Assembly (NCBI RefSeq): GCF_004803635.1
Contig: NZ_SSWX01000018.1
Span: 1 to 64,000, forward strand
DNA from: Lampropedia aestuarii
GTDB lineage: Bacteria; Pseudomonadota; Gammaproteobacteria; Burkholderiales; Burkholderiaceae_C
Length of the DNA stretch: 64,000 nt
Direction of reading: 5' to 3'
This document shows, piece by piece, positions 1 to 64,000 of this stretch (positions are counted from its first letter, which is position 1; each line of letters begins with the position of its first letter). Position numbers and translations under genes: made by a program. Under the pieces are notes generated by a model that saw only the letters and a list, made by a program, of their open reading frames with translations, was not told the origin of the DNA and searched no databases.

Positions 1-110
1 ATGGCTTTCACGGCACCTGGGTTAGCCAGGCACAGCTGCAACAAGGCCACTAAACAGCTGCACCATGCTTGGGCACAAGCATCGACCATCCTGACCTGAA
101 ACTGCTCGGC

Positions 111-368
111 TGTTTAGTCTCGACGCAGTCGCGCAAGGGACAAAAAAAGAGGCAGTACAAGACGCCTGTTGCAGCTCATATGTCTGTATGAGCACAACGG
201 GCAACGCAGTCATGCGCTTTTTGTGCCTTGCCCTTCGGGTTGGGGCCCAAAAGGCACGCTGCCTTGTTAAAAATCCTCGCCGGGCAGATAGCCCGACTGC
301 GGTTTTTGCCGCGCATCGTATCCTTTTGGGCTCCAACGCGGTCTGCGTGGAGAATTTGAGCAGGCTCT
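111..368. repeat. R1 repeat, copy a
   Basis: About 258 bp that match, in inverted orientation, the element at 48611-48876. Shared blocks include the GCGCAAGG-ACAAAAAA stretch, the CATATGTCTGTATGAGC-type inner palindrome, the GTTAAAAATCCTCGCC block and the terminal GAGCAGGCTCTA. The outer ends are diverged and no longer form perfect inverted repeats. No credible protein is encoded. Immediately to the right (369-393) is a small hairpin, AAGAGGGC/GCCCTCTT with a 9-nt loop. Apart from a second hairpin at 474-495 (GCACCAC/GTGGTGC) just beyond the pagL stop, I see nothing else in 1-526. Confidence 0.75.
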
Positions 369-526
369 AAGAGGGCATTGGCAAAGCCCTCTTGCAGCTC
401 ACCACTGCCCGGATCGCCTGCAAGTTGGCGAATGCAGCAGGCATGACTAGCAGCCGCACCACAGCAGCGCATTGCACCACTTGCATCCGTGGTGCGTTTG
501 TCTGCTCGAGTCAGGTCTGATGCAAT

Positions 527-1054
527 TCAATCAAATCGATAGCTGTAGTAGAGGCTATAACTTTCAATGCCTTCATTGGGCTTACTGATCCCCGCGTTGG
601 AGTAGTGCAGCACTCTGAACCCAAAGCGGTGCTTTCCATAATCAAAGCCCACGCCCAGGCGGTCTTCAAAATTCAGCGACCCACCGAGCTGTTTGTCCCC
701 TACACGCGTTTTTGAAAACGCCGCAGCACCAATGCCCGCTTCAAAAAATGGCTGCAAAGAGCCACTGCGTTTGAATTGGTAGACAAACACAGGGCTCAAA
801 GACAGGCTGTAGCTTGTCTGCCCGAGATCTCCGGCCTGCCAACGGGTCAGACCCATGTCCCAAAATCCTGACACGTAACCCGTCGAGCTTTCTAGCCAGC
901 GGGAGGACCAATCCTGAAAAGCCCCGACCCGATAAGTGGTTTGTGTTTGCCCTGTACGTCCCACCGAGACGGCGAGATCCCAAGCATATAAAAAAGGAGA
1001 AAAACTCAAGAGAGCAAGCGCGAAAAATATGGTTGAGAAATATTTTTTGACCAT
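527..1054 (-). CDS. pagL: Lipid A 3-O-deacylase, PagL family
   Basis: Outer-membrane beta-barrel esterase of the PagL family, which removes the 3-O-linked acyl chain from lipid A. The start is set at 1054 because it has an AAGGGG ribosome binding site and gives a clean signal peptide (VKKYF..., hydrophobic core, then FLYA before WDLAV). A longer frame opens at 1111 but adds only a non-signal-like prefix. Numbered from that longer frame, the C-terminal barrel carries H169, S171 and E183. Their spacing (H-x-S, then Glu 12 residues after Ser) is the same as the catalytic His-Ser-Glu of Pseudomonas PagL. The protein ends in an aromatic-rich strand (YSLYYSYRF). It is monocistronic, next to repeat R1a. 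Function is a family-based assignment, with good motif support. Confidence 0.85.
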   Translation of the reverse strand: MVKKYFSTIFFALALLSFSPFLYAWDLAVSVGRTGQTQTTYRVGAFQDWSSRWLESSTGYVSGFWDMGLTRWQAGDLGQTSYSLSLSPVFVYQFKRSGSLQPFFEAGIGAAAFSKTRVGDKQLGGSLNFEDRLGVGFDYGKHRFGFRVLHYSNAGISKPNEGIESYSLYYSYRFD

Positions 1055-1194
1055 ACCGCCCCTTCTAAATGGGTGGATCACCATCGCCTGTCGCACACAA
1101 GAGGCAACCACGATAGAGAAAACTGACTATGAAATATTTTTGATCAATTTTTAGCAAGAAGAATCGATGCTAGCACGATAGAACTGGCTCTGCC

Positions 1195-1533
1195 ATGACA
1201 GCGTTGCATAGATGCAGCAAGCCATGCGTCAGCTGCAATCGGCAAGTGCCTTGCGCGCGACCGTTTGCTCCTCGGCCTGGTTTGACGACAACGAAGCCGA
1301 TGCAGATCAAGGCATTGCGCACAGTGGCGCACATTGCCCAGGCCGGGGCGCGGCAGCTGGGCTATGCGGTGCGTCCCTCATCGACCACATGCGAGAACAT
1401 GGCGCATCACGCAAGCCTTGAGCGCAATGGCCACGAAGTGCGCCCTGCAGGCTTGGCGCCTATTTGGGATGAAGCGCCAGTCCACAACCATGGCAGCCCA
1501 GACTGCCTGTCATGGCTGCGGCTGCTGGCAACG
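1195..1533 (+). pseudogene. Possible decayed gene remnant in the pagL-lysR gap
   Basis: The 455-bp gap between pagL and the LysR gene holds no intact recognisable gene. One plus-strand frame is open here and reads, near 1465-1530, PIWDEAPVHNHGSPDCLSWL. A tryptophan followed by PVHNHGS recalls the metal-binding His-x-His of cupin-type thiol dioxygenases. The frame then runs antisense through the 3' end of the LysR gene, has no ribosome binding site and has no recognisable N-terminal half. It may be the scar of a deleted gene or a chance resemblance. Confidence 0.2.
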
Positions 1534-2451
1534 ATCCCAATACGCCGGAGAGCCAAAATGGCCACTGAGAAAGTCCAAAAACGCATTGAGTTTTTTAGAG
1601 CCGCGCCGGTTGGGCAAATACACGGCCCAAATGCCTCCCATGTCGCTGTCGCCAACCCATGGCTGCCAATCCTGCAGCACCCTCACAAGCCGACCTGCGC
1701 TCACGTCTTGTCCAATCAGCCAAGTCGGCATGATCGCCAAGCCGACGCCACCGATAGTCGCCTGTCTGAGAACCTCTGAGCCATTGGCGCGCAAATTGCC
1801 AGAAACACGCACCTTCTCGGTCTTGCTCTGACAAGTGAACGACCAGGTGCTGGAATGGCTCAAGTCACCATAATTAAAACTCAAGCAATTGTGGCGGCTC
1901 AAATCGGCCGGCGTGGCAGGCACGCCATGCGCTTGCAGATACGAGGGACTGGCGCACAACAAGCGTGTATGCGGAGCGAGTTTGCGCGCCACCAGGTTCT
2001 GCGCCACTGTGGAGCCAAGACGAATCGCCACATCGAAGCGGTCCTCGACCAAGTTGGCCAGTTCATCGCTGAGCTGAATATCCAAGCGCACATCCGGATA
2101 CTGCTGCAAGAAATCGGCCACGACAGGGGCAATATGCAACCAGCCAAACGCCTGCGGCATCGAAATACGCAGCAAGCCACTGGGCGGCCCGGCCAGCTCA
2201 CAAATTGAGCGATCGGCACTCTCCAACTCATCAACAATCCGGCGCGCCTCTTCGTAGTACCGCTGCCCGGCATCGGTGAGTGTGACCATGCGTGTGGAGC
2301 GGTTCATCAGGCGTGCACTCAGCTGCTTCTCCAGCATGTTCAACTGCCGCGTCAACGAAGAAGGTGCCACCCCCAATCGGCGCGCAGCCGGCGCAAACCC
2401 CCCATTCTCCACCACCGCCATAAATGCATTCAATGCCGCAAATTTGTCCAT
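1510..2451 (-). CDS. LysR-family transcriptional regulator
   Basis: LysR-type regulator of 313 residues: N-terminal winged helix-turn-helix (FMAVVENGGFAPAARRLGVAPSSLTRQL, about residues 10-38), linker helix, then a periplasmic-binding-like effector domain (LRISMPQAFGWLHIAPV onward). The start at 2451 is chosen because a GAGGAGG ribosome binding site lies six bases upstream and MDKFAALNAFMAVVE is the usual family beginning; an in-frame start 45 bases earlier lacks a site. It is divergent from the old yellow enzyme gene at 2678, the typical arrangement of a LysR regulator and its target. A TTGCGTT-T-AACGCAA dyad lies between them. The effector is unknown. Confidence 0.88.
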   Translation of the reverse strand: MDKFAALNAFMAVVENGGFAPAARRLGVAPSSLTRQLNMLEKQLSARLMNRSTRMVTLTDAGQRYYEEARRIVDELESADRSICELAGPPSGLLRISMPQAFGWLHIAPVVADFLQQYPDVRLDIQLSDELANLVEDRFDVAIRLGSTVAQNLVARKLAPHTRLLCASPSYLQAHGVPATPADLSRHNCLSFNYGDLSHSSTWSFTCQSKTEKVRVSGNLRANGSEVLRQATIGGVGLAIMPTWLIGQDVSAGRLVRVLQDWQPWVGDSDMGGIWAVYLPNRRGSKKLNAFLDFLSGHFGSPAYWDRCQQPQP

Positions 2452-2503
2452 AGGTGCCTCCTCTGCCGTAATCCTATAAAGCGCCAAAAAACCCATCTCA
2501 TCA

Positions 2504-2518
2504 TTGCGTTTAACGCAA
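2504..2518. promoter_or_regulatory. Candidate LysR-type operator
   Basis: A perfect 15-bp dyad, TTGCGTT-T-AACGCAA, contains the T-N11-A core (T2505, A2517) expected for LysR-family sites. It lies 53-67 bases upstream of the regulator start and between the two divergent genes. Confidence 0.5.
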
Positions 2519-2677
2519 AGAAGATAACGAATTTTAGAGTATTCTCATTTTTAATGAAAAGACGCATGATGGTATCCGTAGTAAGAGCCCAGTGGCACTG
2601 CACCAGCCAACGCTAGCCTGCAGATGCGCTTGGCACTTGTCCATCCCACTGATCTTTTTAATCAACACGCACGCACC

Positions 2678-3799
2678 ATGAGCCACGCACCCGATCAATC
2701 CCCGCAGCTATTCACAGCCCTGACCATTGGCCATTTAAGCCTGACTAACCGCATCGTTATTCCGCCCATGTGTCAATATTCGGCACAAGACGGCAATGCC
2801 AATGACTGGCACTCCATGCACTACGGCAGCCTGGCCGTTTCTGGCGCTGGTTTATTGATTATTGAGGCCACGGCCGTCGCCCCAGAAGGCCGCATCACCG
2901 CCTGGGATGTGGGCTTGTACAGCGATGACAACCAAGCCGCTTTGACCAAGCTGCGCAAGCAACTCGCTCACATGTCAACCATGCCGGTAGCCATCCAGCT
3001 GGCCCATGCAGGCCGCAAGGCCTCGTGCCAAGCACCATGGCATGGCGGCGCCAATATTGCCCCGAACCAGCCCAATGGCTGGCAAACCATCTCAGCCTCG
3101 GCACTGCCCCATAACGACATCGATGCACCGCCACGCGCCTTGTCCAAAGAAGACATCACCCAAGTGATTGCCGATTTTGTGCGTGCCGCCCAGCGTGCCG
3201 ATGCCGCAGGCATCGACGGCATTGAACTGCACATGGCGCACGGCTATCTGGTGCACCAGTTCCTCTCGCCCTTGAGCAACCAGCGGGACGATGAATACGG
3301 CGGCAGTTTGGAAAACCGCATGCGTTTTGCTCTGCAGCTGTACCAAGCCGTGCGCCAGGCCTTTAACCCCAGCAAACCGGTCTGGGTGCGTATTTCGGCC
3401 TCAGACTGGGTCGATGGCGGCTGGGATCTGGAGAGCTCGGTGACCCTGTCTAAAGCACTCAAAGCCCTGGGCGCGCCGATCATCCACGTCTCCAGCGGTG
3501 GCCTGTCGCCGCAACAGGCAATCCCACTCGAAGCAGGCTACCAGGTCGGCTTTGCCACGGCGATCAAAAAAGAAGCCGACATTGCGGTGATTGCTGTGGG
3601 CCTGATCACCACACCCGCCTACGCAGAGGCGCTTTTGGCCAGCGGCCAAGCCGATGCCATCGGCATTGGCCGCGCAGCGCTCTACGATCCACGCTGGCCG
3701 TGGCATGCAGCGGCAGAGCTGGGGGCTCAGGTCGATGCACCACCGCAGTATTGGCGCAGCCAGCCGCGTGAGTTCAAGGCCTTGTTTCGCAGCCAATAA
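2678..3799 (+). CDS. NADH:flavin oxidoreductase, old yellow enzyme family (YqjM-like)
   Basis: FMN-dependent ene-reductase that reduces activated C=C bonds with NAD(P)H. The protein is one TIM barrel. LFTALTIGHLSLTNRIVIPPMCQYSA carries the Cys (residue 32) that tunes the flavin in the YqjM/thermophilic-like subclass. HAGRK follows at about residue 108, and HMAHGYLVHQFLSP holds the two substrate-binding histidines. GIGRAALYDPRWPWHAA is the C-terminal phosphate-binding stretch. The frame is also open from 2624; neither start has a clear ribosome binding site, and 2678 fits the family N-terminus better. It is divergent from the LysR gene, so regulation by electrophilic or oxidative compounds is plausible but inferred. 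Confidence 0.88.
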   Translation: MSHAPDQSPQLFTALTIGHLSLTNRIVIPPMCQYSAQDGNANDWHSMHYGSLAVSGAGLLIIEATAVAPEGRITAWDVGLYSDDNQAALTKLRKQLAHMSTMPVAIQLAHAGRKASCQAPWHGGANIAPNQPNGWQTISASALPHNDIDAPPRALSKEDITQVIADFVRAAQRADAAGIDGIELHMAHGYLVHQFLSPLSNQRDDEYGGSLENRMRFALQLYQAVRQAFNPSKPVWVRISASDWVDGGWDLESSVTLSKALKALGAPIIHVSSGGLSPQQAIPLEAGYQVGFATAIKKEADIAVIAVGLITTPAYAEALLASGQADAIGIGRAALYDPRWPWHAAAELGAQVDAPPQYWRSQPREFKALFRSQ

Positions 3800-3871
3800 G
3801 CATGCCTGGGCTGGCTATTTAACCCCCAGCAGCACTGAGCAATTGCGCGCTCTAATTGCGCCCCCCGCGCG

Positions 3872-5305
3872 CTAGCCACCTTCCGCATTCGCAGTCCAAT
3901 CACCAGCGATGGCCTGGTACAGCGCAATGCTGGCGCGCACGGCGTTGACTTGGCTTTGAGCCTGTGCATCCTGGGCGTTCAGTTGCTCTCGTTGCGTCTC
4001 CAGCACATCGAACAGGCTCGCCGTGCCTGCCTGGAACATGCGCTGGGCCAGTTGCTCGGCCTGGTTGCGTTGCGCAGTAACGGACTGCAGCAGCTGCAGC
4101 TCCGCATGGTTGCGGTCCAACTGCACCAAGGCGTTTTCCACCTCCTCCAAGGCCAGAAGCACTTGCTGCTGGTAGTTCGCCAACTGTTCTGCCGCACCGG
4201 CTTCGCTGGCGGCTATGCGCGCACGCACGCGGCCTGCATCCAGAAACGTCCAATCAATGCCCAACAGCACGCTGCGATTGGCCGTGCCAGCGCTGAATAC
4301 ATCACGCCCAGCAAATGCGGTACTGCCCAGCACTGCGCCTAAGCTAACGCTTGGGAACAAATCGGCAGTGGCCACTCCAATGCGCGCAGTGGCCGCATGC
4401 AGGCGCGCCTCTGCAGCCGCTATATCGGGTCTGCGCCGCAGGACATCGGCCGGTGTGCCGGGTGCCATCATCGCAGGCGGTTGTGGCAACTGGCCATTGC
4501 CATCAAACGCCCCAATCAATTGATTGGGTGTACGCCCCAATAAAACAGCCAGTCGGTGCTCTTGCCGCGCAATGTGCTGCTGCAGTGGTGGCAGTTGTGC
4601 TTGCGTGGCTTGCCATTGCGCCTGAGCGCGGCTGCGATCGAGCTCGGTGCTGCTGCCGGCCTGCAGTCGGCGCTCAACCAATTGCCAGATCGCATGCTGG
4701 TTGCGCTCGGCCGCCATGGCAATCGCCAGCCGCTGCTGCAAGCCGCGCAGCTGCACGTAGCTATCGGCTACTTGCGCGGCAATCAGCACTTGCAGCGCCT
4801 GCAAATCGGCCTGCGTGGCTTGCTGCTGCGCCTGCTCGGCCTCGACCGCACGCTGAATGCGGCCCCACCAATCCAGCTCCCAACGGGCATGGATGCTGGC
4901 ACTGTAGCTGCGCGCTGAGGCCATTTGTTCAGCGCTGCGGTTTTGCTGCGCTGCATTGCCTTGCATGGTCACACTGGGCCAACGCTGCCATTGCGCCTGC
5001 GACAACAAGGCCTGCGCAGCTTGCAGTCTGGCCGCCGCTGCAGCCAGGTCCTGGTTGTTGTGCAGCGCTTGTTGCACCAGCGCGCTCAACTGCGCATCAC
5101 CAAACTGGCGCCAGAACGCTGTGCCCTGCAGGTCACCGCGGTCTTGCTGCGCTTCAGTAGAAGCGGCCATAGTGGCTCGTGCAAACTGTGCGGGCCACGC
5201 GCTGGCGGCTTGTGGGCTTTGAAAATCCGGGCCTACCGTGGCGCAGCCAGTAATCAACAAGCTGCAGGCCAGGGCCATGCCACTGGCAATTCCTTGCTTA
5301 GCCAT
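3872..5305 (-). CDS. RND efflux outer-membrane channel lipoprotein (OprM/NodT family)
   Basis: Outer-membrane factor of a tripartite efflux pump, 477 residues. The chosen start gives a lipoprotein signal peptide, MAKQGIASGMALACSLLITG before Cys21 (lipobox LITGC). Two outer-membrane-efflux repeats follow, rich in Ala/Gln coiled-coil helices (for example ALHNNQDLAAAAARLQAAQ). The ATG overlaps the stop of the pump gene (ATGGCTAA), and CAGGAGG lies six bases upstream, so translation is coupled. It is the last gene of the efflux operon. The substrate cannot be read from sequence. Confidence 0.93.
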   Translation of the reverse strand: MAKQGIASGMALACSLLITGCATVGPDFQSPQAASAWPAQFARATMAASTEAQQDRGDLQGTAFWRQFGDAQLSALVQQALHNNQDLAAAAARLQAAQALLSQAQWQRWPSVTMQGNAAQQNRSAEQMASARSYSASIHARWELDWWGRIQRAVEAEQAQQQATQADLQALQVLIAAQVADSYVQLRGLQQRLAIAMAAERNQHAIWQLVERRLQAGSSTELDRSRAQAQWQATQAQLPPLQQHIARQEHRLAVLLGRTPNQLIGAFDGNGQLPQPPAMMAPGTPADVLRRRPDIAAAEARLHAATARIGVATADLFPSVSLGAVLGSTAFAGRDVFSAGTANRSVLLGIDWTFLDAGRVRARIAASEAGAAEQLANYQQQVLLALEEVENALVQLDRNHAELQLLQSVTAQRNQAEQLAQRMFQAGTASLFDVLETQREQLNAQDAQAQSQVNAVRASIALYQAIAGDWTANAEGG

Positions 5306-8300
5306 GGGTGGCCTCCTGCATCGATGGGGTTGCATCACCGCGCACAGCCACCAGCGATCCACCGCTGAGCTTGCGCAGGCTCACATAAAACACTGGCGTC
5401 AGGAACAAGCCAAACAAGGTCACGCCCAGCATGCCTGAGAACACGGTCACACCAGTGACCGCACGCACTTCAGCCCCCGCACCATGCCCCACCAGCAGCG
5501 GCACAGCGCCGGCAATAAAGGCAATCGAGGTCATCACAATCGGCCGCAATCGCAACCGGCAGGCTTGCCGCGCTGCCTGCCATGTAGCAACACCTTGCAT
5601 TTCCAGCTCACGCGCAAACTCGACAATCAAAATCGCGTTTTTGCAGGCCAGTCCCATCAGCACGACCAGGCCCACTTGCACAAACACGTTGTTGTCCCCC
5701 CCCGTAAGCCAGACTCCAAACAAGGCTGCACAGATACTGACTGGCACGATCAGGATGACCGCCAATGGCAAGGTCCAGCTTTCATAGAGCGCAGCCAACA
5801 CCAAAAACACAAGGACCACAGCGAGCATAAACACCACGCTGGATGCATCGCTTTGCGCCACTTGCTGGTAGCTCATCTCGGTCCAAGCCAGCGCAATGCC
5901 CGGCGGCAGGGTGTTGTCTGCGATCTCGCGCAGCTTGGCCAGCGTCTGGCTGGATGACAGCACACGTGGGTCTGCATCACCAATCAAATCAGCCGCAGGA
6001 AATCCGTTGTAGCGCATCACCGGATCGGGCCCATAGCTGGGTGTGATGCTGACCATGGAGGCCAGCGGCACCATCTGGCCCTGCTGATTGCGCGTTTGCA
6101 GCTGGCCAATGTCTTGGGCAGTCTGGCGGTAGTCGGCATCGGCTTGCAGCACGACCCGGTAGACACGGCCAAACGCATTGAAGTCATTGACGTACACCGA
6201 GCCCAAATAGGTTTGCAAGGTTTGAAACAGATCGCCCAGTGCCACGCCTTGCGCCTTGGCTTTGCTGCGATCGACCTCGACCTCCAACTGCGGAATATTC
6301 GATTGGTAGGCGCTGACCGGGTAATGCATGCCCGGTGTTTTGGCGATCTCGGCCTGCATCGCATCGAGCGCCTGCTGCAGTGCGGCGTAGCCTAAACCTG
6401 CGCGGTCTTCCAAAAACAGCGAATAGCCCGAGCCATTGCCCAGGCCCTGAATTGGCGGCGGCATCAGTGCGTAGCCAAAGCCCTCGTCCATGCCTGCGAG
6501 CTTGGCATTGAGCTCGGCGCTGATGTCGGTGGCACTGCGCGAGCGTGCCTCGAACGGTTTCAAAATCACGTAAGAGCTGCTGAGATTGGGCGTATTCGTG
6601 CCTTGCAATGCATTCAGGCCTGCAAAGGCCGACACGGATTCGACCCCCTCAACCGACAGCGACAGCTGCGTCAACGCTTGCGTGACCTGGTCGGTGCGCT
6701 GCAGCGACGCGCCTTCTGGCAGTTTGGCCCCTGCAAACAAGTACAGCTTGTCCTGCATTGGAATAAAGCCACCTGGCACGTGGTTGAGCAGCACGGCTGT
6801 GCCCGCCAGCAAACCAACGTAGACCAGCATGACCACACCACGCGCGCGGAAAGAGCGCCCCACCACGCCCTCATAGGCGTTGGCGCTGCGCGCAAACACA
6901 CGGTTAAAGGCTTGGAAGAAGCGGCCCAAGCAGGCATCCATGGCACGCGTGAGCCAGTCCTTGCGCGCGCCATGGCCTTGCAACAGCTTGGCCGCCAGCG
7001 CTGGCGACAAGGTCAGCGAGTTGATCGCCGAAATCACGGTAGAGATCGCAATCGTCACCGCAAACTGCTGGTAAAACTGCCCGGTGATGCCATCCAAAAA
7101 TGCCATTGGCACAAACACCGCGCACAGCACCAGGGCAATTGCAATAATCGGCCCAGTCACCTCTTGCATGGCCAAATACGCTGCCTGTCGCGGTTGGTGG
7201 CCTTGCTGAATAAAGCGCTCGACGTTCTCGACCACGACAATCGCATCGTCAACCACAATCCCAATGGCCAGCACCAGCCCAAACAAGGTCAGGGTATTGA
7301 TCGAATAACCCAGCAGGTAGAGTCCCGCAAAGGTGCCGACAATCGACACCGGCACCGCCAGCAAGGGAATCAGCGAGGCGCGCCAGGTCTGCAAAAAGAC
7401 AATCACCACCAGCACAACCAGCACCACCGCTTCTATCAAGGTGGTTTGCACGGCTTTGATCGAATCGCGCACAAACACCGTCGGGTCCCACAGATACTCA
7501 AATTGTGTGCCCTGCGGCAAATTCGCAGAGAGCGAATCCAAGGTTTGGTAAACCTGCTCGGCCACGCCCAGCGCATTGGCCCCTGGCGTGAGGAAAATGC
7601 CCATCGCAGCCATATCCTGGTGGTCAAGCGATGCGCGCAAGCTGTAGTCGCTGGCGCCCAGCTCCAGCCTGGCCACATCGGCCAGTCGGACCAACTGCCC
7701 AGACTCACCTGCTTTGAGCACGATCTCGCCAAACTCTTCTGGGCTTTTGAGTCGGCCTTGCACGTTGATCGACAGCAGCTTGTCCGCGCCCGCTTTGCTG
7801 GGCTCAGCGCCCAATTGCCCAGCCGAGACCTGCACGTTTTGCTCACGCACCGCCGCCAGCACATCGCTGGCTGTCAGTTGCCGTGCAGCGAGCTGCTCAG
7901 GGTCCAGCCAAATGCGCATGGCGTAATCGCCCGCACCGTACACGCCCACATCGCCAATGCCGGGAATGCGCGCCAGCACATCCTTGACTTGCAAGGTCAC
8001 GTAATTGCGCAGATACAAGGTGTCGTGCTGGCCGTCGGTCGAGGCCAGCCCCACATACATCAGCGGCGTGTTCGACTGCTTTTGCGTAGTAATGCCGTAT
8101 TGCCGCACCTCTTCAGGCAGGCGACTTTGCGCTTGGCTGACGCGGTTTTGCACCCGCACGGCAGCGGCATCGGGGTCAGTGCCAGGACGAAAACTGGCAA
8201 TCACCTGCAAGCTGCCATCAGAAGCGGCCACTGACTTCAGGTACATCAGGCCTTCAACACCGTTGATGGCTTCTTCCAAGGGCACGGCAACCGATTCGGC

Positions 8301-8477
8301 AATGTCCTTGGGATTGGCGCCTGGATAGACCGCTCGCACCATGACGCTGGGCGGCACGACCTCGGGATATTCACCCGAAGGCAGCTGCGGAATGGCAATC
8401 AAACCAGCAGCGAACAAGATGACGGAGAGCACGATCGCAAAGATCGGCCGGTCGATGAAAAATCGGCTGAAGTTCAT
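5298..8477 (-). CDS. RND multidrug efflux pump, inner-membrane subunit (AcrB/HAE1 family)
   Basis: Proton-driven inner-membrane transporter, 1059 residues, slightly longer than typical AcrB. It begins MNFSRFFIDRPIFAIVLSV, the canonical first transmembrane helix. The proton-relay Asp pair is in IGIVVDDAIVVVENVERF (TM4) and the partner Lys in GLACKNAILIVEFARE (TM10). Two large periplasmic porter/docking loops lie between the halves. The ribosome binding site GGAG sits in the 12-base gap after the fusion-protein gene. Cotranscribed with the genes on each side from the SoxR-type promoter at 9867-9897. Probably exports redox-active or amphiphilic compounds. Confidence 0.95.
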   Translation of the reverse strand: MNFSRFFIDRPIFAIVLSVILFAAGLIAIPQLPSGEYPEVVPPSVMVRAVYPGANPKDIAESVAVPLEEAINGVEGLMYLKSVAASDGSLQVIASFRPGTDPDAAAVRVQNRVSQAQSRLPEEVRQYGITTQKQSNTPLMYVGLASTDGQHDTLYLRNYVTLQVKDVLARIPGIGDVGVYGAGDYAMRIWLDPEQLAARQLTASDVLAAVREQNVQVSAGQLGAEPSKAGADKLLSINVQGRLKSPEEFGEIVLKAGESGQLVRLADVARLELGASDYSLRASLDHQDMAAMGIFLTPGANALGVAEQVYQTLDSLSANLPQGTQFEYLWDPTVFVRDSIKAVQTTLIEAVVLVVLVVIVFLQTWRASLIPLLAVPVSIVGTFAGLYLLGYSINTLTLFGLVLAIGIVVDDAIVVVENVERFIQQGHQPRQAAYLAMQEVTGPIIAIALVLCAVFVPMAFLDGITGQFYQQFAVTIAISTVISAINSLTLSPALAAKLLQGHGARKDWLTRAMDACLGRFFQAFNRVFARSANAYEGVVGRSFRARGVVMLVYVGLLAGTAVLLNHVPGGFIPMQDKLYLFAGAKLPEGASLQRTDQVTQALTQLSLSVEGVESVSAFAGLNALQGTNTPNLSSSYVILKPFEARSRSATDISAELNAKLAGMDEGFGYALMPPPIQGLGNGSGYSLFLEDRAGLGYAALQQALDAMQAEIAKTPGMHYPVSAYQSNIPQLEVEVDRSKAKAQGVALGDLFQTLQTYLGSVYVNDFNAFGRVYRVVLQADADYRQTAQDIGQLQTRNQQGQMVPLASMVSITPSYGPDPVMRYNGFPAADLIGDADPRVLSSSQTLAKLREIADNTLPPGIALAWTEMSYQQVAQSDASSVVFMLAVVLVFLVLAALYESWTLPLAVILIVPVSICAALFGVWLTGGDNNVFVQVGLVVLMGLACKNAILIVEFARELEMQGVATWQAARQACRLRLRPIVMTSIAFIAGAVPLLVGHGAGAEVRAVTGVTVFSGMLGVTLFGLFLTPVFYVSLRKLSGGSLVAVRGDATPSMQEATHG

Positions 8478-8489
8478 GCGTGGCTCCGA

Positions 8490-9707
8490 TCAGGATTGCG
8501 GCTGCGCTACAGCACGAGCCACGGCATCGGCATCGGCATCGGCATCGGCAGCCTTGGGCATATCGCCCTGCGGCTCAGGCGCCAGTGGCATGCCGGGGTA
8601 GTAGATACGCTGCATCCCCGCAACCACCAGCCAATCACCTGGCTGCAAGCCCGCGTGAACCACGCGCTGGCCTTGCACCATGCGCCCCAATGTCAGCTCA
8701 CGCCGCTCGGCGCGCTGGTCAGGGCCCACCACATACGCATATTGGCGACTCTGGTCGGTCAGCACGGCCTTGTCATCGATCAACACGGCAGTGATGGGCT
8801 GGCCAGCCTGCATTTGCACACGTGCAAACATGCCCGGTGTGAACTGGCCCTGGGTGTTATCCAGGGTAGCGCGCAGGCGGATCGTGCCGGTTTGCGGATC
8901 GAGCTGGTTGTCGGTAAAGCTCAGCTGCCCCTGGTGCGGGAAGTCGACCTCGCCACTGAGTCCCACACGCACCATCGCAACCTGCGCGGCAGCCCCGGCT
9001 TCGCGGCTGCGCCGCAGGCTGTGCTCGTCGGCATCGAAATACACATGGACTGGATTGCCCGAGACCAGCGTCGTCAACACGCTTTGGTTGGCCTGCGCCA
9101 AATTACCCACGGTCAACAACGCGCGACCGGCCAGGCCACTGATGGGTGCGCGCACTTCGGTAAAGTTCAGCGCCAGTTGCGCCGTGCTCACAGCCGCTTC
9201 AGCCGCTTGCACCTGGGCCTGCGCTTGCGCCAGTGTGCCTGCGCGTTGATCGGCCTCTTCGACCGAAATGGCCTTGGCCGCAACCAAATCGCGGGCGCGC
9301 TGGTCCTGGCTCTTGGCCAAAACAGCCGCCGCTTTGGCACTTTGCAATTGCGCTTGTGCACTGGCCAGAGCCGCCCTGTAGGATCGCGGGTCGATGCGAA
9401 ACAGCACCTGGCCTTTTTCAACCCACTGGCCTTCAGTGAAAGCCACGCTGTCGATATAGCCATCAACCCGGGGCCGCAACTCGACGGTCTCAGGCGCAGC
9501 AATGCGGCCATTGAAACTGTCCCATAGCTGCACGGGCTGGCTCTGCACCTGCACCACCTGCACGGTGGCCGGTATTGGCTCACTGGACGCTGCTTGTGCC
9601 TGATTGCTTGGCGCGGGTCGACAGGCGGACAAGGCCAAGAGCACAAGCACTGTGCTCAGCGCCGCTGCGCTGCGCGCGCACCAGTGCGTGGAAAAAATGG
9701 ATGGCAT
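8490..9707 (-). CDS. RND efflux membrane fusion lipoprotein (AcrA/MexE family)
   Basis: Periplasmic adaptor joining the RND pump and the outer-membrane channel, 405 residues. The start at 9707 is preceded by AAGGAAA and gives a lipoprotein signal peptide (ALSTVLVLLALSA before Cys29). The order is barrel-sandwich (VELRPRVDGYIDSVAFTEGQ), alpha-helical hairpin (Ala/Gln-rich, about residues 105-175), second lipoyl half (FTEVRAPISGLAGRALLTVG) and beta-barrel domain. The extreme C-terminus has an Ala-Asp repeat encoded by a short GCATCG hexamer tandem (about 8520-8553), which may vary in length. First gene of the SoxR-linked operon. Confidence 0.93.
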   Translation of the reverse strand: MPSIFSTHWCARSAAALSTVLVLLALSACRPAPSNQAQAASSEPIPATVQVVQVQSQPVQLWDSFNGRIAAPETVELRPRVDGYIDSVAFTEGQWVEKGQVLFRIDPRSYRAALASAQAQLQSAKAAAVLAKSQDQRARDLVAAKAISVEEADQRAGTLAQAQAQVQAAEAAVSTAQLALNFTEVRAPISGLAGRALLTVGNLAQANQSVLTTLVSGNPVHVYFDADEHSLRRSREAGAAAQVAMVRVGLSGEVDFPHQGQLSFTDNQLDPQTGTIRLRATLDNTQGQFTPGMFARVQMQAGQPITAVLIDDKAVLTDQSRQYAYVVGPDQRAERRELTLGRMVQGQRVVHAGLQPGDWLVVAGMQRIYYPGMPLAPEPQGDMPKAADADADADAVARAVAQPQS

Positions 9708-9866
9708 GTGGTTTCCTTTAATGCAAAAACGGCCCCTCTGCGCCCTCTGCGCAGGGATGGGAACTGGCAGCACGGGCTTGGCTTGCAGCTTGACAAGCTG
9801 GTCTGCGAGGCAGCCATGCACTGCTACACATGGCGCTCAATTGGGCTGGACCCGTTGCGGGAATGC

Positions 9867-9897
9867 ATTCTTCAAGTTAAAGTTAACTTTAAGTCAA
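9867..9897 (-). promoter_or_regulatory. SoxR-type promoter of the efflux operon
   Basis: On the minus strand: -35 TTGACT (9892-9897), an unusually long 19-bp spacer, and -10 AAGAAT (9867-9872). The spacer is almost filled by the perfect 16-bp palindrome TTAAAGTTAACTTTAA (9877-9892). A 19-bp spacer with a central dyad is the hallmark of MerR-family promoters. The palindrome core AAGTTAACTT matches the E. coli soxS SoxR box (CTCAAGTTAACTTGAG). It also lies 27 bases in front of soxR, so autoregulation is likely. Confidence 0.85.
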
Positions 9898-9918
9898 GAA
9901 ATGAACGAGGAAACCCCA

Positions 9919-10419
9919 ATGAACGTACGGGAAGATGAACTGCTATCGATTGGCAAGATTGCCCAGCGCAGCGGCGTCAATGCGTCTGCGTTGCGCTATT
10001 ACGAGAGCCTGGGATTGCTGGAATCGGTGCGCAGCCAGACCGGACACCGCCGTTACCGGCGCTCATCCTTGCGCCGCGTCGCCTATATCCTGTTTGCCCA
10101 GCGCCTGGGCTTTCAGCTGGAAGAAATTGCCGAGCAGCTCAATGGCCTTCCCAAGCACCATGCACCCACTGGCGAGGAATGGAGCAGCCTGTCGCAGTTA
10201 TGGGTCAGCCGTGTCGACGAGCGCATTGCAGAGCTGACGCACCTGCGCAAAAGCCTGGATAACTGCATTGGCTGCGGCTGCCTGTCGATGAAGGTCTGCA
10301 ATGTCTTCAACCGTGCTGACTGCATCGCCGTCAAAGGCGCTGGCCCACGCGTGTGGCTGGGCGACAGGCTGACTGCCGCCGAGCCTGAGGATGGCATACA
10401 AACACCCGGAAAAACCTGA
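9919..10419 (+). CDS. soxR: Redox-sensitive transcriptional activator SoxR
   Basis: MerR-family [2Fe-2S] regulator of 166 residues. The N-terminal MerR helix-turn-helix is IGKIAQRSGVNASALRYYESLGLL; a dimerisation helix follows; then CIGCGCLSMKVC provides the four cluster cysteines (116, 119, 121, 127) with the exact C-x2-C-x-C-x5-C SoxR spacing. The start at 9919 is chosen because GAGGAAA lies seven bases upstream; an in-frame ATG at 9901 is the alternative. It is divergent from the RND efflux operon, with a SoxR box between, so it probably switches the pump on directly in response to redox-cycling compounds, as SoxR does outside the enterics. No soxS is nearby. Confidence 0.95.
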   Translation: MNVREDELLSIGKIAQRSGVNASALRYYESLGLLESVRSQTGHRRYRRSSLRRVAYILFAQRLGFQLEEIAEQLNGLPKHHAPTGEEWSSLSQLWVSRVDERIAELTHLRKSLDNCIGCGCLSMKVCNVFNRADCIAVKGAGPRVWLGDRLTAAEPEDGIQTPGKT

Positions 10420-10438
10420 ATATTGGCGCCCACCCAAC

Positions 10439-11641
10439 TCATAACTTACGCGCCACAAACACCCCTGCCAGTGCCAAAGGCAGCAGCATGCAAGCGACCA
10501 AGGTCCATCCGCCCAATTGCGCCAGGCCTCCTGCCGACATGGGGCCAATCACCTGCCCCAAATAGCTGCCTTGCAGCATCAAACCAATCGTGGGGGCGAC
10601 CAAGGCTGGTTCTGGCGCCACGCGGGGCGCAAGCGCAGACAAGGCGCCGGGAGTCGCCCCCATGCAGCCAATCATCCCCGCGGACACGAAGGCCGCCAGC
10701 ACTGGTGGCAAGCTGAGCCAAAACAATACCGGAATACACACTACTGCGGCCCCAAAACTGCCTGCGACAATATGGCGCGGCGCCACGCCACGCCGCATCA
10801 AGGCCCCAGCACCAAGATTGCCCAGCACATTGGTAGCAACGATGGCGGCGCTGGCAAAACCTGCCTGAATCGGTGTCAAAGCCAACAAATCGCGCAGCAA
10901 TAAGGGCAGAAAGCCCGAGAACGCAAAATACACAATCGCATAGAGGCCAAAACCGATGGCAATCAATTGCGCTTTACGCGTAGTGGCTACACGGCCAATA
11001 GCACCCCAAATGCTGCTCGTCTGCACCCGCTCGTCTGATGAGCCGATGTGCAATGACAAGGGTGGCATACGCGGCAAGCCCAGCCAAACAACGGGTGCAT
11101 AGGCCAACGCCAGCACGGCATTGACCATCCAAATGCAGCTCCAAGTCAACTCAAAACCCAGCGCAGCCGCCAACGTAGTCGCACAAATCACCAAGGCAAT
11201 GCCGCTTGGCACTGCCGTGCTGGACAGTGCCATCGCCAAATCACGGTCTGCAGCATGGGCCTGGCGCCCGACAACGCTTGAGGCACACACCAGCAATACC
11301 ACTACCGCCACGCCCTCCAGCACCCGCGAGACCAATAAGCCCACAATGTGATCGGCTTGGCTGCCTGCAACACTGCTCGCAGCCACCACCAACAAGCCCA
11401 CAGTCAGCACCTTGCGGGCATCCAGCCGCGCAATGAGAACTCCCAAGGGCATCGCAAAAAATGCACCGACAATGGCCAAAGCCGAGATCACCATGCCCGT
11501 TTGTGTCAGGCTCAAATGCAGCGGAGCAGCTTGCAGCAACGGCAGCGCAATAATGGCTTTGCCAATTTGAAACGACGCAACCAGCGAGGTCACAATGGCC
11601 AAAGCAATATTGCGCCAGGAAGTCTTGTGTAAGGGAGTCAT
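10439..11641 (-). CDS. MFS transporter
   Basis: Major facilitator superfamily permease, about 400 residues with roughly 12 hydrophobic segments. A conserved loop 2-3 type sequence is visible (MPLGVLIARLDARKVLTVG). The start at 11641 (MTPLHKTSWRNIALAIV) is preferred over an upstream start at 11734 that would add a poorly hydrophobic 31-residue prefix. The general pattern resembles CynX/NimT or drug/metabolite MFS exporters, but the substrate is not determinable. It converges with soxR with only 19 bases between the stops; membership of the SoxR regulon is not shown. Confidence 0.8.
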   Translation of the reverse strand: MTPLHKTSWRNIALAIVTSLVASFQIGKAIIALPLLQAAPLHLSLTQTGMVISALAIVGAFFAMPLGVLIARLDARKVLTVGLLVVAASSVAGSQADHIVGLLVSRVLEGVAVVVLLVCASSVVGRQAHAADRDLAMALSSTAVPSGIALVICATTLAAALGFELTWSCIWMVNAVLALAYAPVVWLGLPRMPPLSLHIGSSDERVQTSSIWGAIGRVATTRKAQLIAIGFGLYAIVYFAFSGFLPLLLRDLLALTPIQAGFASAAIVATNVLGNLGAGALMRRGVAPRHIVAGSFGAAVVCIPVLFWLSLPPVLAAFVSAGMIGCMGATPGALSALAPRVAPEPALVAPTIGLMLQGSYLGQVIGPMSAGGLAQLGGWTLVACMLLPLALAGVFVARKL

Positions 11642-11775
11642 ACCAGCCTGTTGTGTAAAGATCAGGCCACGCCTGCACCGGCACGGCCATGCTGTCCGAT
11701 GCATGTCGAACAGGACTGGAGTTTGCCGCTTCAAGTGGCCTTTAAGTCAAGCATAGTGGCCCCTTGCAGCAGGCT

Positions 11776-12297
11776 CTAACGCATCTTGCGGCCAAACAAG
11801 ACCAAGACAGCAGCGCCCATCAAAGGCAACCACACTGTCAACAATTCATTTTTAAAGACGGCCCAGCCCCTGGCCGTGAAAAACGCATCTGCGCGCACCG
11901 GCGAGACAGCAATGAACTTCCACGGACTGTTGTAGCGCGCATCCCACAGCGGCCACATCAGCGGCACACCATAGCGCCCGGTCGTACAGGCATCCAGCAA
12001 TGGGTGCGAGAAGCAGCAGACAAACATCCACACCCAAGCTTTCCACCAGGCGATGCCCCAGCGCTTGGCAAAGCCAATGCCGACCATGCCGATGGCAAAG
12101 GCAAAACCAATCGAATGCGTGAAGCCGCGATGGTCCCAAATCCCCTCAAAACGCAGGCCAAACTGGCGCGGAATGCCGTCGAAGTCGGGCAGGATCGCAG
12201 CCAACATGCCCATCAACAGCATCGAGGCAGGAATCCTCGCCCCAGCCGCCACTTTGGCAGCAATCGGCACAGCGATATGAGAGAAGATCGTGGGCAC
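11776..12297 (-). CDS. YdjM-like membrane-bound metal-dependent hydrolase (DUF457)
   Basis: Small inner-membrane protein of 173 residues with about four hydrophobic segments. It carries the family motifs ILPDFDG, WDHRGFTHS and FSHPLLDACTTGR, whose Asp/His residues form a probable metal site. This pattern defines the LexA-regulated YdjM family of E. coli; no SOS box is evident here. The start is GTG (GTGCCCACGATC) and begins PTIFSHIAVP, a typical family opening. It occupies the place downstream of glyQ where glyS is normally found. The biochemical substrate is unknown. Confidence 0.82.
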   Translation of the reverse strand: MPTIFSHIAVPIAAKVAAGARIPASMLLMGMLAAILPDFDGIPRQFGLRFEGIWDHRGFTHSIGFAFAIGMVGIGFAKRWGIAWWKAWVWMFVCCFSHPLLDACTTGRYGVPLMWPLWDARYNSPWKFIAVSPVRADAFFTARGWAVFKNELLTVWLPLMGAAVLVLFGRKMR

Positions 12298-12335
12298 GGC
12301 AGTTTGATGGCAAAGGGGCAGCAGGGCCTGCGTGT

Positions 12336-13271
12336 TTAAGCCACTTTCTTGTTGTCAGTGGCCTTTTCCATTTGCGCCACCCATTCGCGCGGCGCCATTG
12401 GAAAGCCCAAGCGCTCACGGCTTTCGTAGTAACTCTTGGCGACGCTGCGCGCCAGATTGCGAATACGGCCAATGTAAGCGGCACGCTCGGTCACCGAGAT
12501 CGCGCCACGCGCATCCAGCAAATTGAAGGTGTGCGCGGCTTTGAGCACCTGCTCATAGGCTGGCAAAGCCAATTGCTTTTCCATCAACAACTGGGCTTCT
12601 TTCTCGTAGGCATTGAATGCAATGAACAGGAAATCGGCGTCGGAGTATTCAAAGTTGTAGGTCGATTGCTCGACCTCGTTTTGGTGGAAGACATCGCCGT
12701 AAGTGACCTTCGTGCCATCTGGAGCGATCGAATAAGTCAGGTCATAAACGTTCTCTACGCCTTGCAGATACATCGCCAGACGCTCCAGACCATAGGTGAT
12801 CTCACCGGTAATCGGGCGGCAGTCAATCCCGCCTACTTGCTGGAAGTAGGTGAATTGCGTGACCTCCATGCCGTTGAGCCAGACTTCCCAGCCCAGGCCC
12901 CAGGCGCCCAAAGTCGGATTTTCCCAGTCGTCTTCGACAAAACGGATGTCATTTTTGTTCAGATCAAAGCCCAGCGCTTTCAGACTGCCCAAATACAAGT
13001 CCAGGATATTGGCTGGCGCTGGCTTGAGCACCACCTGGTATTGGTAATAGTGCTGCAAGCGGTTCGGGTTCTCGCCGTAGCGGCCATCCTTGGGGCGACG
13101 GCTAGGCTGCACATAAGCGGCCTTCCATGGCTCAGGGCCAATAGCGCGCAAAAAGGTTGCGGTATGGCTGGTGCCCGCCCCCACTTCCATGTCATAGGGC
13201 TGCAGCAGCGTGCAGCCTTGCTGGTCCCAGTAGTTTTGCAAGGTAAGGATGATTTGCTGGAAGGTAAGCAT
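12336..13271 (-). CDS. glyQ: Glycyl-tRNA synthetase alpha subunit
   Basis: Catalytic (alpha) subunit of the heterotetrameric bacterial glycyl-tRNA synthetase, which charges tRNA-Gly together with GlyS. The start at 13271 gives the canonical beginning [20 protein letters not shown]. Further conserved blocks are [53 protein letters not shown] and [21 protein letters not shown]. The length, 311 residues, is normal. The glyS gene that usually follows directly is absent: a YdjM-like gene lies 38 bases downstream. It sits after lnt on the same strand, but repeat R1b fills the gap. Confidence 0.96.
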
Positions 13272-13347
13272 GGCAGTGGTGAATTCGTGAAAGCGGGCCT
13301 GGCAGACCAAATAAAACAAACGCGCCTACGTATGTCAGACGCGCCTT

Positions 13348-13508
13348 AGAACGTGTTTACGATCTTTTTGCAGCCGCGCAAGGCACAAAAAAGAGGCTGT
13401 GCAAGCCGCCTATTGCAGCCCATACGTCTGTATGAGCAAAACAGGCAACGCCGCAATGCGCTTTTTGGGCTTTAACTCGGCTGCGTGGAGATTTTGAGCA
13501 GGCTCTTA
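13348..13508. repeat. R1 repeat, copy b (internally deleted)
   Basis: Starts AGAACGTGTTTACGATCTTTTTGCAG and ends TGAGCAGGCTCTTA. It keeps the GGCACAAAAAAGAGGC block and the CATACGTCTGTATGAGC palindrome but lacks about 100 bp of the middle of the full-length element. It fills most of the gap between lnt and glyQ; no other feature is seen in 13272-13581. Confidence 0.8.
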
Positions 13509-13581
13509 AAGCCAAGGCAAGCCTAGGATTCTAATTCATGCCCGCAGACAATATAAAACCCATTTGGGACATTTAGCTTGG

Positions 13582-15243
13582 TTATTGATAACTGCGGCGC
13601 AGCGCTGGCAAACGGCGCAGCACCACGGGCACCAACACCAGCGTCAGCAAGGCCACCATCCACAGCGGCCACAAGCGCCACACGCCAGCCCAACGCGCAT
13701 ATGGGGTAATGCTGCTGGCCTCACCTCCCTGTCCCACGCCAGTGACTTCACCCGACAGCACCTGCACTGTGGCGCGCGGTGCCTTGGCTTGCACCTGGCC
13801 GCGGTGGTCGATGATGGCCGTCGCGCCGGTATTGGTGGCGCGAATCATTGGGCGCTCCAATTCCAGCGTGCGCATCCGGCTGATGTTCAAATGCTGGTCA
13901 ATCACCTTGCCCTCACCAAACCAGCCAATATTGCTGAAATTGACCAGTACGGTCGGTGCTTGGTTGGCGTCGGTAAAGCGCTGCGCCAGCTCTTCACCAA
14001 ACAAATCCTCATAGCAGATATTGGGAGCAAAACGCTCACCCTGCCATTCAAACGATGGTTGAACCACCGCGCCACGGCTGAAACTGTCCAGCGGAATGTC
14101 CATCATGTCATTGAACCACTGGAACATCGGCGGCACGAACTCGCCAAATGGCACCAAATGGGATTTGCTGTAAATATAAGGTTCGCCACCGGGTTTGACG
14201 CCTTCAACCGAGTTCGTATACCCAGTCAATGGGCTGCCCAGTGGAATGCCAGTCAACAGTGCTTGTTCGCCATTGCGGTAAGGCTCAGTGACGATGGCGA
14301 AGTACTCGATCGGCAAATCAGGCTTGAGCACCGGAATGGCTGTCTCAGGCGCAATCACCAGGCTTTCCGTGCGCTGGCGGAATTGGTCACCATACCAATT
14401 GAGTGAGTCGATCACGCCAGTGGAGGGGTCGAATTTCTCGGCAATGGGGATATTGCCTTGCAGCAGCGCCACGCTCACCGGCTGGCTGTGCTGCTGTGCA
14501 TCGGCACTGGCAAACTGCGCGCGCTGCCAGACACCACCGACATGCACGGCCACTGCCAGCAACAGCAGCCAGGCAGGCGCGGACAGCATGCGTGGACCAG
14601 AGACCGGCAATCGTGAAATGCTGATAAACCGCCCAAATATATAGCCCAGCACCGCAACGAGCACAAATGCCAGCAAAGCCGCAAACATGGCAGCCACTGC
14701 GCCAATGCCGTAGACGCCCACCCAGCGCGCCAGCCAGGCCAGCGGGCCATCCACATGGGCGTAGCCAATCGCCCCCCAGGGAAAACCGGTCAGCCACTGC
14801 CCACGAGCGAGTTCGGCCAAACTCCAGCAAGCGGCAAACAGCAGCGCACTGCCCATGAAGCCATACACCCGCAAACGCCAATACAGCGCTGCCGCAATTG
14901 CGTAATACAAGGCCAGCGCGGCAGCCAGAGCCAGCACGGCCGCCGCCGCCAACGCAGCGGACAAGCCCGCATAGGTGTGCATCGAGATGTAAAGCCAGCT
15001 AAAGACCGAGGCCAGCCAGCAAGTGGCAAACCACCAGCCACGCAAGGCGGCTTGCTTGGCACTGCGGCTGCCATCCAAAAACAGAAAGAAGCCAGCGAGT
15101 GCCCCAACCTGCGCCCACCAAGCGGCTTGACCGGACTGGCTGGCCAAGGACCAGGCTTGCAGCATGGCCAGCAGCGGCAGGCACAGCCAGGCAGCGATGC
15201 GCTCAAAACGGATGAGCCGAAATTCTCGGGCCAATAAAGACAT
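13582..15243 (-). CDS. lnt: Apolipoprotein N-acyltransferase
   Basis: Inner-membrane enzyme that adds the third acyl chain to the N-terminal Cys of lipoproteins, needed for Lol sorting. About 553 residues: six or so N-terminal transmembrane helices, then a nitrilase domain. The catalytic triad is visible as Glu in VIAPETAIPV, Lys in SKSHLVPFGEFVPP and Cys in NICYEDLFGE. The start at 15243 has AAGGGAAT upstream. It follows corC on the same strand, as in most proteobacteria. Several lipoproteins in this window would be its clients. Confidence 0.96.
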   Translation of the reverse strand: MSLLAREFRLIRFERIAAWLCLPLLAMLQAWSLASQSGQAAWWAQVGALAGFFLFLDGSRSAKQAALRGWWFATCWLASVFSWLYISMHTYAGLSAALAAAAVLALAAALALYYAIAAALYWRLRVYGFMGSALLFAACWSLAELARGQWLTGFPWGAIGYAHVDGPLAWLARWVGVYGIGAVAAMFAALLAFVLVAVLGYIFGRFISISRLPVSGPRMLSAPAWLLLLAVAVHVGGVWQRAQFASADAQQHSQPVSVALLQGNIPIAEKFDPSTGVIDSLNWYGDQFRQRTESLVIAPETAIPVLKPDLPIEYFAIVTEPYRNGEQALLTGIPLGSPLTGYTNSVEGVKPGGEPYIYSKSHLVPFGEFVPPMFQWFNDMMDIPLDSFSRGAVVQPSFEWQGERFAPNICYEDLFGEELAQRFTDANQAPTVLVNFSNIGWFGEGKVIDQHLNISRMRTLELERPMIRATNTGATAIIDHRGQVQAKAPRATVQVLSGEVTGVGQGGEASSITPYARWAGVWRLWPLWMVALLTLVLVPVVLRRLPALRRSYQ

Positions 15244-15444
15244 AGTGAACGATTCCCTTAACGGCAAACAGCCCGCACTCTGCATGGTGTCAGAGGCTGG
15301 GCCTGCATGGCATGGCGGCCGCCCTGCTGGAGCAAGCTACCAAGACGAGGCAGCACCACGGCGGCGCTGCCCACTCAGTCAACAATTGAACAGATCACCA
15401 AGCAGCCATCAAGTGCCCAGTGCTCTTCATTCTGACCAGCGCAG

Positions 15445-16311
15445 TTATTCGCTGGTTTGGCGGCGAACTCGAAACCAACGCACCGCACCGCCTTTGGCAA
15501 ACAAGACCTCAAAGCGCAACCCAGCAAGCTCCAGCACTTCACCACGCGCCGGCACGCGGCCGAGCTGCTGGGTGACCAGGCCGCCAATGGTTTCGATGTC
15601 GTCGTCAAAGTCATCAGGGGTCAGGCGAACCTCGAAGCTCTCTTGCACTTTCTCAATCGGCGTATCACCGCGCACGCGCCAGCTGCCATTGGCCAGCTGG
15701 TAGATCTCGCCTTCATCCTCGGGTTCATCGAATTCGTCCTCGATTTCACCCACGATTTCTTCCAGCACATCTTCAATCGTGATCAAGCCCGATGTGCGAC
15801 CAAACTCGTCCACAAGAATGGCCATGTGGTTGCGGTGCAAGCGAAACTCACGCAGCAAATCGCTCAGGCGCTTGGTTTCAGGCAGCACCAAAGGTGGCCG
15901 CAACAAGGCCCGCACATTCAAATTCGGTGAGCGCTGCAGTTGCAATAGGTGCTTGGACAGCAGCACCCCAATGATGTTGTCACGCGAGCCTTCATAGACT
16001 GGAAAGCGCGAATGGGCATCGCGAATGACTTTGTCGAGCAAATCTTCGTAAGCAGCATCGATATCCAACAAGTCCATGCGCGAGGTTGACACCATCGCAT
16101 CCGATGCGGTTAACTGCTCCAAGCGGATCACCCGCTCCAGCATGATGCGTACATCAGGCTTGATGGTGTCGCTGTCCTCCGCTGCAGCAATGATCTCAAT
16201 CAAAGCCTCAGGAGTGGCAGGTGGCGGGTGTAAAAAATCAGTCAGACGTTGGCGCAAGCTGCGCTTGTCATCTTTATCGGAGGGCTTGGAATGGGTTGGT
16301 TCGGTAGTCAC
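15445..16311 (-). CDS. corC: CorC/HlyC-family CBS-domain transporter-associated protein
   Basis: Cytosolic protein of 288 residues with an N-terminal segment (DSDTIKPDVRIMLERVIRLEQLTASDAMVSTSRMDLLD), a CBS pair (about 65-190, including NHMAILVDEFGRTSGLITIEDVLEEIVGEIEDEFD) and the C-terminal CorC_HlyC domain (about 205-285). CorC/YbeX homologues are linked to magnesium/cobalt efflux and to ribosome maturation. Located immediately upstream of lnt on the same strand (200-base gap), the widely conserved ybeX-lnt order. ybeY is not adjacent. Confidence 0.9.
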   Translation of the reverse strand: MTTEPTHSKPSDKDDKRSLRQRLTDFLHPPPATPEALIEIIAAAEDSDTIKPDVRIMLERVIRLEQLTASDAMVSTSRMDLLDIDAAYEDLLDKVIRDAHSRFPVYEGSRDNIIGVLLSKHLLQLQRSPNLNVRALLRPPLVLPETKRLSDLLREFRLHRNHMAILVDEFGRTSGLITIEDVLEEIVGEIEDEFDEPEDEGEIYQLANGSWRVRGDTPIEKVQESFEVRLTPDDFDDDIETIGGLVTQQLGRVPARGEVLELAGLRFEVLFAKGGAVRWFRVRRQTSE

Positions 16312-16537
16312 TTCAAACCGTGGGCCTGCTGGCAGTGGTTAGACACGCCTACAGCATAGCCGAACTCGAAGCCAGCAGCGACGTTCCGGGACAACAGCCC
16401 AGCTCTCACTCAGTGGCCTGGCGCTGTTGCAGGCAAGCTATGCGACAGCCTCGTTGCAGGGAAAATGCATGCGGCATCACAGCGGATCGCCTGGTAGCGC
16501 GCGCAGACCGCTACAGGCAGATGTGCATCGCTTGCTT

Positions 16538-16728
16538 AGAGCCTGTACAAAATCTCGACGCAGCCGCATTGAAGCCCCAAAGAATGCAATGCGCGGCAAA
16601 AATCGCGGCCGGGCTATCTTGCTAGGCGAGGATTTTTAACAAAGCAGCGCGCCTTTAGGGCTTTAACCCCAACACCCAAAGGAGCTGCAAGGCACAAAAA
16701 ATGGGCCGTGCAAGGTGCCTGTTTACGG
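16538..16728. repeat. R1 repeat, copy c
   Basis: Begins AGAGCCTGTACAAAATCTCGACGCAGCCG and includes the TGCGCGGCAAAAATCGCGGCCGGGCTATC and GAGGATTTTTAACAAAGCAGCGCGCCTTT blocks of the full element, then GCAAGGCACAAAAAA. The right end is eroded. The rest of the 452-bp gap between the GNAT gene and corC (16312-16764) shows no gene. Confidence 0.75.
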
Positions 16729-16764
16729 CCTTGCGGCGCAGGCACTGGAGCCATTTGTGCTCGC

Positions 16765-17472
16765 TTACTCCGTCGACTCCAGCGGCTCTGCCTCAGGCAG
16801 AGTGCCCCAGGTTTGCAATTGCCCCAAAAAAGTCTGGAATTGGTGTGCCTGGGCTTTGATGCGGTAGTCCATCTCGCCAATCTGGTCTTCCCAGACAGCG
16901 CACAGGCGTGAGTTCAGATTCGCCACTGGCAGTGTCAAATACGCTTCGGACTCGCTGCCCCAGCGCTGTACGGTGGCACCGGCTTTGCGGGCGATTTTGA
17001 GCATCGCCACATTCTCGCTGAGGGCATGGATGTACATGGTTTGCACGCCTTCGTTGCTGGCGTGCATGACGGCGCGCTCAAACAAACGGGCGCCAATCCG
17101 CTGGCCCCTGCAATGTCCAGAGACTGACACGCCAAATTCAGCGGCTTTGGGTTTGTCTTCGGCAGCATCGAATGCCAAATGCGCGACGGCAACCAACTCC
17201 AGCTGGCTGCCATGGATGCCAAATACTTCATCACGCGTGAAGTCCAGCCCATCGACATAGCGCTGCACTTGTGCATCCGAGGCCGGATAACCAAAACGCA
17301 AGTAGCGGTCATGGGCAGACAAGTCCAGCAAGTGCTGCAAAATCTGGCCGCGATGCGAGGCACTCAATGTGCGAATCGGCGTGTAACTGTGCTCTGTCGA
17401 TGCCTGCGTCACCTCACGGGCATGCGCCCCACTCTCAAGTAGCGCTGAAGAGGAAGTTTTGACATCGAACAT
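16765..17472 (-). CDS. GNAT-family N-acetyltransferase
   Basis: About 235 residues with one acetyltransferase domain. The acetyl-CoA-binding motif A is FGVSVSGHCRGQRIGARLFERAVMHA (Q/R-x-x-G-x-A type), followed by MYIHALSENVAMLKIARKAGA. The start is set at the ATG at 17472 (MFDVK); a TTG three codons earlier is unlikely. An ~40-residue N-terminal extension precedes the domain and a C-terminal helix rich in Gln/Glu follows it. Substrate unknown. It stands alone between two R1 repeats. Confidence 0.82.
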   Translation of the reverse strand: MFDVKTSSSALLESGAHAREVTQASTEHSYTPIRTLSASHRGQILQHLLDLSAHDRYLRFGYPASDAQVQRYVDGLDFTRDEVFGIHGSQLELVAVAHLAFDAAEDKPKAAEFGVSVSGHCRGQRIGARLFERAVMHASNEGVQTMYIHALSENVAMLKIARKAGATVQRWGSESEAYLTLPVANLNSRLCAVWEDQIGEMDYRIKAQAHQFQTFLGQLQTWGTLPEAEPLESTE

Positions 17473-17682
17473 AGACAACACGAATAACTACAACTGGCAT
17501 CGAGAGATGCGTGAGACGCTGGCCACAAGCCCGCTAGCACGCCACAAATATAGGGGAAACCCTAGGGGCTGAAATGTAGCGCATCTTGGAGCGCTTTGGC
17601 TGCAAAAAATACAAAACCTTATGTCCTGTGAGGTTGCCTCTGTCGCCTTGGTGACCTGTGAGCCGATGCGCCATTTCCACGC

Positions 17683-17784
17683 CGTCGCGCAAGGTACAAA
17701 AAAGAGGCGGCACACAACAGGCAACGCCGCAATGCGCCTGTTTGTGCATTGCGCGACGGCGCGGAGATGATGAGCAGGCTCTTA
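17683..17784. repeat. R1 repeat, copy d (short), overlapping the comM stop codon
   Basis: Contains GTCGCGCAAGGTACAAAAAAGAGGC, an inner GGCAACGCCGCAATGCGC stretch and the terminal GAGCAGGCTCTTA. Read on the minus strand, the end is TAAGAGCCTGCTC, and that TAA (17784-17782) is the comM stop codon. No other feature is seen in 17482-17781. Confidence 0.75.
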
Positions 17785-19401
17785 CAAGTCCTGCCCCAGT
17801 AACGCGCGCCGATATTGAATGGCTTCGGCGACATGGTTGGACTCAATCGCTGCATCAGCGGGCCCCATCGGCTCAAGGTCGGCAATGGTGCGCGCCACCC
17901 GCACGATCTTGTGCATGGCCCGTGCGGACAAGCCCATGCTGGCTGCGGCGCTTTGCAGTAGGCCTTGGGCTGATGGCTGTAGCGGCGCAAACTGCTCCAG
18001 TGCCTGGCCTTGCAAACCTTGGTTGGTATAACCCTGGCGTGCCAATGCCTTGTTGTGCGCAGCGATCACACGTGCTTGCATGGCGGCACTGGCCTCGCCC
18101 GCTTGAGCTGCCATCAGCTCAGCAGCGGGCATGGCCTGCACTTCCACATGCAAATCAATGCGATCGAGCAATGGACCGCTCAAGCGCGCTTGGTAGCGGG
18201 CCACTTGGTCGGGCGAGCAACGGCACTTGCGCATGGCCGAGCCCCAGTAGCCACAAGGACATGGGTTCATTGCAGCAGCCAATTGAAAACGCGCCGGAAA
18301 CTGCGCGGAGCGGCCTGCGCGCGCAATATGAATCGTGCCGGTCTCCAACGGCTCGCGCAACGCCTCCAAAGCCATGCGTGGAAATTCTGGCAACTCATCC
18401 AAAAACAAAATGCCTTGGTGCGCCAGTGAAATTTCGCCCGGGCGCGGTGGACTGGCGCCGCCCACCAAGGCCACTGCACTGGCGGTATGGTGGGGGCTGC
18501 GCACCGGCCTGGTGCCCCAATGTTGCCAATCAAACTGGCCATTCAGACTGGCCACTGCAGCACTTTGCAAGGCATCGGCCAACCCCATCGGCGGCAATAG
18601 GCCGGCCATGCGCTGCGCCAACATGGATTTGCCAGCCCCTGGCGAGCCCACCATCAGCAGGTGATGGCCGCCTGCCGCTGCAATCTCCAGCGCGCGTCTG
18701 GCAGCACTTTGGCCTTTGACATCGGCCATATCGGCATAACGCGGCTGTGCCAGCGCCGTATGCAGTGCTGCAGCATCTAGCCGGCTCCAGCCGGTTGGTG
18801 GCGCGCATTCAGCGCCTGTAGCAGCCGTGCCCGATTGGATTTGTTTGAAATACTGCACCACATCCAAGAGGTGTTTGGCTTCATAGACCACACAGTCAGG
18901 CACCAAGGCCGCTTCTTGGGCACTGCCCGGTGGCAACACCCACTGGAGTGCGGCCTGCGTTGGGCCCGCCGAGTCATCCGATAACACCAAGGACTGCGCC
19001 TGCAGCGCCTGGCTGGCCAGCACCATCGGCAGCGCGCCGCGCACTGCGCGCAGAGCCCCTGAGAGCGAGAGTTCACCCGCAAATGCAAACGTCTCAAGCG
19101 CACGCCATTCCAACTGGCCACTGGCAGCCAAAATACCCAGCGCAATCGGCAAGTCAAACCGACCTGAATCCTTGGGCAAATCGGCAGGCGCCAGATTGAC
19201 GGTAATGCGTTTATTACTAGGAAACTCCAGGCCACTGTTGCTAATGGCTGAGCGCACACGTTCTTTGGCTTCACGCACTTCAACCTCAGCCAGGCCCACC
19301 AGACTGAAGCTGGGCAGACCATTGGCCAAATCGACCTCGACCGTCACGTCTGGGGCCTGCAAACCGAGTAATGCCCTGCTATGCAGTTGGGCCAAACCCA
19401 T
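17782..19401 (-). CDS. comM: ComM-family Mg-chelatase-like AAA+ helicase
   Basis: AAA+ protein of about 539 residues; ComM is the branch-migration helicase that helps integrate DNA during natural transformation. It has an N-terminal Lon-like fold (MGLAQLHSRALLGLQAPDVTVEVDLANGLPSFSLVGL), Walker A GSPGAGKSMLAQRM, Walker B GILFLDELPEF and a C-terminal lid with a zinc-like CPCGYWG segment. The start at 19401 is fixed by GGGAGG seven bases upstream. The frame is open further upstream through a 7-bp repeat tract (GTG at 19452). The stop codon lies in repeat R1d. Presence suggests, but does not prove, competence. Confidence 0.93.
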   Translation of the reverse strand: MGLAQLHSRALLGLQAPDVTVEVDLANGLPSFSLVGLAEVEVREAKERVRSAISNSGLEFPSNKRITVNLAPADLPKDSGRFDLPIALGILAASGQLEWRALETFAFAGELSLSGALRAVRGALPMVLASQALQAQSLVLSDDSAGPTQAALQWVLPPGSAQEAALVPDCVVYEAKHLLDVVQYFKQIQSGTAATGAECAPPTGWSRLDAAALHTALAQPRYADMADVKGQSAARRALEIAAAGGHHLLMVGSPGAGKSMLAQRMAGLLPPMGLADALQSAAVASLNGQFDWQHWGTRPVRSPHHTASAVALVGGASPPRPGEISLAHQGILFLDELPEFPRMALEALREPLETGTIHIARAGRSAQFPARFQLAAAMNPCPCGYWGSAMRKCRCSPDQVARYQARLSGPLLDRIDLHVEVQAMPAAELMAAQAGEASAAMQARVIAAHNKALARQGYTNQGLQGQALEQFAPLQPSAQGLLQSAAASMGLSARAMHKIVRVARTIADLEPMGPADAAIESNHVAEAIQYRRALLGQDL

Positions 19402-19466
19402 ATTCGTACCTCCCACGTCGTTGGTATGCCCATGTCTTGTCTCGGCGCACACGGTGCTTACTGCAT

Positions 19467-19538
19467 GCTTGTTGCTTGTTGCTTGTTGCTTGTTGCTTGT
19501 TGCTTGTTGCTTGTTGCTTGTTGCTTGTTGCTTGTTGC
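19467..19538. repeat. Heptanucleotide tandem repeat, 10.3 copies of GCTTGTT
   Basis: Ten perfect head-to-tail copies of GCTTGTT plus two bases, with no interruption. It lies 66-137 bases upstream of the comM ATG, within its probable promoter/leader region. Because seven is not a multiple of three, every minus-strand frame reads the same NKQQATS-type peptide without stops. Perfect copies of this number suggest recent slippage. Confidence 0.97.
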
Positions 19539-19704
19539 GCGTTTTTTATAAGCGATGTCGCCCTGGATAGCGGCACTCAAATGTCAACGACTGACAGCAA
19601 ACAGAGGTATGGAGGCCCCAACGGGCTGCTGCACTGTGGTGCTGTCGCAGCGCTGATGGCACGCGAGCACGTGCATAAAAAGGGCAGTACCAATCCCCGA
19701 AACA

Positions 19705-19748
19705 GTGCACAGCCCTACCCAATCCCCGGTTTGGGTAGGGCTGTGCAC
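19705..19748. other. Perfect 18-bp inverted repeat upstream of glnK
   Basis: GTGCACAGCCCTACCCAA (19705-19722), an 8-base loop and its exact reverse complement (19731-19748). There is no T-run on either side and no gene ends here, so it does not look like an ordinary terminator. TGCAC half-sites at both outer ends resemble NtrC half-sites. Confidence 0.85.
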
Positions 19749-19772
19749 CGGTAGATGCAATCCCCCCAATGA

Positions 19773-19789
19773 TGCACTCAATGAGTGCA
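19773..19789. promoter_or_regulatory. Candidate NtrC-binding site
   Basis: TGCACT-CAATG-AGTGCA is a perfect dyad with a 5-bp spacer, matching the TGCACC-N5-GGTGCA style of NtrC sites. It lies about 112-128 bp upstream of the sigma-54 promoter -24 element, the usual enhancer distance. Confidence 0.6.
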
Positions 19790-19900
19790 CCCACCGCCAC
19801 TGCCAGAGGATTGACTGCGCTGCAAAAGCGCAAACGCGTACAAACAACACGGCTTTCGCACTCACAACCGGCAGCGCAAGGCCAAGCCTGGCATCCGAGC

Positions 19901-19916
19901 TGGCACGGTCTGTGCA
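19901..19916 (+). promoter_or_regulatory. Sigma-54 promoter of glnK-amtB
   Basis: TGGCACGGTCTGTGCA has GG and GC separated by exactly 10 bases and follows the TGGCAC-N5-TTGCA consensus with one mismatch in the -12 block. It is 155 bases upstream of glnK. The sigma factor itself, RpoN, is encoded at 42740-44314. Confidence 0.75.
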
Positions 19917-20022
19917 TTACTCCTCACATCCTCGCGGATGCACGCTCTGCTACAGCGCATAGGCCTGATTTTTGTCCTGTAGGCGCGGCAAACATGAGGC
20001 AGCTTTCTCAAACCATCTTTGA

Positions 20023-20409
<387 letters not shown>

Positions 20410-20464
20410 ATCCACCCCGCCCGCTACCCCTCACTTCCCCCAGGCTCCCCAGAAGGAATCTCCT

Positions 20465-21793
20465 ATGAACAAGACACTTGCGGCCGCTGCTGGACTCGGC
20501 CTGTTGTGCGCCTCTACTGTTGCGCTAGCGCAAGAAGCAGCGCCAATCGTGGTTGCGGCCGAAGAAATCGCACCCGCGCTCGACTCTGGCGATACCGCTT
20601 GGATGCTGACCTCCACCGTGCTGGTCATTTTGATGAGCATTCCTGGTTTGGCGCTGTTTTATGGCGGCCTCGCACGCTCGAAAAACATGGTCTCGGTGCT
20701 GCTGCAGGTGCTCACCGTGTTTTCTTTGATCACCTTCCTGTGGGTGATCTACGGCTTCAGTCTGGCGTTTGGCGGCGCTGGTCAAATCTACGGCACATTC
20801 GACTATGTGTTCCTCAAAGGGATTACACCGGACACGATGTCCTCGGCCTTGAGCACCATTCCTGAGTTTGTGTTTGTCTCGTTCCAAGCGGCTTTTGCTG
20901 CCATTACTGTGGCGCTGGTCGTGGGCTCGCTGGCAGAGCGTATCAAATTCAGTGCCGTATTGGTGTTTGCCATCATCTGGTTCACCTTCAGCTACCTGCC
21001 AATGGCCCACATGGTCTGGGGCGGCGGCATTTTGGCAGAAGATGGCGCACTGGACTTTGCTGGTGGCACGGTGATCCACATCAATGCCGGTATCGCAGGT
21101 TTGGTCGGTGCTTATGTGCTGGGCAAACGCACCGGTTTTGGCAAAGAGGCCTTTACTCCGCACAACCTGACATTCACCATGATTGGCGCTTGTTTGCTGT
21201 GGGTGGGCTGGTTCGGCTTTAATGCCGGCTCCGCTGGTGCTGCCAACGGCATCGCTGGTTTGGCTTTCATCAACACCATCGTCGCAACCTCTGGTGGCGT
21301 ACTGGGCTGGTTGCTGGTCGAGTCGCTGGTCAAAGGCAAGCCTTCGCTGCTTGGCGGTGCATCTGGTGCAGTCGCTGGCCTGGTTGGCGTCACGCCAGCA
21401 GCTGGCTTTGTGGGCCCCATTGGCGCCATCATCATTGGCGCTCTGTCTGGTGCGATCTGCGTCTGGGGTGTCAGTGGCCTCAAACGCATGCTGAATGTGG
21501 ACGACTCTTTCGACGTCTTCGGCATCCACGGTTTGGCTGGGATTCTCGGCGCAGTCCTGACAGGGGTGTTTGTCTTCCCGTCGCTGGGCGGTGTGGGTGT
21601 AGACGACATGACCATGGCTGGCCAAGTATGGGTCCAAATCAAGAGCGTCTTGGTGACGATGGTTCTGTCGGGTGTAGTGGCATTCATTGCCTTCATGGTC
21701 GCCAAAGCCACGGTTGGTTTGCGGGTCACTGTCGATGCCGAGCGCGAAGGCCTGGACATCACCTCACACGGCGAAAGAGCTTACAACGGCTAA
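20465..21793 (+). CDS. amtB: Ammonium transporter AmtB
   Basis: Trimeric inner-membrane ammonium channel of 442 residues. A cleavable signal peptide (MNKTLAAAAGLGLLCASTVALA) and 11 transmembrane segments are visible. Family stretches include DTAWMLTSTVLVILMSIPGLALFYGGLARSKN, MVWGGGILAEDGALDFAGGTVIHINAG with the first pore His (HINAG) and DVFGIHGLAGILGA with the second pore His. AAGGAA lies upstream of the ATG. Cotranscribed with glnK, and followed by a strong terminator at 21845. Confidence 0.97.
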   Translation: MNKTLAAAAGLGLLCASTVALAQEAAPIVVAAEEIAPALDSGDTAWMLTSTVLVILMSIPGLALFYGGLARSKNMVSVLLQVLTVFSLITFLWVIYGFSLAFGGAGQIYGTFDYVFLKGITPDTMSSALSTIPEFVFVSFQAAFAAITVALVVGSLAERIKFSAVLVFAIIWFTFSYLPMAHMVWGGGILAEDGALDFAGGTVIHINAGIAGLVGAYVLGKRTGFGKEAFTPHNLTFTMIGACLLWVGWFGFNAGSAGAANGIAGLAFINTIVATSGGVLGWLLVESLVKGKPSLLGGASGAVAGLVGVTPAAGFVGPIGAIIIGALSGAICVWGVSGLKRMLNVDDSFDVFGIHGLAGILGAVLTGVFVFPSLGGVGVDDMTMAGQVWVQIKSVLVTMVLSGVVAFIAFMVAKATVGLRVTVDAEREGLDITSHGERAYNG

Positions 21794-21844
21794 CTCAATC
21801 GCAACGCATTGCAGGGCAATTGGCGCAGCCAACGCCCTCCCCCC

Positions 21845-21885
21845 ACGAGCCGCCCACCAGGGCGGCTCGTGGCTTTTGACTTTTG
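21845..21885 (+). terminator. Rho-independent terminator after amtB
   Basis: ACGAGCCGCC (21845-21854), loop CACCAG, GGCGGCTCGT (21861-21870), followed by GGCTTTTGACTTTTG. The 10-bp perfect GC-rich stem with T-rich tail ends the glnK-amtB transcript. Confidence 0.85.
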
Positions 21886-21970
21886 TATGGGCGCGGGCCC
21901 GCCTGCCTTCTGCATTGTCATACAGCCGTCACCAAATACACCTATCGTGCTTGCTCACTAGGAGTTCACC

Positions 21971-22915
21971 ATGACCGACCGCACCTTACCAAGCCACCAT
22001 CAAGACATCTTGCGCAGCATCGAACGTGATCTGATTGACAGCTACGATGAAGAGCTGGAGCAAGAAATTGACGATGACCGCCTCCACGATGCCGGCTTGC
22101 TACAGGCACTCGGCATCCACAAGGACAGCGTGGACGACAACGATATGAGCCGCAAGACCTATTTTCTGGAACTGCTGCGCTTGCAAGGTGAATTGGTCAA
22201 GTTACAAGACTGGGTGCAGCACACCAAAGAAAAAGTCGTGGTGATTTTTGAGGGCCGCGACTCGGCCGGCAAAGGCGGTGTGATCAAGCGCATCACCCAG
22301 CGCCTAAACCCCCGCGTATGCAAAGTGGCGGCCTTGCCTGCGCCCAATGACCGCGAGCGCACACAGTGGTATTTCCAGCGCTATGTCTCGCACCTGCCTG
22401 CTGGCGGCGAAATCGTCTTGTTTGACCGCAGCTGGTACAACCGCGCAGGCGTTGAGCGCGTGATGGGCTTTTGCAGTGAAGACCAGTATGAGGAATTCTT
22501 CCGCTCGGTGCCCGAATTTGAGCGCATGCTGGTGCGCTCAGGCATTCGCTTGATCAAATACTGGTTCTCAATCACTGATGAAGAACAGGAAGCTCGCTTC
22601 ATGGCCCGCATCCATGACCCACTCAAGCAGTGGAAGCTCAGTCCGATGGATATCGAGTCACGCAGCCGCTGGGAAGACTACACCAAGGCCAAGGAAGTCA
22701 TGCTTGAGCGCACCCACATTCCCGAGGCACCTTGGTGGATTGTGCAGGCAGTCGATAAGAAGCGCGCCCGCTTGAACTGCATTGCGCATTTGCTGGAGCA
22801 GCTGCCCTACGAAGCCATCGCACACCCTGAGGTGGCTTTGCCTGCACGTGTGTTCAACAGCAACTACGCGCGCCACCCTGTGCCAGAGAGTTTGTATGTG
22901 CCAGAGCGCTATTAA
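21971..22915 (+). CDS. ppk2: Polyphosphate kinase 2 family protein
   Basis: PPK2-type kinase of 314 residues that moves phosphate between polyphosphate and nucleotides. A ~70-residue acidic N-terminal extension precedes the thymidylate-kinase-like fold. Walker A is FEGRDSAGKGGVIKRI, Walker B is IVLFDRSWYNRAGVERVMGF, and the lid contains RIHDPLKQWKLSPMDIESR. Conserved WEDYTKAKEVML and APWWIVQAVDKKRARLN follow. This is the class I type, which preferentially makes GTP/ATP from GDP/ADP. The ribosome binding site is AGGAG seven bases upstream. Monocistronic. Confidence 0.93.
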   Translation: MTDRTLPSHHQDILRSIERDLIDSYDEELEQEIDDDRLHDAGLLQALGIHKDSVDDNDMSRKTYFLELLRLQGELVKLQDWVQHTKEKVVVIFEGRDSAGKGGVIKRITQRLNPRVCKVAALPAPNDRERTQWYFQRYVSHLPAGGEIVLFDRSWYNRAGVERVMGFCSEDQYEEFFRSVPEFERMLVRSGIRLIKYWFSITDEEQEARFMARIHDPLKQWKLSPMDIESRSRWEDYTKAKEVMLERTHIPEAPWWIVQAVDKKRARLNCIAHLLEQLPYEAIAHPEVALPARVFNSNYARHPVPESLYVPERY

Positions 22916-22997
22916 GCGCTATTGATCGCTACTGAGCGCGGGCCTTGTATTCCACTTGTGCAATGCAACAACGCGCGGCATCACAGGGCGCAAAAGC

Positions 22998-24080
22998 TCA
23001 GAAGTGCATCTCTACGCTTGCACCCAGCGCCCAGGCACGTTCACGGTTGCTCAGCTGTTTGTCTTTAGGCCAAAAATGCCCCAGCGTGACTTTGCCAAAC
23101 ATCCATTCTTTGTAGACAGGTTGCCGCCAAGACGCACGCACGCCGTAATTGGAGACATCGACCTCGCCGGTATTGCCTTGCACCAGAGCCTCAATGCTTG
23201 CGGTGCGAATACCAGGAAAGTCCTTGATCAAGCCAACACTGCTTTGCCACTCAAAACCATGGGTGTGCCGCGTAATCGTGCCCACGGTACTCCAGCGGGC
23301 AATCAATGAGGATGTCAGCGCGTGCTCATAGTCCACTACCGTGGTCGAGCCAAAGCTGTCTTTGACCGACCAGAACAAGCTTTCCCGAAAATACACAATA
23401 CCGCGTGGCGAGAGCTGCCAATCCTTGCGGTAGCGAGCCTGTGCATACGGATTCAAGCCACCACGAAAACCGATGCGAAAATCAATACTGTCCTTGAGGT
23501 CATAGCCCAAACCAGCAAAGAAAGATTGGTCCTGGCGGCCATTTTCACGCATCAGCATTTGCTCACGCGTGAACGCCGCTGGCTGATCACGCACAATCTC
23601 GTCTTTGTTGTCTTGACCCACAAAGGCGTAAGCCCGGTTTTGCAAGTTGGGCAATTTCACCCGCAAACGAAATCGCACATTGGCCTTGGAGCCATCTCGC
23701 TGGTCCCACAAACCGTTGACACGGACATAGCCAGAGACTCGGCCATGCCGTTCAAATGGCGCATCACCAAACCAGCTATTGACCTCTCTGGCCAACCAGT
23801 ATGAACCCTTGAAGGTGTAGTCCCTGGCCGACTCCAGCAGCTCGATCTCGTCCTCTTCGCTTTGCCCTTGAGCCGCTGTGTCCACTGGCGGCATGGTCTG
23901 GGTAGTGACCGGTGTGCTCGGTGCTGGGGCAGTTTGCGCATGCGCAGCAGCCATCAAGACAACACAGATACTGACTGCCCACACGCTCTGGTAAGCGCAA
24001 CGCACAGAAATCCCACCATCACGGCGCGCCACATCGGCAAGAGAGGTGTTGTCAGTCATACATGCTTCTGTTGTCTTCAT
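22998..24080 (-). CDS. Predicted outer-membrane beta-barrel protein, function unknown
   Basis: About 360 residues with a hydrophobic signal segment (SVWAVSICVVLMAAAHA, cleavage near residue 48). A Pro/Thr-rich linker and an acidic EEDEIELLESARDYTF stretch follow. The rest is about 270 residues of alternating amphipathic beta strands (for example ANVRFRLRVKLPNLQNRAYAFVG, DFRIGFRGGLNPYAQARYRKDW). The last residue is Phe (GASVEMHF), typical of Bam-assembled barrels. I do not recognise the family. It is upstream of engB's end on the same strand with a 30-base gap. Role as porin-like, LPS-related or assembly protein is open. Confidence 0.7.
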   Translation of the reverse strand: MKTTEACMTDNTSLADVARRDGGISVRCAYQSVWAVSICVVLMAAAHAQTAPAPSTPVTTQTMPPVDTAAQGQSEEDEIELLESARDYTFKGSYWLAREVNSWFGDAPFERHGRVSGYVRVNGLWDQRDGSKANVRFRLRVKLPNLQNRAYAFVGQDNKDEIVRDQPAAFTREQMLMRENGRQDQSFFAGLGYDLKDSIDFRIGFRGGLNPYAQARYRKDWQLSPRGIVYFRESLFWSVKDSFGSTTVVDYEHALTSSLIARWSTVGTITRHTHGFEWQSSVGLIKDFPGIRTASIEALVQGNTGEVDVSNYGVRASWRQPVYKEWMFGKVTLGHFWPKDKQLSNRERAWALGASVEMHF

Positions 24081-24110
24081 TCAGGCAGTTATTTGGGTCG
24101 CAGCTGCGGT

Positions 24111-24851
24111 CTATTCTGTCCCCGCTGCACCAGTTGCACCAGTTGCACCAGTTGCACCAGACGGTGGCTCAGTCTCCTGAGCTGCATACAGCGGCGCATC
24201 TTCCAGCAACCAATCGCGCAGCAATAACGCCACATCGGCAACACCTTGCTTTTTCAGTGCAGAAAACAAATGCACCTGCCCGCCACCGGCATTCAAGCGT
24301 GTGATTTGCAAGGCCCTGGTTTGCTCGGTGCGGTTGAGTTTGTCAGCTTTGGTCAGTAGCACCAGAAAACGCAGACCGGCTTCAACGCGCGGGCGCATCA
24401 TCTCCAGCAAGGCCTCATCCAGTTCGGTCAAACCCAGGCGGGAGTCACACAGCAGCACAATCGCACTCAGATTGTTGCGGCTCATCAGGTAATTGGCCAT
24501 CACGCGCTGCCAACGCAGCTTGTCCTGACGAGGCACAGCCGCGTAGCCGTAACCGGGCAAATCGGCCAAAACTGCCTGCGGCGCATCCTTAGGCCCCAAA
24601 TCGAACAAGTTGATGTGCTGGGTACGCCCTGGCGTTTTGGAGGCAAAAGCCAACTGGCGCTGCTGTGTCAGGGTATTGATACAAGTCGATTTGCCCGCAT
24701 TGGAGCGCCCGACAAATGCCACTTCAGGCAAATGAATCGCGGGGACCTGATCCAATTGCGCAGCGGTGGTCCGAAAACGGGCAGTGTGCCACCAGCCCAA
24801 AGCTTTTTTGGCTTCAAGCGGATCTGGAGAAGAAACTGAAGAAACTGTCAT
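24111..24851 (-). CDS. engB: Ribosome biogenesis GTP-binding protein YihA/YsxC (EngB)
   Basis: Essential-type GTPase acting in large ribosomal subunit assembly; about 246 residues. G1 GRSNAGKS, G2 region TPGRTQ, G3 DLPGYGYA and G4 TKADK are all present. The start at 24851 (MTVSSVSSPDP) is the most plausible; earlier in-frame starts exist at 24872 and 24929. The C-terminus ends in Gly-Ala-Thr repeats encoded by a perfect 9-bp tandem (about 24126-24160), unlike the usual tail, so its length may vary between strains. Confidence 0.92.
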   Translation of the reverse strand: MTVSSVSSPDPLEAKKALGWWHTARFRTTAAQLDQVPAIHLPEVAFVGRSNAGKSTCINTLTQQRQLAFASKTPGRTQHINLFDLGPKDAPQAVLADLPGYGYAAVPRQDKLRWQRVMANYLMSRNNLSAIVLLCDSRLGLTELDEALLEMMRPRVEAGLRFLVLLTKADKLNRTEQTRALQITRLNAGGGQVHLFSALKKQGVADVALLLRDWLLEDAPLYAAQETEPPSGATGATGATGAAGTE

Positions 24852-24929
24852 ATCCCGCAGTATGCACTGCATTTTGCCTCGCTCAAAGCACAAGCCATTC
24901 GCGCCAAGCATGAATCGCACAATGGGCAC

Positions 24930-25229
24930 TGACCAGATGCCTTTTTAGCGCCTGCGTGCACGATCACGCATCGGGCATCGGTACTAACCGCATGCGCCGC
25001 GTCCCCGCACTACATAAACTGCTTGATTCAATAGCGGCCACCCCCATCTAAGCCTATGATTGGCAGAATGAGTCGACGGTGCGCAAACCAGCCAGACCTT
25101 AGGCAGCCCTTGCTAAGGCGATGAGAGCACTCCAAAAGCAGGTATCGCATGTGGACGCTTGCGCGCACCGATCGAGATGAGCAAGCGTTGGCAGCGTACC
25201 CCGGCATGCATTGCCAGAAAGGACAGTTT
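24930..25229. other. Intergenic region with an imperfect dyad before the CopZ-like gene
   Basis: No gene is seen. A dyad CCTTAG-N10-CTAAGG lies at 25097-25118, about 110 bases upstream of the small metal-binding protein. MerR-type copper regulators use CCTT...AAGG dyads, but I find no convincing -35/-10 with a 19-bp spacer around it, so the assignment is tentative. Confidence 0.3.
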
Positions 25230-25430
25230 ATGAACCAAACATTCAAAGTCAGCGGCATGACCTGCAGCCATTGCGTCAACGCCGTGCAAACGGCCATTTT
25301 GAAGACCGATAACACCGCGGGCATTCAAGTGGATCTGCCTTCCGGTTTGGTCAGTATCAATAGCAAGCTACCGCGCTCTGCTCTGGTGGCCGCGATTGAA
25401 GAGGCTGGCTACAAAGTCAGCTCGCCATAA
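25230..25430 (+). CDS. Heavy-metal-associated (HMA) domain protein, CopZ-like
   Basis: Single ferredoxin-like HMA domain, 66 residues. It carries the metal-binding loop GMTCSHC (residues 9-15) and the typical ending AIEEAGYKVSSP. Free HMA proteins shuttle Cu(I), or sometimes Hg/Zn, to P-type ATPases or regulators. AAAGGA precedes the ATG at 25230; the frame is open upstream but has no better start. No copper ATPase or CueR-like regulator is adjacent, so the partner must be elsewhere. Confidence 0.88.
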   Translation: MNQTFKVSGMTCSHCVNAVQTAILKTDNTAGIQVDLPSGLVSINSKLPRSALVAAIEEAGYKVSSP

Positions 25431-25612
25431 AGGCAGGGACACTGCCGGCATGCAGCCTGGTGCTTTCAAGGCAGCAGGCTGCTTTTCATGCACGCACCAA
25501 GCATGGCAGCCCGCCATAAAACGCTTGCAGCCGTGGCTAGCGCCATGCGCAACTTGCGCCAGTAAATCACGTGCAATCACCCGGCACCCACAGGGATCTT
25601 TGCAGAGCTGGC

Positions 25613-26758
25613 CTAGCGCTGCCTGACCATGTGGGTGAACACCCCCAGTGCGAATACCGTATAAAGAATCGCAGGTGTGGCAGCAGCCAGCAAAGGCGGC
25701 CAGCCACGAAGATTGCCCACATAACCGAGCACGTTGTTCATCAGCAAATAGCTGATCCCCACCAAAATGCCTACAAACACATAACCCATGATGCCGCCTG
25801 AGCGAAAATGCAAATACGCAAAAGGCAGGGCCAAGACCATCATGACCAGACAGCCTAGCGGGTAGAACACCTTCTTCCACAGCTCCAGCTCAAAACGCTG
25901 CGAAGATTGGTCATTGGCCTTCAAATGCGTGACGTAGTTGGCCAGTTGCAAGGTCGACATGCCATCGGGTTTGAGAATCGCAGCGTTGATCATTTCAGGG
26001 TTGATCGCAGTTTGCCAACGCATCTCTGGCAACTGCGTGACACGCATCGAATCAATCGGTCCAATCAAGCTGCCGTCGGGCTGCATGACAGGCTCGGCAC
26101 TGGAGACCGGCAACACCTCTTCTGTGGCCTGACTCAAGACCCACTCGCCGGACTCCACCTGCGCGCTGCCAGCCCGTATCTGCCGCTTCAAACGGCCATC
26201 GCTGCCATATTCAAAAATACGCACGCCAACGACCTCGCCATCGGTTTGCAGCGCAGCAACACTGACAATGACCGAGCTATCACCTTGTTTTTCACGCAGC
26301 CACGCACCCGCTCCACCACCGGCAATGATTTGCCCGCCCATGTGCTGCGCACGCAGCAACTGGGCTGAGCGCTCCGCCCAGGGCGCCACATAATCGCCCA
26401 TCACAAAGGTCACGATGGTAAAGAATGCGCCAATGGACAGCAAAATACCCAGCGCACGTCCTGGCCCTAAACCCGCAGTTCGCAAGATCGTGAATTGCGA
26501 TGTCTTGGCATAGCGCGCCATGACAAAGACCGTACCAATCAATGCGCAAATCGGCAGCAGCTCATAAATATGCGATGGCACGGAAAAGGCCAAATGCGTC
26601 AGTGCATCGCTTAAACCGTAGCTGTCCGAGCCAGCACGGCTGACAAAGCGGGTCTCGCTGATCAAATCAAAAAACACCAGCAAGGCCAAAAAAGCGGTGG
26701 TGGTGAGTGCAACGGCAGCAAGTATTTCCGTTTGCAACATGCGAGTCACTACTTTCAT
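25613..26758 (-). CDS. lptG: LPS export permease LptG
   Basis: Inner-membrane permease of the LptB2FG transporter, about 381 residues. It begins MKVVTRMLQTEILAAVALTTTAFLALLVFFDL, has three N-terminal transmembrane helices, a periplasmic beta-jellyroll (about 130-270) and three C-terminal helices ending in THMVRQR. The ATG overlaps the lptF stop as ATGA, so the two are translationally coupled. It cooperates with LptB (44314-45102) and LptA (45133-45765), encoded elsewhere in this window. Confidence 0.94.
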   Translation of the reverse strand: MKVVTRMLQTEILAAVALTTTAFLALLVFFDLISETRFVSRAGSDSYGLSDALTHLAFSVPSHIYELLPICALIGTVFVMARYAKTSQFTILRTAGLGPGRALGILLSIGAFFTIVTFVMGDYVAPWAERSAQLLRAQHMGGQIIAGGGAGAWLREKQGDSSVIVSVAALQTDGEVVGVRIFEYGSDGRLKRQIRAGSAQVESGEWVLSQATEEVLPVSSAEPVMQPDGSLIGPIDSMRVTQLPEMRWQTAINPEMINAAILKPDGMSTLQLANYVTHLKANDQSSQRFELELWKKVFYPLGCLVMMVLALPFAYLHFRSGGIMGYVFVGILVGISYLLMNNVLGYVGNLRGWPPLLAAATPAILYTVFALGVFTHMVRQR

Positions 26759-27858
26759 GCGCGTGCCTCCCCACGTTTGGTCCACAAGTCCTTGAAAGAC
26801 CGTTGCGCATTACGCATCCACAGCCAGGACATGCCCACCGCAAACACGCCGCCATGCAGGATCAACAGCCAGGCGCCGCCGCTGAGCACACCGTTGCCCA
26901 CCCAACTCTCACCCAGTGAGAGCAAATTGAAATACACGATGAACACCAGCAAGGCGGTGATGATGTGGGTCATGCGGCCCGAGCGCGGATTGCCGCTGGT
27001 CAAGGCCAGCGCCAAGACCACATAGTTGATGGCTGCCAACACCAGGCCGATGCGCCAGGCCAGCTCTGAATCATTGGCCGAATCGCTGCGCTGCTCGAAC
27101 AACTCCAGCGAAGGCATAGTGCGCACCGTCGCTTGCACAGAAGCCACAGGATTACGGCTCAGTAGGGTTTCATAGCGTTCAAACTCCATCACACGGATGA
27201 CTGGTTTGGCTCCGTAGGTTTGCTGCACGCGCTGACCTGACTCGAGCTGAACCCAGGTTTGTCCATCCTGTTGGATCAGACTGGCCTCCTTCGAGACAGT
27301 GACCGAGTTCTCTTCATTCTTGCTGCGTGCAAAAAAGATTTGCTTGGCCTGCTCCAGCGAGCTGCTGTCACGGTCCACAAAGAACACGCTGTCACCGCTG
27401 GAGGAGATTTGGAATTCACCGGGCGCAATCCGGTCAATATCGCTGCGTTGCTGGAACTGGTTGCGCAAATCCAGAATTTGCTCTTGCGACCAAGGCCAGC
27501 CAAACAAAGCCAAGCCCGCAATCGCCACAATCAAAGGCCAGGCAAAGCGCATCAGAGTCGGCAAAATATGTGCCAGGCCCAAGCCACTGGCAAACCATAT
27601 CACCATCTCACTGTCTTGGTACATGCGCGCCAAAGTGCCAATAATGGCGACAAACAGGCTCAAACTCAGCACAATGGGCATATAGCCCAAAACGGTATAG
27701 GCCATTACCAGCATAATGTCAGATGGACTGACCGAACCTTTGCTGGCTTGGCCCAGCGTACGAATCAGCATCAGTGTGACGACCACCGTCAGCAACACCG
27801 TCAAAGTGGCCAGTAAGCTGCGGGATAAATCCTTGCGCAAAGCAGAATCAAACAACAT
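26755..27858 (-). CDS. lptF: LPS export permease LptF
   Basis: Partner permease of LptG, 367 residues, starting MLFDSALRKDLSRSLLATLTVLLTVV. The order is three transmembrane helices, a periplasmic jellyroll (about 120-250) with PGEFQISSSGDSVFFVDRDSS, then three helices. YQDSEMVIWFASGLG matches the LptF coupling-helix region that contacts LptB. Divergent from pepA across a 59-base gap; lptF next to pepA is a widespread proteobacterial arrangement. Confidence 0.95.
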   Translation of the reverse strand: MLFDSALRKDLSRSLLATLTVLLTVVVTLMLIRTLGQASKGSVSPSDIMLVMAYTVLGYMPIVLSLSLFVAIIGTLARMYQDSEMVIWFASGLGLAHILPTLMRFAWPLIVAIAGLALFGWPWSQEQILDLRNQFQQRSDIDRIAPGEFQISSSGDSVFFVDRDSSSLEQAKQIFFARSKNEENSVTVSKEASLIQQDGQTWVQLESGQRVQQTYGAKPVIRVMEFERYETLLSRNPVASVQATVRTMPSLELFEQRSDSANDSELAWRIGLVLAAINYVVLALALTSGNPRSGRMTHIITALLVFIVYFNLLSLGESWVGNGVLSGGAWLLILHGGVFAVGMSWLWMRNAQRSFKDLWTKRGEARA

Positions 27859-27917
27859 AGGTTTGGATGAATCAATTGTTCTATTTGTAGACCGTATTGA
27901 CCGAAGGAATGCACATC

Positions 27918-29471
27918 ATGTCAACAACGTTTGAGCTCAAAAGCCTGAATTTGCAATCAGCAGGCCAGGAAAAAGTCGATGTACTCGTGGTACTGCTGGC
28001 GGGCACAGCCCCTAGCAAAGACGGCAAACTCCCTAAAGGCGCAGCCAGTGCCGCGGCAACAGGTCTGCAGACCACCATTGAGCAAGCCCTCAGCGCCAAA
28101 GACCTTGAGCTGTCTAAAGCCGGAAATCATTTATGGCTCTACAGTGTCGCACAAGTTGCTGCCCGCCGCGTGCTACTCGTTGCTGCAGGCGATGGCAGTG
28201 CCAGCGATATTCGCACAGCGCTGGGCAGTGTCAGCACTGCATTGCGACACAGCGACACCCACAAAGCCTGTGTGCTGAGCACGCATGCAGCGCTGGACGA
28301 TGCCGCCATCCAGGCCTTGGTGCTGGGCCTGGCCGATATCAGCTACCGCTACACCCGCACCAAACCCAGCGAAAAGCCCCTGAGCTTGAGCAAACTGACC
28401 GTGGGTGTGCCCAGCAAAGCCGACGCCCAAGCCGTCTTTGAACGCTCACTGGGCATTGCAGCTGGTGTCGCGCTGGCCAAGGAACTGGGTAACTTGCCCG
28501 CCAACCATGCGACCCCGAGCCATTTGGCAGAAGTGGCCAAAGGACTGGGCAAGGCCAAAAACATCAGCGTCAAGGTGCATGGCCCCAAAGAGATTGAAAA
28601 ACTCAAAATGGGCGCCTTCCTGGCCGTGGCCCAGGGCTCGGCGCAGCCTGCGCAATTCATTGAGCTGCACTACCAAGGTACGGCCAAGTCCGAAGCACCG
28701 ATCGTACTGGTAGGCAAAGGCGTGACGTTTGACACCGGCGGTATTTCAATCAAGCCCGCAGCAGGCATGGACGAGATGAAGTACGACATGTGCGGCGCAG
28801 CCAGCGTACTGGGCGTATTCCAAGCCCTGGCCCACTTGCAACCCCATATCAATGTCGTGGGTTTGATCCCTGCCACTGAGAACATGCCAGGCGGCAAGTC
28901 CATCAAGCCTGGAGATGTTGTCACCAGCATGAGTGGCCAAACCATTGAGATTCTCAATACCGACGCTGAAGGCCGCCTGATTTTGTGCGATGCCCTGAGC
29001 TATGCCGACCGCTTCAAACCCCAAGCCGTGATTGACGTTGCGACGCTGACAGGCGCTTGCGTCATCGCCCTTGGCGGCGTGCGCAGTGGCTTGTTCGCCA
29101 GTGATGACAGCCTGGCCAATGCCCTGTTGACTGCTGGTGAGCAGGCCCACGATTTGAGCTGGCGCCTGCCGCTGGACGACGATTACAGCAGCGGCCTGAA
29201 AACCAATTTTGCCGACATGGCCAACGTCGCAGGCCGTGAAGCCGGTGCGGTCACAGCAGCGAAATTCCTGCAGAAATTTGTCGGCAGCTGGCCTTGGGCG
29301 CATTTGGACATTGCCGGCACCGCCTGGAAAAGTGGTGCAAGCAAAGGCGCAACAGGCCGCCCCGTTGGTTTGCTGACCCAGTTCATTTTGGGCCAGGCCC
29401 AGCCTGCTGCAGCGCCTGCGAAAAAAAGCCGCAGTCCTAAAGCCAAGCCAGCCGCCCCAACAGCAGACTAA
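27918..29471 (+). CDS. pepA: Leucyl aminopeptidase PepA (M17)
   Basis: Di-metal aminopeptidase, also a DNA-binding protein in E. coli; 517 residues. M17 hallmarks are VGKGVTFDTGGISIKPA (metal Lys/Asp), KYDMCGAASVLG and the signature NTDAEGRLILCDAL. An N-terminal macro-like domain occupies about 1-170. The start at 27918 has GAAGGA nine bases upstream. The C-terminus carries an unusual low-complexity Ala/Lys/Pro tail after the normal end. Its stop codon is directly followed by an R1 repeat fragment. Confidence 0.95.
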   Translation: MSTTFELKSLNLQSAGQEKVDVLVVLLAGTAPSKDGKLPKGAASAAATGLQTTIEQALSAKDLELSKAGNHLWLYSVAQVAARRVLLVAAGDGSASDIRTALGSVSTALRHSDTHKACVLSTHAALDDAAIQALVLGLADISYRYTRTKPSEKPLSLSKLTVGVPSKADAQAVFERSLGIAAGVALAKELGNLPANHATPSHLAEVAKGLGKAKNISVKVHGPKEIEKLKMGAFLAVAQGSAQPAQFIELHYQGTAKSEAPIVLVGKGVTFDTGGISIKPAAGMDEMKYDMCGAASVLGVFQALAHLQPHINVVGLIPATENMPGGKSIKPGDVVTSMSGQTIEILNTDAEGRLILCDALSYADRFKPQAVIDVATLTGACVIALGGVRSGLFASDDSLANALLTAGEQAHDLSWRLPLDDDYSSGLKTNFADMANVAGREAGAVTAAKFLQKFVGSWPWAHLDIAGTAWKSGASKGATGRPVGLLTQFILGQAQPAAAPAKKSRSPKAKPAAPTAD

Positions 29472-29473
29472 TC

Positions 29474-29560
29474 TTAGAACGTGTTTACGGTCTTAGAGCT
29501 TGTCTATCATCTCCACGCAGTCGCGCAATGCACACGGTGATGCGCCACCAGCGCAGCTAC
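29474..29560. repeat. R1 repeat, copy e (fragment)
   Basis: Begins TTAGAACGTGTTTACGGTCTTAGAGC and continues with TCTCCACGCAGTCGCGCAATGCAC before losing similarity. It starts three bases after the pepA stop. The remaining 370 bp up to the next gene contain a fragment of a second repeat (R2) and no convincing gene. Confidence 0.65.
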
Positions 29561-29635
29561 TGACCGTGCTGAACGACAGCGCTCAAGAGGTAACAGGCCT
29601 ACCTGTAACTGGCAGGCCTGATCACACTTGAGAAA

Positions 29636-29672
29636 CTCTGCAAAACCCGCGTTGCTGCAATGCCTGCGGTGT
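29636..29672. repeat. R2 repeat fragment
   Basis: On the minus strand the sequence reads CAGGCATTGCAGCAACGCGGGTTTTGCAGAG, resembling the block at 47144-47200 (GGCAGCAACAGGGCGTTTTGCA). It belongs to a short repeat family found upstream of several genes here. Confidence 0.4.
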
Positions 29673-29932
29673 CAGAATGGGTCGCCAGGCACCTTGTTCA
29701 CCCAAAGCGGTCGCCATGGACGAACAGGACTTGCGCAGCCGATTGCCTGAGACGGAACTCAAGCCACAGCAAAGAGTTGGGTAAAGCATTCCAAGATTGC
29801 ACCGAACTGGCACGCCAGAGGTGCTGCAACCCCTAGAATAGGTGATTGATAACCATTTTTACAGCCAGCCTACCACTTCGCCCTGGGCCTGAATTGGCTT
29901 GGTGATTTGGCTGCTTTGATTCATTTAAGACC

Positions 29933-30958
29933 ATGCTCAATACGCTATTCAATAAATTATTTGGCCAATCGGCCGCATCCAAACCAGCAGCCCCAGCTGC
30001 AGGCCCGCTGCTGACACGCAACGACCCGAACGCCAAATTCCACAGCCGCTTTGGTGGCTTGTGGGTAGACCGCTTGGATGCCGAGCAGGTACTGGCAGAA
30101 AAACTCAAAACCGATCCCGATGTGGCTGAGCAAGAAGCGCTGATTCGCTCGTTCATGCAAAACGGCTTTGTGATTTTGCCTGGCGCTGTCAGCCACGAAC
30201 AAATTGACCGCTACCGCGCCGAATTGCAAGCGCAAATCGACTCCGGCAACAGTCCGATCAAAGTCAGCGTGCCGGTGGTAGGCCCGCAAGACAAGGATGT
30301 GATCCCACTGCACGAAGCCGATATTCTCACGCCCCTGTCAAAAATCCTCGATACCTACCAGTACATTGACTCGGCCATCCCGATGATCTTCAACGACAAG
30401 GTCACGCGTTTTCTCAGAGCTGTATTTGAAGACGATATCTGGGCATTCCAAGGCCTGCATTTTGAACGGGGCTCGACCCAGGCCGTGCACCAAGACACCG
30501 CCTATGTGGTGTCTGAGAACCCCTTGCATGTGTGCGCCTCGTGGCTGGCCCTTGAAGATGTGCAACCAGGCTCGGGCGAGCTGATGTACTACGTCGGCAG
30601 CCACCGCAACCCTGACTGGGTCTACAGCGAAAAATACAAGCACTACAACCATGAGCGTGATGCCCATGAACAGCACATGGGCCACTTGGAGTACCTGCAT
30701 AAAGTTTCACAGGAAAGAGGCTTGCCGCTGGAGCACTTCCTGCCGAAAAAAGGCGATGTACTGATCTGGTCCGCCGATTTGGCCCATGGCGGCAGTCAAA
30801 TTGTGGACCCTAGCCTGACACGCCGCAGCCTGGTGACGCATTTCTCGCCCGCTTCCAGCGAGCCTTACTATATGCGCTTTAAAAACCCGCAAGAGCGCCA
30901 AAAACGCGAAGTTGTGCCTGGCGGCTTTACCAGTACGCTGTATTACCCCAACCGGTAA
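29933..30958 (+). CDS. Phytanoyl-CoA dioxygenase (PhyH) family protein
   Basis: Fe(II)/2-oxoglutarate-dependent oxygenase of 341 residues with a double-stranded beta-helix core. The iron ligands are readable as HQDTAY (H-x-D) and HGGSQIVDPSLTRRSLVTHFSP (distal His, with Arg for 2-oxoglutarate). WLALEDVQPGSGELMYYVGSHR is the conserved region between. An N-terminal ~45-residue segment rich in Ala/Pro precedes a helical region. The substrate is unknown; relatives hydroxylate lipids, ectoine and natural products. It stands alone, so context gives no pathway. Confidence 0.85.
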   Translation: MLNTLFNKLFGQSAASKPAAPAAGPLLTRNDPNAKFHSRFGGLWVDRLDAEQVLAEKLKTDPDVAEQEALIRSFMQNGFVILPGAVSHEQIDRYRAELQAQIDSGNSPIKVSVPVVGPQDKDVIPLHEADILTPLSKILDTYQYIDSAIPMIFNDKVTRFLRAVFEDDIWAFQGLHFERGSTQAVHQDTAYVVSENPLHVCASWLALEDVQPGSGELMYYVGSHRNPDWVYSEKYKHYNHERDAHEQHMGHLEYLHKVSQERGLPLEHFLPKKGDVLIWSADLAHGGSQIVDPSLTRRSLVTHFSPASSEPYYMRFKNPQERQKREVVPGGFTSTLYYPNR

Positions 30959-31023
30959 TGCGCCATTGATGGCTGCGTTTGCGCGCCATCCTTGGCCTGG
31001 CATGTGCCACAAGCTACGGGGTT

Positions 31024-32562
31024 TTACAGCAACCAGTCAATGGGCAGCCAGCTCAACAATTGCACTGCCAAGCGTTGCTGCCACGTAGTCATGGGCTCAG
31101 TGGTCAGCACCATCTTGGGCTGCTGGGAGAGATCCAGCCATTGCAGCTGCCCCTGGTCTTCAGACAGGCTCAACACCCAGCTGCGCTCTGGAATTTGTTT
31201 GAGAAACAGCTGGTTCATGCCCGCTACCAGTTCGGGACTGTCAATCACAAACCCCATTTCGGTATTGAGCATGGCCGAGCGCGGATCGAAATTGAACGAG
31301 CCAATAAACAAACGTTCCGCATCAATCGCAAAAGTCTTGGCGTGCAGACTTGAGCCCGAGCTGCCCATAAAGCTGTGCTGTGCTGCAAAACCATTGGCCA
31401 CCTCCAGGTCGGGCTTGAGCTCAAACAGCTCGATACCAGCCCCCAGCAAGCGCTTGCGGTGGCGTGCGTAACCCGAGTGCACGGGCAACACATCAGTGGC
31501 GACCAAGGAGTTCGTCAAAATTCGAATTTCCACGCCTTGCGCAGCCAAATCGACAAAATAATCCACGCCAAGATCCGTTGGCACAAAATAGGGCGACACC
31601 AGGTCCATGCTCTTGGTGGGTTGGCCCATCATGCGCATGATGTGGTGGGTGATCAGCTCGGTTTTGGCCGCCTCCCCCAAGCCTTTGGCAGGATCATCGA
31701 CCACCAGCTTAGTGGCCGCCCAATGCATGGGTAAGCTCTGCGCCAGCATCCGATTCACCACCGAGGCATCGCTGACCACGTCTTTGTATATCGCCGCCTC
31801 AGGCGAGCGTTCGACCTTTCTAGCGCGCGCATCCAATTGGCTCAATTGCCGTTTGCTAGGGGGCTTGACTATCAGCGCAACCGGATAAGACGACGCACTG
31901 GCCCAGTAAGCATCGAACGAGTCCGAGACGTCCTGCACCACAGGCCCGAGCACCAGCACATCCAAATCCGCAAACAAGACACCATCTGTGGCGCCAAAAT
32001 ACTCATCGCCCACATTGCGCCCACCAATCACGGTGACCGCATTGTCAGCAGTGAAGCTCTTGTTGTGCATGCGCCGATTGGCACGTGAGAAATCCGTCAC
32101 AAACCCCAGCGGTTTGAACGCACGAAACACAAACGGATTAAAAAAACGAACCTCGATATTGGGATGGGTATCGAGCAAGTACAGCTCATCATCCAACTGC
32201 GACACCCCCAGGTCATCGAGCAATAAACGCACCCGCACTCCCCTGTCAGCGGCGTCCTTTAAGGCATCCAACATCAGCTGCCCCGTGATATCTCCGCGCC
32301 AAATGTAGTACTGGATGTCCAGCGTCTGTTCGGCTTGTTGGCTCAACTCAATCCGAGCGGCAAAAGCTTCATGCGGGTCTGTCAACAAATACAAGCCGGC
32401 CAAACCTGGATGCAGCTGCATACTGTGTGCAACGGCCTGCCCCAACACAGTCTGCTGGCTGTGCGCAGCACTCAATGCGACACTCTGGCTGCGCGACTCC
32501 AAGGAAGGCAGCGAGCAGCCCAGCAAACCCCAGGCCAGGAGACACAGCGCCAACCAGCGCAT
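31024..32562 (-). CDS. Phospholipase D-family lipoprotein, cardiolipin synthase C-like
   Basis: Two-domain PLD enzyme, about 512 residues from the start at 32562. That start gives a lipoprotein signal (MRWLALCLLAWGLLG before Cys); the frame is open to 32820 but the extra 86 residues are not signal-like and lie over a repeat. HKD motif 1 is HNKSFTADNAVTVIGGRN and HKD motif 2 is HAKTFAIDAERLFIGSFNFD. AEQTLDIQYYIWRGDITGQLMLDAL is typical of the ClsC/YmdC subgroup, which makes cardiolipin by transphosphatidylation, but the lipid-anchored form differs. Probably periplasmic and envelope-associated. Confidence 0.85.
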   Translation of the reverse strand: MRWLALCLLAWGLLGCSLPSLESRSQSVALSAAHSQQTVLGQAVAHSMQLHPGLAGLYLLTDPHEAFAARIELSQQAEQTLDIQYYIWRGDITGQLMLDALKDAADRGVRVRLLLDDLGVSQLDDELYLLDTHPNIEVRFFNPFVFRAFKPLGFVTDFSRANRRMHNKSFTADNAVTVIGGRNVGDEYFGATDGVLFADLDVLVLGPVVQDVSDSFDAYWASASSYPVALIVKPPSKRQLSQLDARARKVERSPEAAIYKDVVSDASVVNRMLAQSLPMHWAATKLVVDDPAKGLGEAAKTELITHHIMRMMGQPTKSMDLVSPYFVPTDLGVDYFVDLAAQGVEIRILTNSLVATDVLPVHSGYARHRKRLLGAGIELFELKPDLEVANGFAAQHSFMGSSGSSLHAKTFAIDAERLFIGSFNFDPRSAMLNTEMGFVIDSPELVAGMNQLFLKQIPERSWVLSLSEDQGQLQWLDLSQQPKMVLTTEPMTTWQQRLAVQLLSWLPIDWLL

Positions 32563-32566
32563 CAGC

Positions 32567-32742
32567 CTAGAGAAAATCTGCAAAACCCTTGCTGCAGAAA
32601 GAAGTGCGGGTTTGCGATGCGCTGCAAGACCTCTTGCGCAGGCCGTAGCCGCCCTTAAGGACGACAAAGTCACACAAGTGGCTCGATCGAGACCGTGCGG
32701 CCGCAACAAAACGTTTTGCAAAGCGCTCCTAGGCACCAACAG
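32567..32742. repeat. R2 repeats, two fragments upstream of the PLD gene
   Basis: The left fragment (about 32567-32607, minus orientation) and the right fragment (about 32704-32742, plus) both match the block at 47144-47200. Shared words are GCAAACCCGCACT, CAGCAA, GGGTTTTGCA and GTTTTGCAAAGCGCTCCTAGGC. They face each other, so the intervening 100 bp could be an element flanked by inverted copies. No gene is seen in 32563-32865. Confidence 0.5.
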
Positions 32743-32865
32743 CTGCTCGCTGCTGCCACGCACAGCCCCCCGATCGCCGCAGGCCTGCATGTGATGCAGC
32801 GCCCTGTCAATTCTTAGCATAGTTTGAATGAATCTGATGGCCAGAAATGGCGCCCGCAGCAGCCC

Positions 32866-33891
32866 TCACTCGAACTTGACGCGCGGATCAACCCACACAT
32901 AACACAGGTCACTGAGCAACTTGGCAAACAAACCAATCAAGGTAAACAGATAGAGCGTGCCCAGCACCACCGGATAGTCGCGACGAATAATACTCTCATA
33001 GCCCAGCAAGCCAAGGCCATCCAGTGTGAACAAGGTTTCAATCAGCAAGGAGCCTGCAAAAAATGCCCCAATGAAAGCAGCAGGAAACCCTGTGACGATG
33101 GGAATCAAGGCATTGCGAAACACATGGCCCCAAAGCACTTGGCGCTCGCTGAGGCCCTTGGCTCTGGCGGTCAGCACATATTGCTTGCGGATTTCTTCCA
33201 GCACCGCGTTCTTGGTCAACAGCGTAGTCACAGCAAAACTGCCAGCCACCATCGCAGTCACCGGCAGCACGATGTGCCACAAATAATCGAGCACACGCTG
33301 CGCCCAGTTCATTTCCTCCCAGCCAGAAGAGGTGAGGCCACGCAGCGGGAACCACTCAAGCTGGCCGCCAAACACCACCAGCAACACCACGCCAAGCACA
33401 AAGCCAGGCACGGCGTAACCGACCAACACCAGCAGCGTCGTGACAAAGTCAAACCGGCTGCCTGCCCGCACGGCTTTGGCAATGCCCAAAGGCACGGCAA
33501 TCAAGTAGCTGATGAAAAAGGTCCATAAACCGAGGCTGATAGAGACGGGCAGTTTTTCTTTAATAAGCTGCCAAACATCCTTGTTGTGCATGAAGCTGCG
33601 CCCCAAGTCAAAGCGGGCAAACTGGCCCAGCATTTGAAAGAAACGCTCATCGGCAGGTTTGTCAAAACCATACAACGCCTTGATTTCATCCAGGCGCTTG
33701 GCATCCATGCCTTCGCTGCCGCGGTAGCTGATGCCGCCCCCCTCAATCCCACCTGCGCCCGCGCGCGCTTCAGCCAAAAACTGCTCAACCGGCCCGCCTG
33801 GCACGAACTGCACGATCACAAAGGTCAACAAGAGCACCCCGAACAGGGTAGGAATCATCAACAGCAAGCGTTTGAGGATGTATCCAAACAT
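32866..33891 (-). CDS. ABC transporter permease, YejB-like (oligopeptide/microcin C type)
   Basis: Binding-protein-dependent permease of 341 residues with six transmembrane helices. It begins MFGYILKRLLLMIPTLFGVLLLTFVIVQFVPGGPVEQ. The EAA loop is YVLTARAKGLSERQVLWGHVFRNALIPI, and it ends CYVWVDPRVKFE, as in YejB. The internal GGGISYRGSEGMDAKRLDEIKALYGFDKP insertion is characteristic of YejB within the DppB superfamily. The ribosome binding site is GGAG, eight bases upstream. The usual partners yejA, yejE and yejF are absent on both sides (alr upstream, PLD gene downstream). Confidence 0.88.
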   Translation of the reverse strand: MFGYILKRLLLMIPTLFGVLLLTFVIVQFVPGGPVEQFLAEARAGAGGIEGGGISYRGSEGMDAKRLDEIKALYGFDKPADERFFQMLGQFARFDLGRSFMHNKDVWQLIKEKLPVSISLGLWTFFISYLIAVPLGIAKAVRAGSRFDFVTTLLVLVGYAVPGFVLGVVLLVVFGGQLEWFPLRGLTSSGWEEMNWAQRVLDYLWHIVLPVTAMVAGSFAVTTLLTKNAVLEEIRKQYVLTARAKGLSERQVLWGHVFRNALIPIVTGFPAAFIGAFFAGSLLIETLFTLDGLGLLGYESIIRRDYPVVLGTLYLFTLIGLFAKLLSDLCYVWVDPRVKFE

Positions 33892-33983
33892 GGCCGCACT
33901 CCGTAGATCTGCAAAAAAATGGCATCTCGCCAAGCTTAGCGCATTTATTCATGCGGCAGGCATGGTGGCAAGCGCGAGGCGCA

Positions 33984-35105
33984 TCAGGCTTCGAGCTGCA
34001 TGGCCACCCGCGGCGCCACTGCGCACATCAGCTCGTAACCAACCGTCTGCGCGCATGCCGCCACTTCATCAATCGGCAATACCGTAGCACCATGGGCCGC
34101 CGAAGCCTTGCCCCATAAGGTCACCTCGCTGCCCAAGCCCGCTGCGCGGCCTTGCGCCAACAAAGGCGTCAAATCCAGCGCCAGCATGTCCATGCTGACG
34201 CGGCCGATTGTGCGGGTGCGTACCCCATCGACCAGGATCGGCGTGCCGGTGTCGCAAATGCGCGGATAGCCATCGGCGTAGCCACAGGCGGCAATGCCAA
34301 TCGTCATAGGCACGGGCGCCACAAAACGCGAGCCATAGCCAACCGTGTCGCCCACTTGCAGTTGCTGCATACCAATAATGGCGGTGCGCAAGCTCATCGC
34401 AGGCTGCAAATCCCAGCCGGCGCTGCTGGTGCTGGGGTAGTCCGGGGAGCTGCCATACAAGGCAATCCCACCGCGCACCCAATCTTGCCGGGCCTGCGCA
34501 TCGCCGCTGGCAAAGCGCAATGTTGCAGCACTGTTGCAGATGCTGCGCTCTCCCGGCAGACCTTCGACAGCTGCCTGGAATACCGCCAGCTGCCTGGCAA
34601 TGCCCTGCTCGCCATCCGCATCACTGAAGTGCGTGATCAGCGAGATTTCCTCGACCTGCGGCAGCGCATTGAGTCTGGCCCAAGCCGCGCGATAGCTTTG
34701 TGGCTTGAAGCCCAGGCGGTTCATGCCGCTGTTGAGTTTGAGAAACACCCGGTGTGGCGTATGGGTTTTGTGGGCTGCCAACATGTCGATTTGCGCTTCG
34801 TTATGCACCACATGCCACAACCCCAGACGTGAACACAATTCCAGATCGCGCAATTCAAACACGCCTTCCAGCAGCAGGATCGGCCCACGCCACCCCAGCT
34901 GCCGCACCCGCTCTGCCTCTTGCAAGTCCAGCAGCGCAAAGCCATCGGCGGCTCGAAATGCCTCGAACACATGCTCAATACCATGCCCATAAGCATTGGC
35001 TTTGACTACGGCCCAGAGATTGGCATCTTGCGCGCGCGCGCGCACAACCGCCATATTGTGGCGCAGCGCATCAGAATGGATCACAGCATGAATAGGACGG
35101 GGCAT
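33984..35105 (-). CDS. alr: Alanine racemase
   Basis: PLP enzyme converting L- to D-alanine for peptidoglycan; 373 residues. The PLP lysine is in WAVVKANAYGHG (near residue 35), and the catalytic Tyr region follows GYGSRFVAP at the start of the C-terminal beta domain. TIGRVSMDMLALDLT is the conserved substrate-site block. The start at 35105 (MPRPIHAVIHSDALRHNM) is preferred over a GTG three codons earlier. Divergent from lplT, a common betaproteobacterial pairing. Confidence 0.95.
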   Translation of the reverse strand: MPRPIHAVIHSDALRHNMAVVRARAQDANLWAVVKANAYGHGIEHVFEAFRAADGFALLDLQEAERVRQLGWRGPILLLEGVFELRDLELCSRLGLWHVVHNEAQIDMLAAHKTHTPHRVFLKLNSGMNRLGFKPQSYRAAWARLNALPQVEEISLITHFSDADGEQGIARQLAVFQAAVEGLPGERSICNSAATLRFASGDAQARQDWVRGGIALYGSSPDYPSTSSAGWDLQPAMSLRTAIIGMQQLQVGDTVGYGSRFVAPVPMTIGIAACGYADGYPRICDTGTPILVDGVRTRTIGRVSMDMLALDLTPLLAQGRAAGLGSEVTLWGKASAAHGATVLPIDEVAACAQTVGYELMCAVAPRVAMQLEA

Positions 35106-35206
35106 GGCTGGCACTCGTAGGTAATTAAACGGCTTATTGTCTCACTCCGTAACAGGCTCATGTTATAACGATGTGCTTTGATTTAGCTCCCACACCCAAG
35201 CGTCTC

Positions 35207-36517
35207 ATGAAACCCGGCTTCTCCACCATCATGTCTGCCCAGTTTTTCAGCTCACTGGCAGACAACGCCCTGTTCGTGGTTGCGGTGGAGCTGCTGCGCC
35301 GCAGTGCCGCGCCGGAATGGCAGAGTGCGGGTTTGGTGCCCATGTTCGCGCTGTTTTATGTGTTGCTTGCCCCCTTTGTGGGCGCCTTTGCCGATGCCTA
35401 TCCCAAAGGGCGGGTGATGTTTTTGAGCAACTCGATCAAAGTCGTCGGTTGCTTGATGATGCTCTATGGCTCGCACCCTTTGCTGTCCTACGCAATTGTC
35501 GGTTTGGGCGCAGCGGCATACTCGCCAGCCAAATACGGCATCCTGACCGAGCTGCTGCCGCCGTCGCTGCTGGTCAAAGCCAATGGCTGGATTGAGGGCT
35601 TGACGATCTCCTCAATCATCTTGGGCGTGGTTCTCGGCGGCCTGCTGGTCAGCGATGCGTTCTACGACAACCTGCTCGCCTTGTCCATCCCCGGCCTGCA
35701 CCACGCACTCCACTCCCCGGTACACGCAGCGCTGGGGGTGATTGTGGTGGTTTACGCTCTGGCGGCCATCATCAATATTTTTATCCCCCGCACCGTGGTG
35801 CCGCTGCGTCCAATGTGGAAAGGCACAAACTTAGGCCCACTAGGTTCTTGCAAAGCCTTATTGGATGATTTTGTCACTGCCAACAGCTGCCTGTGGCGAG
35901 ACAAACTGGGCCAAATCGCCTTGTCCACCACGACCTTGTTCTGGGGCGCCTCTGGCAATTTGCGCTACATCGTTCTGGCCTGGAGCGCCGTGGTACTTGG
36001 ACTCAATACCACCCAATCCTCGTCCTTATTAGGCGTAGTGGCCATTGGCACAGCTATCGGCGCTGTCATCGCGACTGTTGTTGTGCGCCTCGAACGTGCG
36101 GCCTCGGTGCTGTGGGTTGGTGCCTTGATGGGGGCGGTAGTGGTCTTGATGCACTGGGTCAATAGCCTCTTTTGGGCTGTACCAATCTTCGTGGCGGTGG
36201 GCTTGCTGGGAGGCTATCTGGTCGTGCCGATGAATGCGCTGCTGCAACACCGCGGTCACACGCTGATGGGCGCAGGCCGCTCGATTGCAGTACAAAACTT
36301 CAATGAGCAAGCCTGTATCCTGTTCTTGGGTTTATTGTATGTATGGGCCACCAAACTGGGACTGGGGGCAAAAACCGCCATGTCCGCATTTGGCATCATG
36401 GTGTGTTCGATCACCTTGCTGATCATGCTGTGGCACCGCCACAATCTGCGCACCCACGGCGAGGCAATCGCACGCGATTTGGAAGCCATTGAGCAAGACC
36501 ACCACCGCCAAGACTGA
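35207..36517 (+). CDS. lplT: Lysophospholipid transporter LplT
   Basis: MFS-type inner-membrane flippase that returns lysophospholipids (for example left over by Lnt) to the cytoplasm; about 436 residues, 12 transmembrane segments. MKPGFSTIMSAQFFSSLADNALFVVAVELL is the family opening, followed by APFVGAFADAYPKGRVMF and AAYSPAKYGILTELLPPSLLVKANGWIEG. The frame is also open from 35171; neither start has a clear ribosome binding site. In enterics LplT pairs with the acyltransferase Aas, which is not here. Functional link with lnt in this window is plausible. Confidence 0.92.
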   Translation: MKPGFSTIMSAQFFSSLADNALFVVAVELLRRSAAPEWQSAGLVPMFALFYVLLAPFVGAFADAYPKGRVMFLSNSIKVVGCLMMLYGSHPLLSYAIVGLGAAAYSPAKYGILTELLPPSLLVKANGWIEGLTISSIILGVVLGGLLVSDAFYDNLLALSIPGLHHALHSPVHAALGVIVVVYALAAIINIFIPRTVVPLRPMWKGTNLGPLGSCKALLDDFVTANSCLWRDKLGQIALSTTTLFWGASGNLRYIVLAWSAVVLGLNTTQSSSLLGVVAIGTAIGAVIATVVVRLERAASVLWVGALMGAVVVLMHWVNSLFWAVPIFVAVGLLGGYLVVPMNALLQHRGHTLMGAGRSIAVQNFNEQACILFLGLLYVWATKLGLGAKTAMSAFGIMVCSITLLIMLWHRHNLRTHGEAIARDLEAIEQDHHRQD

Positions 36518-36537
36518 CTTCACTGCGCAACCTACTC

Positions 36538-37335
36538 ATGCACGCCACGCCATTATTTGCGCAAGCCATGGTCCTCGCTGCGGGCCGCGGCGAGCGCATG
36601 CGCCCGTTGACTGACCACACGCCCAAACCGCTGCTACAAGTGCAAGGCAAAGCCTTGCTGGAGTGGCATTTGCAGGCCTTGGCGCGGGCTGGTTTGTCGC
36701 AGGTAGTCATCAACACCGGTTGGTTGGGCGCCCAGATTCCTGCCGCCTTAGGCCATCACTACACGCTGCCTGCCAGTGCAGCCCATGCCGCAGGCGCCTT
36801 GACGCTGCAGTATTCACGTGAAGACCTGGATTTTGGCGGCGGCATTGAGACGGCAGGCGGCATCAGCCGGGCGCTGCCGCTGCTGTGCGAGAGCTTCTGG
36901 CTGGTCGCAGGCGATGTGTTTGTGCCTGAGTTTGCATTCGACGATGGCGAACGGGCGCGTTTTGCCGCCTCCCATGCGCTGGCCCATTTGTGGCTGGTGC
37001 CCAATCCTGCCCACAACCAGGCTGGTGATTTCACGATTCAAGACGGCCTGGCCTATCCGACAGCAGCCAAAAATCCGGCCTGCGCCAACTCGGCCAGTAG
37101 CGCAAAGCGCCCTGGGCTCAGCTATACCTACAGCACGATTGCGCTGCTCAAACACAGCTTGTTTGCAGCGCCTTGGTGTGATCTTCCACCTGGCAATCCG
37201 ACCGGTCTGCCTGCAGCACTTGGCCCCCTGCTGTTCAAAGCCGCGGCCCTTGGCCGGGTCAGCGCCAGCATCTACACAGGCCCCTGGACCGATGTGGGCA
37301 CCCCCGAACGTTTGGCGGCGCTCAACAGGGTATGA
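36538..37335 (+). CDS. Sugar-phosphate nucleotidyltransferase, MurU-like
   Basis: NTP-transferase of 265 residues. The pyrophosphorylase signature is AMVLAAGRGERMRPLTDHTPKPLLQVQGKALLEWHL; the metal-binding Asp is in FWLVAGDVFVPEF; it ends TGPWTDVGTPERLAALN, typical of MurU (MurNAc-1-phosphate uridylyltransferase) in the peptidoglycan recycling bypass. The partner kinase gene amgK, usually adjacent, is not here. An Ala/Pro/Ser-rich insertion (about 180-195) is unusual. It follows lplT after 20 bases and may be cotranscribed. Confidence 0.85.
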   Translation: MHATPLFAQAMVLAAGRGERMRPLTDHTPKPLLQVQGKALLEWHLQALARAGLSQVVINTGWLGAQIPAALGHHYTLPASAAHAAGALTLQYSREDLDFGGGIETAGGISRALPLLCESFWLVAGDVFVPEFAFDDGERARFAASHALAHLWLVPNPAHNQAGDFTIQDGLAYPTAAKNPACANSASSAKRPGLSYTYSTIALLKHSLFAAPWCDLPPGNPTGLPAALGPLLFKAAALGRVSASIYTGPWTDVGTPERLAALNRV

Positions 37336-37552
37336 ATCCGCGTACAGCCAGGCCATTACTGGCATTTCGTAACTTCTAAAACACCCAAAATGGCTTAAAT
37401 CGCCCTAAATTCGTCACATTCGATTAGTATTACAGGCATACTTTGACTGCAGTACAGCAGACACCATACGCTTTGCGACGCTTGGCTGCTGCTTAATTCA
37501 AATATTTGTTGTCACAATAGACGCCGTCTCCGAAAGAAAAGGCCACTGACCA

Positions 37553-38395
37553 ATGTGGGATCGCATCAAAAAGCTTTGGCAAAAAGAACATTCTGCCCAT
37601 CAGCCACTTTTGCTCCTGTCCGAGGAAGAGCAATACCAGCAGCTGGAGCAAACCAACGACGCACTGCGCCAAGGCCAATACCAAACCGCCGAACGCTTGG
37701 CCCAGCAACTGAGCACCTCCCACATTGAAGACGTGGCCATCAACGGCCAACGTTTTCTGGGCTTGGTGTATTTCCACCAACAGCACTACGCCCAAGCCTG
37801 GCCAATCTTCAAAGAGCTGGCATCGCGCACACAAAGCGTCAGCGATTGGTTCAATGTAGTGACTTCAGCCACTTTGGCAGGCAACCTGCAACAAGGCACG
37901 AATGCGTTTGAGAACGCCATCAAAGCCCATGAAGAAAGCTTGGACACCCCCGGCTTGAGCGTGGCCTCGATGCATTTGTATTTTGCCTGCGCGCTGCGCG
38001 ACCAGTCGGCCTATGAGCAGGCGTTTGAGCATGTGCAAATTCTGCGTGCGCTGTATGAAAAATTGCCACAAACCGATGCGCGCCTGCTGGATTTGCGCAA
38101 CTTCCCCCGCGTCGATGCGGTACTGGATCTGATGGTCGATGTGCTGTCGCAGTCAGGCGATATTCCCGAGGCGCAAGAATGGCTGCTCGAGTTTGGCGGC
38201 AAACTCAAAGGCACGCCACCCGAGCTGATTGATGCGGCAATTGCCCGTTTACTCAGCCTCGCACCACCGAAAAAACCTGAAGCAGAGCCAGAACCCAAGC
38301 AGCCGCTTAAACCGGCCGCCCCCACAACGCCGCGTGACCGCCAGATCCCGCTGCCTATGGAGCTGCGAGAAGACAAAGACCCGCGCCTAGATTAA
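37553..38395 (+). CDS. Tetratricopeptide-like repeat protein, function unknown
   Basis: Cytosolic, all-helical protein of 280 residues. Three or more TPR-like helical pairs are readable between about 30 and 170 (EEQYQQLEQTNDALRQGQYQTAERLAQQL; RFLGLVYFHQQHYAQAWPIFKELASR; HLYFACALRDQSAYEQAFEHVQILRALYEKL). The C-terminal 50 residues are low-complexity Pro/Lys/Glu. No signal peptide. I do not recognise the family. It lies 217 bases after the MurU-like gene and is followed by a hairpin at 38435. Confidence 0.75.
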   Translation: MWDRIKKLWQKEHSAHQPLLLLSEEEQYQQLEQTNDALRQGQYQTAERLAQQLSTSHIEDVAINGQRFLGLVYFHQQHYAQAWPIFKELASRTQSVSDWFNVVTSATLAGNLQQGTNAFENAIKAHEESLDTPGLSVASMHLYFACALRDQSAYEQAFEHVQILRALYEKLPQTDARLLDLRNFPRVDAVLDLMVDVLSQSGDIPEAQEWLLEFGGKLKGTPPELIDAAIARLLSLAPPKKPEAEPEPKQPLKPAAPTTPRDRQIPLPMELREDKDPRLD

Positions 38396-38434
38396 TGCGT
38401 ACCCGCGGTCATCACGCACCGCTCACTGCACCCC

Positions 38435-38458
38435 AAGGCCCTGTTGCAACAGGGCCTT
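38435..38458 (+). terminator. Hairpin, probable terminator of the TPR gene
   Basis: A perfect 24-bp palindrome: AAGGCCCTGTTG followed directly by its reverse complement, able to form a 10-bp stem with a 4-base loop. It lies 40 bases after the stop. There is no strong T-run, so it may act as an RNA-stabilising hairpin instead. Confidence 0.5.
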
Positions 38459-38744
38459 GCCATTGCCAAAGTGCCAACTTGGGCCAGTGCATGGCACACA
38501 CCAAGTGCACACGGTGCATTGCTCCTGCTTCCCACGTGCCAAACTGCCGGGGCTTGCAGTTGAAGGGCGACGGCCTTGCTAGCGGCCTGACTGCCCTCCG
38601 CAATAATGTAATTTTTTGTTGTTTTTGTCAGTTGCGCGTGCTCTTATACGCATTGCCAAGTGCATCCTCCCCAGATTGGGCACAATCAACGCCATCATTG
38701 GTAGCCCTTTGTTTCAAAGCCTGTTCATCCTTTCGGACGCCATC

Positions 38745-38880
38745 GCACAAGGCAACAATGGCGGTTTAAAAGCGCCTGTGTGCCTGTGTGAGTGGCAGCA
38801 GGCGCCTTGCACTGCCTCTTACTTATGCCTTGTGCAAGAATGGAAATATCGTAGACAGGCGCTTGGAGCGCCTGGTGCAA
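38745..38880. repeat. R1 repeat, copy i (degenerate)
   Basis: Shares GGCAGCAGGCGCCTTGCACTGCCTCTTACTTATGCCTTGTGCAAGAATGG and ATCGTAGACAGGCGCT with the right half of the element at 48611-48876, with many changes. The rest of 38459-38917 is a gene-free upstream region. Confidence 0.55.
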
Positions 38881-38917
38881 TGCCTGCGTGTATGTGAACT
38901 TTAAGCAAGGAGTTTTT

Positions 38918-40456
38918 ATGCCCCCTTCCTTCACTGACCAATTGCAAGCCAGCCTGGGTGGTTATTTGCCTTTGATGCTGGGCGCCATCGCCATCTTGTT
39001 AGTTGGTCTGGTACTGGCCTTGCTGCTCAAGGCCGGAATTCGCAAAGCCCTGCTGGCCATCGGGCTGGACCGGCGCCTGAACCAGCAAACCCTCAGCCCG
39101 ATCAGCTACACCAACATTGTGGCCAATATTGGTTTTTGGTTCGTACTTTTGCTGACGCTGTTGGCCATGCTAAGCACACTGCGCTTTGAAGCCTTGTACC
39201 AGCCATTTGCCAGCCTTGCTTCTGAAATCATGCTGTATCTGCCACGCATTTTGCTCGCAGGGATTCTGGCGCTGACAGCCTGGGTACTGGCGGTGGTGCT
39301 CAGGCTGGGCATCAACAAACTCACCGATTCCACGCAGCTCGATGAGAAACTCTCCGAGTCCGCCGGGGTCCAGCCGATTGGTGCCATCCTGGGCGATGTG
39401 GTGTTCTGGCTGGTGCTGCTGCTGTTTCTGCCGGCCATCGTCGCAGCCTTGCGCATTGAAGGGCTGGCTGCGCCTTTGACTGACCTGACACAGCGCATCA
39501 CCGGCAGCCTACCCAATATCTTTGCCGCGGCCGTGATTGGTGTGGCCGGCTGGCTTTTGGCCAAAGTCCTGCATGGCCTGGTCACCAACCTGGCAAGCGC
39601 CGCTGGTGCAGACCGCCTGGGCAGCAGCCTGGGCTTGCCTGCTGATGTACGCATCTCGCGCCTCTTGGGCACCCTGACCTTTATTTTTGTCCTGGTGCCA
39701 AGCACCATTGCGGCCCTGGATGCGCTGGAGATCTCAGCCATCTCTGACCCCGCAGCGGGCATGCTCGCGCAATTCATGGATGCTGTGCCGAATATTTTCG
39801 CGGCCATCCTGATTCTGGCCCTGGCTTGGTATGTCGGAAAATTGGTCAGCAATCTGGTCACGCGTTTGCTGGAGAATCTGGGCTTTGACCATTTGCCTGC
39901 CAGACTGGGCCTGCAGTGCCGCTCAGCCGAGCAAGACGACGAAGACAAACCGCTTTATCCCGCGCTGGATACCGACACCACCACCTCAAACACCACGCAT
40001 GCACCCGCCTACACGCTAAGCCCGTCGGCGTGGCTGGGACGTCTGGCCTGGTTTTTCATCATGCTGTTCGCCTCGATGGAGGCGGCCAACCAGCTCAGTT
40101 TCTACAGCGTACGCGACTTGTTGATGGTCTTCATCGATTTTGGCAGCGACGTGTTGCTGGGCAGCGTGATCTTGCTGGTTGGCTATTGGCTGGCAGATGT
40201 GGTTGCCAAAGCGATTGTGCGCGCCAATCCCAGCAGTGGCCGCGTGCCAGCCCGCATTGTCCGCATCGCCATCATCGCACTGGTGTTGGCAATGGGTCTG
40301 CGGGCCATGGGCATTGCCGATGACATCATCAACCTCGGCTTTGGTTTGGTGCTGGGCGCTGTCGCTGTTGCCGTCGCCTTGGCCTTTGGTCTGGGTGGGC
40401 GCGAAGCGGCCAGCAAGCTGACCCAGCACTGGCTGGACAAATACCTGAAAAAGTAA
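38918..40456 (+). CDS. Mechanosensitive-channel-related membrane protein (conserved TM-helix repeat family)
   Basis: Inner-membrane protein of about 512 residues with around ten hydrophobic segments. Repeated stretches of the type LPNIFAAAVIGVAGWLLAKVLHGLV and VPNIFAAILILALAWYVGKLVSNLV are the Conserved-TM-helix repeat seen in MscS-like/CmpX proteins. VALAFGLGGREAASKLTQHWLDKYLKK at the end resembles the MscS pore-lining helix followed by a truncated beta domain. A hydrophilic Asp/Thr loop separates the halves. The start at 38918 has AAGGAG. Likely in osmotic or envelope-tension response. Confidence 0.82.
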   Translation: MPPSFTDQLQASLGGYLPLMLGAIAILLVGLVLALLLKAGIRKALLAIGLDRRLNQQTLSPISYTNIVANIGFWFVLLLTLLAMLSTLRFEALYQPFASLASEIMLYLPRILLAGILALTAWVLAVVLRLGINKLTDSTQLDEKLSESAGVQPIGAILGDVVFWLVLLLFLPAIVAALRIEGLAAPLTDLTQRITGSLPNIFAAAVIGVAGWLLAKVLHGLVTNLASAAGADRLGSSLGLPADVRISRLLGTLTFIFVLVPSTIAALDALEISAISDPAAGMLAQFMDAVPNIFAAILILALAWYVGKLVSNLVTRLLENLGFDHLPARLGLQCRSAEQDDEDKPLYPALDTDTTTSNTTHAPAYTLSPSAWLGRLAWFFIMLFASMEAANQLSFYSVRDLLMVFIDFGSDVLLGSVILLVGYWLADVVAKAIVRANPSSGRVPARIVRIAIIALVLAMGLRAMGIADDIINLGFGLVLGAVAVAVALAFGLGGREAASKLTQHWLDKYLKK

Positions 40457-40511
40457 TTGCCAGGCCTGCGCCCTGGACGACTGCAGGCGAGCACAGGGCG
40501 CTGGCATTAAA

Positions 40512-41408
40512 GTGCGCCAGCGCGCACAATGGCAGGCATTGGCAGCTTTGGCAGCTTTGGCAGCTTTGGCTGCCTCATTTCACTTTTCGGCCCATACTGT
40601 GAAAATCAGGTCTTACTGGCGGCATGCGCGACAACTCACAGGCCGCACCCGTACTGCGCGCAACAACCTGCTGCTGAGCCTGACGCTCAGCTTTGTCGCC
40701 GGCGCCACCAACGCTGGCGGTTTCCTGGCGGTGGCGCAATACACCTCGCACATGACTGGCATCGTCGCACACATGGCCGATTCGCTGCTGCTGGGCGCCT
40801 ATGACCTGGCATTGGCGGCCTTGGGTGGTTTGCTGGCATTTTTATTGGGGGCCACCTGCACGTCGGTGATGGTCAGTTATGCGCGCAGGCACCGCCTAGA
40901 GAGTGAATACGCCATGCCGCTGATGCTTGAAGCCATGCTGCTGATTGTGTTTGGCGTCATGGGCGCGCAATTGCACAGCGTGCTCTCGCCCTTGTTTGTG
41001 CCTGTCACGGTGCTGTTGCTGTGCTTCATCATGGGGGTGCAAAACGCCGTCGCGACCCAGCTCAGTGGCAGCCCGATTCGCACCACCCACGTGACAGGCA
41101 CGGTCACTGATTTGGGCGTGGAGCTGGGCAAGATGCTGTATTGGAACCGCTCGCAGTTCAGCGACGGGCGCAGCGCCATCAGGGCCAACCAGCGCCAAAT
41201 CATCAGCCTGACGGCCCTGCTGCTGTTCTTTTTCATCGGCGGCGTGACCGGTGCCTGGGCGTTTAACCGCATTGGCTTTGGTTTCACGCTGGCCTTGGCC
41301 GCCTTGCTGATCGTATTGGCGATTGCGCCCTTAGGCTACGACATCCGCGTAGCTTGGCGCTATTGGCTTGGGCAGCATGGCAAAGCCAAATCCAAACCGC
41401 GCCAGTAA
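40512..41408 (+). CDS. YoaK-family DUF1275 membrane protein
   Basis: About 298 residues with six transmembrane segments; the family hallmark LSFVAGATNAGGFLAVAQYTSHMTGIVAHMAD and TTHVTGTVTDLGVELGK are both present. Function of the family is unknown. The start is uncertain: a GTG at 40512 would add a Leu-Ala-Ala repeat encoded by three tandem GGCAGCTTT units (40541-40567); a GTG at 40599 (VKIRSYWRHARQ) is the likely alternative. Neither has a good ribosome binding site. Adjacent genes do not suggest a role. Confidence 0.78.
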   Translation: MRQRAQWQALAALAALAALAASFHFSAHTVKIRSYWRHARQLTGRTRTARNNLLLSLTLSFVAGATNAGGFLAVAQYTSHMTGIVAHMADSLLLGAYDLALAALGGLLAFLLGATCTSVMVSYARRHRLESEYAMPLMLEAMLLIVFGVMGAQLHSVLSPLFVPVTVLLLCFIMGVQNAVATQLSGSPIRTTHVTGTVTDLGVELGKMLYWNRSQFSDGRSAIRANQRQIISLTALLLFFFIGGVTGAWAFNRIGFGFTLALAALLIVLAIAPLGYDIRVAWRYWLGQHGKAKSKPRQ

Positions 41409-41447
41409 TAGCGACCAGCGCACCAGCGCCAACCAGAGCCTGGTCTG

Positions 41448-42743
41448 TTACTGCGCCTGGTCTGGCTGCACTTTGCGCGCCGTCAAATCAAAGCGGAACA
41501 AACGGCAATCAATCGGGCCGTTCCACATCGGCACACGGCGCGACTCTTTAAAGCGCAGCTTGCCGGGCAACTTCATATCGGGCGTGAGCAACCACGCAGT
41601 CCAGCCTGCGTAGTGGCCTTTCCAGTGCGCGGCCAGCTTTTGGAAAAAAGCCGCACCATCGTCACCATCCGAGAATTCACGCGCCGAAAAGCCCATGTCA
41701 CGGCGCTGCTGCATATTGCGCCCGCCCTGACCAGCGGCCTCAATCCGTGTGCCATAGGGCGGGTTAAGCAACATGATGCCAGGCACATCGCTGGGCGGCA
41801 TGCGCTGCAGCGCATCACCGCCACGCAGTTGCACCACCTGCCCAACGCCTGCGCGTTCGGCATTGCGTTTGGCAAAATCGACCATGCGGTGCGCAATATC
41901 GCTGCCGAAAACAGCAGCCGTCGGTGTGCGCTGCTGGGCCCTGGCTTCGGCGCACAGCGCTTGCCAGGCTGCGCGCTCAAAGCCCTGCAATTTTTCAAAC
42001 GCAAAACGCCGCTGCAAGCCCGGCGCAATACCGCAGGCCATTTGCGCAGCTTCCACCACAATCGTGCCGCTGCCGCAGCACGGGTCGTACAAGGGCAGCG
42101 TGCCTTTGGGGTCCCAGCCGCTGGCGGCAATCATCGTCGCGGCCAAGGTTTCTTTCAATGGCGCATCGCCTTTGTCTTCACGCCAGCCGCGCTTGAACAA
42201 GGGCTCACCGCTGGTGTCGAGCGAGATAAAAGCTTGCTCGGCATCCAAATGCAGGTGAATGCGCACATCGGGGTGGTGCGTATCGATGCTGGGGCGGCTG
42301 CCGTTGAGGTTGCGAAAGCGATCAACTACGGCGTCTTTGAGGCGCAAGGCAACAAAGTTCAGGCTTTTGAGCGGGCTATTGTGCGCTGTGACATCAACCT
42401 TGATGGTTTTGTTCACACCAAACCATTGCTCCCAGGCGATGCCAGAGGCCAGCGCATAGACATCGTCTTCGCTTCGGTAGAAATCTTGCCGCAGCGCGAT
42501 CAGTACGCGCTGGGCCATGCGGCTGTGCAGATTCAGGCGCATCACCGCCTCCATCAGGGCATGCCTGGCCACTTGCACGCGCACGCCACCGCGTTGGACC
42601 TCAATGTCCAAATCAGGCGCTGCCAGAATGCTGCGCACCTCGTCGCCCAGCAGCGCTTCGGTCTGCGCCGCACACGGCAAAAACAAGGCCAAGCCAGCTA
42701 ACTCTCGGCTCACAGCAGGGGATGGTGGCATTGATAAACTCAC
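41448..42743 (-). CDS. rlmL: THUMP-domain RNA methyltransferase (RlmL-type, 23S rRNA)
   Basis: Class I SAM-dependent methyltransferase of about 431 residues, corresponding to the RlmL half of E. coli RlmKL. It has an N-terminal ferredoxin-like/THUMP region (about 10-165), a Rossmann methyltransferase domain with DPCCGSGTIVVEAA, and the catalytic N6/N2 motif NPPYGTRI. The RlmK half is absent, as is usual in betaproteobacteria. The GTG start at 42743 overlaps the rpoN stop (GTGA), implying coupling; an ATG four codons later is the alternative. Confidence 0.9.
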   Translation of the reverse strand: MSLSMPPSPAVSRELAGLALFLPCAAQTEALLGDEVRSILAAPDLDIEVQRGGVRVQVARHALMEAVMRLNLHSRMAQRVLIALRQDFYRSEDDVYALASGIAWEQWFGVNKTIKVDVTAHNSPLKSLNFVALRLKDAVVDRFRNLNGSRPSIDTHHPDVRIHLHLDAEQAFISLDTSGEPLFKRGWREDKGDAPLKETLAATMIAASGWDPKGTLPLYDPCCGSGTIVVEAAQMACGIAPGLQRRFAFEKLQGFERAAWQALCAEARAQQRTPTAAVFGSDIAHRMVDFAKRNAERAGVGQVVQLRGGDALQRMPPSDVPGIMLLNPPYGTRIEAAGQGGRNMQQRRDMGFSAREFSDGDDGAAFFQKLAAHWKGHYAGWTAWLLTPDMKLPGKLRFKESRRVPMWNGPIDCRLFRFDLTARKVQPDQAQ

Positions 42744-44314
42744 AAACTCTTTCTTAAATTCGCCGGCGCAATGCGCATGGCTTCACGGTATTTGGCAACG
42801 GTGCGTCTGGCGCACTCGATGCCTTGCTCTTTCAACAGGTCAGACAGCTTGCTGTCTGACAGCGGCTTGAGCGGATTCTCAGCGGCAATCAATTGCTTGA
42901 TCAAGGCCCGCACTGCGGTACTCGAGGTGCTGGTGCCAGAGTCGGTCTCCAGCCCTGAGCCAAAAAAATACTTCAGCTCAAACGTACCATGGGGCGTGTC
43001 CATGTATTTGGCCGTAGTCACACGCGAAATGGTCGACTCGTGCATGCCAAGCTCGTCAGCAATTTCACGCAGCACCAAGGGGCGCATGGCCATCTCACCA
43101 CGAATGAAGAAGTCTTTTTGACGCTCCACAATGGTTTCCGAGACACGCAAGATGGTATCGAAGCGCTGCTGGATATTCTTGATGAACCAGCGTGCCTCTT
43201 GCAAGCGCTGTTGCAATTCTTGGCCACCGTTGCTTTTGCGCATCGCGCTGGCATACACATCATGCACACGCAAACGCGGCATCACATCGGGATTGAGACG
43301 GGTGGTGAACTCGCGGTTGTTGGCGCTGCGCTTGAGCGGGCGCACGATCACATCGGGCACGATGATGTTGCGATCCACATCGGCAAAGCGCCTGCCCGGC
43401 TTAGGCTCCAGACGGGCGATCAGGATCAGCACCGCACGGATTTGATCCGCACTGGCCTGGGTCACTGCACACAATTGCTTGACGTCGCGCCTGGCCAGTA
43501 GCTCCAGCGGCTGCGCGCAGACCTGCATCGCCAAGTCCAGCTGGGCCATGTCACCACTGTAGTCCTCCGAGCGCTGCAAGGCGCGCAATTGCAGTTGCAG
43601 GCATTGCGCCAAATCACGCGCGCCTACGCCCGCCGGCTCCATCGTGTGCAGCAGGTTCAGTGCCATTTGGAAATGGTGCAACAACTCATCAACCTCTGCC
43701 AGACTGCGCGCCAATGGCAGAGCCAAATCTTCTAGAGAGTCTTCTAGGTACCCATCTTCGTTGAGCGACTCGATCAAAAAGTGCAGCGCCGAGCGCTCAA
43801 CTGGCGAAAGAAAAAACTCGCCCGCTTGCGTATGCAGATGGTCGGCCAAGGAAATATGGGCGCTGTTGATATCGGCCGCATCGACCTCTTCCTCGCTGTG
43901 GCCGCTGCCGCGCGCTGGCGCATCACCGCCCCACTCGCCATCATTGGGCGAGAGATCGGCTGAGCCATCGCCCTCCCAGTCACTGGGTCCGGCATCGAAC
44001 TCGGCGGCATCGCCCACATCACTGGCGCTATCGCCATCGCCGCGCTCATCGCTGCTGGCGCTTTGCGCTTCACGCTCTGAGACCCGGTCGCCTGTGGAGA
44101 TTGGGGCATCGGCACGCTCGAGCCCGAAGCTTTCGGCTTCGGCACTCTCGTCTTGCACTTCCAGGAACGGGTTTTCGTCGAGCATTTGCTCGACCTCTTG
44201 CTGCATCTCCAACGTGGAGAGTTGCAGCAGCCGAATCGACTGCTGCAATTGCGGCGTCAAGGCCAGGTTCTGCGAAGTTCGCAGCGACACGCCAAGTTTG
44301 ATGCCCGCTGCCAT
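42740..44314 (-). CDS. rpoN: RNA polymerase sigma-54 factor
   Basis: Alternative sigma factor RpoN, 524 residues. Region I is Gln/Leu-rich (SLRTSQNLALTPQLQQSIRLLQLSTLEMQQEVEQML); region II is acidic and long (about 55-150); the core-binding and helix-turn-helix regions follow (ISRVTTAKYMDTPHGTFELKYFF); the RpoN box near the C-terminus is ARRTVAKYREA. The ATG overlaps the lptB stop by one base (TAATG). A likely target promoter, for glnK-amtB, is at 19901. Follows lptB, a common proteobacterial order. Confidence 0.97.
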   Translation of the reverse strand: MAAGIKLGVSLRTSQNLALTPQLQQSIRLLQLSTLEMQQEVEQMLDENPFLEVQDESAEAESFGLERADAPISTGDRVSEREAQSASSDERGDGDSASDVGDAAEFDAGPSDWEGDGSADLSPNDGEWGGDAPARGSGHSEEEVDAADINSAHISLADHLHTQAGEFFLSPVERSALHFLIESLNEDGYLEDSLEDLALPLARSLAEVDELLHHFQMALNLLHTMEPAGVGARDLAQCLQLQLRALQRSEDYSGDMAQLDLAMQVCAQPLELLARRDVKQLCAVTQASADQIRAVLILIARLEPKPGRRFADVDRNIIVPDVIVRPLKRSANNREFTTRLNPDVMPRLRVHDVYASAMRKSNGGQELQQRLQEARWFIKNIQQRFDTILRVSETIVERQKDFFIRGEMAMRPLVLREIADELGMHESTISRVTTAKYMDTPHGTFELKYFFGSGLETDSGTSTSSTAVRALIKQLIAAENPLKPLSDSKLSDLLKEQGIECARRTVAKYREAMRIAPANLRKSL

Positions 44315-45102
44315 TACATGCGAAAGTTTTCACCCAAATATACGCGGCGCACATCTGGGTTTTCAATGATCTCTTGGGCAGAACCATGCGCCAAGACCGA
44401 GCCTTCGCTGATGATGAACGCGCGATCACAAATACCCAGCGTTTCACGCACGTTGTGGTCGGTAATCAAGACGCCAATGCCACGGTCTTTCAAAAATGCA
44501 ATACTGCGCTGAATCTCCATCACCGCAATCGGATCGACCCCGGCAAACGGCTCATCGAGCAGGATAAAACGGGGCTTGGTCGCCAATGCCCTGGCAATTT
44601 CCACCCGCCTGCGCTCACCGCCAGACAGGGCCAAGGCTGGTGAGTTGCGCAAATGGTCAACACGCAGCTCTTCCAGCAACTGCTCGGTGCGGATGCCAAT
44701 TTCCTTGCGTTGCAGCGGCTTGCCCTGTTCGTCGATCTGCAGCTCCAGCACGGCACGTACATTCTCCTCCACCGTCAGGCGGCGAAAGATCGAGGCCTCT
44801 TGCGGCAAATAGGACAAACCCAAGCGTGAGCGCTTGTGAATCGGCATGTCGGCAATTGATTGTCCATCGATAAAAATACCACCGCCATCGCTGCGCACCA
44901 AGCCCACGATCATATAAAAGGACGTGGTTTTACCTGCGCCATTAGGCCCGAGCAACCCCACCACTTCGCCTTTGTGGATGTCCAACGAGACATCTTTGAC
45001 GACCGTGCGTCCTCCATAGGTTTTCTTCAGGTGTTTGGCTTGCAAACTGGAGGCCTGTTCACGCTGCGCCGCACCTGCGGGAGAGTCGAACAAATTGGAC
45101 AT
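44314..45102 (-). CDS. lptB: LPS export ABC transporter ATP-binding protein
   Basis: ATPase of the LptB2FG LPS extractor, about 262 residues. Walker [11 protein letters not shown]-loop [12 protein letters not shown] signature [16 protein letters not shown], Walker [13 protein letters not shown] and H-loop [10 protein letters not shown] are all complete. The start at 45102 (MSNLFDSP) has a GGGGAAAAG site; an ATG five codons upstream is possible. About 20 residues precede the usual beginning ([11 protein letters not shown]). Works with lptF/lptG at 25613-27858. Confidence 0.96.
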
Positions 45103-45132
45103 ACTGCTTTTCCCCATCGCGTCGCTGGCTGT

Positions 45133-45765
45133 TTACTGACTCAACGATGAGCTAGGCTTGAGTTCCACCGCGCCTGCACCACTGGCAGGCGCTGCAGGGC
45201 TGGGCGTATTTTTATTGGTCGTACTGGCACCAATGACTGCGCGCACACGGCCTGAGCCCCCCGCGGAGTCTGTATTGCGAGCCGCCCCATCGACAGTGAA
45301 CATGCCCGTATTGCTGAAATACAGAATCTCGGCGCCATTGATTTCATCATTGAACTGGCCATTGACCAAACGGCGCAGCTGCGCCTGACCTAGCAAGCGC
45401 ACGGTGTTGGCCTTGGTGTCATGCTCAATGCGCTGGGCTTGCGCCTCCATGATTTCCACCGGCGCACCTTTGGGCGTGTCTTTTTGCTGGCTGAAAAACG
45501 CCCGTTTGCCCTCATTGGCAAGGGCCACGCCAAACTGGCTGCCGTCGGGACGCTGCTCGACAGTGAGGGTGTCACCACGCAAAATGATCGTGCCCTTGGT
45601 CACAACCACCGAGCCCGAAAACTCGGTGACTTGCTTCACATCGTCATGGCGCATCGCGTTGGCCTCGATGTTCATCGGCTGGTCACGATCACTCTCGAGG
45701 GCATAAGCGCTGCTGAAAGTGGCAGCAGCGGCGCATAAAGCTATGAGGGAAAATAAATTACGCAT
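45133..45765 (-). CDS. lptA: LPS transport periplasmic protein LptA
   Basis: Periplasmic bridge protein carrying LPS between LptC and LptD; 210 residues. The signal peptide is MRNLFSLIALCAAAATFSSAYA. The OstA beta-jellyroll follows (QPMNIEANAMRHDDVKQVTEFSGSVVVTKGTIILRGDTLTVEQ). The Ala/Ser/Pro-rich C-terminal tail of ~40 residues is longer than in E. coli. lptC and kdsC, which usually lie immediately upstream, are missing; instead there is a terminator and an AT-rich patch. Starts the lptA-lptB-rpoN-rlmL operon. Confidence 0.93.
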   Translation of the reverse strand: MRNLFSLIALCAAAATFSSAYALESDRDQPMNIEANAMRHDDVKQVTEFSGSVVVTKGTIILRGDTLTVEQRPDGSQFGVALANEGKRAFFSQQKDTPKGAPVEIMEAQAQRIEHDTKANTVRLLGQAQLRRLVNGQFNDEINGAEILYFSNTGMFTVDGAARNTDSAGGSGRVRAVIGASTTNKNTPSPAAPASGAGAVELKPSSSLSQ

Positions 45766-45836
45766 AACGGCATGATTCTTGCTGTCGACAATATCCCATT
45801 CTATTATGGGAATATCAGCGGCAGTGCGTTACGCAT

Positions 45837-45864
45837 AAAAAAACCCCCGCTGGGTAGCGGGGGT
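45837..45864 (-). terminator. Rho-independent terminator upstream of lptA
   Basis: On the minus strand: ACCCCCGC, loop TACCCA, GCGGGGGT, then a run of seven T. It ends transcripts arriving from tatD or the AT-rich patch, so lptA must start from its own promoter in the 70 bases between. In that space CCCAT-TCTATT-ATGGG forms a small dyad (45795-45811). Confidence 0.88.
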
Positions 45865-45954
45865 GAGAGGGGATCTTGGATAGTTCTCGCAAATTTTCAA
45901 ACGATTCTTTTAGGAATCTGTCACTCATCAAAAGTTCCATCACAGAGCTATCGA

Positions 45955-46139
45955 TTAGTGGTACCTAGTCTGAACACCATTGTGTACGGATAAAAACCAC
46001 ACACTTTTTTGTCCATATGTACCAGAGTATAACTCAATCCCCTGCAATTGCGCACTCTTGTCTACAAAAAGTTCCATCTTTGTCTTTTTAAGACAATTAA
46101 TTGCTTTTAAGAAGCGATCATTGACAGATACTTGAAAGT
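45955..46139 (-). pseudogene. AT-rich gene remnant behind tatD
   Basis: One minus-strand frame is open from the tatD 3' end to a TAA at 45955-45957. It reads VNFQVSVNDRFLKAINCLKK, then KMELFVDKSAQLQGIELYSG and on to NGVQTRYH. The only ATG (46077) would give a 40-residue product with a weak site. A second frame, ATG at 45940 to TGA at 45815, repeats the word GATGGAACTTTT and begins MELLMSDRFLKESFENLREL, sharing DRFLK with the first; it runs through the terminator. Composition and codon choice are far more AT-rich than the neighbours. Probably fragments of a transferred, partly duplicated gene. Confidence 0.4.
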
Positions 46140-46145
46140 TGACCG

Positions 46146-46937
46146 CTACGGCTGCAAACCAAAAAAAACATTGGCCACACGGGTACTGGCAGCCGCAGTA
46201 GCCTGCCAGTCCTCACCACGCTCACGCGCAATCTCTTGCACAATATGTGGCAAAAAAGCCGGTTCATTGCGGCGGTCCTTGGGCATGGGCTTGAGGGTGC
46301 GTGGTAGTAAATAAGGTGCGTCGGTCTCCACCATCAAACGCTCGGCAGTAATGGCCTTGACCAATTCACGCAGGTGCGCGCCGCGGCGCTCATCGCAAAT
46401 CCAGCCGGTGATGCCGATATACCAGTCTTGGTCCAGGTAATCAAACAATTCCTCTTTGCTGCCGGTAAAACAATGCACGACAGCGGGACCGAGCTGGTTT
46501 GTAAAGCCCGCCATCACGGCCATAAAGTCCTGATGGGCATCACGCTGGTGCAAAAAAAGCGGTTTATGCAAATCCACTGCCAATTGCAGTTGCATCTCAA
46601 AGGCCCGCTGCTGGTCATGGCGCGGGCTGAAATCACGAAAATAATCCAATCCACACTCGCCTGCCGAGACCACTGCAGGATGCTGGCACAGCTGACGCAG
46701 GCGCGCATCGCACTCTGGCGTGTAGTCACTGGCGTGGTGTGGGTGCACGCCCGCAGTGGCAAACAACTCGCCTGGGTACTGCAGCGCCAAGGCCAAGGCC
46801 TGCTCGGAATGCTCCACCGTCGCACCGGTGATGATTTGGCGCACGACCCCTGCGGCGCGGGCACGCCCAATGACCGCATCGCGGTCGCGATCAAAACTCT
46901 CATGGGTCAGATTGGCCCCAATATCAATCAATTGCAT
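46146..46937 (-). CDS. tatD: TatD-family metal-dependent DNase
   Basis: TIM-barrel hydrolase/exonuclease of 263 residues. MQLIDIGANLTHESFDRDRDAVI is the TatD-proper opening, which lacks the first His-x-His of the YcfH/YjjV branch. Other metal ligands are visible: GVHPHHA, AGECGLDYFRD, HQRDAHQDF, HCFTG and ETDAPYLLPR. The start at 46937 lacks an evident ribosome binding site; the frame is open to 46991. Monocistronic, followed by the AT-rich patch. Confidence 0.9.
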   Translation of the reverse strand: MQLIDIGANLTHESFDRDRDAVIGRARAAGVVRQIITGATVEHSEQALALALQYPGELFATAGVHPHHASDYTPECDARLRQLCQHPAVVSAGECGLDYFRDFSPRHDQQRAFEMQLQLAVDLHKPLFLHQRDAHQDFMAVMAGFTNQLGPAVVHCFTGSKEELFDYLDQDWYIGITGWICDERRGAHLRELVKAITAERLMVETDAPYLLPRTLKPMPKDRRNEPAFLPHIVQEIARERGEDWQATAAASTRVANVFFGLQP

Positions 46938-47143
46938 ATAGTGTGTTGTATATCGTGCATTGGCAACGTCGCCAAGGGTCTGCTCCAACAAGCCATTGCC
47001 TGGGCGGCATCAATGCGCCAACGTGGCGCAAAAACAAGGAAAGCCAGCAAAATCCTCTCAGCAGGAATGCGTGCAGCATCGAGATGGGCTGCGAGGCATC
47101 TTTTGAAGACCATCGCCGCCGCTATGGACCAAAAAGTCTTGCA

Positions 47144-47200
47144 AAGCAAACCGCACTCAGGCAGCAACAGGGCGTTTTGCAACGCGCTCCCAGGCTGCAA
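47144..47200. repeat. R2 repeat, best copy
   Basis: GCAAACCGCACTCAGGCAGC, AACAGGGCGTTTTGCAACGC and GCTCCCAGGCTG, in direct succession. The reverse complement of 32567-32607 aligns along nearly all of it, and weaker matches lie at 29636-29672 and 32704-32742. It lies in the 355-bp gene-free interval between tatD and ispD (46938-47292). Confidence 0.5.
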
Positions 47201-47292
47201 TGTAGCACTGAAGCGCCGGCGCCTAAGCGTGTGAAACTGCGCCAATGCCAGGTTGACACCGCCGCCCACCAGACCTACTTACAATTGCGAGC

Positions 47293-48108
47293 ATGCCGCT
47301 TCGCACTGAACCCCAAGCACCCAGAATCTGGGCCGTCATTCCCGCAGCTGGCGTTGGCCAGCGCGCCCTGCGCGCGGACCAGCAAACCAGCAGCCGCCCT
47401 TTGCCCAAGCAATACCACCGTCTTGTCGGCTGCAGTGTGCTGGCGCACACTTTGCAGGCGTTTGCGCAAGTGCAAGCCATCGCGGGCACAGCCGTGGTGA
47501 TTGCACCAGATGATGCTGTTTTTTCCCAGCAAGCTGAAAACCATGTCGCCAGGACCCAGGCCTTCGCCGTCGGCGGCGACAGCCGTGCCGCCTCGGTCCG
47601 CAACGGCTTGCAGACACTTGCCGAGCATTGGGGGGCGCAAGACCATGACTGGGTGCTGGTGCACGATGCAGCACGCTGCCTGATCACACCAGAGTGGATT
47701 GCCCGTTTGATCAGCGCCTGCCAGCACGATGCGGTCGGCGGTTTACTGGCACTGCCTTTGCCAGACACGCTCAAAGAGCAACGCTGCCAACCATTGGCAG
47801 AGGGCCACCCCAAGCCTGCCGCAGCGCGTGTGGCCCAAACTGTGCCCCGCAGCGGCAAGTGGCTGGCCCACACGCCGCAAATGTTCCGCCTGGGTATGCT
47901 GCGCAGCGCGCTGCAACAAGCCGACCTGGGCCTGATTACCGACGAGGCCAGTGCGATTGAATGGCTCGGCCATGCGCCGCTGCTGGTGCACTCGAGCGCG
48001 CAGAATTTCAAAGTCACCTACCCAGAAGACTTCGCTTTGGCTGAGGCCATTTTGATGGCGCGCCAAGCGCGCCACACCCCCAACTCCACAGAATCCACAA
48101 CGCCATGA
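47293..48108 (+). CDS. ispD: 2-C-methyl-D-erythritol 4-phosphate cytidylyltransferase
   Basis: Third enzyme of the MEP isoprenoid pathway, 271 residues. The CTP-binding opening is [20 protein letters not shown] followed by [26 protein letters not shown] and [29 protein letters not shown] are further signatures. Compared with E. coli IspD there are about eight to nine extra residues between the G-x-R motif and PKQY. It ends overlapping ispF by ATGA, the standard coupling of the two genes. Confidence 0.95.
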
Positions 48109-48611
48109 CACAGACCACACATCCCGCCCCACTCTTTCGCATTGGCGAAGGTTGGGACACCCATGCTTTGGTGCCAGGACGTCCACTGATCTTGGGCGGC
48201 ATCACGATTGCGCACACCACAGGCCTGCTGGGCCACTCCGATGCCGATGTGCTGCTGCACGCCATTACCGATGCCTTATTAGGCGGGGCGGGCCTGGGCG
48301 ACATTGGCCGCCACTTCCCTGACACTGCGGCTGAGTTCAAGGGAGCCGACTCCACCGTGCTGCTGCAAGAAGCCTACCGCCGCGTGCAAGCGGCCGGCTG
48401 GGTGATTGGCAACCTGGACAGCACCATCATTGCCCAGGCACCCAAACTCGCACCCCATATGCCTGCGATGAATGCACATGTCGCCAAAGCACTGGACTTG
48501 CCACTCACACAGGTCAACATCAAGGCCAAAACGGCGGAGAAACTCGGCCCAGTAGGCCGTGGTGAATCGATGGAGGCGCGCGCAGTCGTCTTGCTGGTCG
48601 CAAAAGCCTAA
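48105..48611 (+). CDS. ispF: 2-C-methyl-D-erythritol 2,4-cyclodiphosphate synthase
   Basis: MEP-pathway enzyme, 168 residues, a trimer with a zinc site. It shows [18 protein letters not shown] (Asp/His ligands), [34 protein letters not shown] (signature with a third zinc His) and [16 protein letters not shown] near the C-terminus. Its ATG overlaps the ispD stop. Its TAA (48609-48611) is directly joined to the full-length R1 element. Confidence 0.97.
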
Positions 48612-48876
48612 GAACCTGTTTACGATCTTTTCACAGACCGCGTTGGAACCCAAAAGGATACGATGCGCGGCAAAAACCGCAGTCGGGCTATCTGCCCGGC
48701 GAGGATTTTTAACAAAGCAGCGTGCCTTTTGGGCTCCAACCCGAAGGGCAAGGCACAAAAAAGCGCATTGCTGCGTTGCCCGTTTTGCTCATACAGACGT
48801 ATGAGCGGCAACAGGCGCCTTACACTGCCTCTTTTTTGTGCCTTGCGCGACTGTGAAAAGATCGTAAACAGGTTCT
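48611..48876. repeat. R1 repeat, full-length copy f
   Basis: 266 bp with perfect 26-bp terminal inverted repeats: AGAACCTGTTTACGATCTTT plus TCACAG at the left and the exact complement at 48851-48876. Inside are nested palindromes: GGCACAAAAAA...TTTTTTGTGCC and GCTCATAC-AGAC-GTATGAGC. There is no transposase-like protein. The structure is that of a MITE or large palindromic repeat. The other R1 copies are diverged or deleted relatives. Confidence 0.93.
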
Positions 48877-48942
48877 AAGCGCGACTTCCAAGTCTCTCTT
48901 CAGCGCCTTTCTTTGAGTTATTGTTTTTAGAGCACGTCCCGC

Positions 48943-49863
48943 ATGCTGGCCTCTACCATTCCGATCTTTCTGATCATTGCACTGGGCGTCTGGATCAAGC
49001 GCTCACCGCATCCACCTGAAGGCCTGTTTCCGGCCTTGGAGTGGTTCAGCTTTTATGTGGCGTTTCCAGCATTGCTGTTTTTGAATACGGCCCAGCTCAC
49101 AATCGATGCCTCAGCCCTGGAGTCATTGACTTTACTGGTCACGCTGCCGATGGCTGCGGTACTGCTCTTGTGCTTGCTTGGCTTGCGCATCGCACGCCAG
49201 TTTCCCGATCCGGCGCGCTCTTCTGTGATCCAGGGCGCAACGCGCCCCAGCACGTATTTCGGTCTGGCTGTAGCGGGCCTGGTGTTCACCGACCACATTG
49301 CAGGCCTGATCATGCTGACCTTGGCAATTGCTCTGCCCTTGGTCAATGTGGTTGCCGTGGTCGCGCTGTCATGGTGGAGTGGCAAAAAAGTCACAGCCCG
49401 ATCGGTGCTGCGCAACCTCGTGCGCAACCCCATCATTGTTGCCACCGTCGCTGGCGCGCTGTATAACGCCACCGATCTGCCCATCTGGACGCCACTGGCA
49501 ACCGCCTTGGGTATTTTGGGCAATGTGGCACTGGGTTTGGGTTTGCTGTGCGTTGGCGGCGGGCTGGTGTTTCGGCTCGAAGGCGCAAGGCCAGTGGCCA
49601 TCTTGGTGACCAATACGATGAAACTGATGGTGCTGCCAGCTTTGACCTGGCTGCTGTGCCAACTGCTGAACGTGGAGCCCTCGACCACCATCGCCGCGTG
49701 TTTTTATGCCAGTTTGCCAACCGCTCCGAATGCTTACATCATGGCGCGGCAAATGGGCGGTGACGCCCGCTTGATGGCGACCTTGATTACCACCCAAACC
49801 TTGTTGACGATAATCAGCTTGCCACTGTGGATGATGTGGTTGGGGGTGGATTTCACGCGCTAA
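48943..49863 (+). CDS. AEC-family transporter (auxin efflux carrier superfamily)
   Basis: Inner-membrane permease of 306 residues with ten transmembrane segments in two bundles of five. It begins MLASTIPIFLIIALGVWIKRSP; the conserved second-half region is GLGLLCVGGGLVFRLEGARPVAILVTNTMKLMVLPALTW and the ending FYASLPTAPNAYIMARQMGGD is a family hallmark. Family members move malate/malonate-type organic acids; the substrate here is unknown. Monocistronic, downstream of R1f. Confidence 0.88.
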   Translation: MLASTIPIFLIIALGVWIKRSPHPPEGLFPALEWFSFYVAFPALLFLNTAQLTIDASALESLTLLVTLPMAAVLLLCLLGLRIARQFPDPARSSVIQGATRPSTYFGLAVAGLVFTDHIAGLIMLTLAIALPLVNVVAVVALSWWSGKKVTARSVLRNLVRNPIIVATVAGALYNATDLPIWTPLATALGILGNVALGLGLLCVGGGLVFRLEGARPVAILVTNTMKLMVLPALTWLLCQLLNVEPSTTIAACFYASLPTAPNAYIMARQMGGDARLMATLITTQTLLTIISLPLWMMWLGVDFTR

Positions 49864-49881
49864 GCGCCTGGCCACGACAAC

Positions 49882-50376
49882 TCAGAAAAAGTCGGCTTTG
49901 AGAAAAAAGGCGCCTGGGTATGGGTTGTAGTAGTAAGGCGCGATCTCGTAAAAGCCCAACTCTTCGTACAAGGCCCGGGCAGCATCCATTTCATCCAGAG
50001 TGTCGAGCAAAATGCATGAATAGCCCGACAATTGTGCCGCCTCCATCACCGCATGTGCCAGACTGCGCCCCAAGCCAAAACCGCGAAACAATTTGCGCAC
50101 GTAAAGGCGTTTCATTTCGCAGGCATTCGAATAGTCCGAATTGACCAGCGGGCGCAACGCGCAGCAGCCTGCCAATTGGTCATCGACAAAGGCCAGCATC
50201 ACACAGCCAGCTGGCCACGCGTATTCACCTGGCAGGCTGCTGAGTTCTTGCTCAAAGTCTTGGAAGGCCAGGTCCACTGACAGATTGCTTGCATACTCGT
50301 CAAACAATTCGCGCACCAAGTCAAAATCCTCTGAACTCTGGGCCGCGCGAATCACGACATTGGGGGGAGACTCCAT
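49882..50376 (-). CDS. GNAT-family N-acetyltransferase
   Basis: About 164 residues from an ATG at 50376 (MESPPNVVIRAAQ); the frame is open to 50433. Motif A is CEMKRLYVRKLFRGFGLGRSLAHAVMEAAQ (R-x-x-G-x-G/R) and motif B LDEMDAARALYEELGFYEIAPYYYNP. The ending YNPYPGAFFLKADF resembles the YhbS/ElaA-like group whose substrate is unknown. Converges with the AEC transporter. Confidence 0.87.
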   Translation of the reverse strand: MESPPNVVIRAAQSSEDFDLVRELFDEYASNLSVDLAFQDFEQELSSLPGEYAWPAGCVMLAFVDDQLAGCCALRPLVNSDYSNACEMKRLYVRKLFRGFGLGRSLAHAVMEAAQLSGYSCILLDTLDEMDAARALYEELGFYEIAPYYYNPYPGAFFLKADFF

Positions 50377-50469
50377 GACTGGGGTAATTGGTAGGTAGGT
50401 AAAAAACGACAATGGCAGCGGACCAAGGCCCAACTCAATTGAATGTTATACAGTAAATGCCATGCCTGA

Positions 50470-50976
50470 TCAGGCAGATTCAGCCAACAGCCGCTCAATC
50501 AGGCGGTGCAAGTCGTCCAATTGAGGCACACCCACGTAGGTTTTGGCAATAGCGCCGCGCTTGTCCACGACGAAAGTGGTCGGTGTCAGTTGCACATCGC
50601 CCCACGCCTTAGCGACTTGGCCAGTGTTGTCGATCGCCACCTTGAACGGCAATTGCCTCGATTGCGCAAAATTGACCACATGATCGGGCCGGTCGTAGGA
50701 CATCGCAACAGCCACCAGCTCCAGCCCCTGGTCGGCGTACTGCGTGTAAGTGCTTGCAAAACCAGGCATTTCAGCCACGCAAGGCGCGCAACTGGTGGCC
50801 CAGAAATTCACCATCGTGACCTTGCCTTGCAAGGCCTGCATGCTCTGGCGTGAGCCGTCTAGCAAGACAAATTCAGAGGCAGGCGCGGGCTGGCGCACCA
50901 GTGTGAACCAGGCCACAGCTGCAGCGGCCAGCACGAGGGCAGCAGCAAACAGATAGCGCACAGTGCGGTAATGCAT
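50470..50976 (-). CDS. TlpA/ResA-like thioredoxin-fold thiol-disulfide oxidoreductase
   Basis: Membrane-anchored periplasmic thioredoxin-like protein, about 168 residues. The N-terminal hydrophobic anchor is MHYRTVRYLFAAALVLAAAAVAWFTLV. The redox motif is ATSCAPCVAEMPGF (C-A-P-C), and the cis-Pro is in VQLTPTTFVVDKRG. Members reduce apocytochrome c or other periplasmic disulfides; no cytochrome biogenesis genes lie nearby. The start at 50976 is preferred over 51045, which would bury the anchor behind a long prefix. Confidence 0.88.
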   Translation of the reverse strand: MHYRTVRYLFAAALVLAAAAVAWFTLVRQPAPASEFVLLDGSRQSMQALQGKVTMVNFWATSCAPCVAEMPGFASTYTQYADQGLELVAVAMSYDRPDHVVNFAQSRQLPFKVAIDNTGQVAKAWGDVQLTPTTFVVDKRGAIAKTYVGVPQLDDLHRLIERLLAESA

Positions 50977-51090
50977 GAGAGGGTAAGAAAAATCAAAAAT
51001 CCGTGCTCTATAAAAAGGCACGCCGACAATGCAATGCAGCGCCAAAAGGGCACAATGCAGTGCGCAGATGCTGTGTTATACCACTTGCGT

Positions 51091-51321
51091 AGAACCTGTT
51101 CACCCCGCTCTACACAGCCGCGTTGAAGCCCTAAAGGATGCAATGCGCAGCAAAAGCCGCAGTCTGGCTATCTGTCGGACAAGTATTTTTACCAGCCATG
51201 CGCCTTTTGGGCCCCACCCCGAAGGGCAAAGCACACCAAAGCGCACTGCGGCGTTGCCCATTATGCACATCCCCGTTTGTGTGCCTAGCGCGACTGCGTC
51301 GAGACTTTGAACAGGCTCTTA
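51091..51321. repeat. R1 repeat, copy g
   Basis: Starts AGAACCTGTTCACCCCGC and ends GACTTTGAACAGGCTCTTA. It is collinear with copy f over most of its length (GCGTTGAAGCCCTAAAGGATGCAATGCG, CCCGAAGGGCAAAGCAC, GCGTTGCCC). Some 230 bp long. It fills most of the gene-free interval 50977-51418. Confidence 0.85.
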
Positions 51322-51418
51322 GAATGAAGTGGGCTTTCGGCTGCTGCACGCAGCACGTCACAAAAACGCGCCAACCATGGCAGTGCCTGCCCAAGCTCTA
51401 TTAAAAGGAACCCATGTG

Positions 51419-52474
51419 ATGCATCCATTTTTCCAACATTTAGGCCTGCGCTACCCGCTCATTCAAGCCCCAATGGCGGGCGTGCAAGACTTCCGCCTGG
51501 CTTTAAGCGTTGCGCAAGCAGGCGGCCTAGGCTCACTGCCATGCGCGACCTTGAGCGCCCAGGCCCTGCAAGAGAACCTGCAAGCCCTGCGCCAATCCCT
51601 GGGCGCAGATTCCGCCATCAACGTCAACTTCTTTTGTCATAGTGAGCCTGCCATCACTGCAGAAGCCGAGCAGCGTTGGCACAAGGCCCTGGCGCCGCTG
51701 TACGAAGAACTGGGGCTCGATAGCCAAGCGATACCTGGGCTGCAATCAGGCCGCCAGCCGTTCACAGCGGCCTTGGCCGATCTGATAGCGCCTTTTAAGC
51801 CGCAAGTGGTGAGCTTTCATTTTGGCTTGCCGCCTGCCGCCTTGGTCGAGCAAATCAAAAGCTGGGGCGGCCAAGTGATTGCCAGCGCCACCACCGTGGC
51901 AGAAGGCGAGTGGCTGCAGGCACATGGTGCTGATGCCGTCATCGCCCAAGGTCTGGAGGCGGGAGGCCATCGCGGCCACTTCCTCAGCCGCGATACCAGC
52001 CTGCAAATGGGCACCTTCGCGTTGGTGCCCCAACTGGTGCAGGCGCTGCGCATTCCTGTCATCGCCGCCGGCGGTATTGCCAGTGTAGAAACGGTGCGCG
52101 CTGCGATGGCCTTGGGCGCTGCAGGCGTGCAAGTGGGCACAGCCTATTTGCTCAGCCCCGAGGCGCAAACCAGCGCCGTGCACCGCCAGGCGCTGCAGTC
52201 ACCGGCGGCCAGGCACACCGCCTTGACACGTGCGTTCACAGGCGGCGCAGCGCGTGGCATTGTCAACCGGGCCATACAAGCCCTGAATACACAGGATGCG
52301 GACATACCGGCCTTCCCACTGGCCAGCAGCGCCATCGCGCCGTTGCGCAGCCATGCCGAGGCCCAGGGACTGGGGGACTTCACACCGCTATGGTCAGGCC
52401 AGAACAACCAGCTGCTGTCGAGTGAGTCGGCAGCGGTGATCACCGAGCACTTGGGACAAGCCGCGCTGCAGTAA
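51419..52474 (+). CDS. Nitronate monooxygenase family protein
   Basis: FMN-dependent TIM-barrel enzyme (2-nitropropane dioxygenase family), 351 residues, oxidising alkyl nitronates. It begins MHPFFQHLGLRYPLIQAPMAGVQDFRLALSVAQAGGLGSLP; other family blocks are FHFGLPP, VIAQGLEAGGHRGHF (catalytic His region), PVIAAGGIASVETVRAAMALGAAGVQVGTAYLL. The start at 51419 has AAGGAA upstream; the frame runs on to 51329 without a site. Monocistronic. Confidence 0.93.
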   Translation: MHPFFQHLGLRYPLIQAPMAGVQDFRLALSVAQAGGLGSLPCATLSAQALQENLQALRQSLGADSAINVNFFCHSEPAITAEAEQRWHKALAPLYEELGLDSQAIPGLQSGRQPFTAALADLIAPFKPQVVSFHFGLPPAALVEQIKSWGGQVIASATTVAEGEWLQAHGADAVIAQGLEAGGHRGHFLSRDTSLQMGTFALVPQLVQALRIPVIAAGGIASVETVRAAMALGAAGVQVGTAYLLSPEAQTSAVHRQALQSPAARHTALTRAFTGGAARGIVNRAIQALNTQDADIPAFPLASSAIAPLRSHAEAQGLGDFTPLWSGQNNQLLSSESAAVITEHLGQAALQ

Positions 52475-52592
52475 CAGGCTGTACGCGGCGCTATACCTTC
52501 GTATACCTTGGCCATCTATTGGTAGCCAATCGCGATGCCAATGCGCGCTTGGCTTGCGTGCGTGTTCCACGCACAATTGCGCCCTGTGATGA

Positions 52593-52666
52593 GCAGGATC
52601 AACCTGCCCATTACCCTTTAGTTGGCTTGCCTCTCATTGATCCTGCAGGCATTGCAGGATTGATCC
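52593..52666 (+). promoter_or_regulatory. Competing hairpins in the mgtE 5' leader
   Basis: Segment 1, GCAGGATCAA (52593-52602), is the exact complement of segment 2, TTGATCCTGC (52637-52646). Segment 2 (ATCCTGCA, 52640-52647) is also the exact complement of segment 3, TGCAGGAT (52653-52660), with a 5-base loop. TTGATCC at 52660-52666 offers segment 1 a second partner. Only one of the 1:2 and 2:3 stems can form at a time. The arrangement sits 30 bases before the leader-peptide start, as expected for an attenuator or riboswitch. Confidence 0.6.
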
Positions 52667-52695
52667 AAGCCATGTTTTAACCCCAGGAGAAAACC

Positions 52696-52764
52696 GTGGA
52701 CCCAGACCCGAATTGGCCCGATGCGGCCAACTCAGCGACCAAGCGTTTTTCACACACCCCATAG
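52696..52764 (+). CDS. Predicted acidic/proline leader peptide upstream of mgtE
   Basis: GTG start with AGGAG (52685-52689) six bases upstream; 22 codons and a TAG. The product begins MDPDPNWPD, continues AANSATKRF and ends SHTP. The N-terminal run of Asp and Pro is the same kind of sequence as enterobacterial MgtL (MEPDPTP...), where acidic/proline codons destabilise ribosomes at low Mg2+ and switch on the transporter gene. It lies between two sets of competing hairpins and upstream of two Mg-related genes. I infer, and have not shown, that it is a magnesium-sensing leader peptide. Confidence 0.6.
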   Translation: MDPDPNWPDAANSATKRFSHTP

Positions 52765-52834
52765 CTTTGCAGGCGCTGCGTTGTTCACCTAAGACGGGCT
52801 GAACTCCAAGAGCCTGAAGCTCAAGGAGTATTTC

Positions 52835-53182
52835 ATGCTGTTTCAACAACTGCGCCCTAGCAAGCACCTGCAAGTTTCTCTGCGGGCGGCCATTGCATCA
52901 CACCGCCCTGCGGCCTTGAAAATCATGTTCGACCACCACGGCGAGGCCGTGTTTGCCCACGCGCTCGCTGGGCTGTCCAAGCGCGCCGTCGCAGATGCGC
53001 TGTCGATGCTGCCTGCCGCCGACCGCCACCGGGTGCAACTCCATTTGCCCAAGCCCTTGCGCTACAGCATCACGCAAGCTGCCAGTCTGCGCCCTTCGTG
53101 CATCAGCACCGGCCTTGGCGCGCAGCACGCCCCAGCCAGCAATACCGGCGCAATCCCAAGAGCTGCCGCTGTGAACCTTTGA
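52835..53182 (+). CDS. Small protein with an MgtE-N-like segment
   Basis: 115 residues, AAGGAG eight bases upstream of the ATG. Residues about 30-75 (FDHHGEAVFAHALAGLSKRAVADALSMLPAADRHRVQLHLP) resemble one superhelical repeat of the MgtE cytosolic N domain, whose pattern in mgtE next door is IGAMPADKRADLFKQLSADEQTALL. The last 40 residues are low-complexity Ala/Ser. No membrane segment. It lies between the leader peptide and mgtE (89-base gap), in the same orientation. It could be a detached regulatory N domain, a longer translated leader, or a degraded duplicate of mgtE's 5' end. Confidence 0.6.
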   Translation: MLFQQLRPSKHLQVSLRAAIASHRPAALKIMFDHHGEAVFAHALAGLSKRAVADALSMLPAADRHRVQLHLPKPLRYSITQAASLRPSCISTGLGAQHAPASNTGAIPRAAAVNL

Positions 53183-53217
53183 TTCCAGGCCCTGTCGGGC
53201 CCGGTTCCCGATGCATG

Positions 53218-53261
53218 GCGTGAGGCAGCACCTGCCTCGCTGGCCAGCCCCTGCCTCACGC
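53218..53261 (+). promoter_or_regulatory. Alternative hairpins abutting the mgtE ribosome binding site
   Basis: GCGTGAGGCAG (53218-53228) is the perfect complement of CTGCCTCACGC (53251-53261). Within it GAGGCAG (53222-53228) can instead pair with CTGCCTC (53232-53238) across a 3-base loop. The GGAGAAG ribosome binding site begins at 53262, directly after the longer stem, so the choice of stem could control mgtE translation. Confidence 0.55.
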
Positions 53262-53271
53262 GGAGAAGAAC

Positions 53272-54654
53272 ATGACAGACACCACCAAATCATCCACCAT
53301 GGGCTGCCTGCTGGCAGCCAACGAACTGGAGTTGCTGCGCACCTTGCTGCCTGGCATCCACAGCGCTGAGATCGCACACGGCATCACTGCCATGCCGACT
53401 GCAGAGCGGCTGCGCGTTTTTTTATTGCTGCCACTGCGTCGCCAAGCCGATGTGGTCGGCTACCTGGACGCGCCCGAGCAGCTGGAGACCGTGCGGGCGC
53501 TCAAACGCCCTGATCTCATTGCCCTGATTGGTGCAATGCCGGCTGACAAACGCGCCGACCTGTTCAAACAGCTGAGCGCCGACGAGCAAACGGCCTTGCT
53601 GCCCGATATCGAGCTGGCGCAGCGCGAAGACATGCTGAAACTGGCGGCCTACCCCGAGGGCACGGCAGGTGCCATCATGACCTCAGAGTACGCGCATTTG
53701 CTGGCCGAGCTAAGCGCCAGCGAGGCCATTGAAGTGCTGCGCCGCGAAGCGCTGGACAAAGAGTTGATCTACCAGTGCTATGTGGTCGATGCGCACAAAA
53801 AACTGCAAGGTGTGGTCTCCTTGCCTGAGCTGCTTTTGGCCAGTGAATCGGCATGCGTCGGGGAGTTGATGCAAACGCACGGCATCGTCGGTCACGCCCA
53901 CGACAGCAAAGAAAGCACAGCCGAGAAAATCGCCAAATACGACTTGCTGGCCTTGCCGATTGTTGACGAGTCCGGCATTTTGCTCGGTGTAGTCACAGTC
54001 GACGATGCGATGGAGGTCAGTGAATCTGCACGTGGGCGCAATATGGTCAAATTTGGTGGCAATGCCAGCATTGGCAGCAGCCCCGATATCAGCCTGGCGC
54101 ACTCGTCGTTTCGGCAGATTTTCACGACCCGCGCCTTCTGGCTCAGCATCCTGACGATCTTTGGCATCATCACCAGCACCTTTGTTGCAGCGCAAGAAGA
54201 AATGCTCAGTGAAATTTTGATTCTCGCAGCCTTTATCGCACCGATTATTGACAGCGGCGGCAATACCGGCAGCCAGTCAGCCACCTTGGTAATTCGTGCC
54301 ATGGCTTTGGGTGAGACACAGCTGCGCTGGCGAGATTTGTGGCTGGTCATGCGCCGCGAATTACCCGTGGTGCTGGCGCTGGGCGCGGTTATCGGTGTGA
54401 TGGAGGTGGTGCTGGCTTACTTTAGCAAAGGCATTGGCGTAGAAGTCATGCTGATTGTGGGCCTGTCGATGTTCATCTGCATGGTGCTGGGCGGTTTGAT
54501 TGGTGCATTGCTGCCCTTCGCAGCCCGGTTCATCGGTGCTGATCCGGCAACCCTCAGCGCGCCACTGATCACCTCAATCATGGACTTGCTTGGCGTGGTG
54601 GTGTTTTTTGGCCTGGCTTACGCCTTCATGGGACATTTACTGACCGGCGCCTGA
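53272..54654 (+). CDS. mgtE: Magnesium transporter MgtE
   Basis: Mg2+-gated Mg2+ channel of 460 residues. Cytosolic N domain of helical repeats (about 15-130; MPTAERLRVFLLLPLRRQADVVGYL), CBS pair (about 135-265; YQCYVVDAHKKLQGVVSLPELLLA, LPIVDESGILLGVVTVDDAMEV), plug helix, then five transmembrane helices (285-460) with GNTGSQSATLVIRAMALGE and the pore Asp region ADPATLSAPLITSIMD. GGAGAA precedes the ATG. The complex 5' region suggests translational control. Followed on the same strand by mgtC. Confidence 0.95.
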   Translation: MTDTTKSSTMGCLLAANELELLRTLLPGIHSAEIAHGITAMPTAERLRVFLLLPLRRQADVVGYLDAPEQLETVRALKRPDLIALIGAMPADKRADLFKQLSADEQTALLPDIELAQREDMLKLAAYPEGTAGAIMTSEYAHLLAELSASEAIEVLRREALDKELIYQCYVVDAHKKLQGVVSLPELLLASESACVGELMQTHGIVGHAHDSKESTAEKIAKYDLLALPIVDESGILLGVVTVDDAMEVSESARGRNMVKFGGNASIGSSPDISLAHSSFRQIFTTRAFWLSILTIFGIITSTFVAAQEEMLSEILILAAFIAPIIDSGGNTGSQSATLVIRAMALGETQLRWRDLWLVMRRELPVVLALGAVIGVMEVVLAYFSKGIGVEVMLIVGLSMFICMVLGGLIGALLPFAARFIGADPATLSAPLITSIMDLLGVVVFFGLAYAFMGHLLTGA

Positions 54655-54714
54655 GCGCCTGCTCCATGCCCACTGCAGCAACGCCCTACTGATACCCGGT
54701 TGTGTGACAAGCAG

Positions 54715-54860
54715 ATGACCGCAGCGCCGAACACACAGGCGGCATGCGCTTGGTCTGAACCGGCTTGGCACTGGCCAAGAACCTCTCCATAATCGCCTCG
54801 CAAGTAGCCTGCGCCAACGCGGCCGCTTGCGCAACTCTGTGCCAGACTGGCCAGTCTGGC
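54715..54860 (+). promoter_or_regulatory. mgtC leader with short ORF and 20-bp palindrome
   Basis: Between mgtE and mgtC (232 bases). A 25-codon frame (54715-54792) reads MTAAPNTQAACAWSEPAW and ends HWPRTSP; it is rich in Pro and Trp, with only a weak AAGCAG site. GCCAGACTGGCCAGTCTGGC (54841-54860) is a perfect palindrome ending 16 bases before the mgtC ribosome binding site. Salmonella mgtC also has a proline-rich leader peptide, but this one could be chance. Confidence 0.35.
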
Positions 54861-54886
54861 CAGCACCAAACATTCTTGAGGACACC

Positions 54887-55621
54887 ATGCTGGAAAGCAA
54901 TTTCTACTCCACCAACTGGCATGCTCTGGGCATCATGTTCATCAATCTGAGCATGGCCTTTGTGCTTGGCGCGCTGATTGGTGTTGAGCGCCAATTTCGC
55001 CAACGTACCGCGGGCTTGCGCACCAATACCCTAGTCGCCGTAGGTGCGGCCATCTTTGTTTCTTTGGGGGTGCGCCTGTTTGATATCACCGGCGGGCCAC
55101 AAACGCCGATTCACATCGTCGCCTACGTCGTCTCCGGCATTGGCTTTCTGGGCGCGGGTGCGATCATGAAGGAAGGTGCGAATATCTCAGGCCTCAATAC
55201 TGCCGCCACCCTGTGGGGAGCCGGTGCCGTAGGGGCTTGTTGTGGCGCCGGTTTATGGGGTGAGGCTGCGATTGCCACCGTGTTTGTGATTGCTGGCAAC
55301 ACCTTGCTGCGCCCAGTGGTGAACCGCATCAACCGCAGCCCGTTCAACGAAGAGCACAGCGAGGCGCTCTACATGGTGCATGTGATTTGTAGCCGTGATG
55401 TGCGCTCGGATGTGCACGAGCAAATGGTGGAGTTGCTCGAGCAGGCGACCTACCCAGCGCGCCAAGTCGAAGACGAAGATTTTGGTGAGGACAGTGTGCG
55501 CATTGAATTTACCTTGTTTGCCACTGCGGTGCAGGGCGAAGAACTTGACCAAGCAGTGGCTAAGGCTGAGGCCTTGCCTGGTGTGAAACAAGCATTTTGG
55601 ACGGTCGGCGATGAAGGTTAA
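54887..55621 (+). CDS. mgtC: MgtC/SapB family protein
   Basis: Inner-membrane protein of about 244 residues from the ATG at 54887, preceded by TTGAGGACACC. Five hydrophobic segments carry the family motifs MAFVLGALIGVERQFRQRTAGLRTNTLVAVGAA and VSGIGFLGAGAIMKEGANISGLNTAATLWGAGAVGACCG. A C-terminal ACT-like cytosolic domain (about 150-240) follows. MgtC proteins are needed for growth in low Mg2+ and inside macrophages, and some modulate ATP synthase and PhoR. It overlaps the kinase gene by 11 bases. Confidence 0.93.
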   Translation: MLESNFYSTNWHALGIMFINLSMAFVLGALIGVERQFRQRTAGLRTNTLVAVGAAIFVSLGVRLFDITGGPQTPIHIVAYVVSGIGFLGAGAIMKEGANISGLNTAATLWGAGAVGACCGAGLWGEAAIATVFVIAGNTLLRPVVNRINRSPFNEEHSEALYMVHVICSRDVRSDVHEQMVELLEQATYPARQVEDEDFGEDSVRIEFTLFATAVQGEELDQAVAKAEALPGVKQAFWTVGDEG

Positions 55622-56768
55622 AAAACACGGCGCACAAGCCATCGATGCGGCGCAGGTTCGCACCACCGGGCTGCAAGCCACTGCAGCCCCGGCCAACAGC
55701 CCTGAGCTGAGCAGCATGGCGCGCATGTCACTGCCCAAATGGCTAATGACGATCTTGGCCGTGGTCGCCATTTTTGTCGCAGACACCACCACGTACTATG
55801 AAGTCGCTGTCTCGGTGTTCTATGCCGCCACGCTGCTGGCCATCGAGGCCCATTTAAACCCACGTGGGTTATGGGCTTGTACCGCAGGCGGTTTGGTTCT
55901 GATTCTTGTGAGTTTCGCCTTGACCGCGCATGGTGATTTGCACGCCGGTCTGGTCAACCTCATCATCAGCTTATGCACCATTGTCGCAACCGCTTATCTG
56001 ATCACCAAAATGCGCGCAGCGCGTCTGGCCGCGCAACAAGCGCAAAGCCAATTGATCAGGATGACGCGCATTCAAAGCATGGAGGCCTTGACCGTCTCGA
56101 TCGCCCATGAGATCAACCAGCCCTTAGCGGCCATCGTGACCAGTGCCAATGCCGGCCAGCGTTGGCTCACACAAAATCCCCCCAATGTCACCAAAGCACA
56201 CGAAACACTGGAGCGCATTGCCGCTGATGCACAGCGCGCGAGCACCATCATCGCCCGTATCCGCGGCCTGACACGCGGCGATGCGCCACACCAGGCAGCC
56301 TTCGACATCAACACCGCCTTGCAGGAGATTCTGGCCTTGTCCAAAGCCGAGCTGGATCTGCAAGACATCACCGTCTCCTTGCAGTTGGAGGAGGCGCTGC
56401 CGGCAGCTTACGCCGACAAAGTGCAAGTGCAGCAGGTCGCGGCCAATCTGCTGCTCAATGCCATCGATGCGCTGCGCTGCGTGCCGCCCACCAGGCGGCA
56501 TTTGCAGATCGAGTCCAGCCTCGTCGGCGGCAGCTTTGTGCAGATCAGCTTCACCGACACGGCAGACGGCATCGCCCCCAGCATCAAGGACCATTTGTTC
56601 GATGCCTTTTGGACCACTAAAAAAGACGGCATTGGCGTGGGCCTGAGCCTGTCTCGCACCATCATCGATGCCAATGGCGGGCGACTCTGGCTCGATGAAG
56701 ACCACCATGGCACGGGCGCATGCTTTCGCTTTCTTGTGCCAATTGCGCCAATTGCACCTGTGGCATGA
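55611..56768 (+). CDS. Sensor histidine kinase
   Basis: 385 residues. About three to four hydrophobic segments (40-140) with little periplasmic loop form the sensing part, without a PAS domain. The H-box is MEALTVSIAHEINQPLAAIV (FixL/DctB type), N-box VQQVAANLLLNAIDAL, and the G2 box KKDGIGVGLSLSRTII. The G1 box is degenerate (DTADGIAP rather than DNGPGI). Its start lies inside the mgtC 3' end. It forms a pair with the FixJ-like regulator downstream. The signal is unknown; coupling to mgtC suggests Mg2+ or envelope state. Confidence 0.9.
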   Translation: MKVKKHGAQAIDAAQVRTTGLQATAAPANSPELSSMARMSLPKWLMTILAVVAIFVADTTTYYEVAVSVFYAATLLAIEAHLNPRGLWACTAGGLVLILVSFALTAHGDLHAGLVNLIISLCTIVATAYLITKMRAARLAAQQAQSQLIRMTRIQSMEALTVSIAHEINQPLAAIVTSANAGQRWLTQNPPNVTKAHETLERIAADAQRASTIIARIRGLTRGDAPHQAAFDINTALQEILALSKAELDLQDITVSLQLEEALPAAYADKVQVQQVAANLLLNAIDALRCVPPTRRHLQIESSLVGGSFVQISFTDTADGIAPSIKDHLFDAFWTTKKDGIGVGLSLSRTIIDANGGRLWLDEDHHGTGACFRFLVPIAPIAPVA

Positions 56769-56807
56769 GATGATGGGGAGCTTGAGCCGACTGCTCCTTC
56801 ACTCCTT

Positions 56808-57434
56808 ATGACCTCTGCCAATACCGACAGCGCCGATGCCATCGTCTACGTGGTTGACGATGATGCCTCGGTGCGCGCCGCTTTGGAAGACTTGCTCGCT
56901 TCTGTCGGGCTGCAAGTACAAAGCTTTGCCTCAACAGCACAGTTCCTCAGCCACGAGCGCCCCAACAAAGCCGCCTGTCTGATTTTGGATGTGCGCATGC
57001 CCGGCCAAAGCGGCATGGACTTTCACCGCCAAATGCCGCAGTTGGGACTCGATCTGCCGGTGATTTTCATCACTGGCCACGGCGATATCGCCATGGGCGT
57101 AGAGGCGATGAAAAACGGCGCGCTTGAGTTTCTCACCAAGCCGTTTCGGGACCAGCAATTACTCGATGCGATTCACCACGGCATCGAGAAAAACCGTGCA
57201 CAGCGCCAGCAAGCAGCTGAGCAGGCTGCCAGGCAAGCGCGCTGGAACAGCTTAAGTCCTGGCGAACAAGACGTGGTGCGCCTGGTGGTCCAAGGCTTGC
57301 TGAACAAGCAAGTGGCAGCGCAACTGGATGTGAGCGAAATCACCGTCAAAGTGCGACGCAGCCATGCAATGCGCAAACTGGGCATGGATTCACTGGCAGA
57401 ATTGGTGCGTTTTACTGAACGCATTGCGATGTGA
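56808..57434 (+). CDS. FixJ-family response regulator
   Basis: 208 residues: receiver domain with the acidic pocket VVDDDAS, phosphoacceptor Asp61 in LILDVRMPGQSG, Thr in FITGHGD and Lys in FLTKPF. Then a LuxR-type helix-turn-helix (SPGEQDVVRLVVQGLLNKQVAAQLDVSEITVKVRRSHAMRKLG). It follows the kinase by 39 bases and is followed with no gap by the phosphatase gene. Probably regulates envelope or ion genes, perhaps its own operon. Confidence 0.93.
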   Translation: MTSANTDSADAIVYVVDDDASVRAALEDLLASVGLQVQSFASTAQFLSHERPNKAACLILDVRMPGQSGMDFHRQMPQLGLDLPVIFITGHGDIAMGVEAMKNGALEFLTKPFRDQQLLDAIHHGIEKNRAQRQQAAEQAARQARWNSLSPGEQDVVRLVVQGLLNKQVAAQLDVSEITVKVRRSHAMRKLGMDSLAELVRFTERIAM

Positions 57435-58004
57435 ATGAACCATAGCATTTTTTTATGGATTAACAGTTGGCGCTCTCCGGCCATTGATGCGGTGCTCAAT
57501 GCCGTCTCGCTGTCTGGCAGTGCGCTGAACATTGTCTGGCTGCTGCCGCTGGCCTGCGCCTTGTTGTTGCTGCGCTGCCCCAGGGCCCAATTCCATGCGC
57601 GCCTGCGCTTTTTGGCCGTTGCAGCGCTGGGCTTTGTGCTGGCCATGGCCCTGGTTGCAGCCTTCAAATTTGGACTCCAATTGCCCCGCCCGGGCACCGT
57701 GTTTGGCAGCCAGGTCGTGCACTCCATCGTGCCTGAGGATTCGCGCTACAGCTTTCCCAGCGGCCATGCGACTTTTGCCATGTGGCTGGCCGTTTGCCTG
57801 TGGCCACGTGTGTCTGCGCTGGCGCGCTGCGCACTGGTGGTCTACGTGATCGCGGTCGGCCTGGCCCGTATCAACCTGGGAATGCACTTCCCAGCCGATG
57901 TGCTCGTTGGTTACGCCATCGGTGCTTGCTGCGCGTGGCTGAGCAGATGGCTGTTGCTGCGCACTGGCAGCGCCCATGCCTTGCCCCAAAACCGCCGCAA
58001 CTGA
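57435..58004 (+). CDS. PAP2-family membrane phosphatase
   Basis: 189 residues with five to six transmembrane segments. The three acid-phosphatase motifs are complete: KFGLQLPRPG (K-x6-RP), SFPSGHATF (P-SGH) and ARINLGMHFPADVLVG (SR-x5-H-x3-D type). Members dephosphorylate undecaprenyl diphosphate, phosphatidic acid or lipid A. The ATG directly follows the response regulator's TGA, so it is in the mgtC-kinase-regulator operon. That context would suit envelope remodelling in low Mg2+, but this is inference. Confidence 0.88.
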   Translation: MNHSIFLWINSWRSPAIDAVLNAVSLSGSALNIVWLLPLACALLLLRCPRAQFHARLRFLAVAALGFVLAMALVAAFKFGLQLPRPGTVFGSQVVHSIVPEDSRYSFPSGHATFAMWLAVCLWPRVSALARCALVVYVIAVGLARINLGMHFPADVLVGYAIGACCAWLSRWLLLRTGSAHALPQNRRN

Positions 58005-58096
58005 CAGCCCCAAGGGCTGCCAAGGGGTAAAGCCTCCCTCTCACCATCTGGCCAAATCGCGTCGAGCCATACACAATGGTCAGTATGTGCTTCTTG

Positions 58097-59563
58097 TCAG
58101 AATGGATAGGCAGGGGCCTGCCCTTTAACAGTCAGCCACTGCCACTGCGTGAATTCTTCCCAGTTGGCCGAGCCACCGATGCTGCTGCCGTTACCAGAAG
58201 CTCCCACACCGCCAAACGGATTGACCACCTCGTCGTTGACGGTTTGGTCGTTGATGTGCAGCAAGCCCGTGTGCAGCGACTCGCCCAGTTGGAGCGCACG
58301 CCCTACATCGCGCGACAAAATCGCCATCGACAAGCCATACTCGGTGTCGTTGGCCAGCCGCGCCGCGTCGGCGTCGGTATCGAATGGAATGACCACTGCC
58401 ACCGGGCCGAAAATTTCTTCATGGAACGCTGGGTTCTCGGGCGTGACGCCGCTGAGCACCGTAGGCGCAAGGAACAAGCCCTCGTGCGTGCCGCCCACTT
58501 CCAGCACCGCACCGGCTTGCGTCGCCGACTCAATCACGCGCAGCGCGCGGTCGCGCTGCGCCGCATTGATCAACGGGCCAATTTGGACCTCACCCTGCAG
58601 CGGATTGCCGACCTTGAGGCTGCGAGCCTTGGCTGTGAGTTGTTGCACAAAGCTGTCGTAAATACCACGCTGCACCAGCACCCGCCCGGCCGACATGCAA
58701 ATCTGTCCTTGGTGCAAATACACGCCCCAGGCGGTGTTGGCAATGGCCAAGTCCAGATCTGCGTCGTCCAGCACAATCAGCGAATTTTTACCGCCCAACT
58801 CCAGCGAGACCTTTTTGAGATTGCGGCTGGCGGCTTCCCCCACTTTGCGCCCTGCTGCTGTAGAGCCAGTGAAGTGGATCATCGCAATATGCGGATCGCT
58901 GGTTATCGCAGCACCTACTGCGCCATCGCCTGGCAGCACTTGCAACACCCCGGCAGGCAAGCCAGCCAGTTCAAACAAACGCGCAATGGCCACACCACCA
59001 CACACTGCAGTGCGCGGATCGGGCTTGAGCACCACCGCATTACCCAGCGCCAGCGATGGCGCAACGGCGCGCATCGCCAAGTACAGCGGGAAATTGAATG
59101 GCGCAATCACACCCACAACCCCAAGCGGGCGGCGGCGTGCCAGACTCAAACGCCCAGGCTCCGAGGGCAGCACCTCACCAGCACTGCGCGAAGGCAGGCC
59201 CGAAGCCTCGTGCAAAGCCTTGATCGTCACAGCCACTTCAAAACCGGCCTTCATTTGGATCGAGCCACTCTCACGCACGACCCAACTGGCAATCTCGTCT
59301 GCATGGTCTTCAGCCAGGCACGCAGCTTTGCGCAAAACCTTGGCCCGCTCGTCATAAGGCAGTGCCGCCCAGGCTTTTTGCGCTTGCGCGGCTGCCGCAG
59401 CTTGGCTGGCAATCAGCGCCGGATCGGCCAGCGCCACACGCCCCAGCTCAGCGCCGGTGGCGGGCTCCACCACCGCGCTGGTGCTGGCTCCAGCACGCCA
59501 CTCGCCGGTGAACAGGCGCTCTTGCCAAAGCGCGGTGGGCAACAAAGTGTGTGACTGACTCAT
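58097..59563 (-). CDS. Aldehyde dehydrogenase, benzaldehyde dehydrogenase-like
   Basis: NAD(P)+-dependent aldehyde dehydrogenase of 488 residues. Catalytic Cys in GQICMSAGRVLV, general-base Glu in VSLELGGKNSLIVLDDAD, cofactor loop FTGSTAAGRKVG and FNFPLYLAMRAVAPSLALGNAVVLKPD are all intact. The PTALWQERLFTGEWRAG opening and the QICMSAGR motif are typical of XylC/benzaldehyde or vanillin dehydrogenases. No aromatic-degradation genes are adjacent, so the physiological substrate is open. Confidence 0.9.
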   Translation of the reverse strand: MSQSHTLLPTALWQERLFTGEWRAGASTSAVVEPATGAELGRVALADPALIASQAAAAAQAQKAWAALPYDERAKVLRKAACLAEDHADEIASWVVRESGSIQMKAGFEVAVTIKALHEASGLPSRSAGEVLPSEPGRLSLARRRPLGVVGVIAPFNFPLYLAMRAVAPSLALGNAVVLKPDPRTAVCGGVAIARLFELAGLPAGVLQVLPGDGAVGAAITSDPHIAMIHFTGSTAAGRKVGEAASRNLKKVSLELGGKNSLIVLDDADLDLAIANTAWGVYLHQGQICMSAGRVLVQRGIYDSFVQQLTAKARSLKVGNPLQGEVQIGPLINAAQRDRALRVIESATQAGAVLEVGGTHEGLFLAPTVLSGVTPENPAFHEEIFGPVAVVIPFDTDADAARLANDTEYGLSMAILSRDVGRALQLGESLHTGLLHINDQTVNDEVVNPFGGVGASGNGSSIGGSANWEEFTQWQWLTVKGQAPAYPF

Positions 59564-59853
59564 GCGTGTTTCCTTGCAATGTGGCGCGGGCTTGGCGCCG
59601 TTGACGGTTTGTGCGAGCGCTCAAGCGTACAACAGGATCGCAATCAATGCACACGCCAGCTGGTCTGATGAATGGGCCCAGCGCGCTGCCTTGGTGTTTC
59701 GTTACTTGATTAAACCAACACACTGCAGCTCGCGCATTCGCCCACCCTATGGCCACAGATGTTGCCATTGGCCTGATTGCAGGCCTTGATACGAGCGGCT
59801 TCTTCAGCCATGCGGGTTTTGCAGAGATTGCCTACATGCAGCAGTAGCGGCAC
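59564..59853. other. Gap with a possible short coding remnant
   Basis: No intact gene is seen. A 32-codon plus-strand frame at 59749-59847 reads MATDVAIGLIAGLDTSGFFS and ends AEIAYMQQ. It has no ribosome binding site and could be the C-terminal scrap of a deleted gene. Confidence 0.2.
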
Positions 59854-60225
59854 TCAAGCCGCTTCGACAGCGGCGACCACCACCACCTCAATGCGGTAGT
59901 CGGCATTGGCCAACAAGGCCTGCACGGTGGCACGTGGTGGCGTATGGCCGGGCGCAACCCACGCATCCCAGACCTCGTTCATCGCACCAATCTCGCTGAT
60001 GTCACTCAGGTAGATCTGGCATTGCAGAATGCTTTTTTTGCTGGCGCCAACTTCGGCCAATAAGCGGTCGATATGGCCCAGCACTTCCTGGGTTTGGATG
60101 CGGATATCAGCGCCAGGGTTATTCTCAGGGATTTGTCCGGCCAAATAGACCACGCCATTGAATACAGCGGTTTCAGACAAACGCGCGCCTACATGGCGCC
60201 GCTCAATCGCAGCTTGAGAGGACAT
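59854..60225 (-). CDS. RidA/YjgF-family deaminase
   Basis: Small trimeric enamine/imine deaminase-like protein of 123 residues. It has the family core VFNGVVYLAGQIPENN, VLGHIDRLLAEVGASKKSILQCQIYLSDI and GHTPPRATVQALLANADYRIEVVVVAA. Arg in PRATV is the usual substrate-binding residue. The start at 60225 is fixed by AAGGAG seven bases upstream. It belongs to the broader RidA superfamily rather than the archetypal RidA, so the substrate is unsure. Confidence 0.9.
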   Translation of the reverse strand: MSSQAAIERRHVGARLSETAVFNGVVYLAGQIPENNPGADIRIQTQEVLGHIDRLLAEVGASKKSILQCQIYLSDISEIGAMNEVWDAWVAPGHTPPRATVQALLANADYRIEVVVVAAVEAA

Positions 60226-60278
60226 GTACAACTCCTTGGTGTGATAAGCCCGTGATTCATACCAACGAAAATACAGGC

Positions 60279-60308
60279 AAAAAAAAAGCCGCTTATAAAG
60301 CGACTTTT
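60279..60308. terminator. Bidirectional terminator between tRNA-Gly and ridA-like gene
   Basis: AAAAAAAAAGCCGCTT-ATA-AAGCGACTTTTT: a 9-bp stem (one G-U pair) with an A-run on the left and a T-run on the right. It terminates the minus-strand tRNA transcript and could act in both directions. Confidence 0.8.
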
Positions 60309-60314
60309 TGAATC

Positions 60315-60390
60315 TGGAGCGGGAAAACGGGTTCGAACCGTCGACCTATACCTTGGCAAGGTATCGCTCTACCAACTGAGCTATTCCCGC
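60315..60390 (-). tRNA. tRNA-Gly (anticodon GCC)
   Basis: 76-nt cloverleaf on the minus strand: acceptor GCGGGAA/TTCCCGC, D arm AGCTCAGTTGGTAGAGC, anticodon stem ATACC/GGTAT with loop TTGCCAA (anticodon GCC), T arm GGTTCGAACC and an encoded 3' CCA. It is the substrate of GlyQS; glyQ is at 12336-13271. Confidence 0.97.
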
Positions 60391-60526
60391 ATGTGCAAAC
60401 CAATCAATGATTAGCAGCAAGACTCGTATTGTATGCCAAAAAACACGCTCGTTTGATGAAAAAACGCTTTTTTTGAAAAAATTTCAAAAGGCATACACAG
60501 GCAGCCCGTATGGCCCTCTCACCTTT

Positions 60527-60597
60527 AGAGCCTGTTAATACTCTTCACGTAGCCGCGAAGATTTTGAACAGGCCCTTGGAACGTGTTTAGGATCTTA
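60527..60597. repeat. R1 repeat, copy h (minimal), abutting the lon stop codon
   Basis: AGAGCCTGTTAATACTCTTCACGTAGCCG, then GAAGATTTTGAACAGGCCCTTGGAACGTG and TTTAGGATCTTA. Two R1 ends are joined with almost no middle. The last TTA, read on the minus strand, is the TAA stop of lon. Confidence 0.75.
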
Positions 60598-63033
60598 GTG
60601 CGAGACCACATCGACCATGCCCGAGCCCTTGCCAGTATCGACCGTCACCACTGGCGTGGCAGCCACAATCACATCGTCTTCGGTCAAAGCCACAGGCTGG
60701 CGCACCAGCGCATGCTTGAGTACCTGATCAAACCATTTGACCGGAATAATCTCCAGGCCATTGCGCACCACATCGGGCAGCTCTTGCAAGTCCTTGACGT
60801 TTTCCTCAGGGATCAAGGCAGTCTTGATACCACCGCGCAATGCCGCCAGCAGCTTCTCTTTCAAGCCACCAATCGCAGTAATTTCGCCGCGCAAGGTGAT
60901 CTCGCCGGTCATGGCCACATCGGCACGCACGGGAATGCCTGTCAGAGCCGACACAAAGGCTGTGGCCATCGCCGCTCCGGCGCTTGGACCATCTTTAGGC
61001 GTCGCCCCATCTGGCACGTGGATATGCACGTCTTTCTTGTCGAAATCGACCGGCTGAATGCCCAGCTGCAATGCGCGGCTGCGCACCACGGTGCGAGCGG
61101 CCTCAACCGACTCTTTCATCACATCGCCCAGCGAACCGGTGCGGGTCACCAGGCCTTTACCCGGCATGGTCACAGCCTCGATGGTCAGCAAATCGCCACC
61201 CACCTCAGTCCAAGCCAAACCGACGACTTGGCCCACTTGGTCGTCTTTCTCAGCACGGCCGTAATTGAATTTGCGCACCCCCAGGAATTCGGACAAATTC
61301 TCGGCATTGACCTGCACCGGCGCCTGCATTTGCTTGAGCTGGATGCCTTTGACAGCTTTGCGGCAAATGCGTGAGATTTCGCGCTCCAAAGAGCGCACAC
61401 CGGCCTCGCGTGTGTAGTAACGCACGATGTCGCGCACCGCCTCTTCGCTCACCTCCAGCTCGTTGGCTTTGACGCCGTTGTTGCTGATTTGCTTGGGCAA
61501 CAGGTAGCGCTGGGCAATATGGAGTTTTTCATCCTCGGTATAGCCCGAGAGCCGAATCACCTCCATCCGGTCCAGCAGCGCTGGCGGAATGTTCATGCTG
61601 TTGGACGTCGCAACAAACATCACATCCGAGAGGTCGAAATCGACTTCTGCGTAGTGGTCGGCAAAGTGGCTGTTTTGCTCAGGATCGAGCACCTCCAGCA
61701 ACGCACTGGATGGATCGCCACGGAAGTCGGCGCCGAGTTTGTCAATCTCGTCGAGCAGGAACAACGGGTTGCGAGTGCCTACTTTGCTGAGGTTTTGCAG
61801 GATTTTCCCCGGCATCGCACCAATATAGGTGCGGCGGTGGCCACGGATTTCTGCCTCATCGCGCATGCCGCCCAAAGCCATGCGCACGTATTTGCGCCCA
61901 GTGGCTTTGGCAATCGACTGGCCCAACGAGGTTTTACCCACGCCAGGAGGGCCGACCAGGCACAGAATGGGCGACTTGACCTTGTCAACGCGTTGCTGCA
62001 CTGCCAGGTGCTCAAGAATGCGCTCTTTGACCTTGTCCAGACCGTAGTGGTCTTCGTTGAGGATTTTTTCGGCCGCTTCCAAATTCTTTTTGATTTTGGT
62101 TTTCTTGGCCCAAGGCAAGCCCACGAGCACATCAAGGTAGTTGCGCACCACCGAGGCCTCGGCCGACATCGGCGACATCATTTTGAGCTTTTTGATCTCT
62201 GCATCGGCTTTTTTGCGTGCATCGGCAGTCATCTTGGCGTCGCTGATTTTTTTCTCAAGCTCTTCCATATCGGCGCCGTCTTCGCCCTCGCCCAACTCTT
62301 TCTGAATGGCCTTGACTTGCTCGTTCAGATAGAAGTCGCGCTGGTTTTTCTCCATCTGGCGTTTGACACGGCCACGGATGCGCTTGTCGATTTGCAGGAT
62401 ATCGACTTCCGAGCTCAATTGCTCCAGCAGCATTTCAAGACGCTGGGCAGGATCAATGGTTTGCAGCAACTCCTGCTTGATTTCCAGCTTGGCAGGCAAA
62501 TGCGCCATGATGGTGTCGGCCAGCCGACCTGCATCCTCAATGCCAGCAATCGACGTGGCAATGTCTTGCGGGATTTTTTTATTCAGCTTGGCGTACTGCT
62601 CAAACTGCTGCATCACAGCGCGCCGCATGGCTTCGAGCTCAGAAACTTCGCCCTGGAGCTCGCCAGCCACCATGGGGGCAACACTGGCTTCAAAATGGGT
62701 TTCGGTCTCGACCACGCTATTGAGCAAGGCGCGCTCCTGCCCCTCGACCAGCACCTTGACAGTGCCATCGGGCAATTTCAGCATTTGCACAATAGTGGCG
62801 ATACAACCGATCTCAAACAGATCTTCGGTTTTAGGGTCGTCCTGGGAAGCGGTCTTTTGTGACACCAAGACAATGCGGCGCTCCTGGTCCATCGCCATCT
62901 CAAGCGCTTTGATGCTTTTGGCGCGCCCCACGAACAATGGCACCACCATGCTGGGAAACACCACCACATCCCGCAGTGGCAAAAGTGGCAGCGTAATACT
63001 TGAGCCTGCCTGAGCTTGGAATTGGTTTGTCAT
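60595..63033 (-). CDS. lon: ATP-dependent protease Lon
   Basis: Cytosolic AAA+ serine protease of 812 residues, degrading misfolded and regulatory proteins. N domain (LPLLPLRDVVVFPSMVVPLFVGR), Walker A GPPGVGKTS, sensor region, and the Ser-Lys protease domain with the catalytic Ser in PKDGPSAGAAMA. AGGTGAT lies upstream of the ATG. A sigma-32-type promoter is present at 63063-63089. The usual tig-clpP-clpX neighbours are not here; apaH is upstream. The stop codon lies in repeat R1h. Confidence 0.97.
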   Translation of the reverse strand: MTNQFQAQAGSSITLPLLPLRDVVVFPSMVVPLFVGRAKSIKALEMAMDQERRIVLVSQKTASQDDPKTEDLFEIGCIATIVQMLKLPDGTVKVLVEGQERALLNSVVETETHFEASVAPMVAGELQGEVSELEAMRRAVMQQFEQYAKLNKKIPQDIATSIAGIEDAGRLADTIMAHLPAKLEIKQELLQTIDPAQRLEMLLEQLSSEVDILQIDKRIRGRVKRQMEKNQRDFYLNEQVKAIQKELGEGEDGADMEELEKKISDAKMTADARKKADAEIKKLKMMSPMSAEASVVRNYLDVLVGLPWAKKTKIKKNLEAAEKILNEDHYGLDKVKERILEHLAVQQRVDKVKSPILCLVGPPGVGKTSLGQSIAKATGRKYVRMALGGMRDEAEIRGHRRTYIGAMPGKILQNLSKVGTRNPLFLLDEIDKLGADFRGDPSSALLEVLDPEQNSHFADHYAEVDFDLSDVMFVATSNSMNIPPALLDRMEVIRLSGYTEDEKLHIAQRYLLPKQISNNGVKANELEVSEEAVRDIVRYYTREAGVRSLEREISRICRKAVKGIQLKQMQAPVQVNAENLSEFLGVRKFNYGRAEKDDQVGQVVGLAWTEVGGDLLTIEAVTMPGKGLVTRTGSLGDVMKESVEAARTVVRSRALQLGIQPVDFDKKDVHIHVPDGATPKDGPSAGAAMATAFVSALTGIPVRADVAMTGEITLRGEITAIGGLKEKLLAALRGGIKTALIPEENVKDLQELPDVVRNGLEIIPVKWFDQVLKHALVRQPVALTEDDVIVAATPVVTVDTGKGSGMVDVVSH

Positions 63034-63062
63034 AAAGAGATCACCTGTAAATATACGAGCCA

Positions 63063-63089
63063 GTTCGGGGCAGAGCTGGGAAATTCAAG
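63063..63089 (-). promoter_or_regulatory. Heat-shock (sigma-32) promoter of lon
   Basis: On the minus strand: CTTGAA (63084-63089), a 13-base spacer and CCCCGAAC (63063-63070). This agrees with the CTTGAA-N13-CCCCATNT consensus except for the end of the -10. It is 30 bases upstream of the lon ATG. lon is a heat-shock gene in proteobacteria. Confidence 0.65.
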
Positions 63090-63495
63090 AGTCGGCCTGG
63101 ATGCATTCACCCGGCCTTGGCACGCCATCCTCATCACAACCATCGCAGCGCCGCAGTGAAGCAGCGCACAGAGCAGTCTGCAACCCCTTGTTTTTACATG
63201 AATTGCAATCACTAAAAACGTCAGAGCACCGGGGTTGGTCTGCCCAATTGCCATGCAGACAGGCCTGTTGCCGCAATTACGGCCAACGTCGCGCAACAGC
63301 CTTGTTAAAAAACGCCCACTGCGCCACTGATATAGATGTTCGCTACCAGTTTGCTGTTGATCATACGAGCAAATTTTGTGAATATATTGCAATAGCACGA
63401 GAAAGCACAGCGGCTATCTGGACTTCTAAGAACGTGCGCGCATTTGCATCACTGTCTGCGCGCCATCTGAAATGGCCAGGTGCTCGCGCAGCCAT
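63090..63495. other. Gene-free region between apaH and lon
   Basis: No credible gene. The part at about 63330-63430 is more AT-rich than its surroundings, with an open plus-strand frame (DIDVRYQFAVDHTSKFCEYI...) that lacks a start and ribosome binding site; it may be a remnant. The lon promoter lies at its left end. Confidence 0.3.
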
Positions 63496-64000
63496 TCATC
63501 CCGGGGTTTGCGCCGCCTCGCAATGCGTTTGAATGAATTCGCGAGATGCCAGACTCGCCTCCAAACGCAATGCGGTCAAACAACCGCCCCAGACACAACC
63601 GGTATCCAAAGCGATCAAATGTGGGCGGTTTTGCAAGCCCAGTGTTGACCAGTGCCCAAACGCAATCGCCTCCTGCGCACTCTGCCTGCCAGGTACTTCA
63701 AACCAGGGCATCAGCCCTGCAGGGGCCTGCTCAGCCCCCTCGTTGCTGTCAAAATCCATTCGCCCTTGCGCCGAACAAAAGCGCAAACGTGTCAGCGCAT
63801 TGACAATCACTCGCAGGCGCTCCATCCCACCCAAGTCATCACGCCAAACATCAGGCTGGTTGCCGTACATGTGCTGCAAAAAGACTTTGCAGCGCTCTTC
63901 ATCCGCCAGTACCTGGTGCACCTCCGCTGCCAGCTCACAGGCCTTGGCCGCACTCCACTGCGGCAGCAAACCCGCATGCACCAGCAGCAAAGACGCATCT
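63496..64000 (-). CDS. apaH: Bis(5'-nucleosyl)-tetraphosphatase (symmetrical), 5' end outside window
   Basis: C-terminal 168 or so residues of ApaH, which hydrolyses Ap4A to two ADP. Visible are DASLLLVHAGLLPQWS (a metal-site His of the calcineurin-like fold), MYGNQPDVW, VNALTRLRFCSAQGRMDF and the C-terminal FGHWSTLGLQNRPHLIALDTGCVWGGCLTALRL with its metal His and conserved Asp. The gene runs off the right edge, so its start is not seen. Confidence 0.93.
   Translation of the reverse strand, partial: DASLLLVHAGLLPQWSAAKACELAAEVHQVLADEERCKVFLQHMYGNQPDVWRDDLGGMERLRVIVNALTRLRFCSAQGRMDFDSNEGAEQAPAGLMPWFEVPGRQSAQEAIAFGHWSTLGLQNRPHLIALDTGCVWGGCLTALRLEASLASREFIQTHCEAAQTPG

Follow-up and report, generated by a model that had tools for sequence, protein, structure and literature searches.

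A putative MDPDP leader peptide ahead of an mgtE operon in Lampropedia aestuarii and its candidate relatives in front of unrelated metal-transport genes

Does the short reading frame that stands in front of the Mg2+ transport genes of Lampropedia aestuarii encode a leader peptide through which the translating ribosome could govern those genes? In enterobacteria, the destabilisation of ribosomes by nascent chains containing acidic residues and proline is tied to Mg2+ control. The EPDP sequence of MgtL is described as making ribosomes drop off at low Mg2+ (PMC11282234), the model for Salmonella mgtA has a Rho terminator as its output (PMC11282234, PMC11552253), and mgtQ of Salmonella, in which acidic residues are required, frees the ribosome binding site (RBS) of mgtB (PMC8092293).

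A preliminary description of the window (the whole 64,000-nucleotide stretch of DNA analysed here) had claimed a 22-codon frame with an AGGAG site, and this is borne out at 52696-52764 on the forward strand (Table 1). It is a short ORF with a Shine-Dalgarno (SD) sequence in front of Mg2+ transporter genes, and an acidic-Pro-acidic-Pro series, here DPDP, directly follows the start at residues 2-5. The gene order suggests an operon, in which the gene next to the leader is orf115 rather than mgtE; both orf115 and the mgtC/sapB family gene had previously been overlooked. The start of mgtE is its own, 89 nt past orf115, and coupling of mgtE to orf115 is assumed. On balance we regard the frame as encoding a leader peptide at the head of an orf115-mgtE-mgtC operon, and as one of a family of MDPDP leaders.

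Table 1. Positions in the window of the leader, the segments around it and the genes that follow
Feature	Position	Strand	Basis or remark
Segment A, GCAGGATCAA	52593-52602	+	10-bp perfect stem with 52637-52646
Segment B, arm common to both exclusive stems	52637-52647	+	complementarity
Segment C	52653-52660	+	8-bp perfect stem with 52640-52647, 5-nt loop; B:C is the stable state
SD of leader ORF (AGGAG)	52685-52689	+	6 nt before start
Leader ORF	52696-52764	+	GTG start, 22 codons, MDPDPNWPDAANSATKRFSHTP, stop TAG
DPDP, leader codons 2-5	52699-52710	+	presumed ribosome-destabilising motif; layout as EPDP of MgtL, by analogy
Hairpin within leader, TTGGCC / GGCCAA	52713-52730	+	predicted fold
Candidate antisequester	52763-52777	+	pairs with 52808-52821 in truncated fold
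Hairpin ACTCC-aa-GAGC...GCTC-aa-GGAGT, predicted to mask SD of orf115	52803-52829	+	minimum free energy fold
SD of orf115 (AAGGAG)	52823-52828	+	sequence
orf115, 115-aa protein, helical, MgtE N-domain-like	52835-53182	+	no Pfam or NCBIfam name
mgtE, Mg2+ transporter	53272-54654	+	TIGR00400 (304.4 bits, cut-off 232.75), PF01769, PF03448
mgtC/sapB family gene	54887-55621	+	PF02308, PF21770

A search for orf115 in 10 genomes of the genus (E <= 0.001) matched one, the window's own, and homologues were found ahead of mgtA, mgtC and HlyD/RND genes. The orf115 profile aligns with the N domain of MgtE (hhalign probability 91.7%, pairwise E 7.9e-7). Its predicted structure is all-helical (mean pLDDT 73, pTM 0.54) and has the MgtE cytosolic domain as its first PDB match (E 0.11, TM 0.52), no match falling below 0.001. 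Judged from these profiles and models, orf115 is probably a stand-alone MgtE-N/FliG-like domain.

Upstream of the leader, three segments had been reported that form two mutually exclusive perfect stems of 10 and 8 bp, and these are indeed present, with B as the common arm. A perfect stem of at least 10 bp arises in 1.2% of 5000 dinucleotide shuffles of 52475-52695 (221 bp), and one with a competing stem of at least 8 bp in 0.06%; the competing arrangement occurs in 3 of 580 overlapping tiles of the window, including tiles over the locus itself. The 100 nt upstream of the leader fold with a z score of -4.6 (60 shuffles). Rarity by chance and unusual stability both favour the model of the preliminary description, in which translation of the leader drives an RNA switch made up of A, B and C, yet we consider that model very improbable. 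The segments lie upstream of the leader SD, beyond the reach of a ribosome on the leader. The B:C stem (-28.1 kcal/mol) is far more stable than A:B (-21.6 kcal/mol over the same 83 nt), a lead of 6.5 kcal/mol, so the two stems are not balanced, and the leader SD is left unmasked beside them (opening cost 2.8 kcal/mol). Conservation of the pairing was found neither among 299 genomes of the family, which contain no DNA similar to the leader region (15 marginal matches besides the window), nor among 26 other leaders, whose upstream 100 nt show no unusual structure on average (mean z -0.58, window included) and where the only outliers are L098 (z -3.2) and L112 (z -2.1). The regulatory role proposed for A, B and C is not upheld by these comparisons, and the stems are rejected as an element common to the family, as they were found in none of the relatives examined and the upstream folds of the other leaders are on average ordinary.

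The segments may also be viewed as DNA. The stretch 52640-52660 is a 21-bp perfect dyad, ATCCTGCA-N5-TGCAGGAT, which could be an operator, with one further half-site in A. That A, B and C are half-sites for a DNA-binding regulator, forming the operator of the operon, is a tentative and rather unlikely reading, and one compatible with a leader peptide. It draws on the position of the B:C dyad between the end of the upstream gene (52474) and the leader, on the occurrence of the dyad with up to two mismatches at 92 places in the 10 genus genomes, versus one for the reversed pattern, and on one other perfect copy, in genome G004, among the matches listed. However, four other places in the window's genome and the G004 copy all lie within long open frames, so frequent coding words (CTGCAG), and not operators, probably account for the excess, and the vicinity lacks a recognised promoter, no sigma-70-like sequence having been recognised in 52350-53300.

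Known RNA classes and plasmids were likewise considered. Rfam covariance models matched neither the window nor any of 16 leader loci, and an M-box or other Rfam RNA is rejected on that scan; a single sub-threshold match, to Glutamine-II, lies on the other strand (13.6 bits, E 1.3). The leader DNA has no match among plasmids.

If the peptide matters, its start should recur ahead of related transporters. MgtE matches at E <= 1e-30 occur in 17 of the 299 family genomes; besides that of the window, five are close (46-49% identity by alignment), and 399 genomes of the order supply one further close relative of about 50% identity. At E <= 1e-100 the order yields two MgtE matches in 399 genomes, the second of them without a leader, and viral contigs yield none. 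The regions upstream of the six close mgtE orthologues were examined independently of any motif search, and four (L004, L005, L007 and L008) carry an MDPDP leader of 29-37 codons with a strong SD before its start; the peptides begin MDPDPRPRP..., MDPDPSSCPR..., MDPDPSCLRY... and MDPDPSCHIP.... In L004 a gene of about 255 codons stands between leader and mgtE. No MDPDP leader was seen upstream of the close orthologues L006 and L147, nor at any of 12 more distant mgtE loci (L009-L020). Beyond the motif the leader DNA shows no similarity, so the beginning of the peptide has been kept while the remainder changes. Thus, of the conservation expected among relatives, the DPDP start and the strong SD are retained in four of six, whereas the three-segment pairing was not found. 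Frame conservation suggests that the leader is translated.

Searches with the peptide start itself extend the set. A pattern of SD plus MDPDP gives 24 matches in 22 of the 299 family genomes, and 19 of these are followed by a metal-transport gene on the same strand within 1.5 kb downstream of the match: MgtA in 8, MgtE in 5 (window included), MgtC in 1, Nramp in 2 and HlyD/RND in 3. The five others (L067, L074, L077, L080 and L089) look like chance. The motif is not commoner in the family genomes than its reversed control, so the raw number of matches is no evidence; their position is. A permuted motif (MPDPD) has 4 matches in 85 genomes, none beside metal-transport genes, although this control is weak because three of the four fall in long frames. 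Across GTDB, a stricter pattern gives 57 matches, of which 40 have ORFs no longer than 60 aa and 17 have a longer frame. Thirty of the 40 short ORFs are followed by a metal-transport gene within 3.6 kb (MgtA, MgtE or MgtC in 20, Nramp in 5, HlyD in 5), as against 0 of the 17 long frames. These counts are to be read with the overlap of the two sets, at least seven loci being in both, and with a prior expectation that comprised MgtA, MgtE and MgtC, the Nramp and HlyD references having been added after the matches were seen. The failure of the motif to exceed its reversed control is what a chance ORF would predict, but the position relative to metal-transport genes and the geometry of SD and hairpin described below make a chance origin of the window's frame extremely improbable, and it is rejected. 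The linkage counts, together with some of the relatives, bear out the view that this is a leader peptide of MgtL type, with an acidic and proline-containing start and a strong SD, tied to Mg2+ transport.

The linked MDPDP ORFs are 16-57 aa long and their hosts include Delftia, Variovorax, Tepidicella, Tepidimonas, Comamonas, Diaphorobacter, Curvibacter, Pelomonas, an Azovibrio, a Stenotrophomonas and Ktedonobacteria (Chloroflexota). The distribution is patchy: in the reverse direction, a leader was found within 1.5 kb upstream in 7 of 30 examined mgtA loci (52 mgtA matches in all). The leader had been presented as a device of mgtE; that linkage holds, but it is not exclusive, since the same leader precedes mgtA, mgtC, Nramp-type and HlyD/RND genes.

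Several neighbours of the leaders are of interest in their own right. HlyD/CusB-type genes follow the leader in L070, L078, L087, L097, L101, L104, L117 and L125; RND genes come next in several of these loci, and an orf115 homologue is present in L078, L101 and L104. By eye, a small frame with a conserved W-P/T/S-T-H/R-R-I/L/V-R stretch (for example WPTHRIRSFL) ends ahead of many leaders, including those of L090, L120, L126, L114, L144, L075, L072 and L076; no such stretch was seen by eye upstream of the leader in the window. A protein of about 250 aa with AGGHHSVDDAAILDPGQCQ or AGRPLATDDA is encoded between the leader and mgtA or mgtE in L068, L075, L079, L085, L086, L127 and L141 (the transporter is not reached in L127), and has no Pfam match in L086 and L127 and no NCBIfam match in L086. 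There are also long proteins that themselves start with MDPDP (L106, L131, L134 and L145), which by eye are of CNNM/CorC type or cation-diffusion-like; this may be coincidence.

The peptides also carry features beyond the first five residues. (DP)n and (EP)n expansions occur, as MDPDPDPDPDPDP in Delftia and MDPDPEPEPEPEP in Tepidimonas, with the extended motifs MDPDPDPDPDPDPARR ahead of a HlyD/RND operon in Delftia and MDPDPEPEPEPEPAC ahead of mgtE-mgtC in Tepidimonas. Codon choice is skewed: Pro5 is CCT in 27 of 47 leaders compared with 32 of 381 proline codons in the downstream genes (Fisher 2e-14), and Ser6 is AGT in 22 of 26 leader serines compared with 13 of 405 in the background (Fisher 4e-24). 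Close relatives and a few duplicates are among the 47 leaders; after reduction to 36 leaders, CCT remains the Pro5 codon in 21. The window leader is without rare codons after DPDP, using CCG and AAT. Base pairing was rejected as the reason for CCTAGT, its complement occurring once versus 6.5 expected (12 loci), and in the absence of a nearby excess of the complement slow decoding is the likelier reason.

Rare codons of this kind bring in the possibility that the leader senses something other than Mg2+, such as proline starvation, the activity of EF-P or EttA, or general ribosome stress caused by metals. The mgtP leader of Salmonella is described as responding to proline (PMC3641672), rare codons follow DPDP in many members, and HlyD/RND operons, which are not obviously Mg2+ genes, bear the same leader. 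Nonetheless the conserved start is without consecutive prolines, the acidic residues 2 and 4 and the (DP)n/(EP)n expansions fit ribosome destabilisation, and 20 of the 30 linked matches found GTDB-wide precede MgtA, MgtE or MgtC. We therefore regard a non-Mg2+ cue as unlikely, and Mg2+ as the presumptive signal.

How might such a leader act on the genes behind it? In most betaproteobacterial members a hairpin follows the leader stop, its 3' arm holding the SD of the next ORF. This was examined by equilibrium folding, on which all masking and switch statistics given here are based, in 34 of the 47 leaders. Of the 13 left out, five have no next ORF inside 260 nt (L094, L108, L124, L136 and L144), one has a doubtful next ORF (L143), two have their next start beyond 180 nt (L087 and L115) and five are near-duplicates (L079, L086, L088, L109 and L117). 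Measured as the cost of opening the SD against shuffles of the upstream part, masking is significant (p < 0.05) in 26 of 34 loci (Fisher 2e-25). In 24 less redundant loci, which still include several comamonads, loci of one genus not being independent, it is significant in 18 (Fisher 1e-17). Six next-gene starts were set by hand, and in L066, L072 and L076 the one chosen is that of an ORF of 25-45 aa, picked after the hairpin had been seen; without these six, 22 of 28 loci remain significant. In a sequence-only MAFFT alignment, in which the divergent members are by eye misaligned, the hairpin has 11 pairs, four of them with two-sided changes, and a covariation term of only 0.09.

The spacing of this hairpin is characteristic, the anti-SD partner beginning a median of 13 nt past the leader stop (range 4-39). 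A start at 13 nt is just beyond the edge of the footprint of a terminating ribosome. Moreover, the last codons of many leaders resemble the SD and pair, in the predicted folds, with the anti-SD arm. In 33 loci (the window is left out, its SD having no partner in that fold) this duplex is stronger than in dinucleotide shuffles (Fisher 1.4e-8, 9 loci individually below 0.05) and than after synonymous recoding (Fisher 4e-6, 11 loci). With a ribosome placed at the leader stop, opening the SD costs on average 2.07 kcal/mol more, compared with 0.21 more for synonymous and 0.06 more for codon-permuted leaders. Nine of 34 loci are individually below 0.05 with each control (Fisher 1.4e-5 and 3.7e-6; 1.7e-4 and 2.1e-4 in the 24 less redundant loci). 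When the fold takes in 6 nt of the next gene, the cost goes up in 24 of 34 loci and in the opposite direction in 10. Over the set of loci, then, the RBS of the next gene is masked by a predicted stem that is exclusive with one involving the leader ORF, and the antisequester signal is a property of the set as a whole.

These features can be joined in a model of translation control, which we somewhat prefer to the alternatives, in which the sensor would be the ribosome translating the MDPDP leader. With enough Mg2+, the ribosome would pass DPDP, finish the leader and cover its 3' end at the stop; the anti-SD arm some 13 nt further on would then sequester the SD of the following ORF, leaving the operon untranslated. 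At low Mg2+, the nascent Asp-Pro-Asp-Pro would, by analogy with MgtL, destabilise the ribosome and cause early drop-off, accompanied in many members, though not in the window, by rare codons after DPDP. The 3' end of the leader, in many cases an SD mimic, would then be free to pair with the anti-SD arm, so that the downstream SD would be released and the transporter made. In this scheme the direction of the switch and operon translation as its output are, like the signal, presumptive.

The window is an atypical member of the set. Its next start lies 70 nt after the leader stop, compared with 36-60 nt in 32 of the 33 others and 93 nt in L126, and its anti-SD partner 39 nt after the stop, compared with the median of 13. 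Masking depends on the length folded: compared with shuffles it is significant when 30 or 45 nt of orf115 are folded (p = 0.01) but not when 3, 12 or 20 nt are (p 0.62-0.99; 0.985 at 3). Support for a masked orf115 SD is thus moderate, and the predicted pairing of the candidate antisequester with 52808-52821 could possibly free it. Taken alone, the window falls short of significance in the switch test (p_syn 0.377), and the mechanism proposed for it is accordingly that of the family. These peculiarities count against SD unmasking, as do the loci of opposite sign, the minority that are individually significant, the near absence of covariation in the hairpin alignment, and the mgtA and mgtE loci, close and distant, that have no leader.

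The short-range layout is absent from L087 and L115, where the next start is distant, and from the leaders of Ktedonobacteria. The latter (L094, L105, L108, L124, L136 and L143) are nearly invariant around the start, AAGGAGGAACCGA-ATG-GACCCTGACCCTAGT, and have a common conserved hairpin further down, CTCAC..CTCGC...GCGAG..GTGAGG; the genes they accompany are Nramp or cation ATPase genes, with none for L105. An Rfam scan of four Ktedonobacteria loci gave no match, and the hairpin may represent another type of output RNA.

The same leader peptide might have a different output, namely premature transcription termination, with full translation exposing a Rho site and drop-off hiding it. In favour of this, MgtL and corL of Salmonella are described in this way (PMC11282234, PMC11552253), many leaders are by eye proline-rich and hence C-rich, and the gene behind the Ktedonobacteria leaders begins 307-527 nt from the leader start. 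In the betaproteobacterial loci, however, the SD masked by the recurrent structure lies within a narrow range of distances from the stop, which points to translation, and no intrinsic terminator-like site was found in 52350-53300, for which reason an intrinsic terminator is rejected as the output. Control by termination instead of translation is therefore improbable; the two outputs could also act together.

Set beside the systems already described, the ribosome-based leader proposed here has several partial counterparts. MgtL, the mgtA leader of E. coli and Salmonella, is likewise an ORF in the 5' leader of an Mg2+ transporter gene, and the likeness lies in residues 2-5, acidic-Pro-Asp-Pro, which are EPDP there and DPDP here (PMC11282234, PMC11552253). 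It differs in that a Rho site is exposed there whereas the recurrent structure here masks an SD, and in that the present leaders occur in other phyla, with several unrelated transporters and with an extra gene between leader and mgtE. The mgtQ ORF, between mgtC and mgtB of Salmonella, is also very short, with acidic residues and a strong SD, and alternative stem-loops mask or free the RBS of the next gene (PMC8092293); it is, however, an intergenic ORF of 8 aa with D2 and E5, in contrast to the linked MDPDP ORFs, which head their genes. In the Salmonella mgtCBR leader, the mgtP and mgtM ORFs control stem-loops, one of which masks the mgtC RBS, but mgtP contains a run of three prolines and responds to proline (PMC3641672).

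Two RNA elements invite the same comparison. The M-box riboswitch (ykoK leader) is described upstream of mgtE, mgtA, corA and Nramp-related Mg2+ transporters, nearly the same gene set (PMC4072509). Unlike the MDPDP leaders it is an aptamer RNA and not a translated ORF. The mgtE motif SRC-65-1 of Thioalkalivibrio is a candidate RNA upstream of mgtE with the SD and AUG inside a stem; in contrast to the present family it is described as a riboswitch candidate in one genus (PMC11109978), and it could hide an MDPDP-like ORF.

The MDPDP family can accordingly be described as combining an MgtL-like start with mgtQ-like control of the RBS. While MgtL, mgtQ, mgtP and the M-box are already known, no report of an MDPDP leader for mgtE, nor of an Mg2+ leader peptide in Betaproteobacteria or Chloroflexota, was found in the open-licence literature searched. 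The chances seem to us evenly balanced that these leaders form a cross-phylum class of nascent-peptide Mg2+ sensors acting by ribosome abortion and SD unmasking. Such a class would span Betaproteobacteria, a Stenotrophomonas and Ktedonobacteria, and would control, besides some RND pumps, transporters of no fewer than four unrelated types (P-type ATPase, MgtE, Nramp-related and MgtC-linked).

If this is true, MDPDP leaders would be a protein-coding counterpart of the M-box riboswitch, a sensor module that has been combined with different transporters and with two or more types of downstream RNA. The generality of the scheme would then be directly testable, dozens of natural leaders offering varied spacings, (DP)n lengths and RNA switches. 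The leaders could also help to predict a role in Mg2+ homeostasis for Nramp-type and unannotated proteins such as orf115. Finally, if the same start serves unrelated transporters in distant bacteria, sensing of Mg2+ by the ribosome itself would seem to be widespread.
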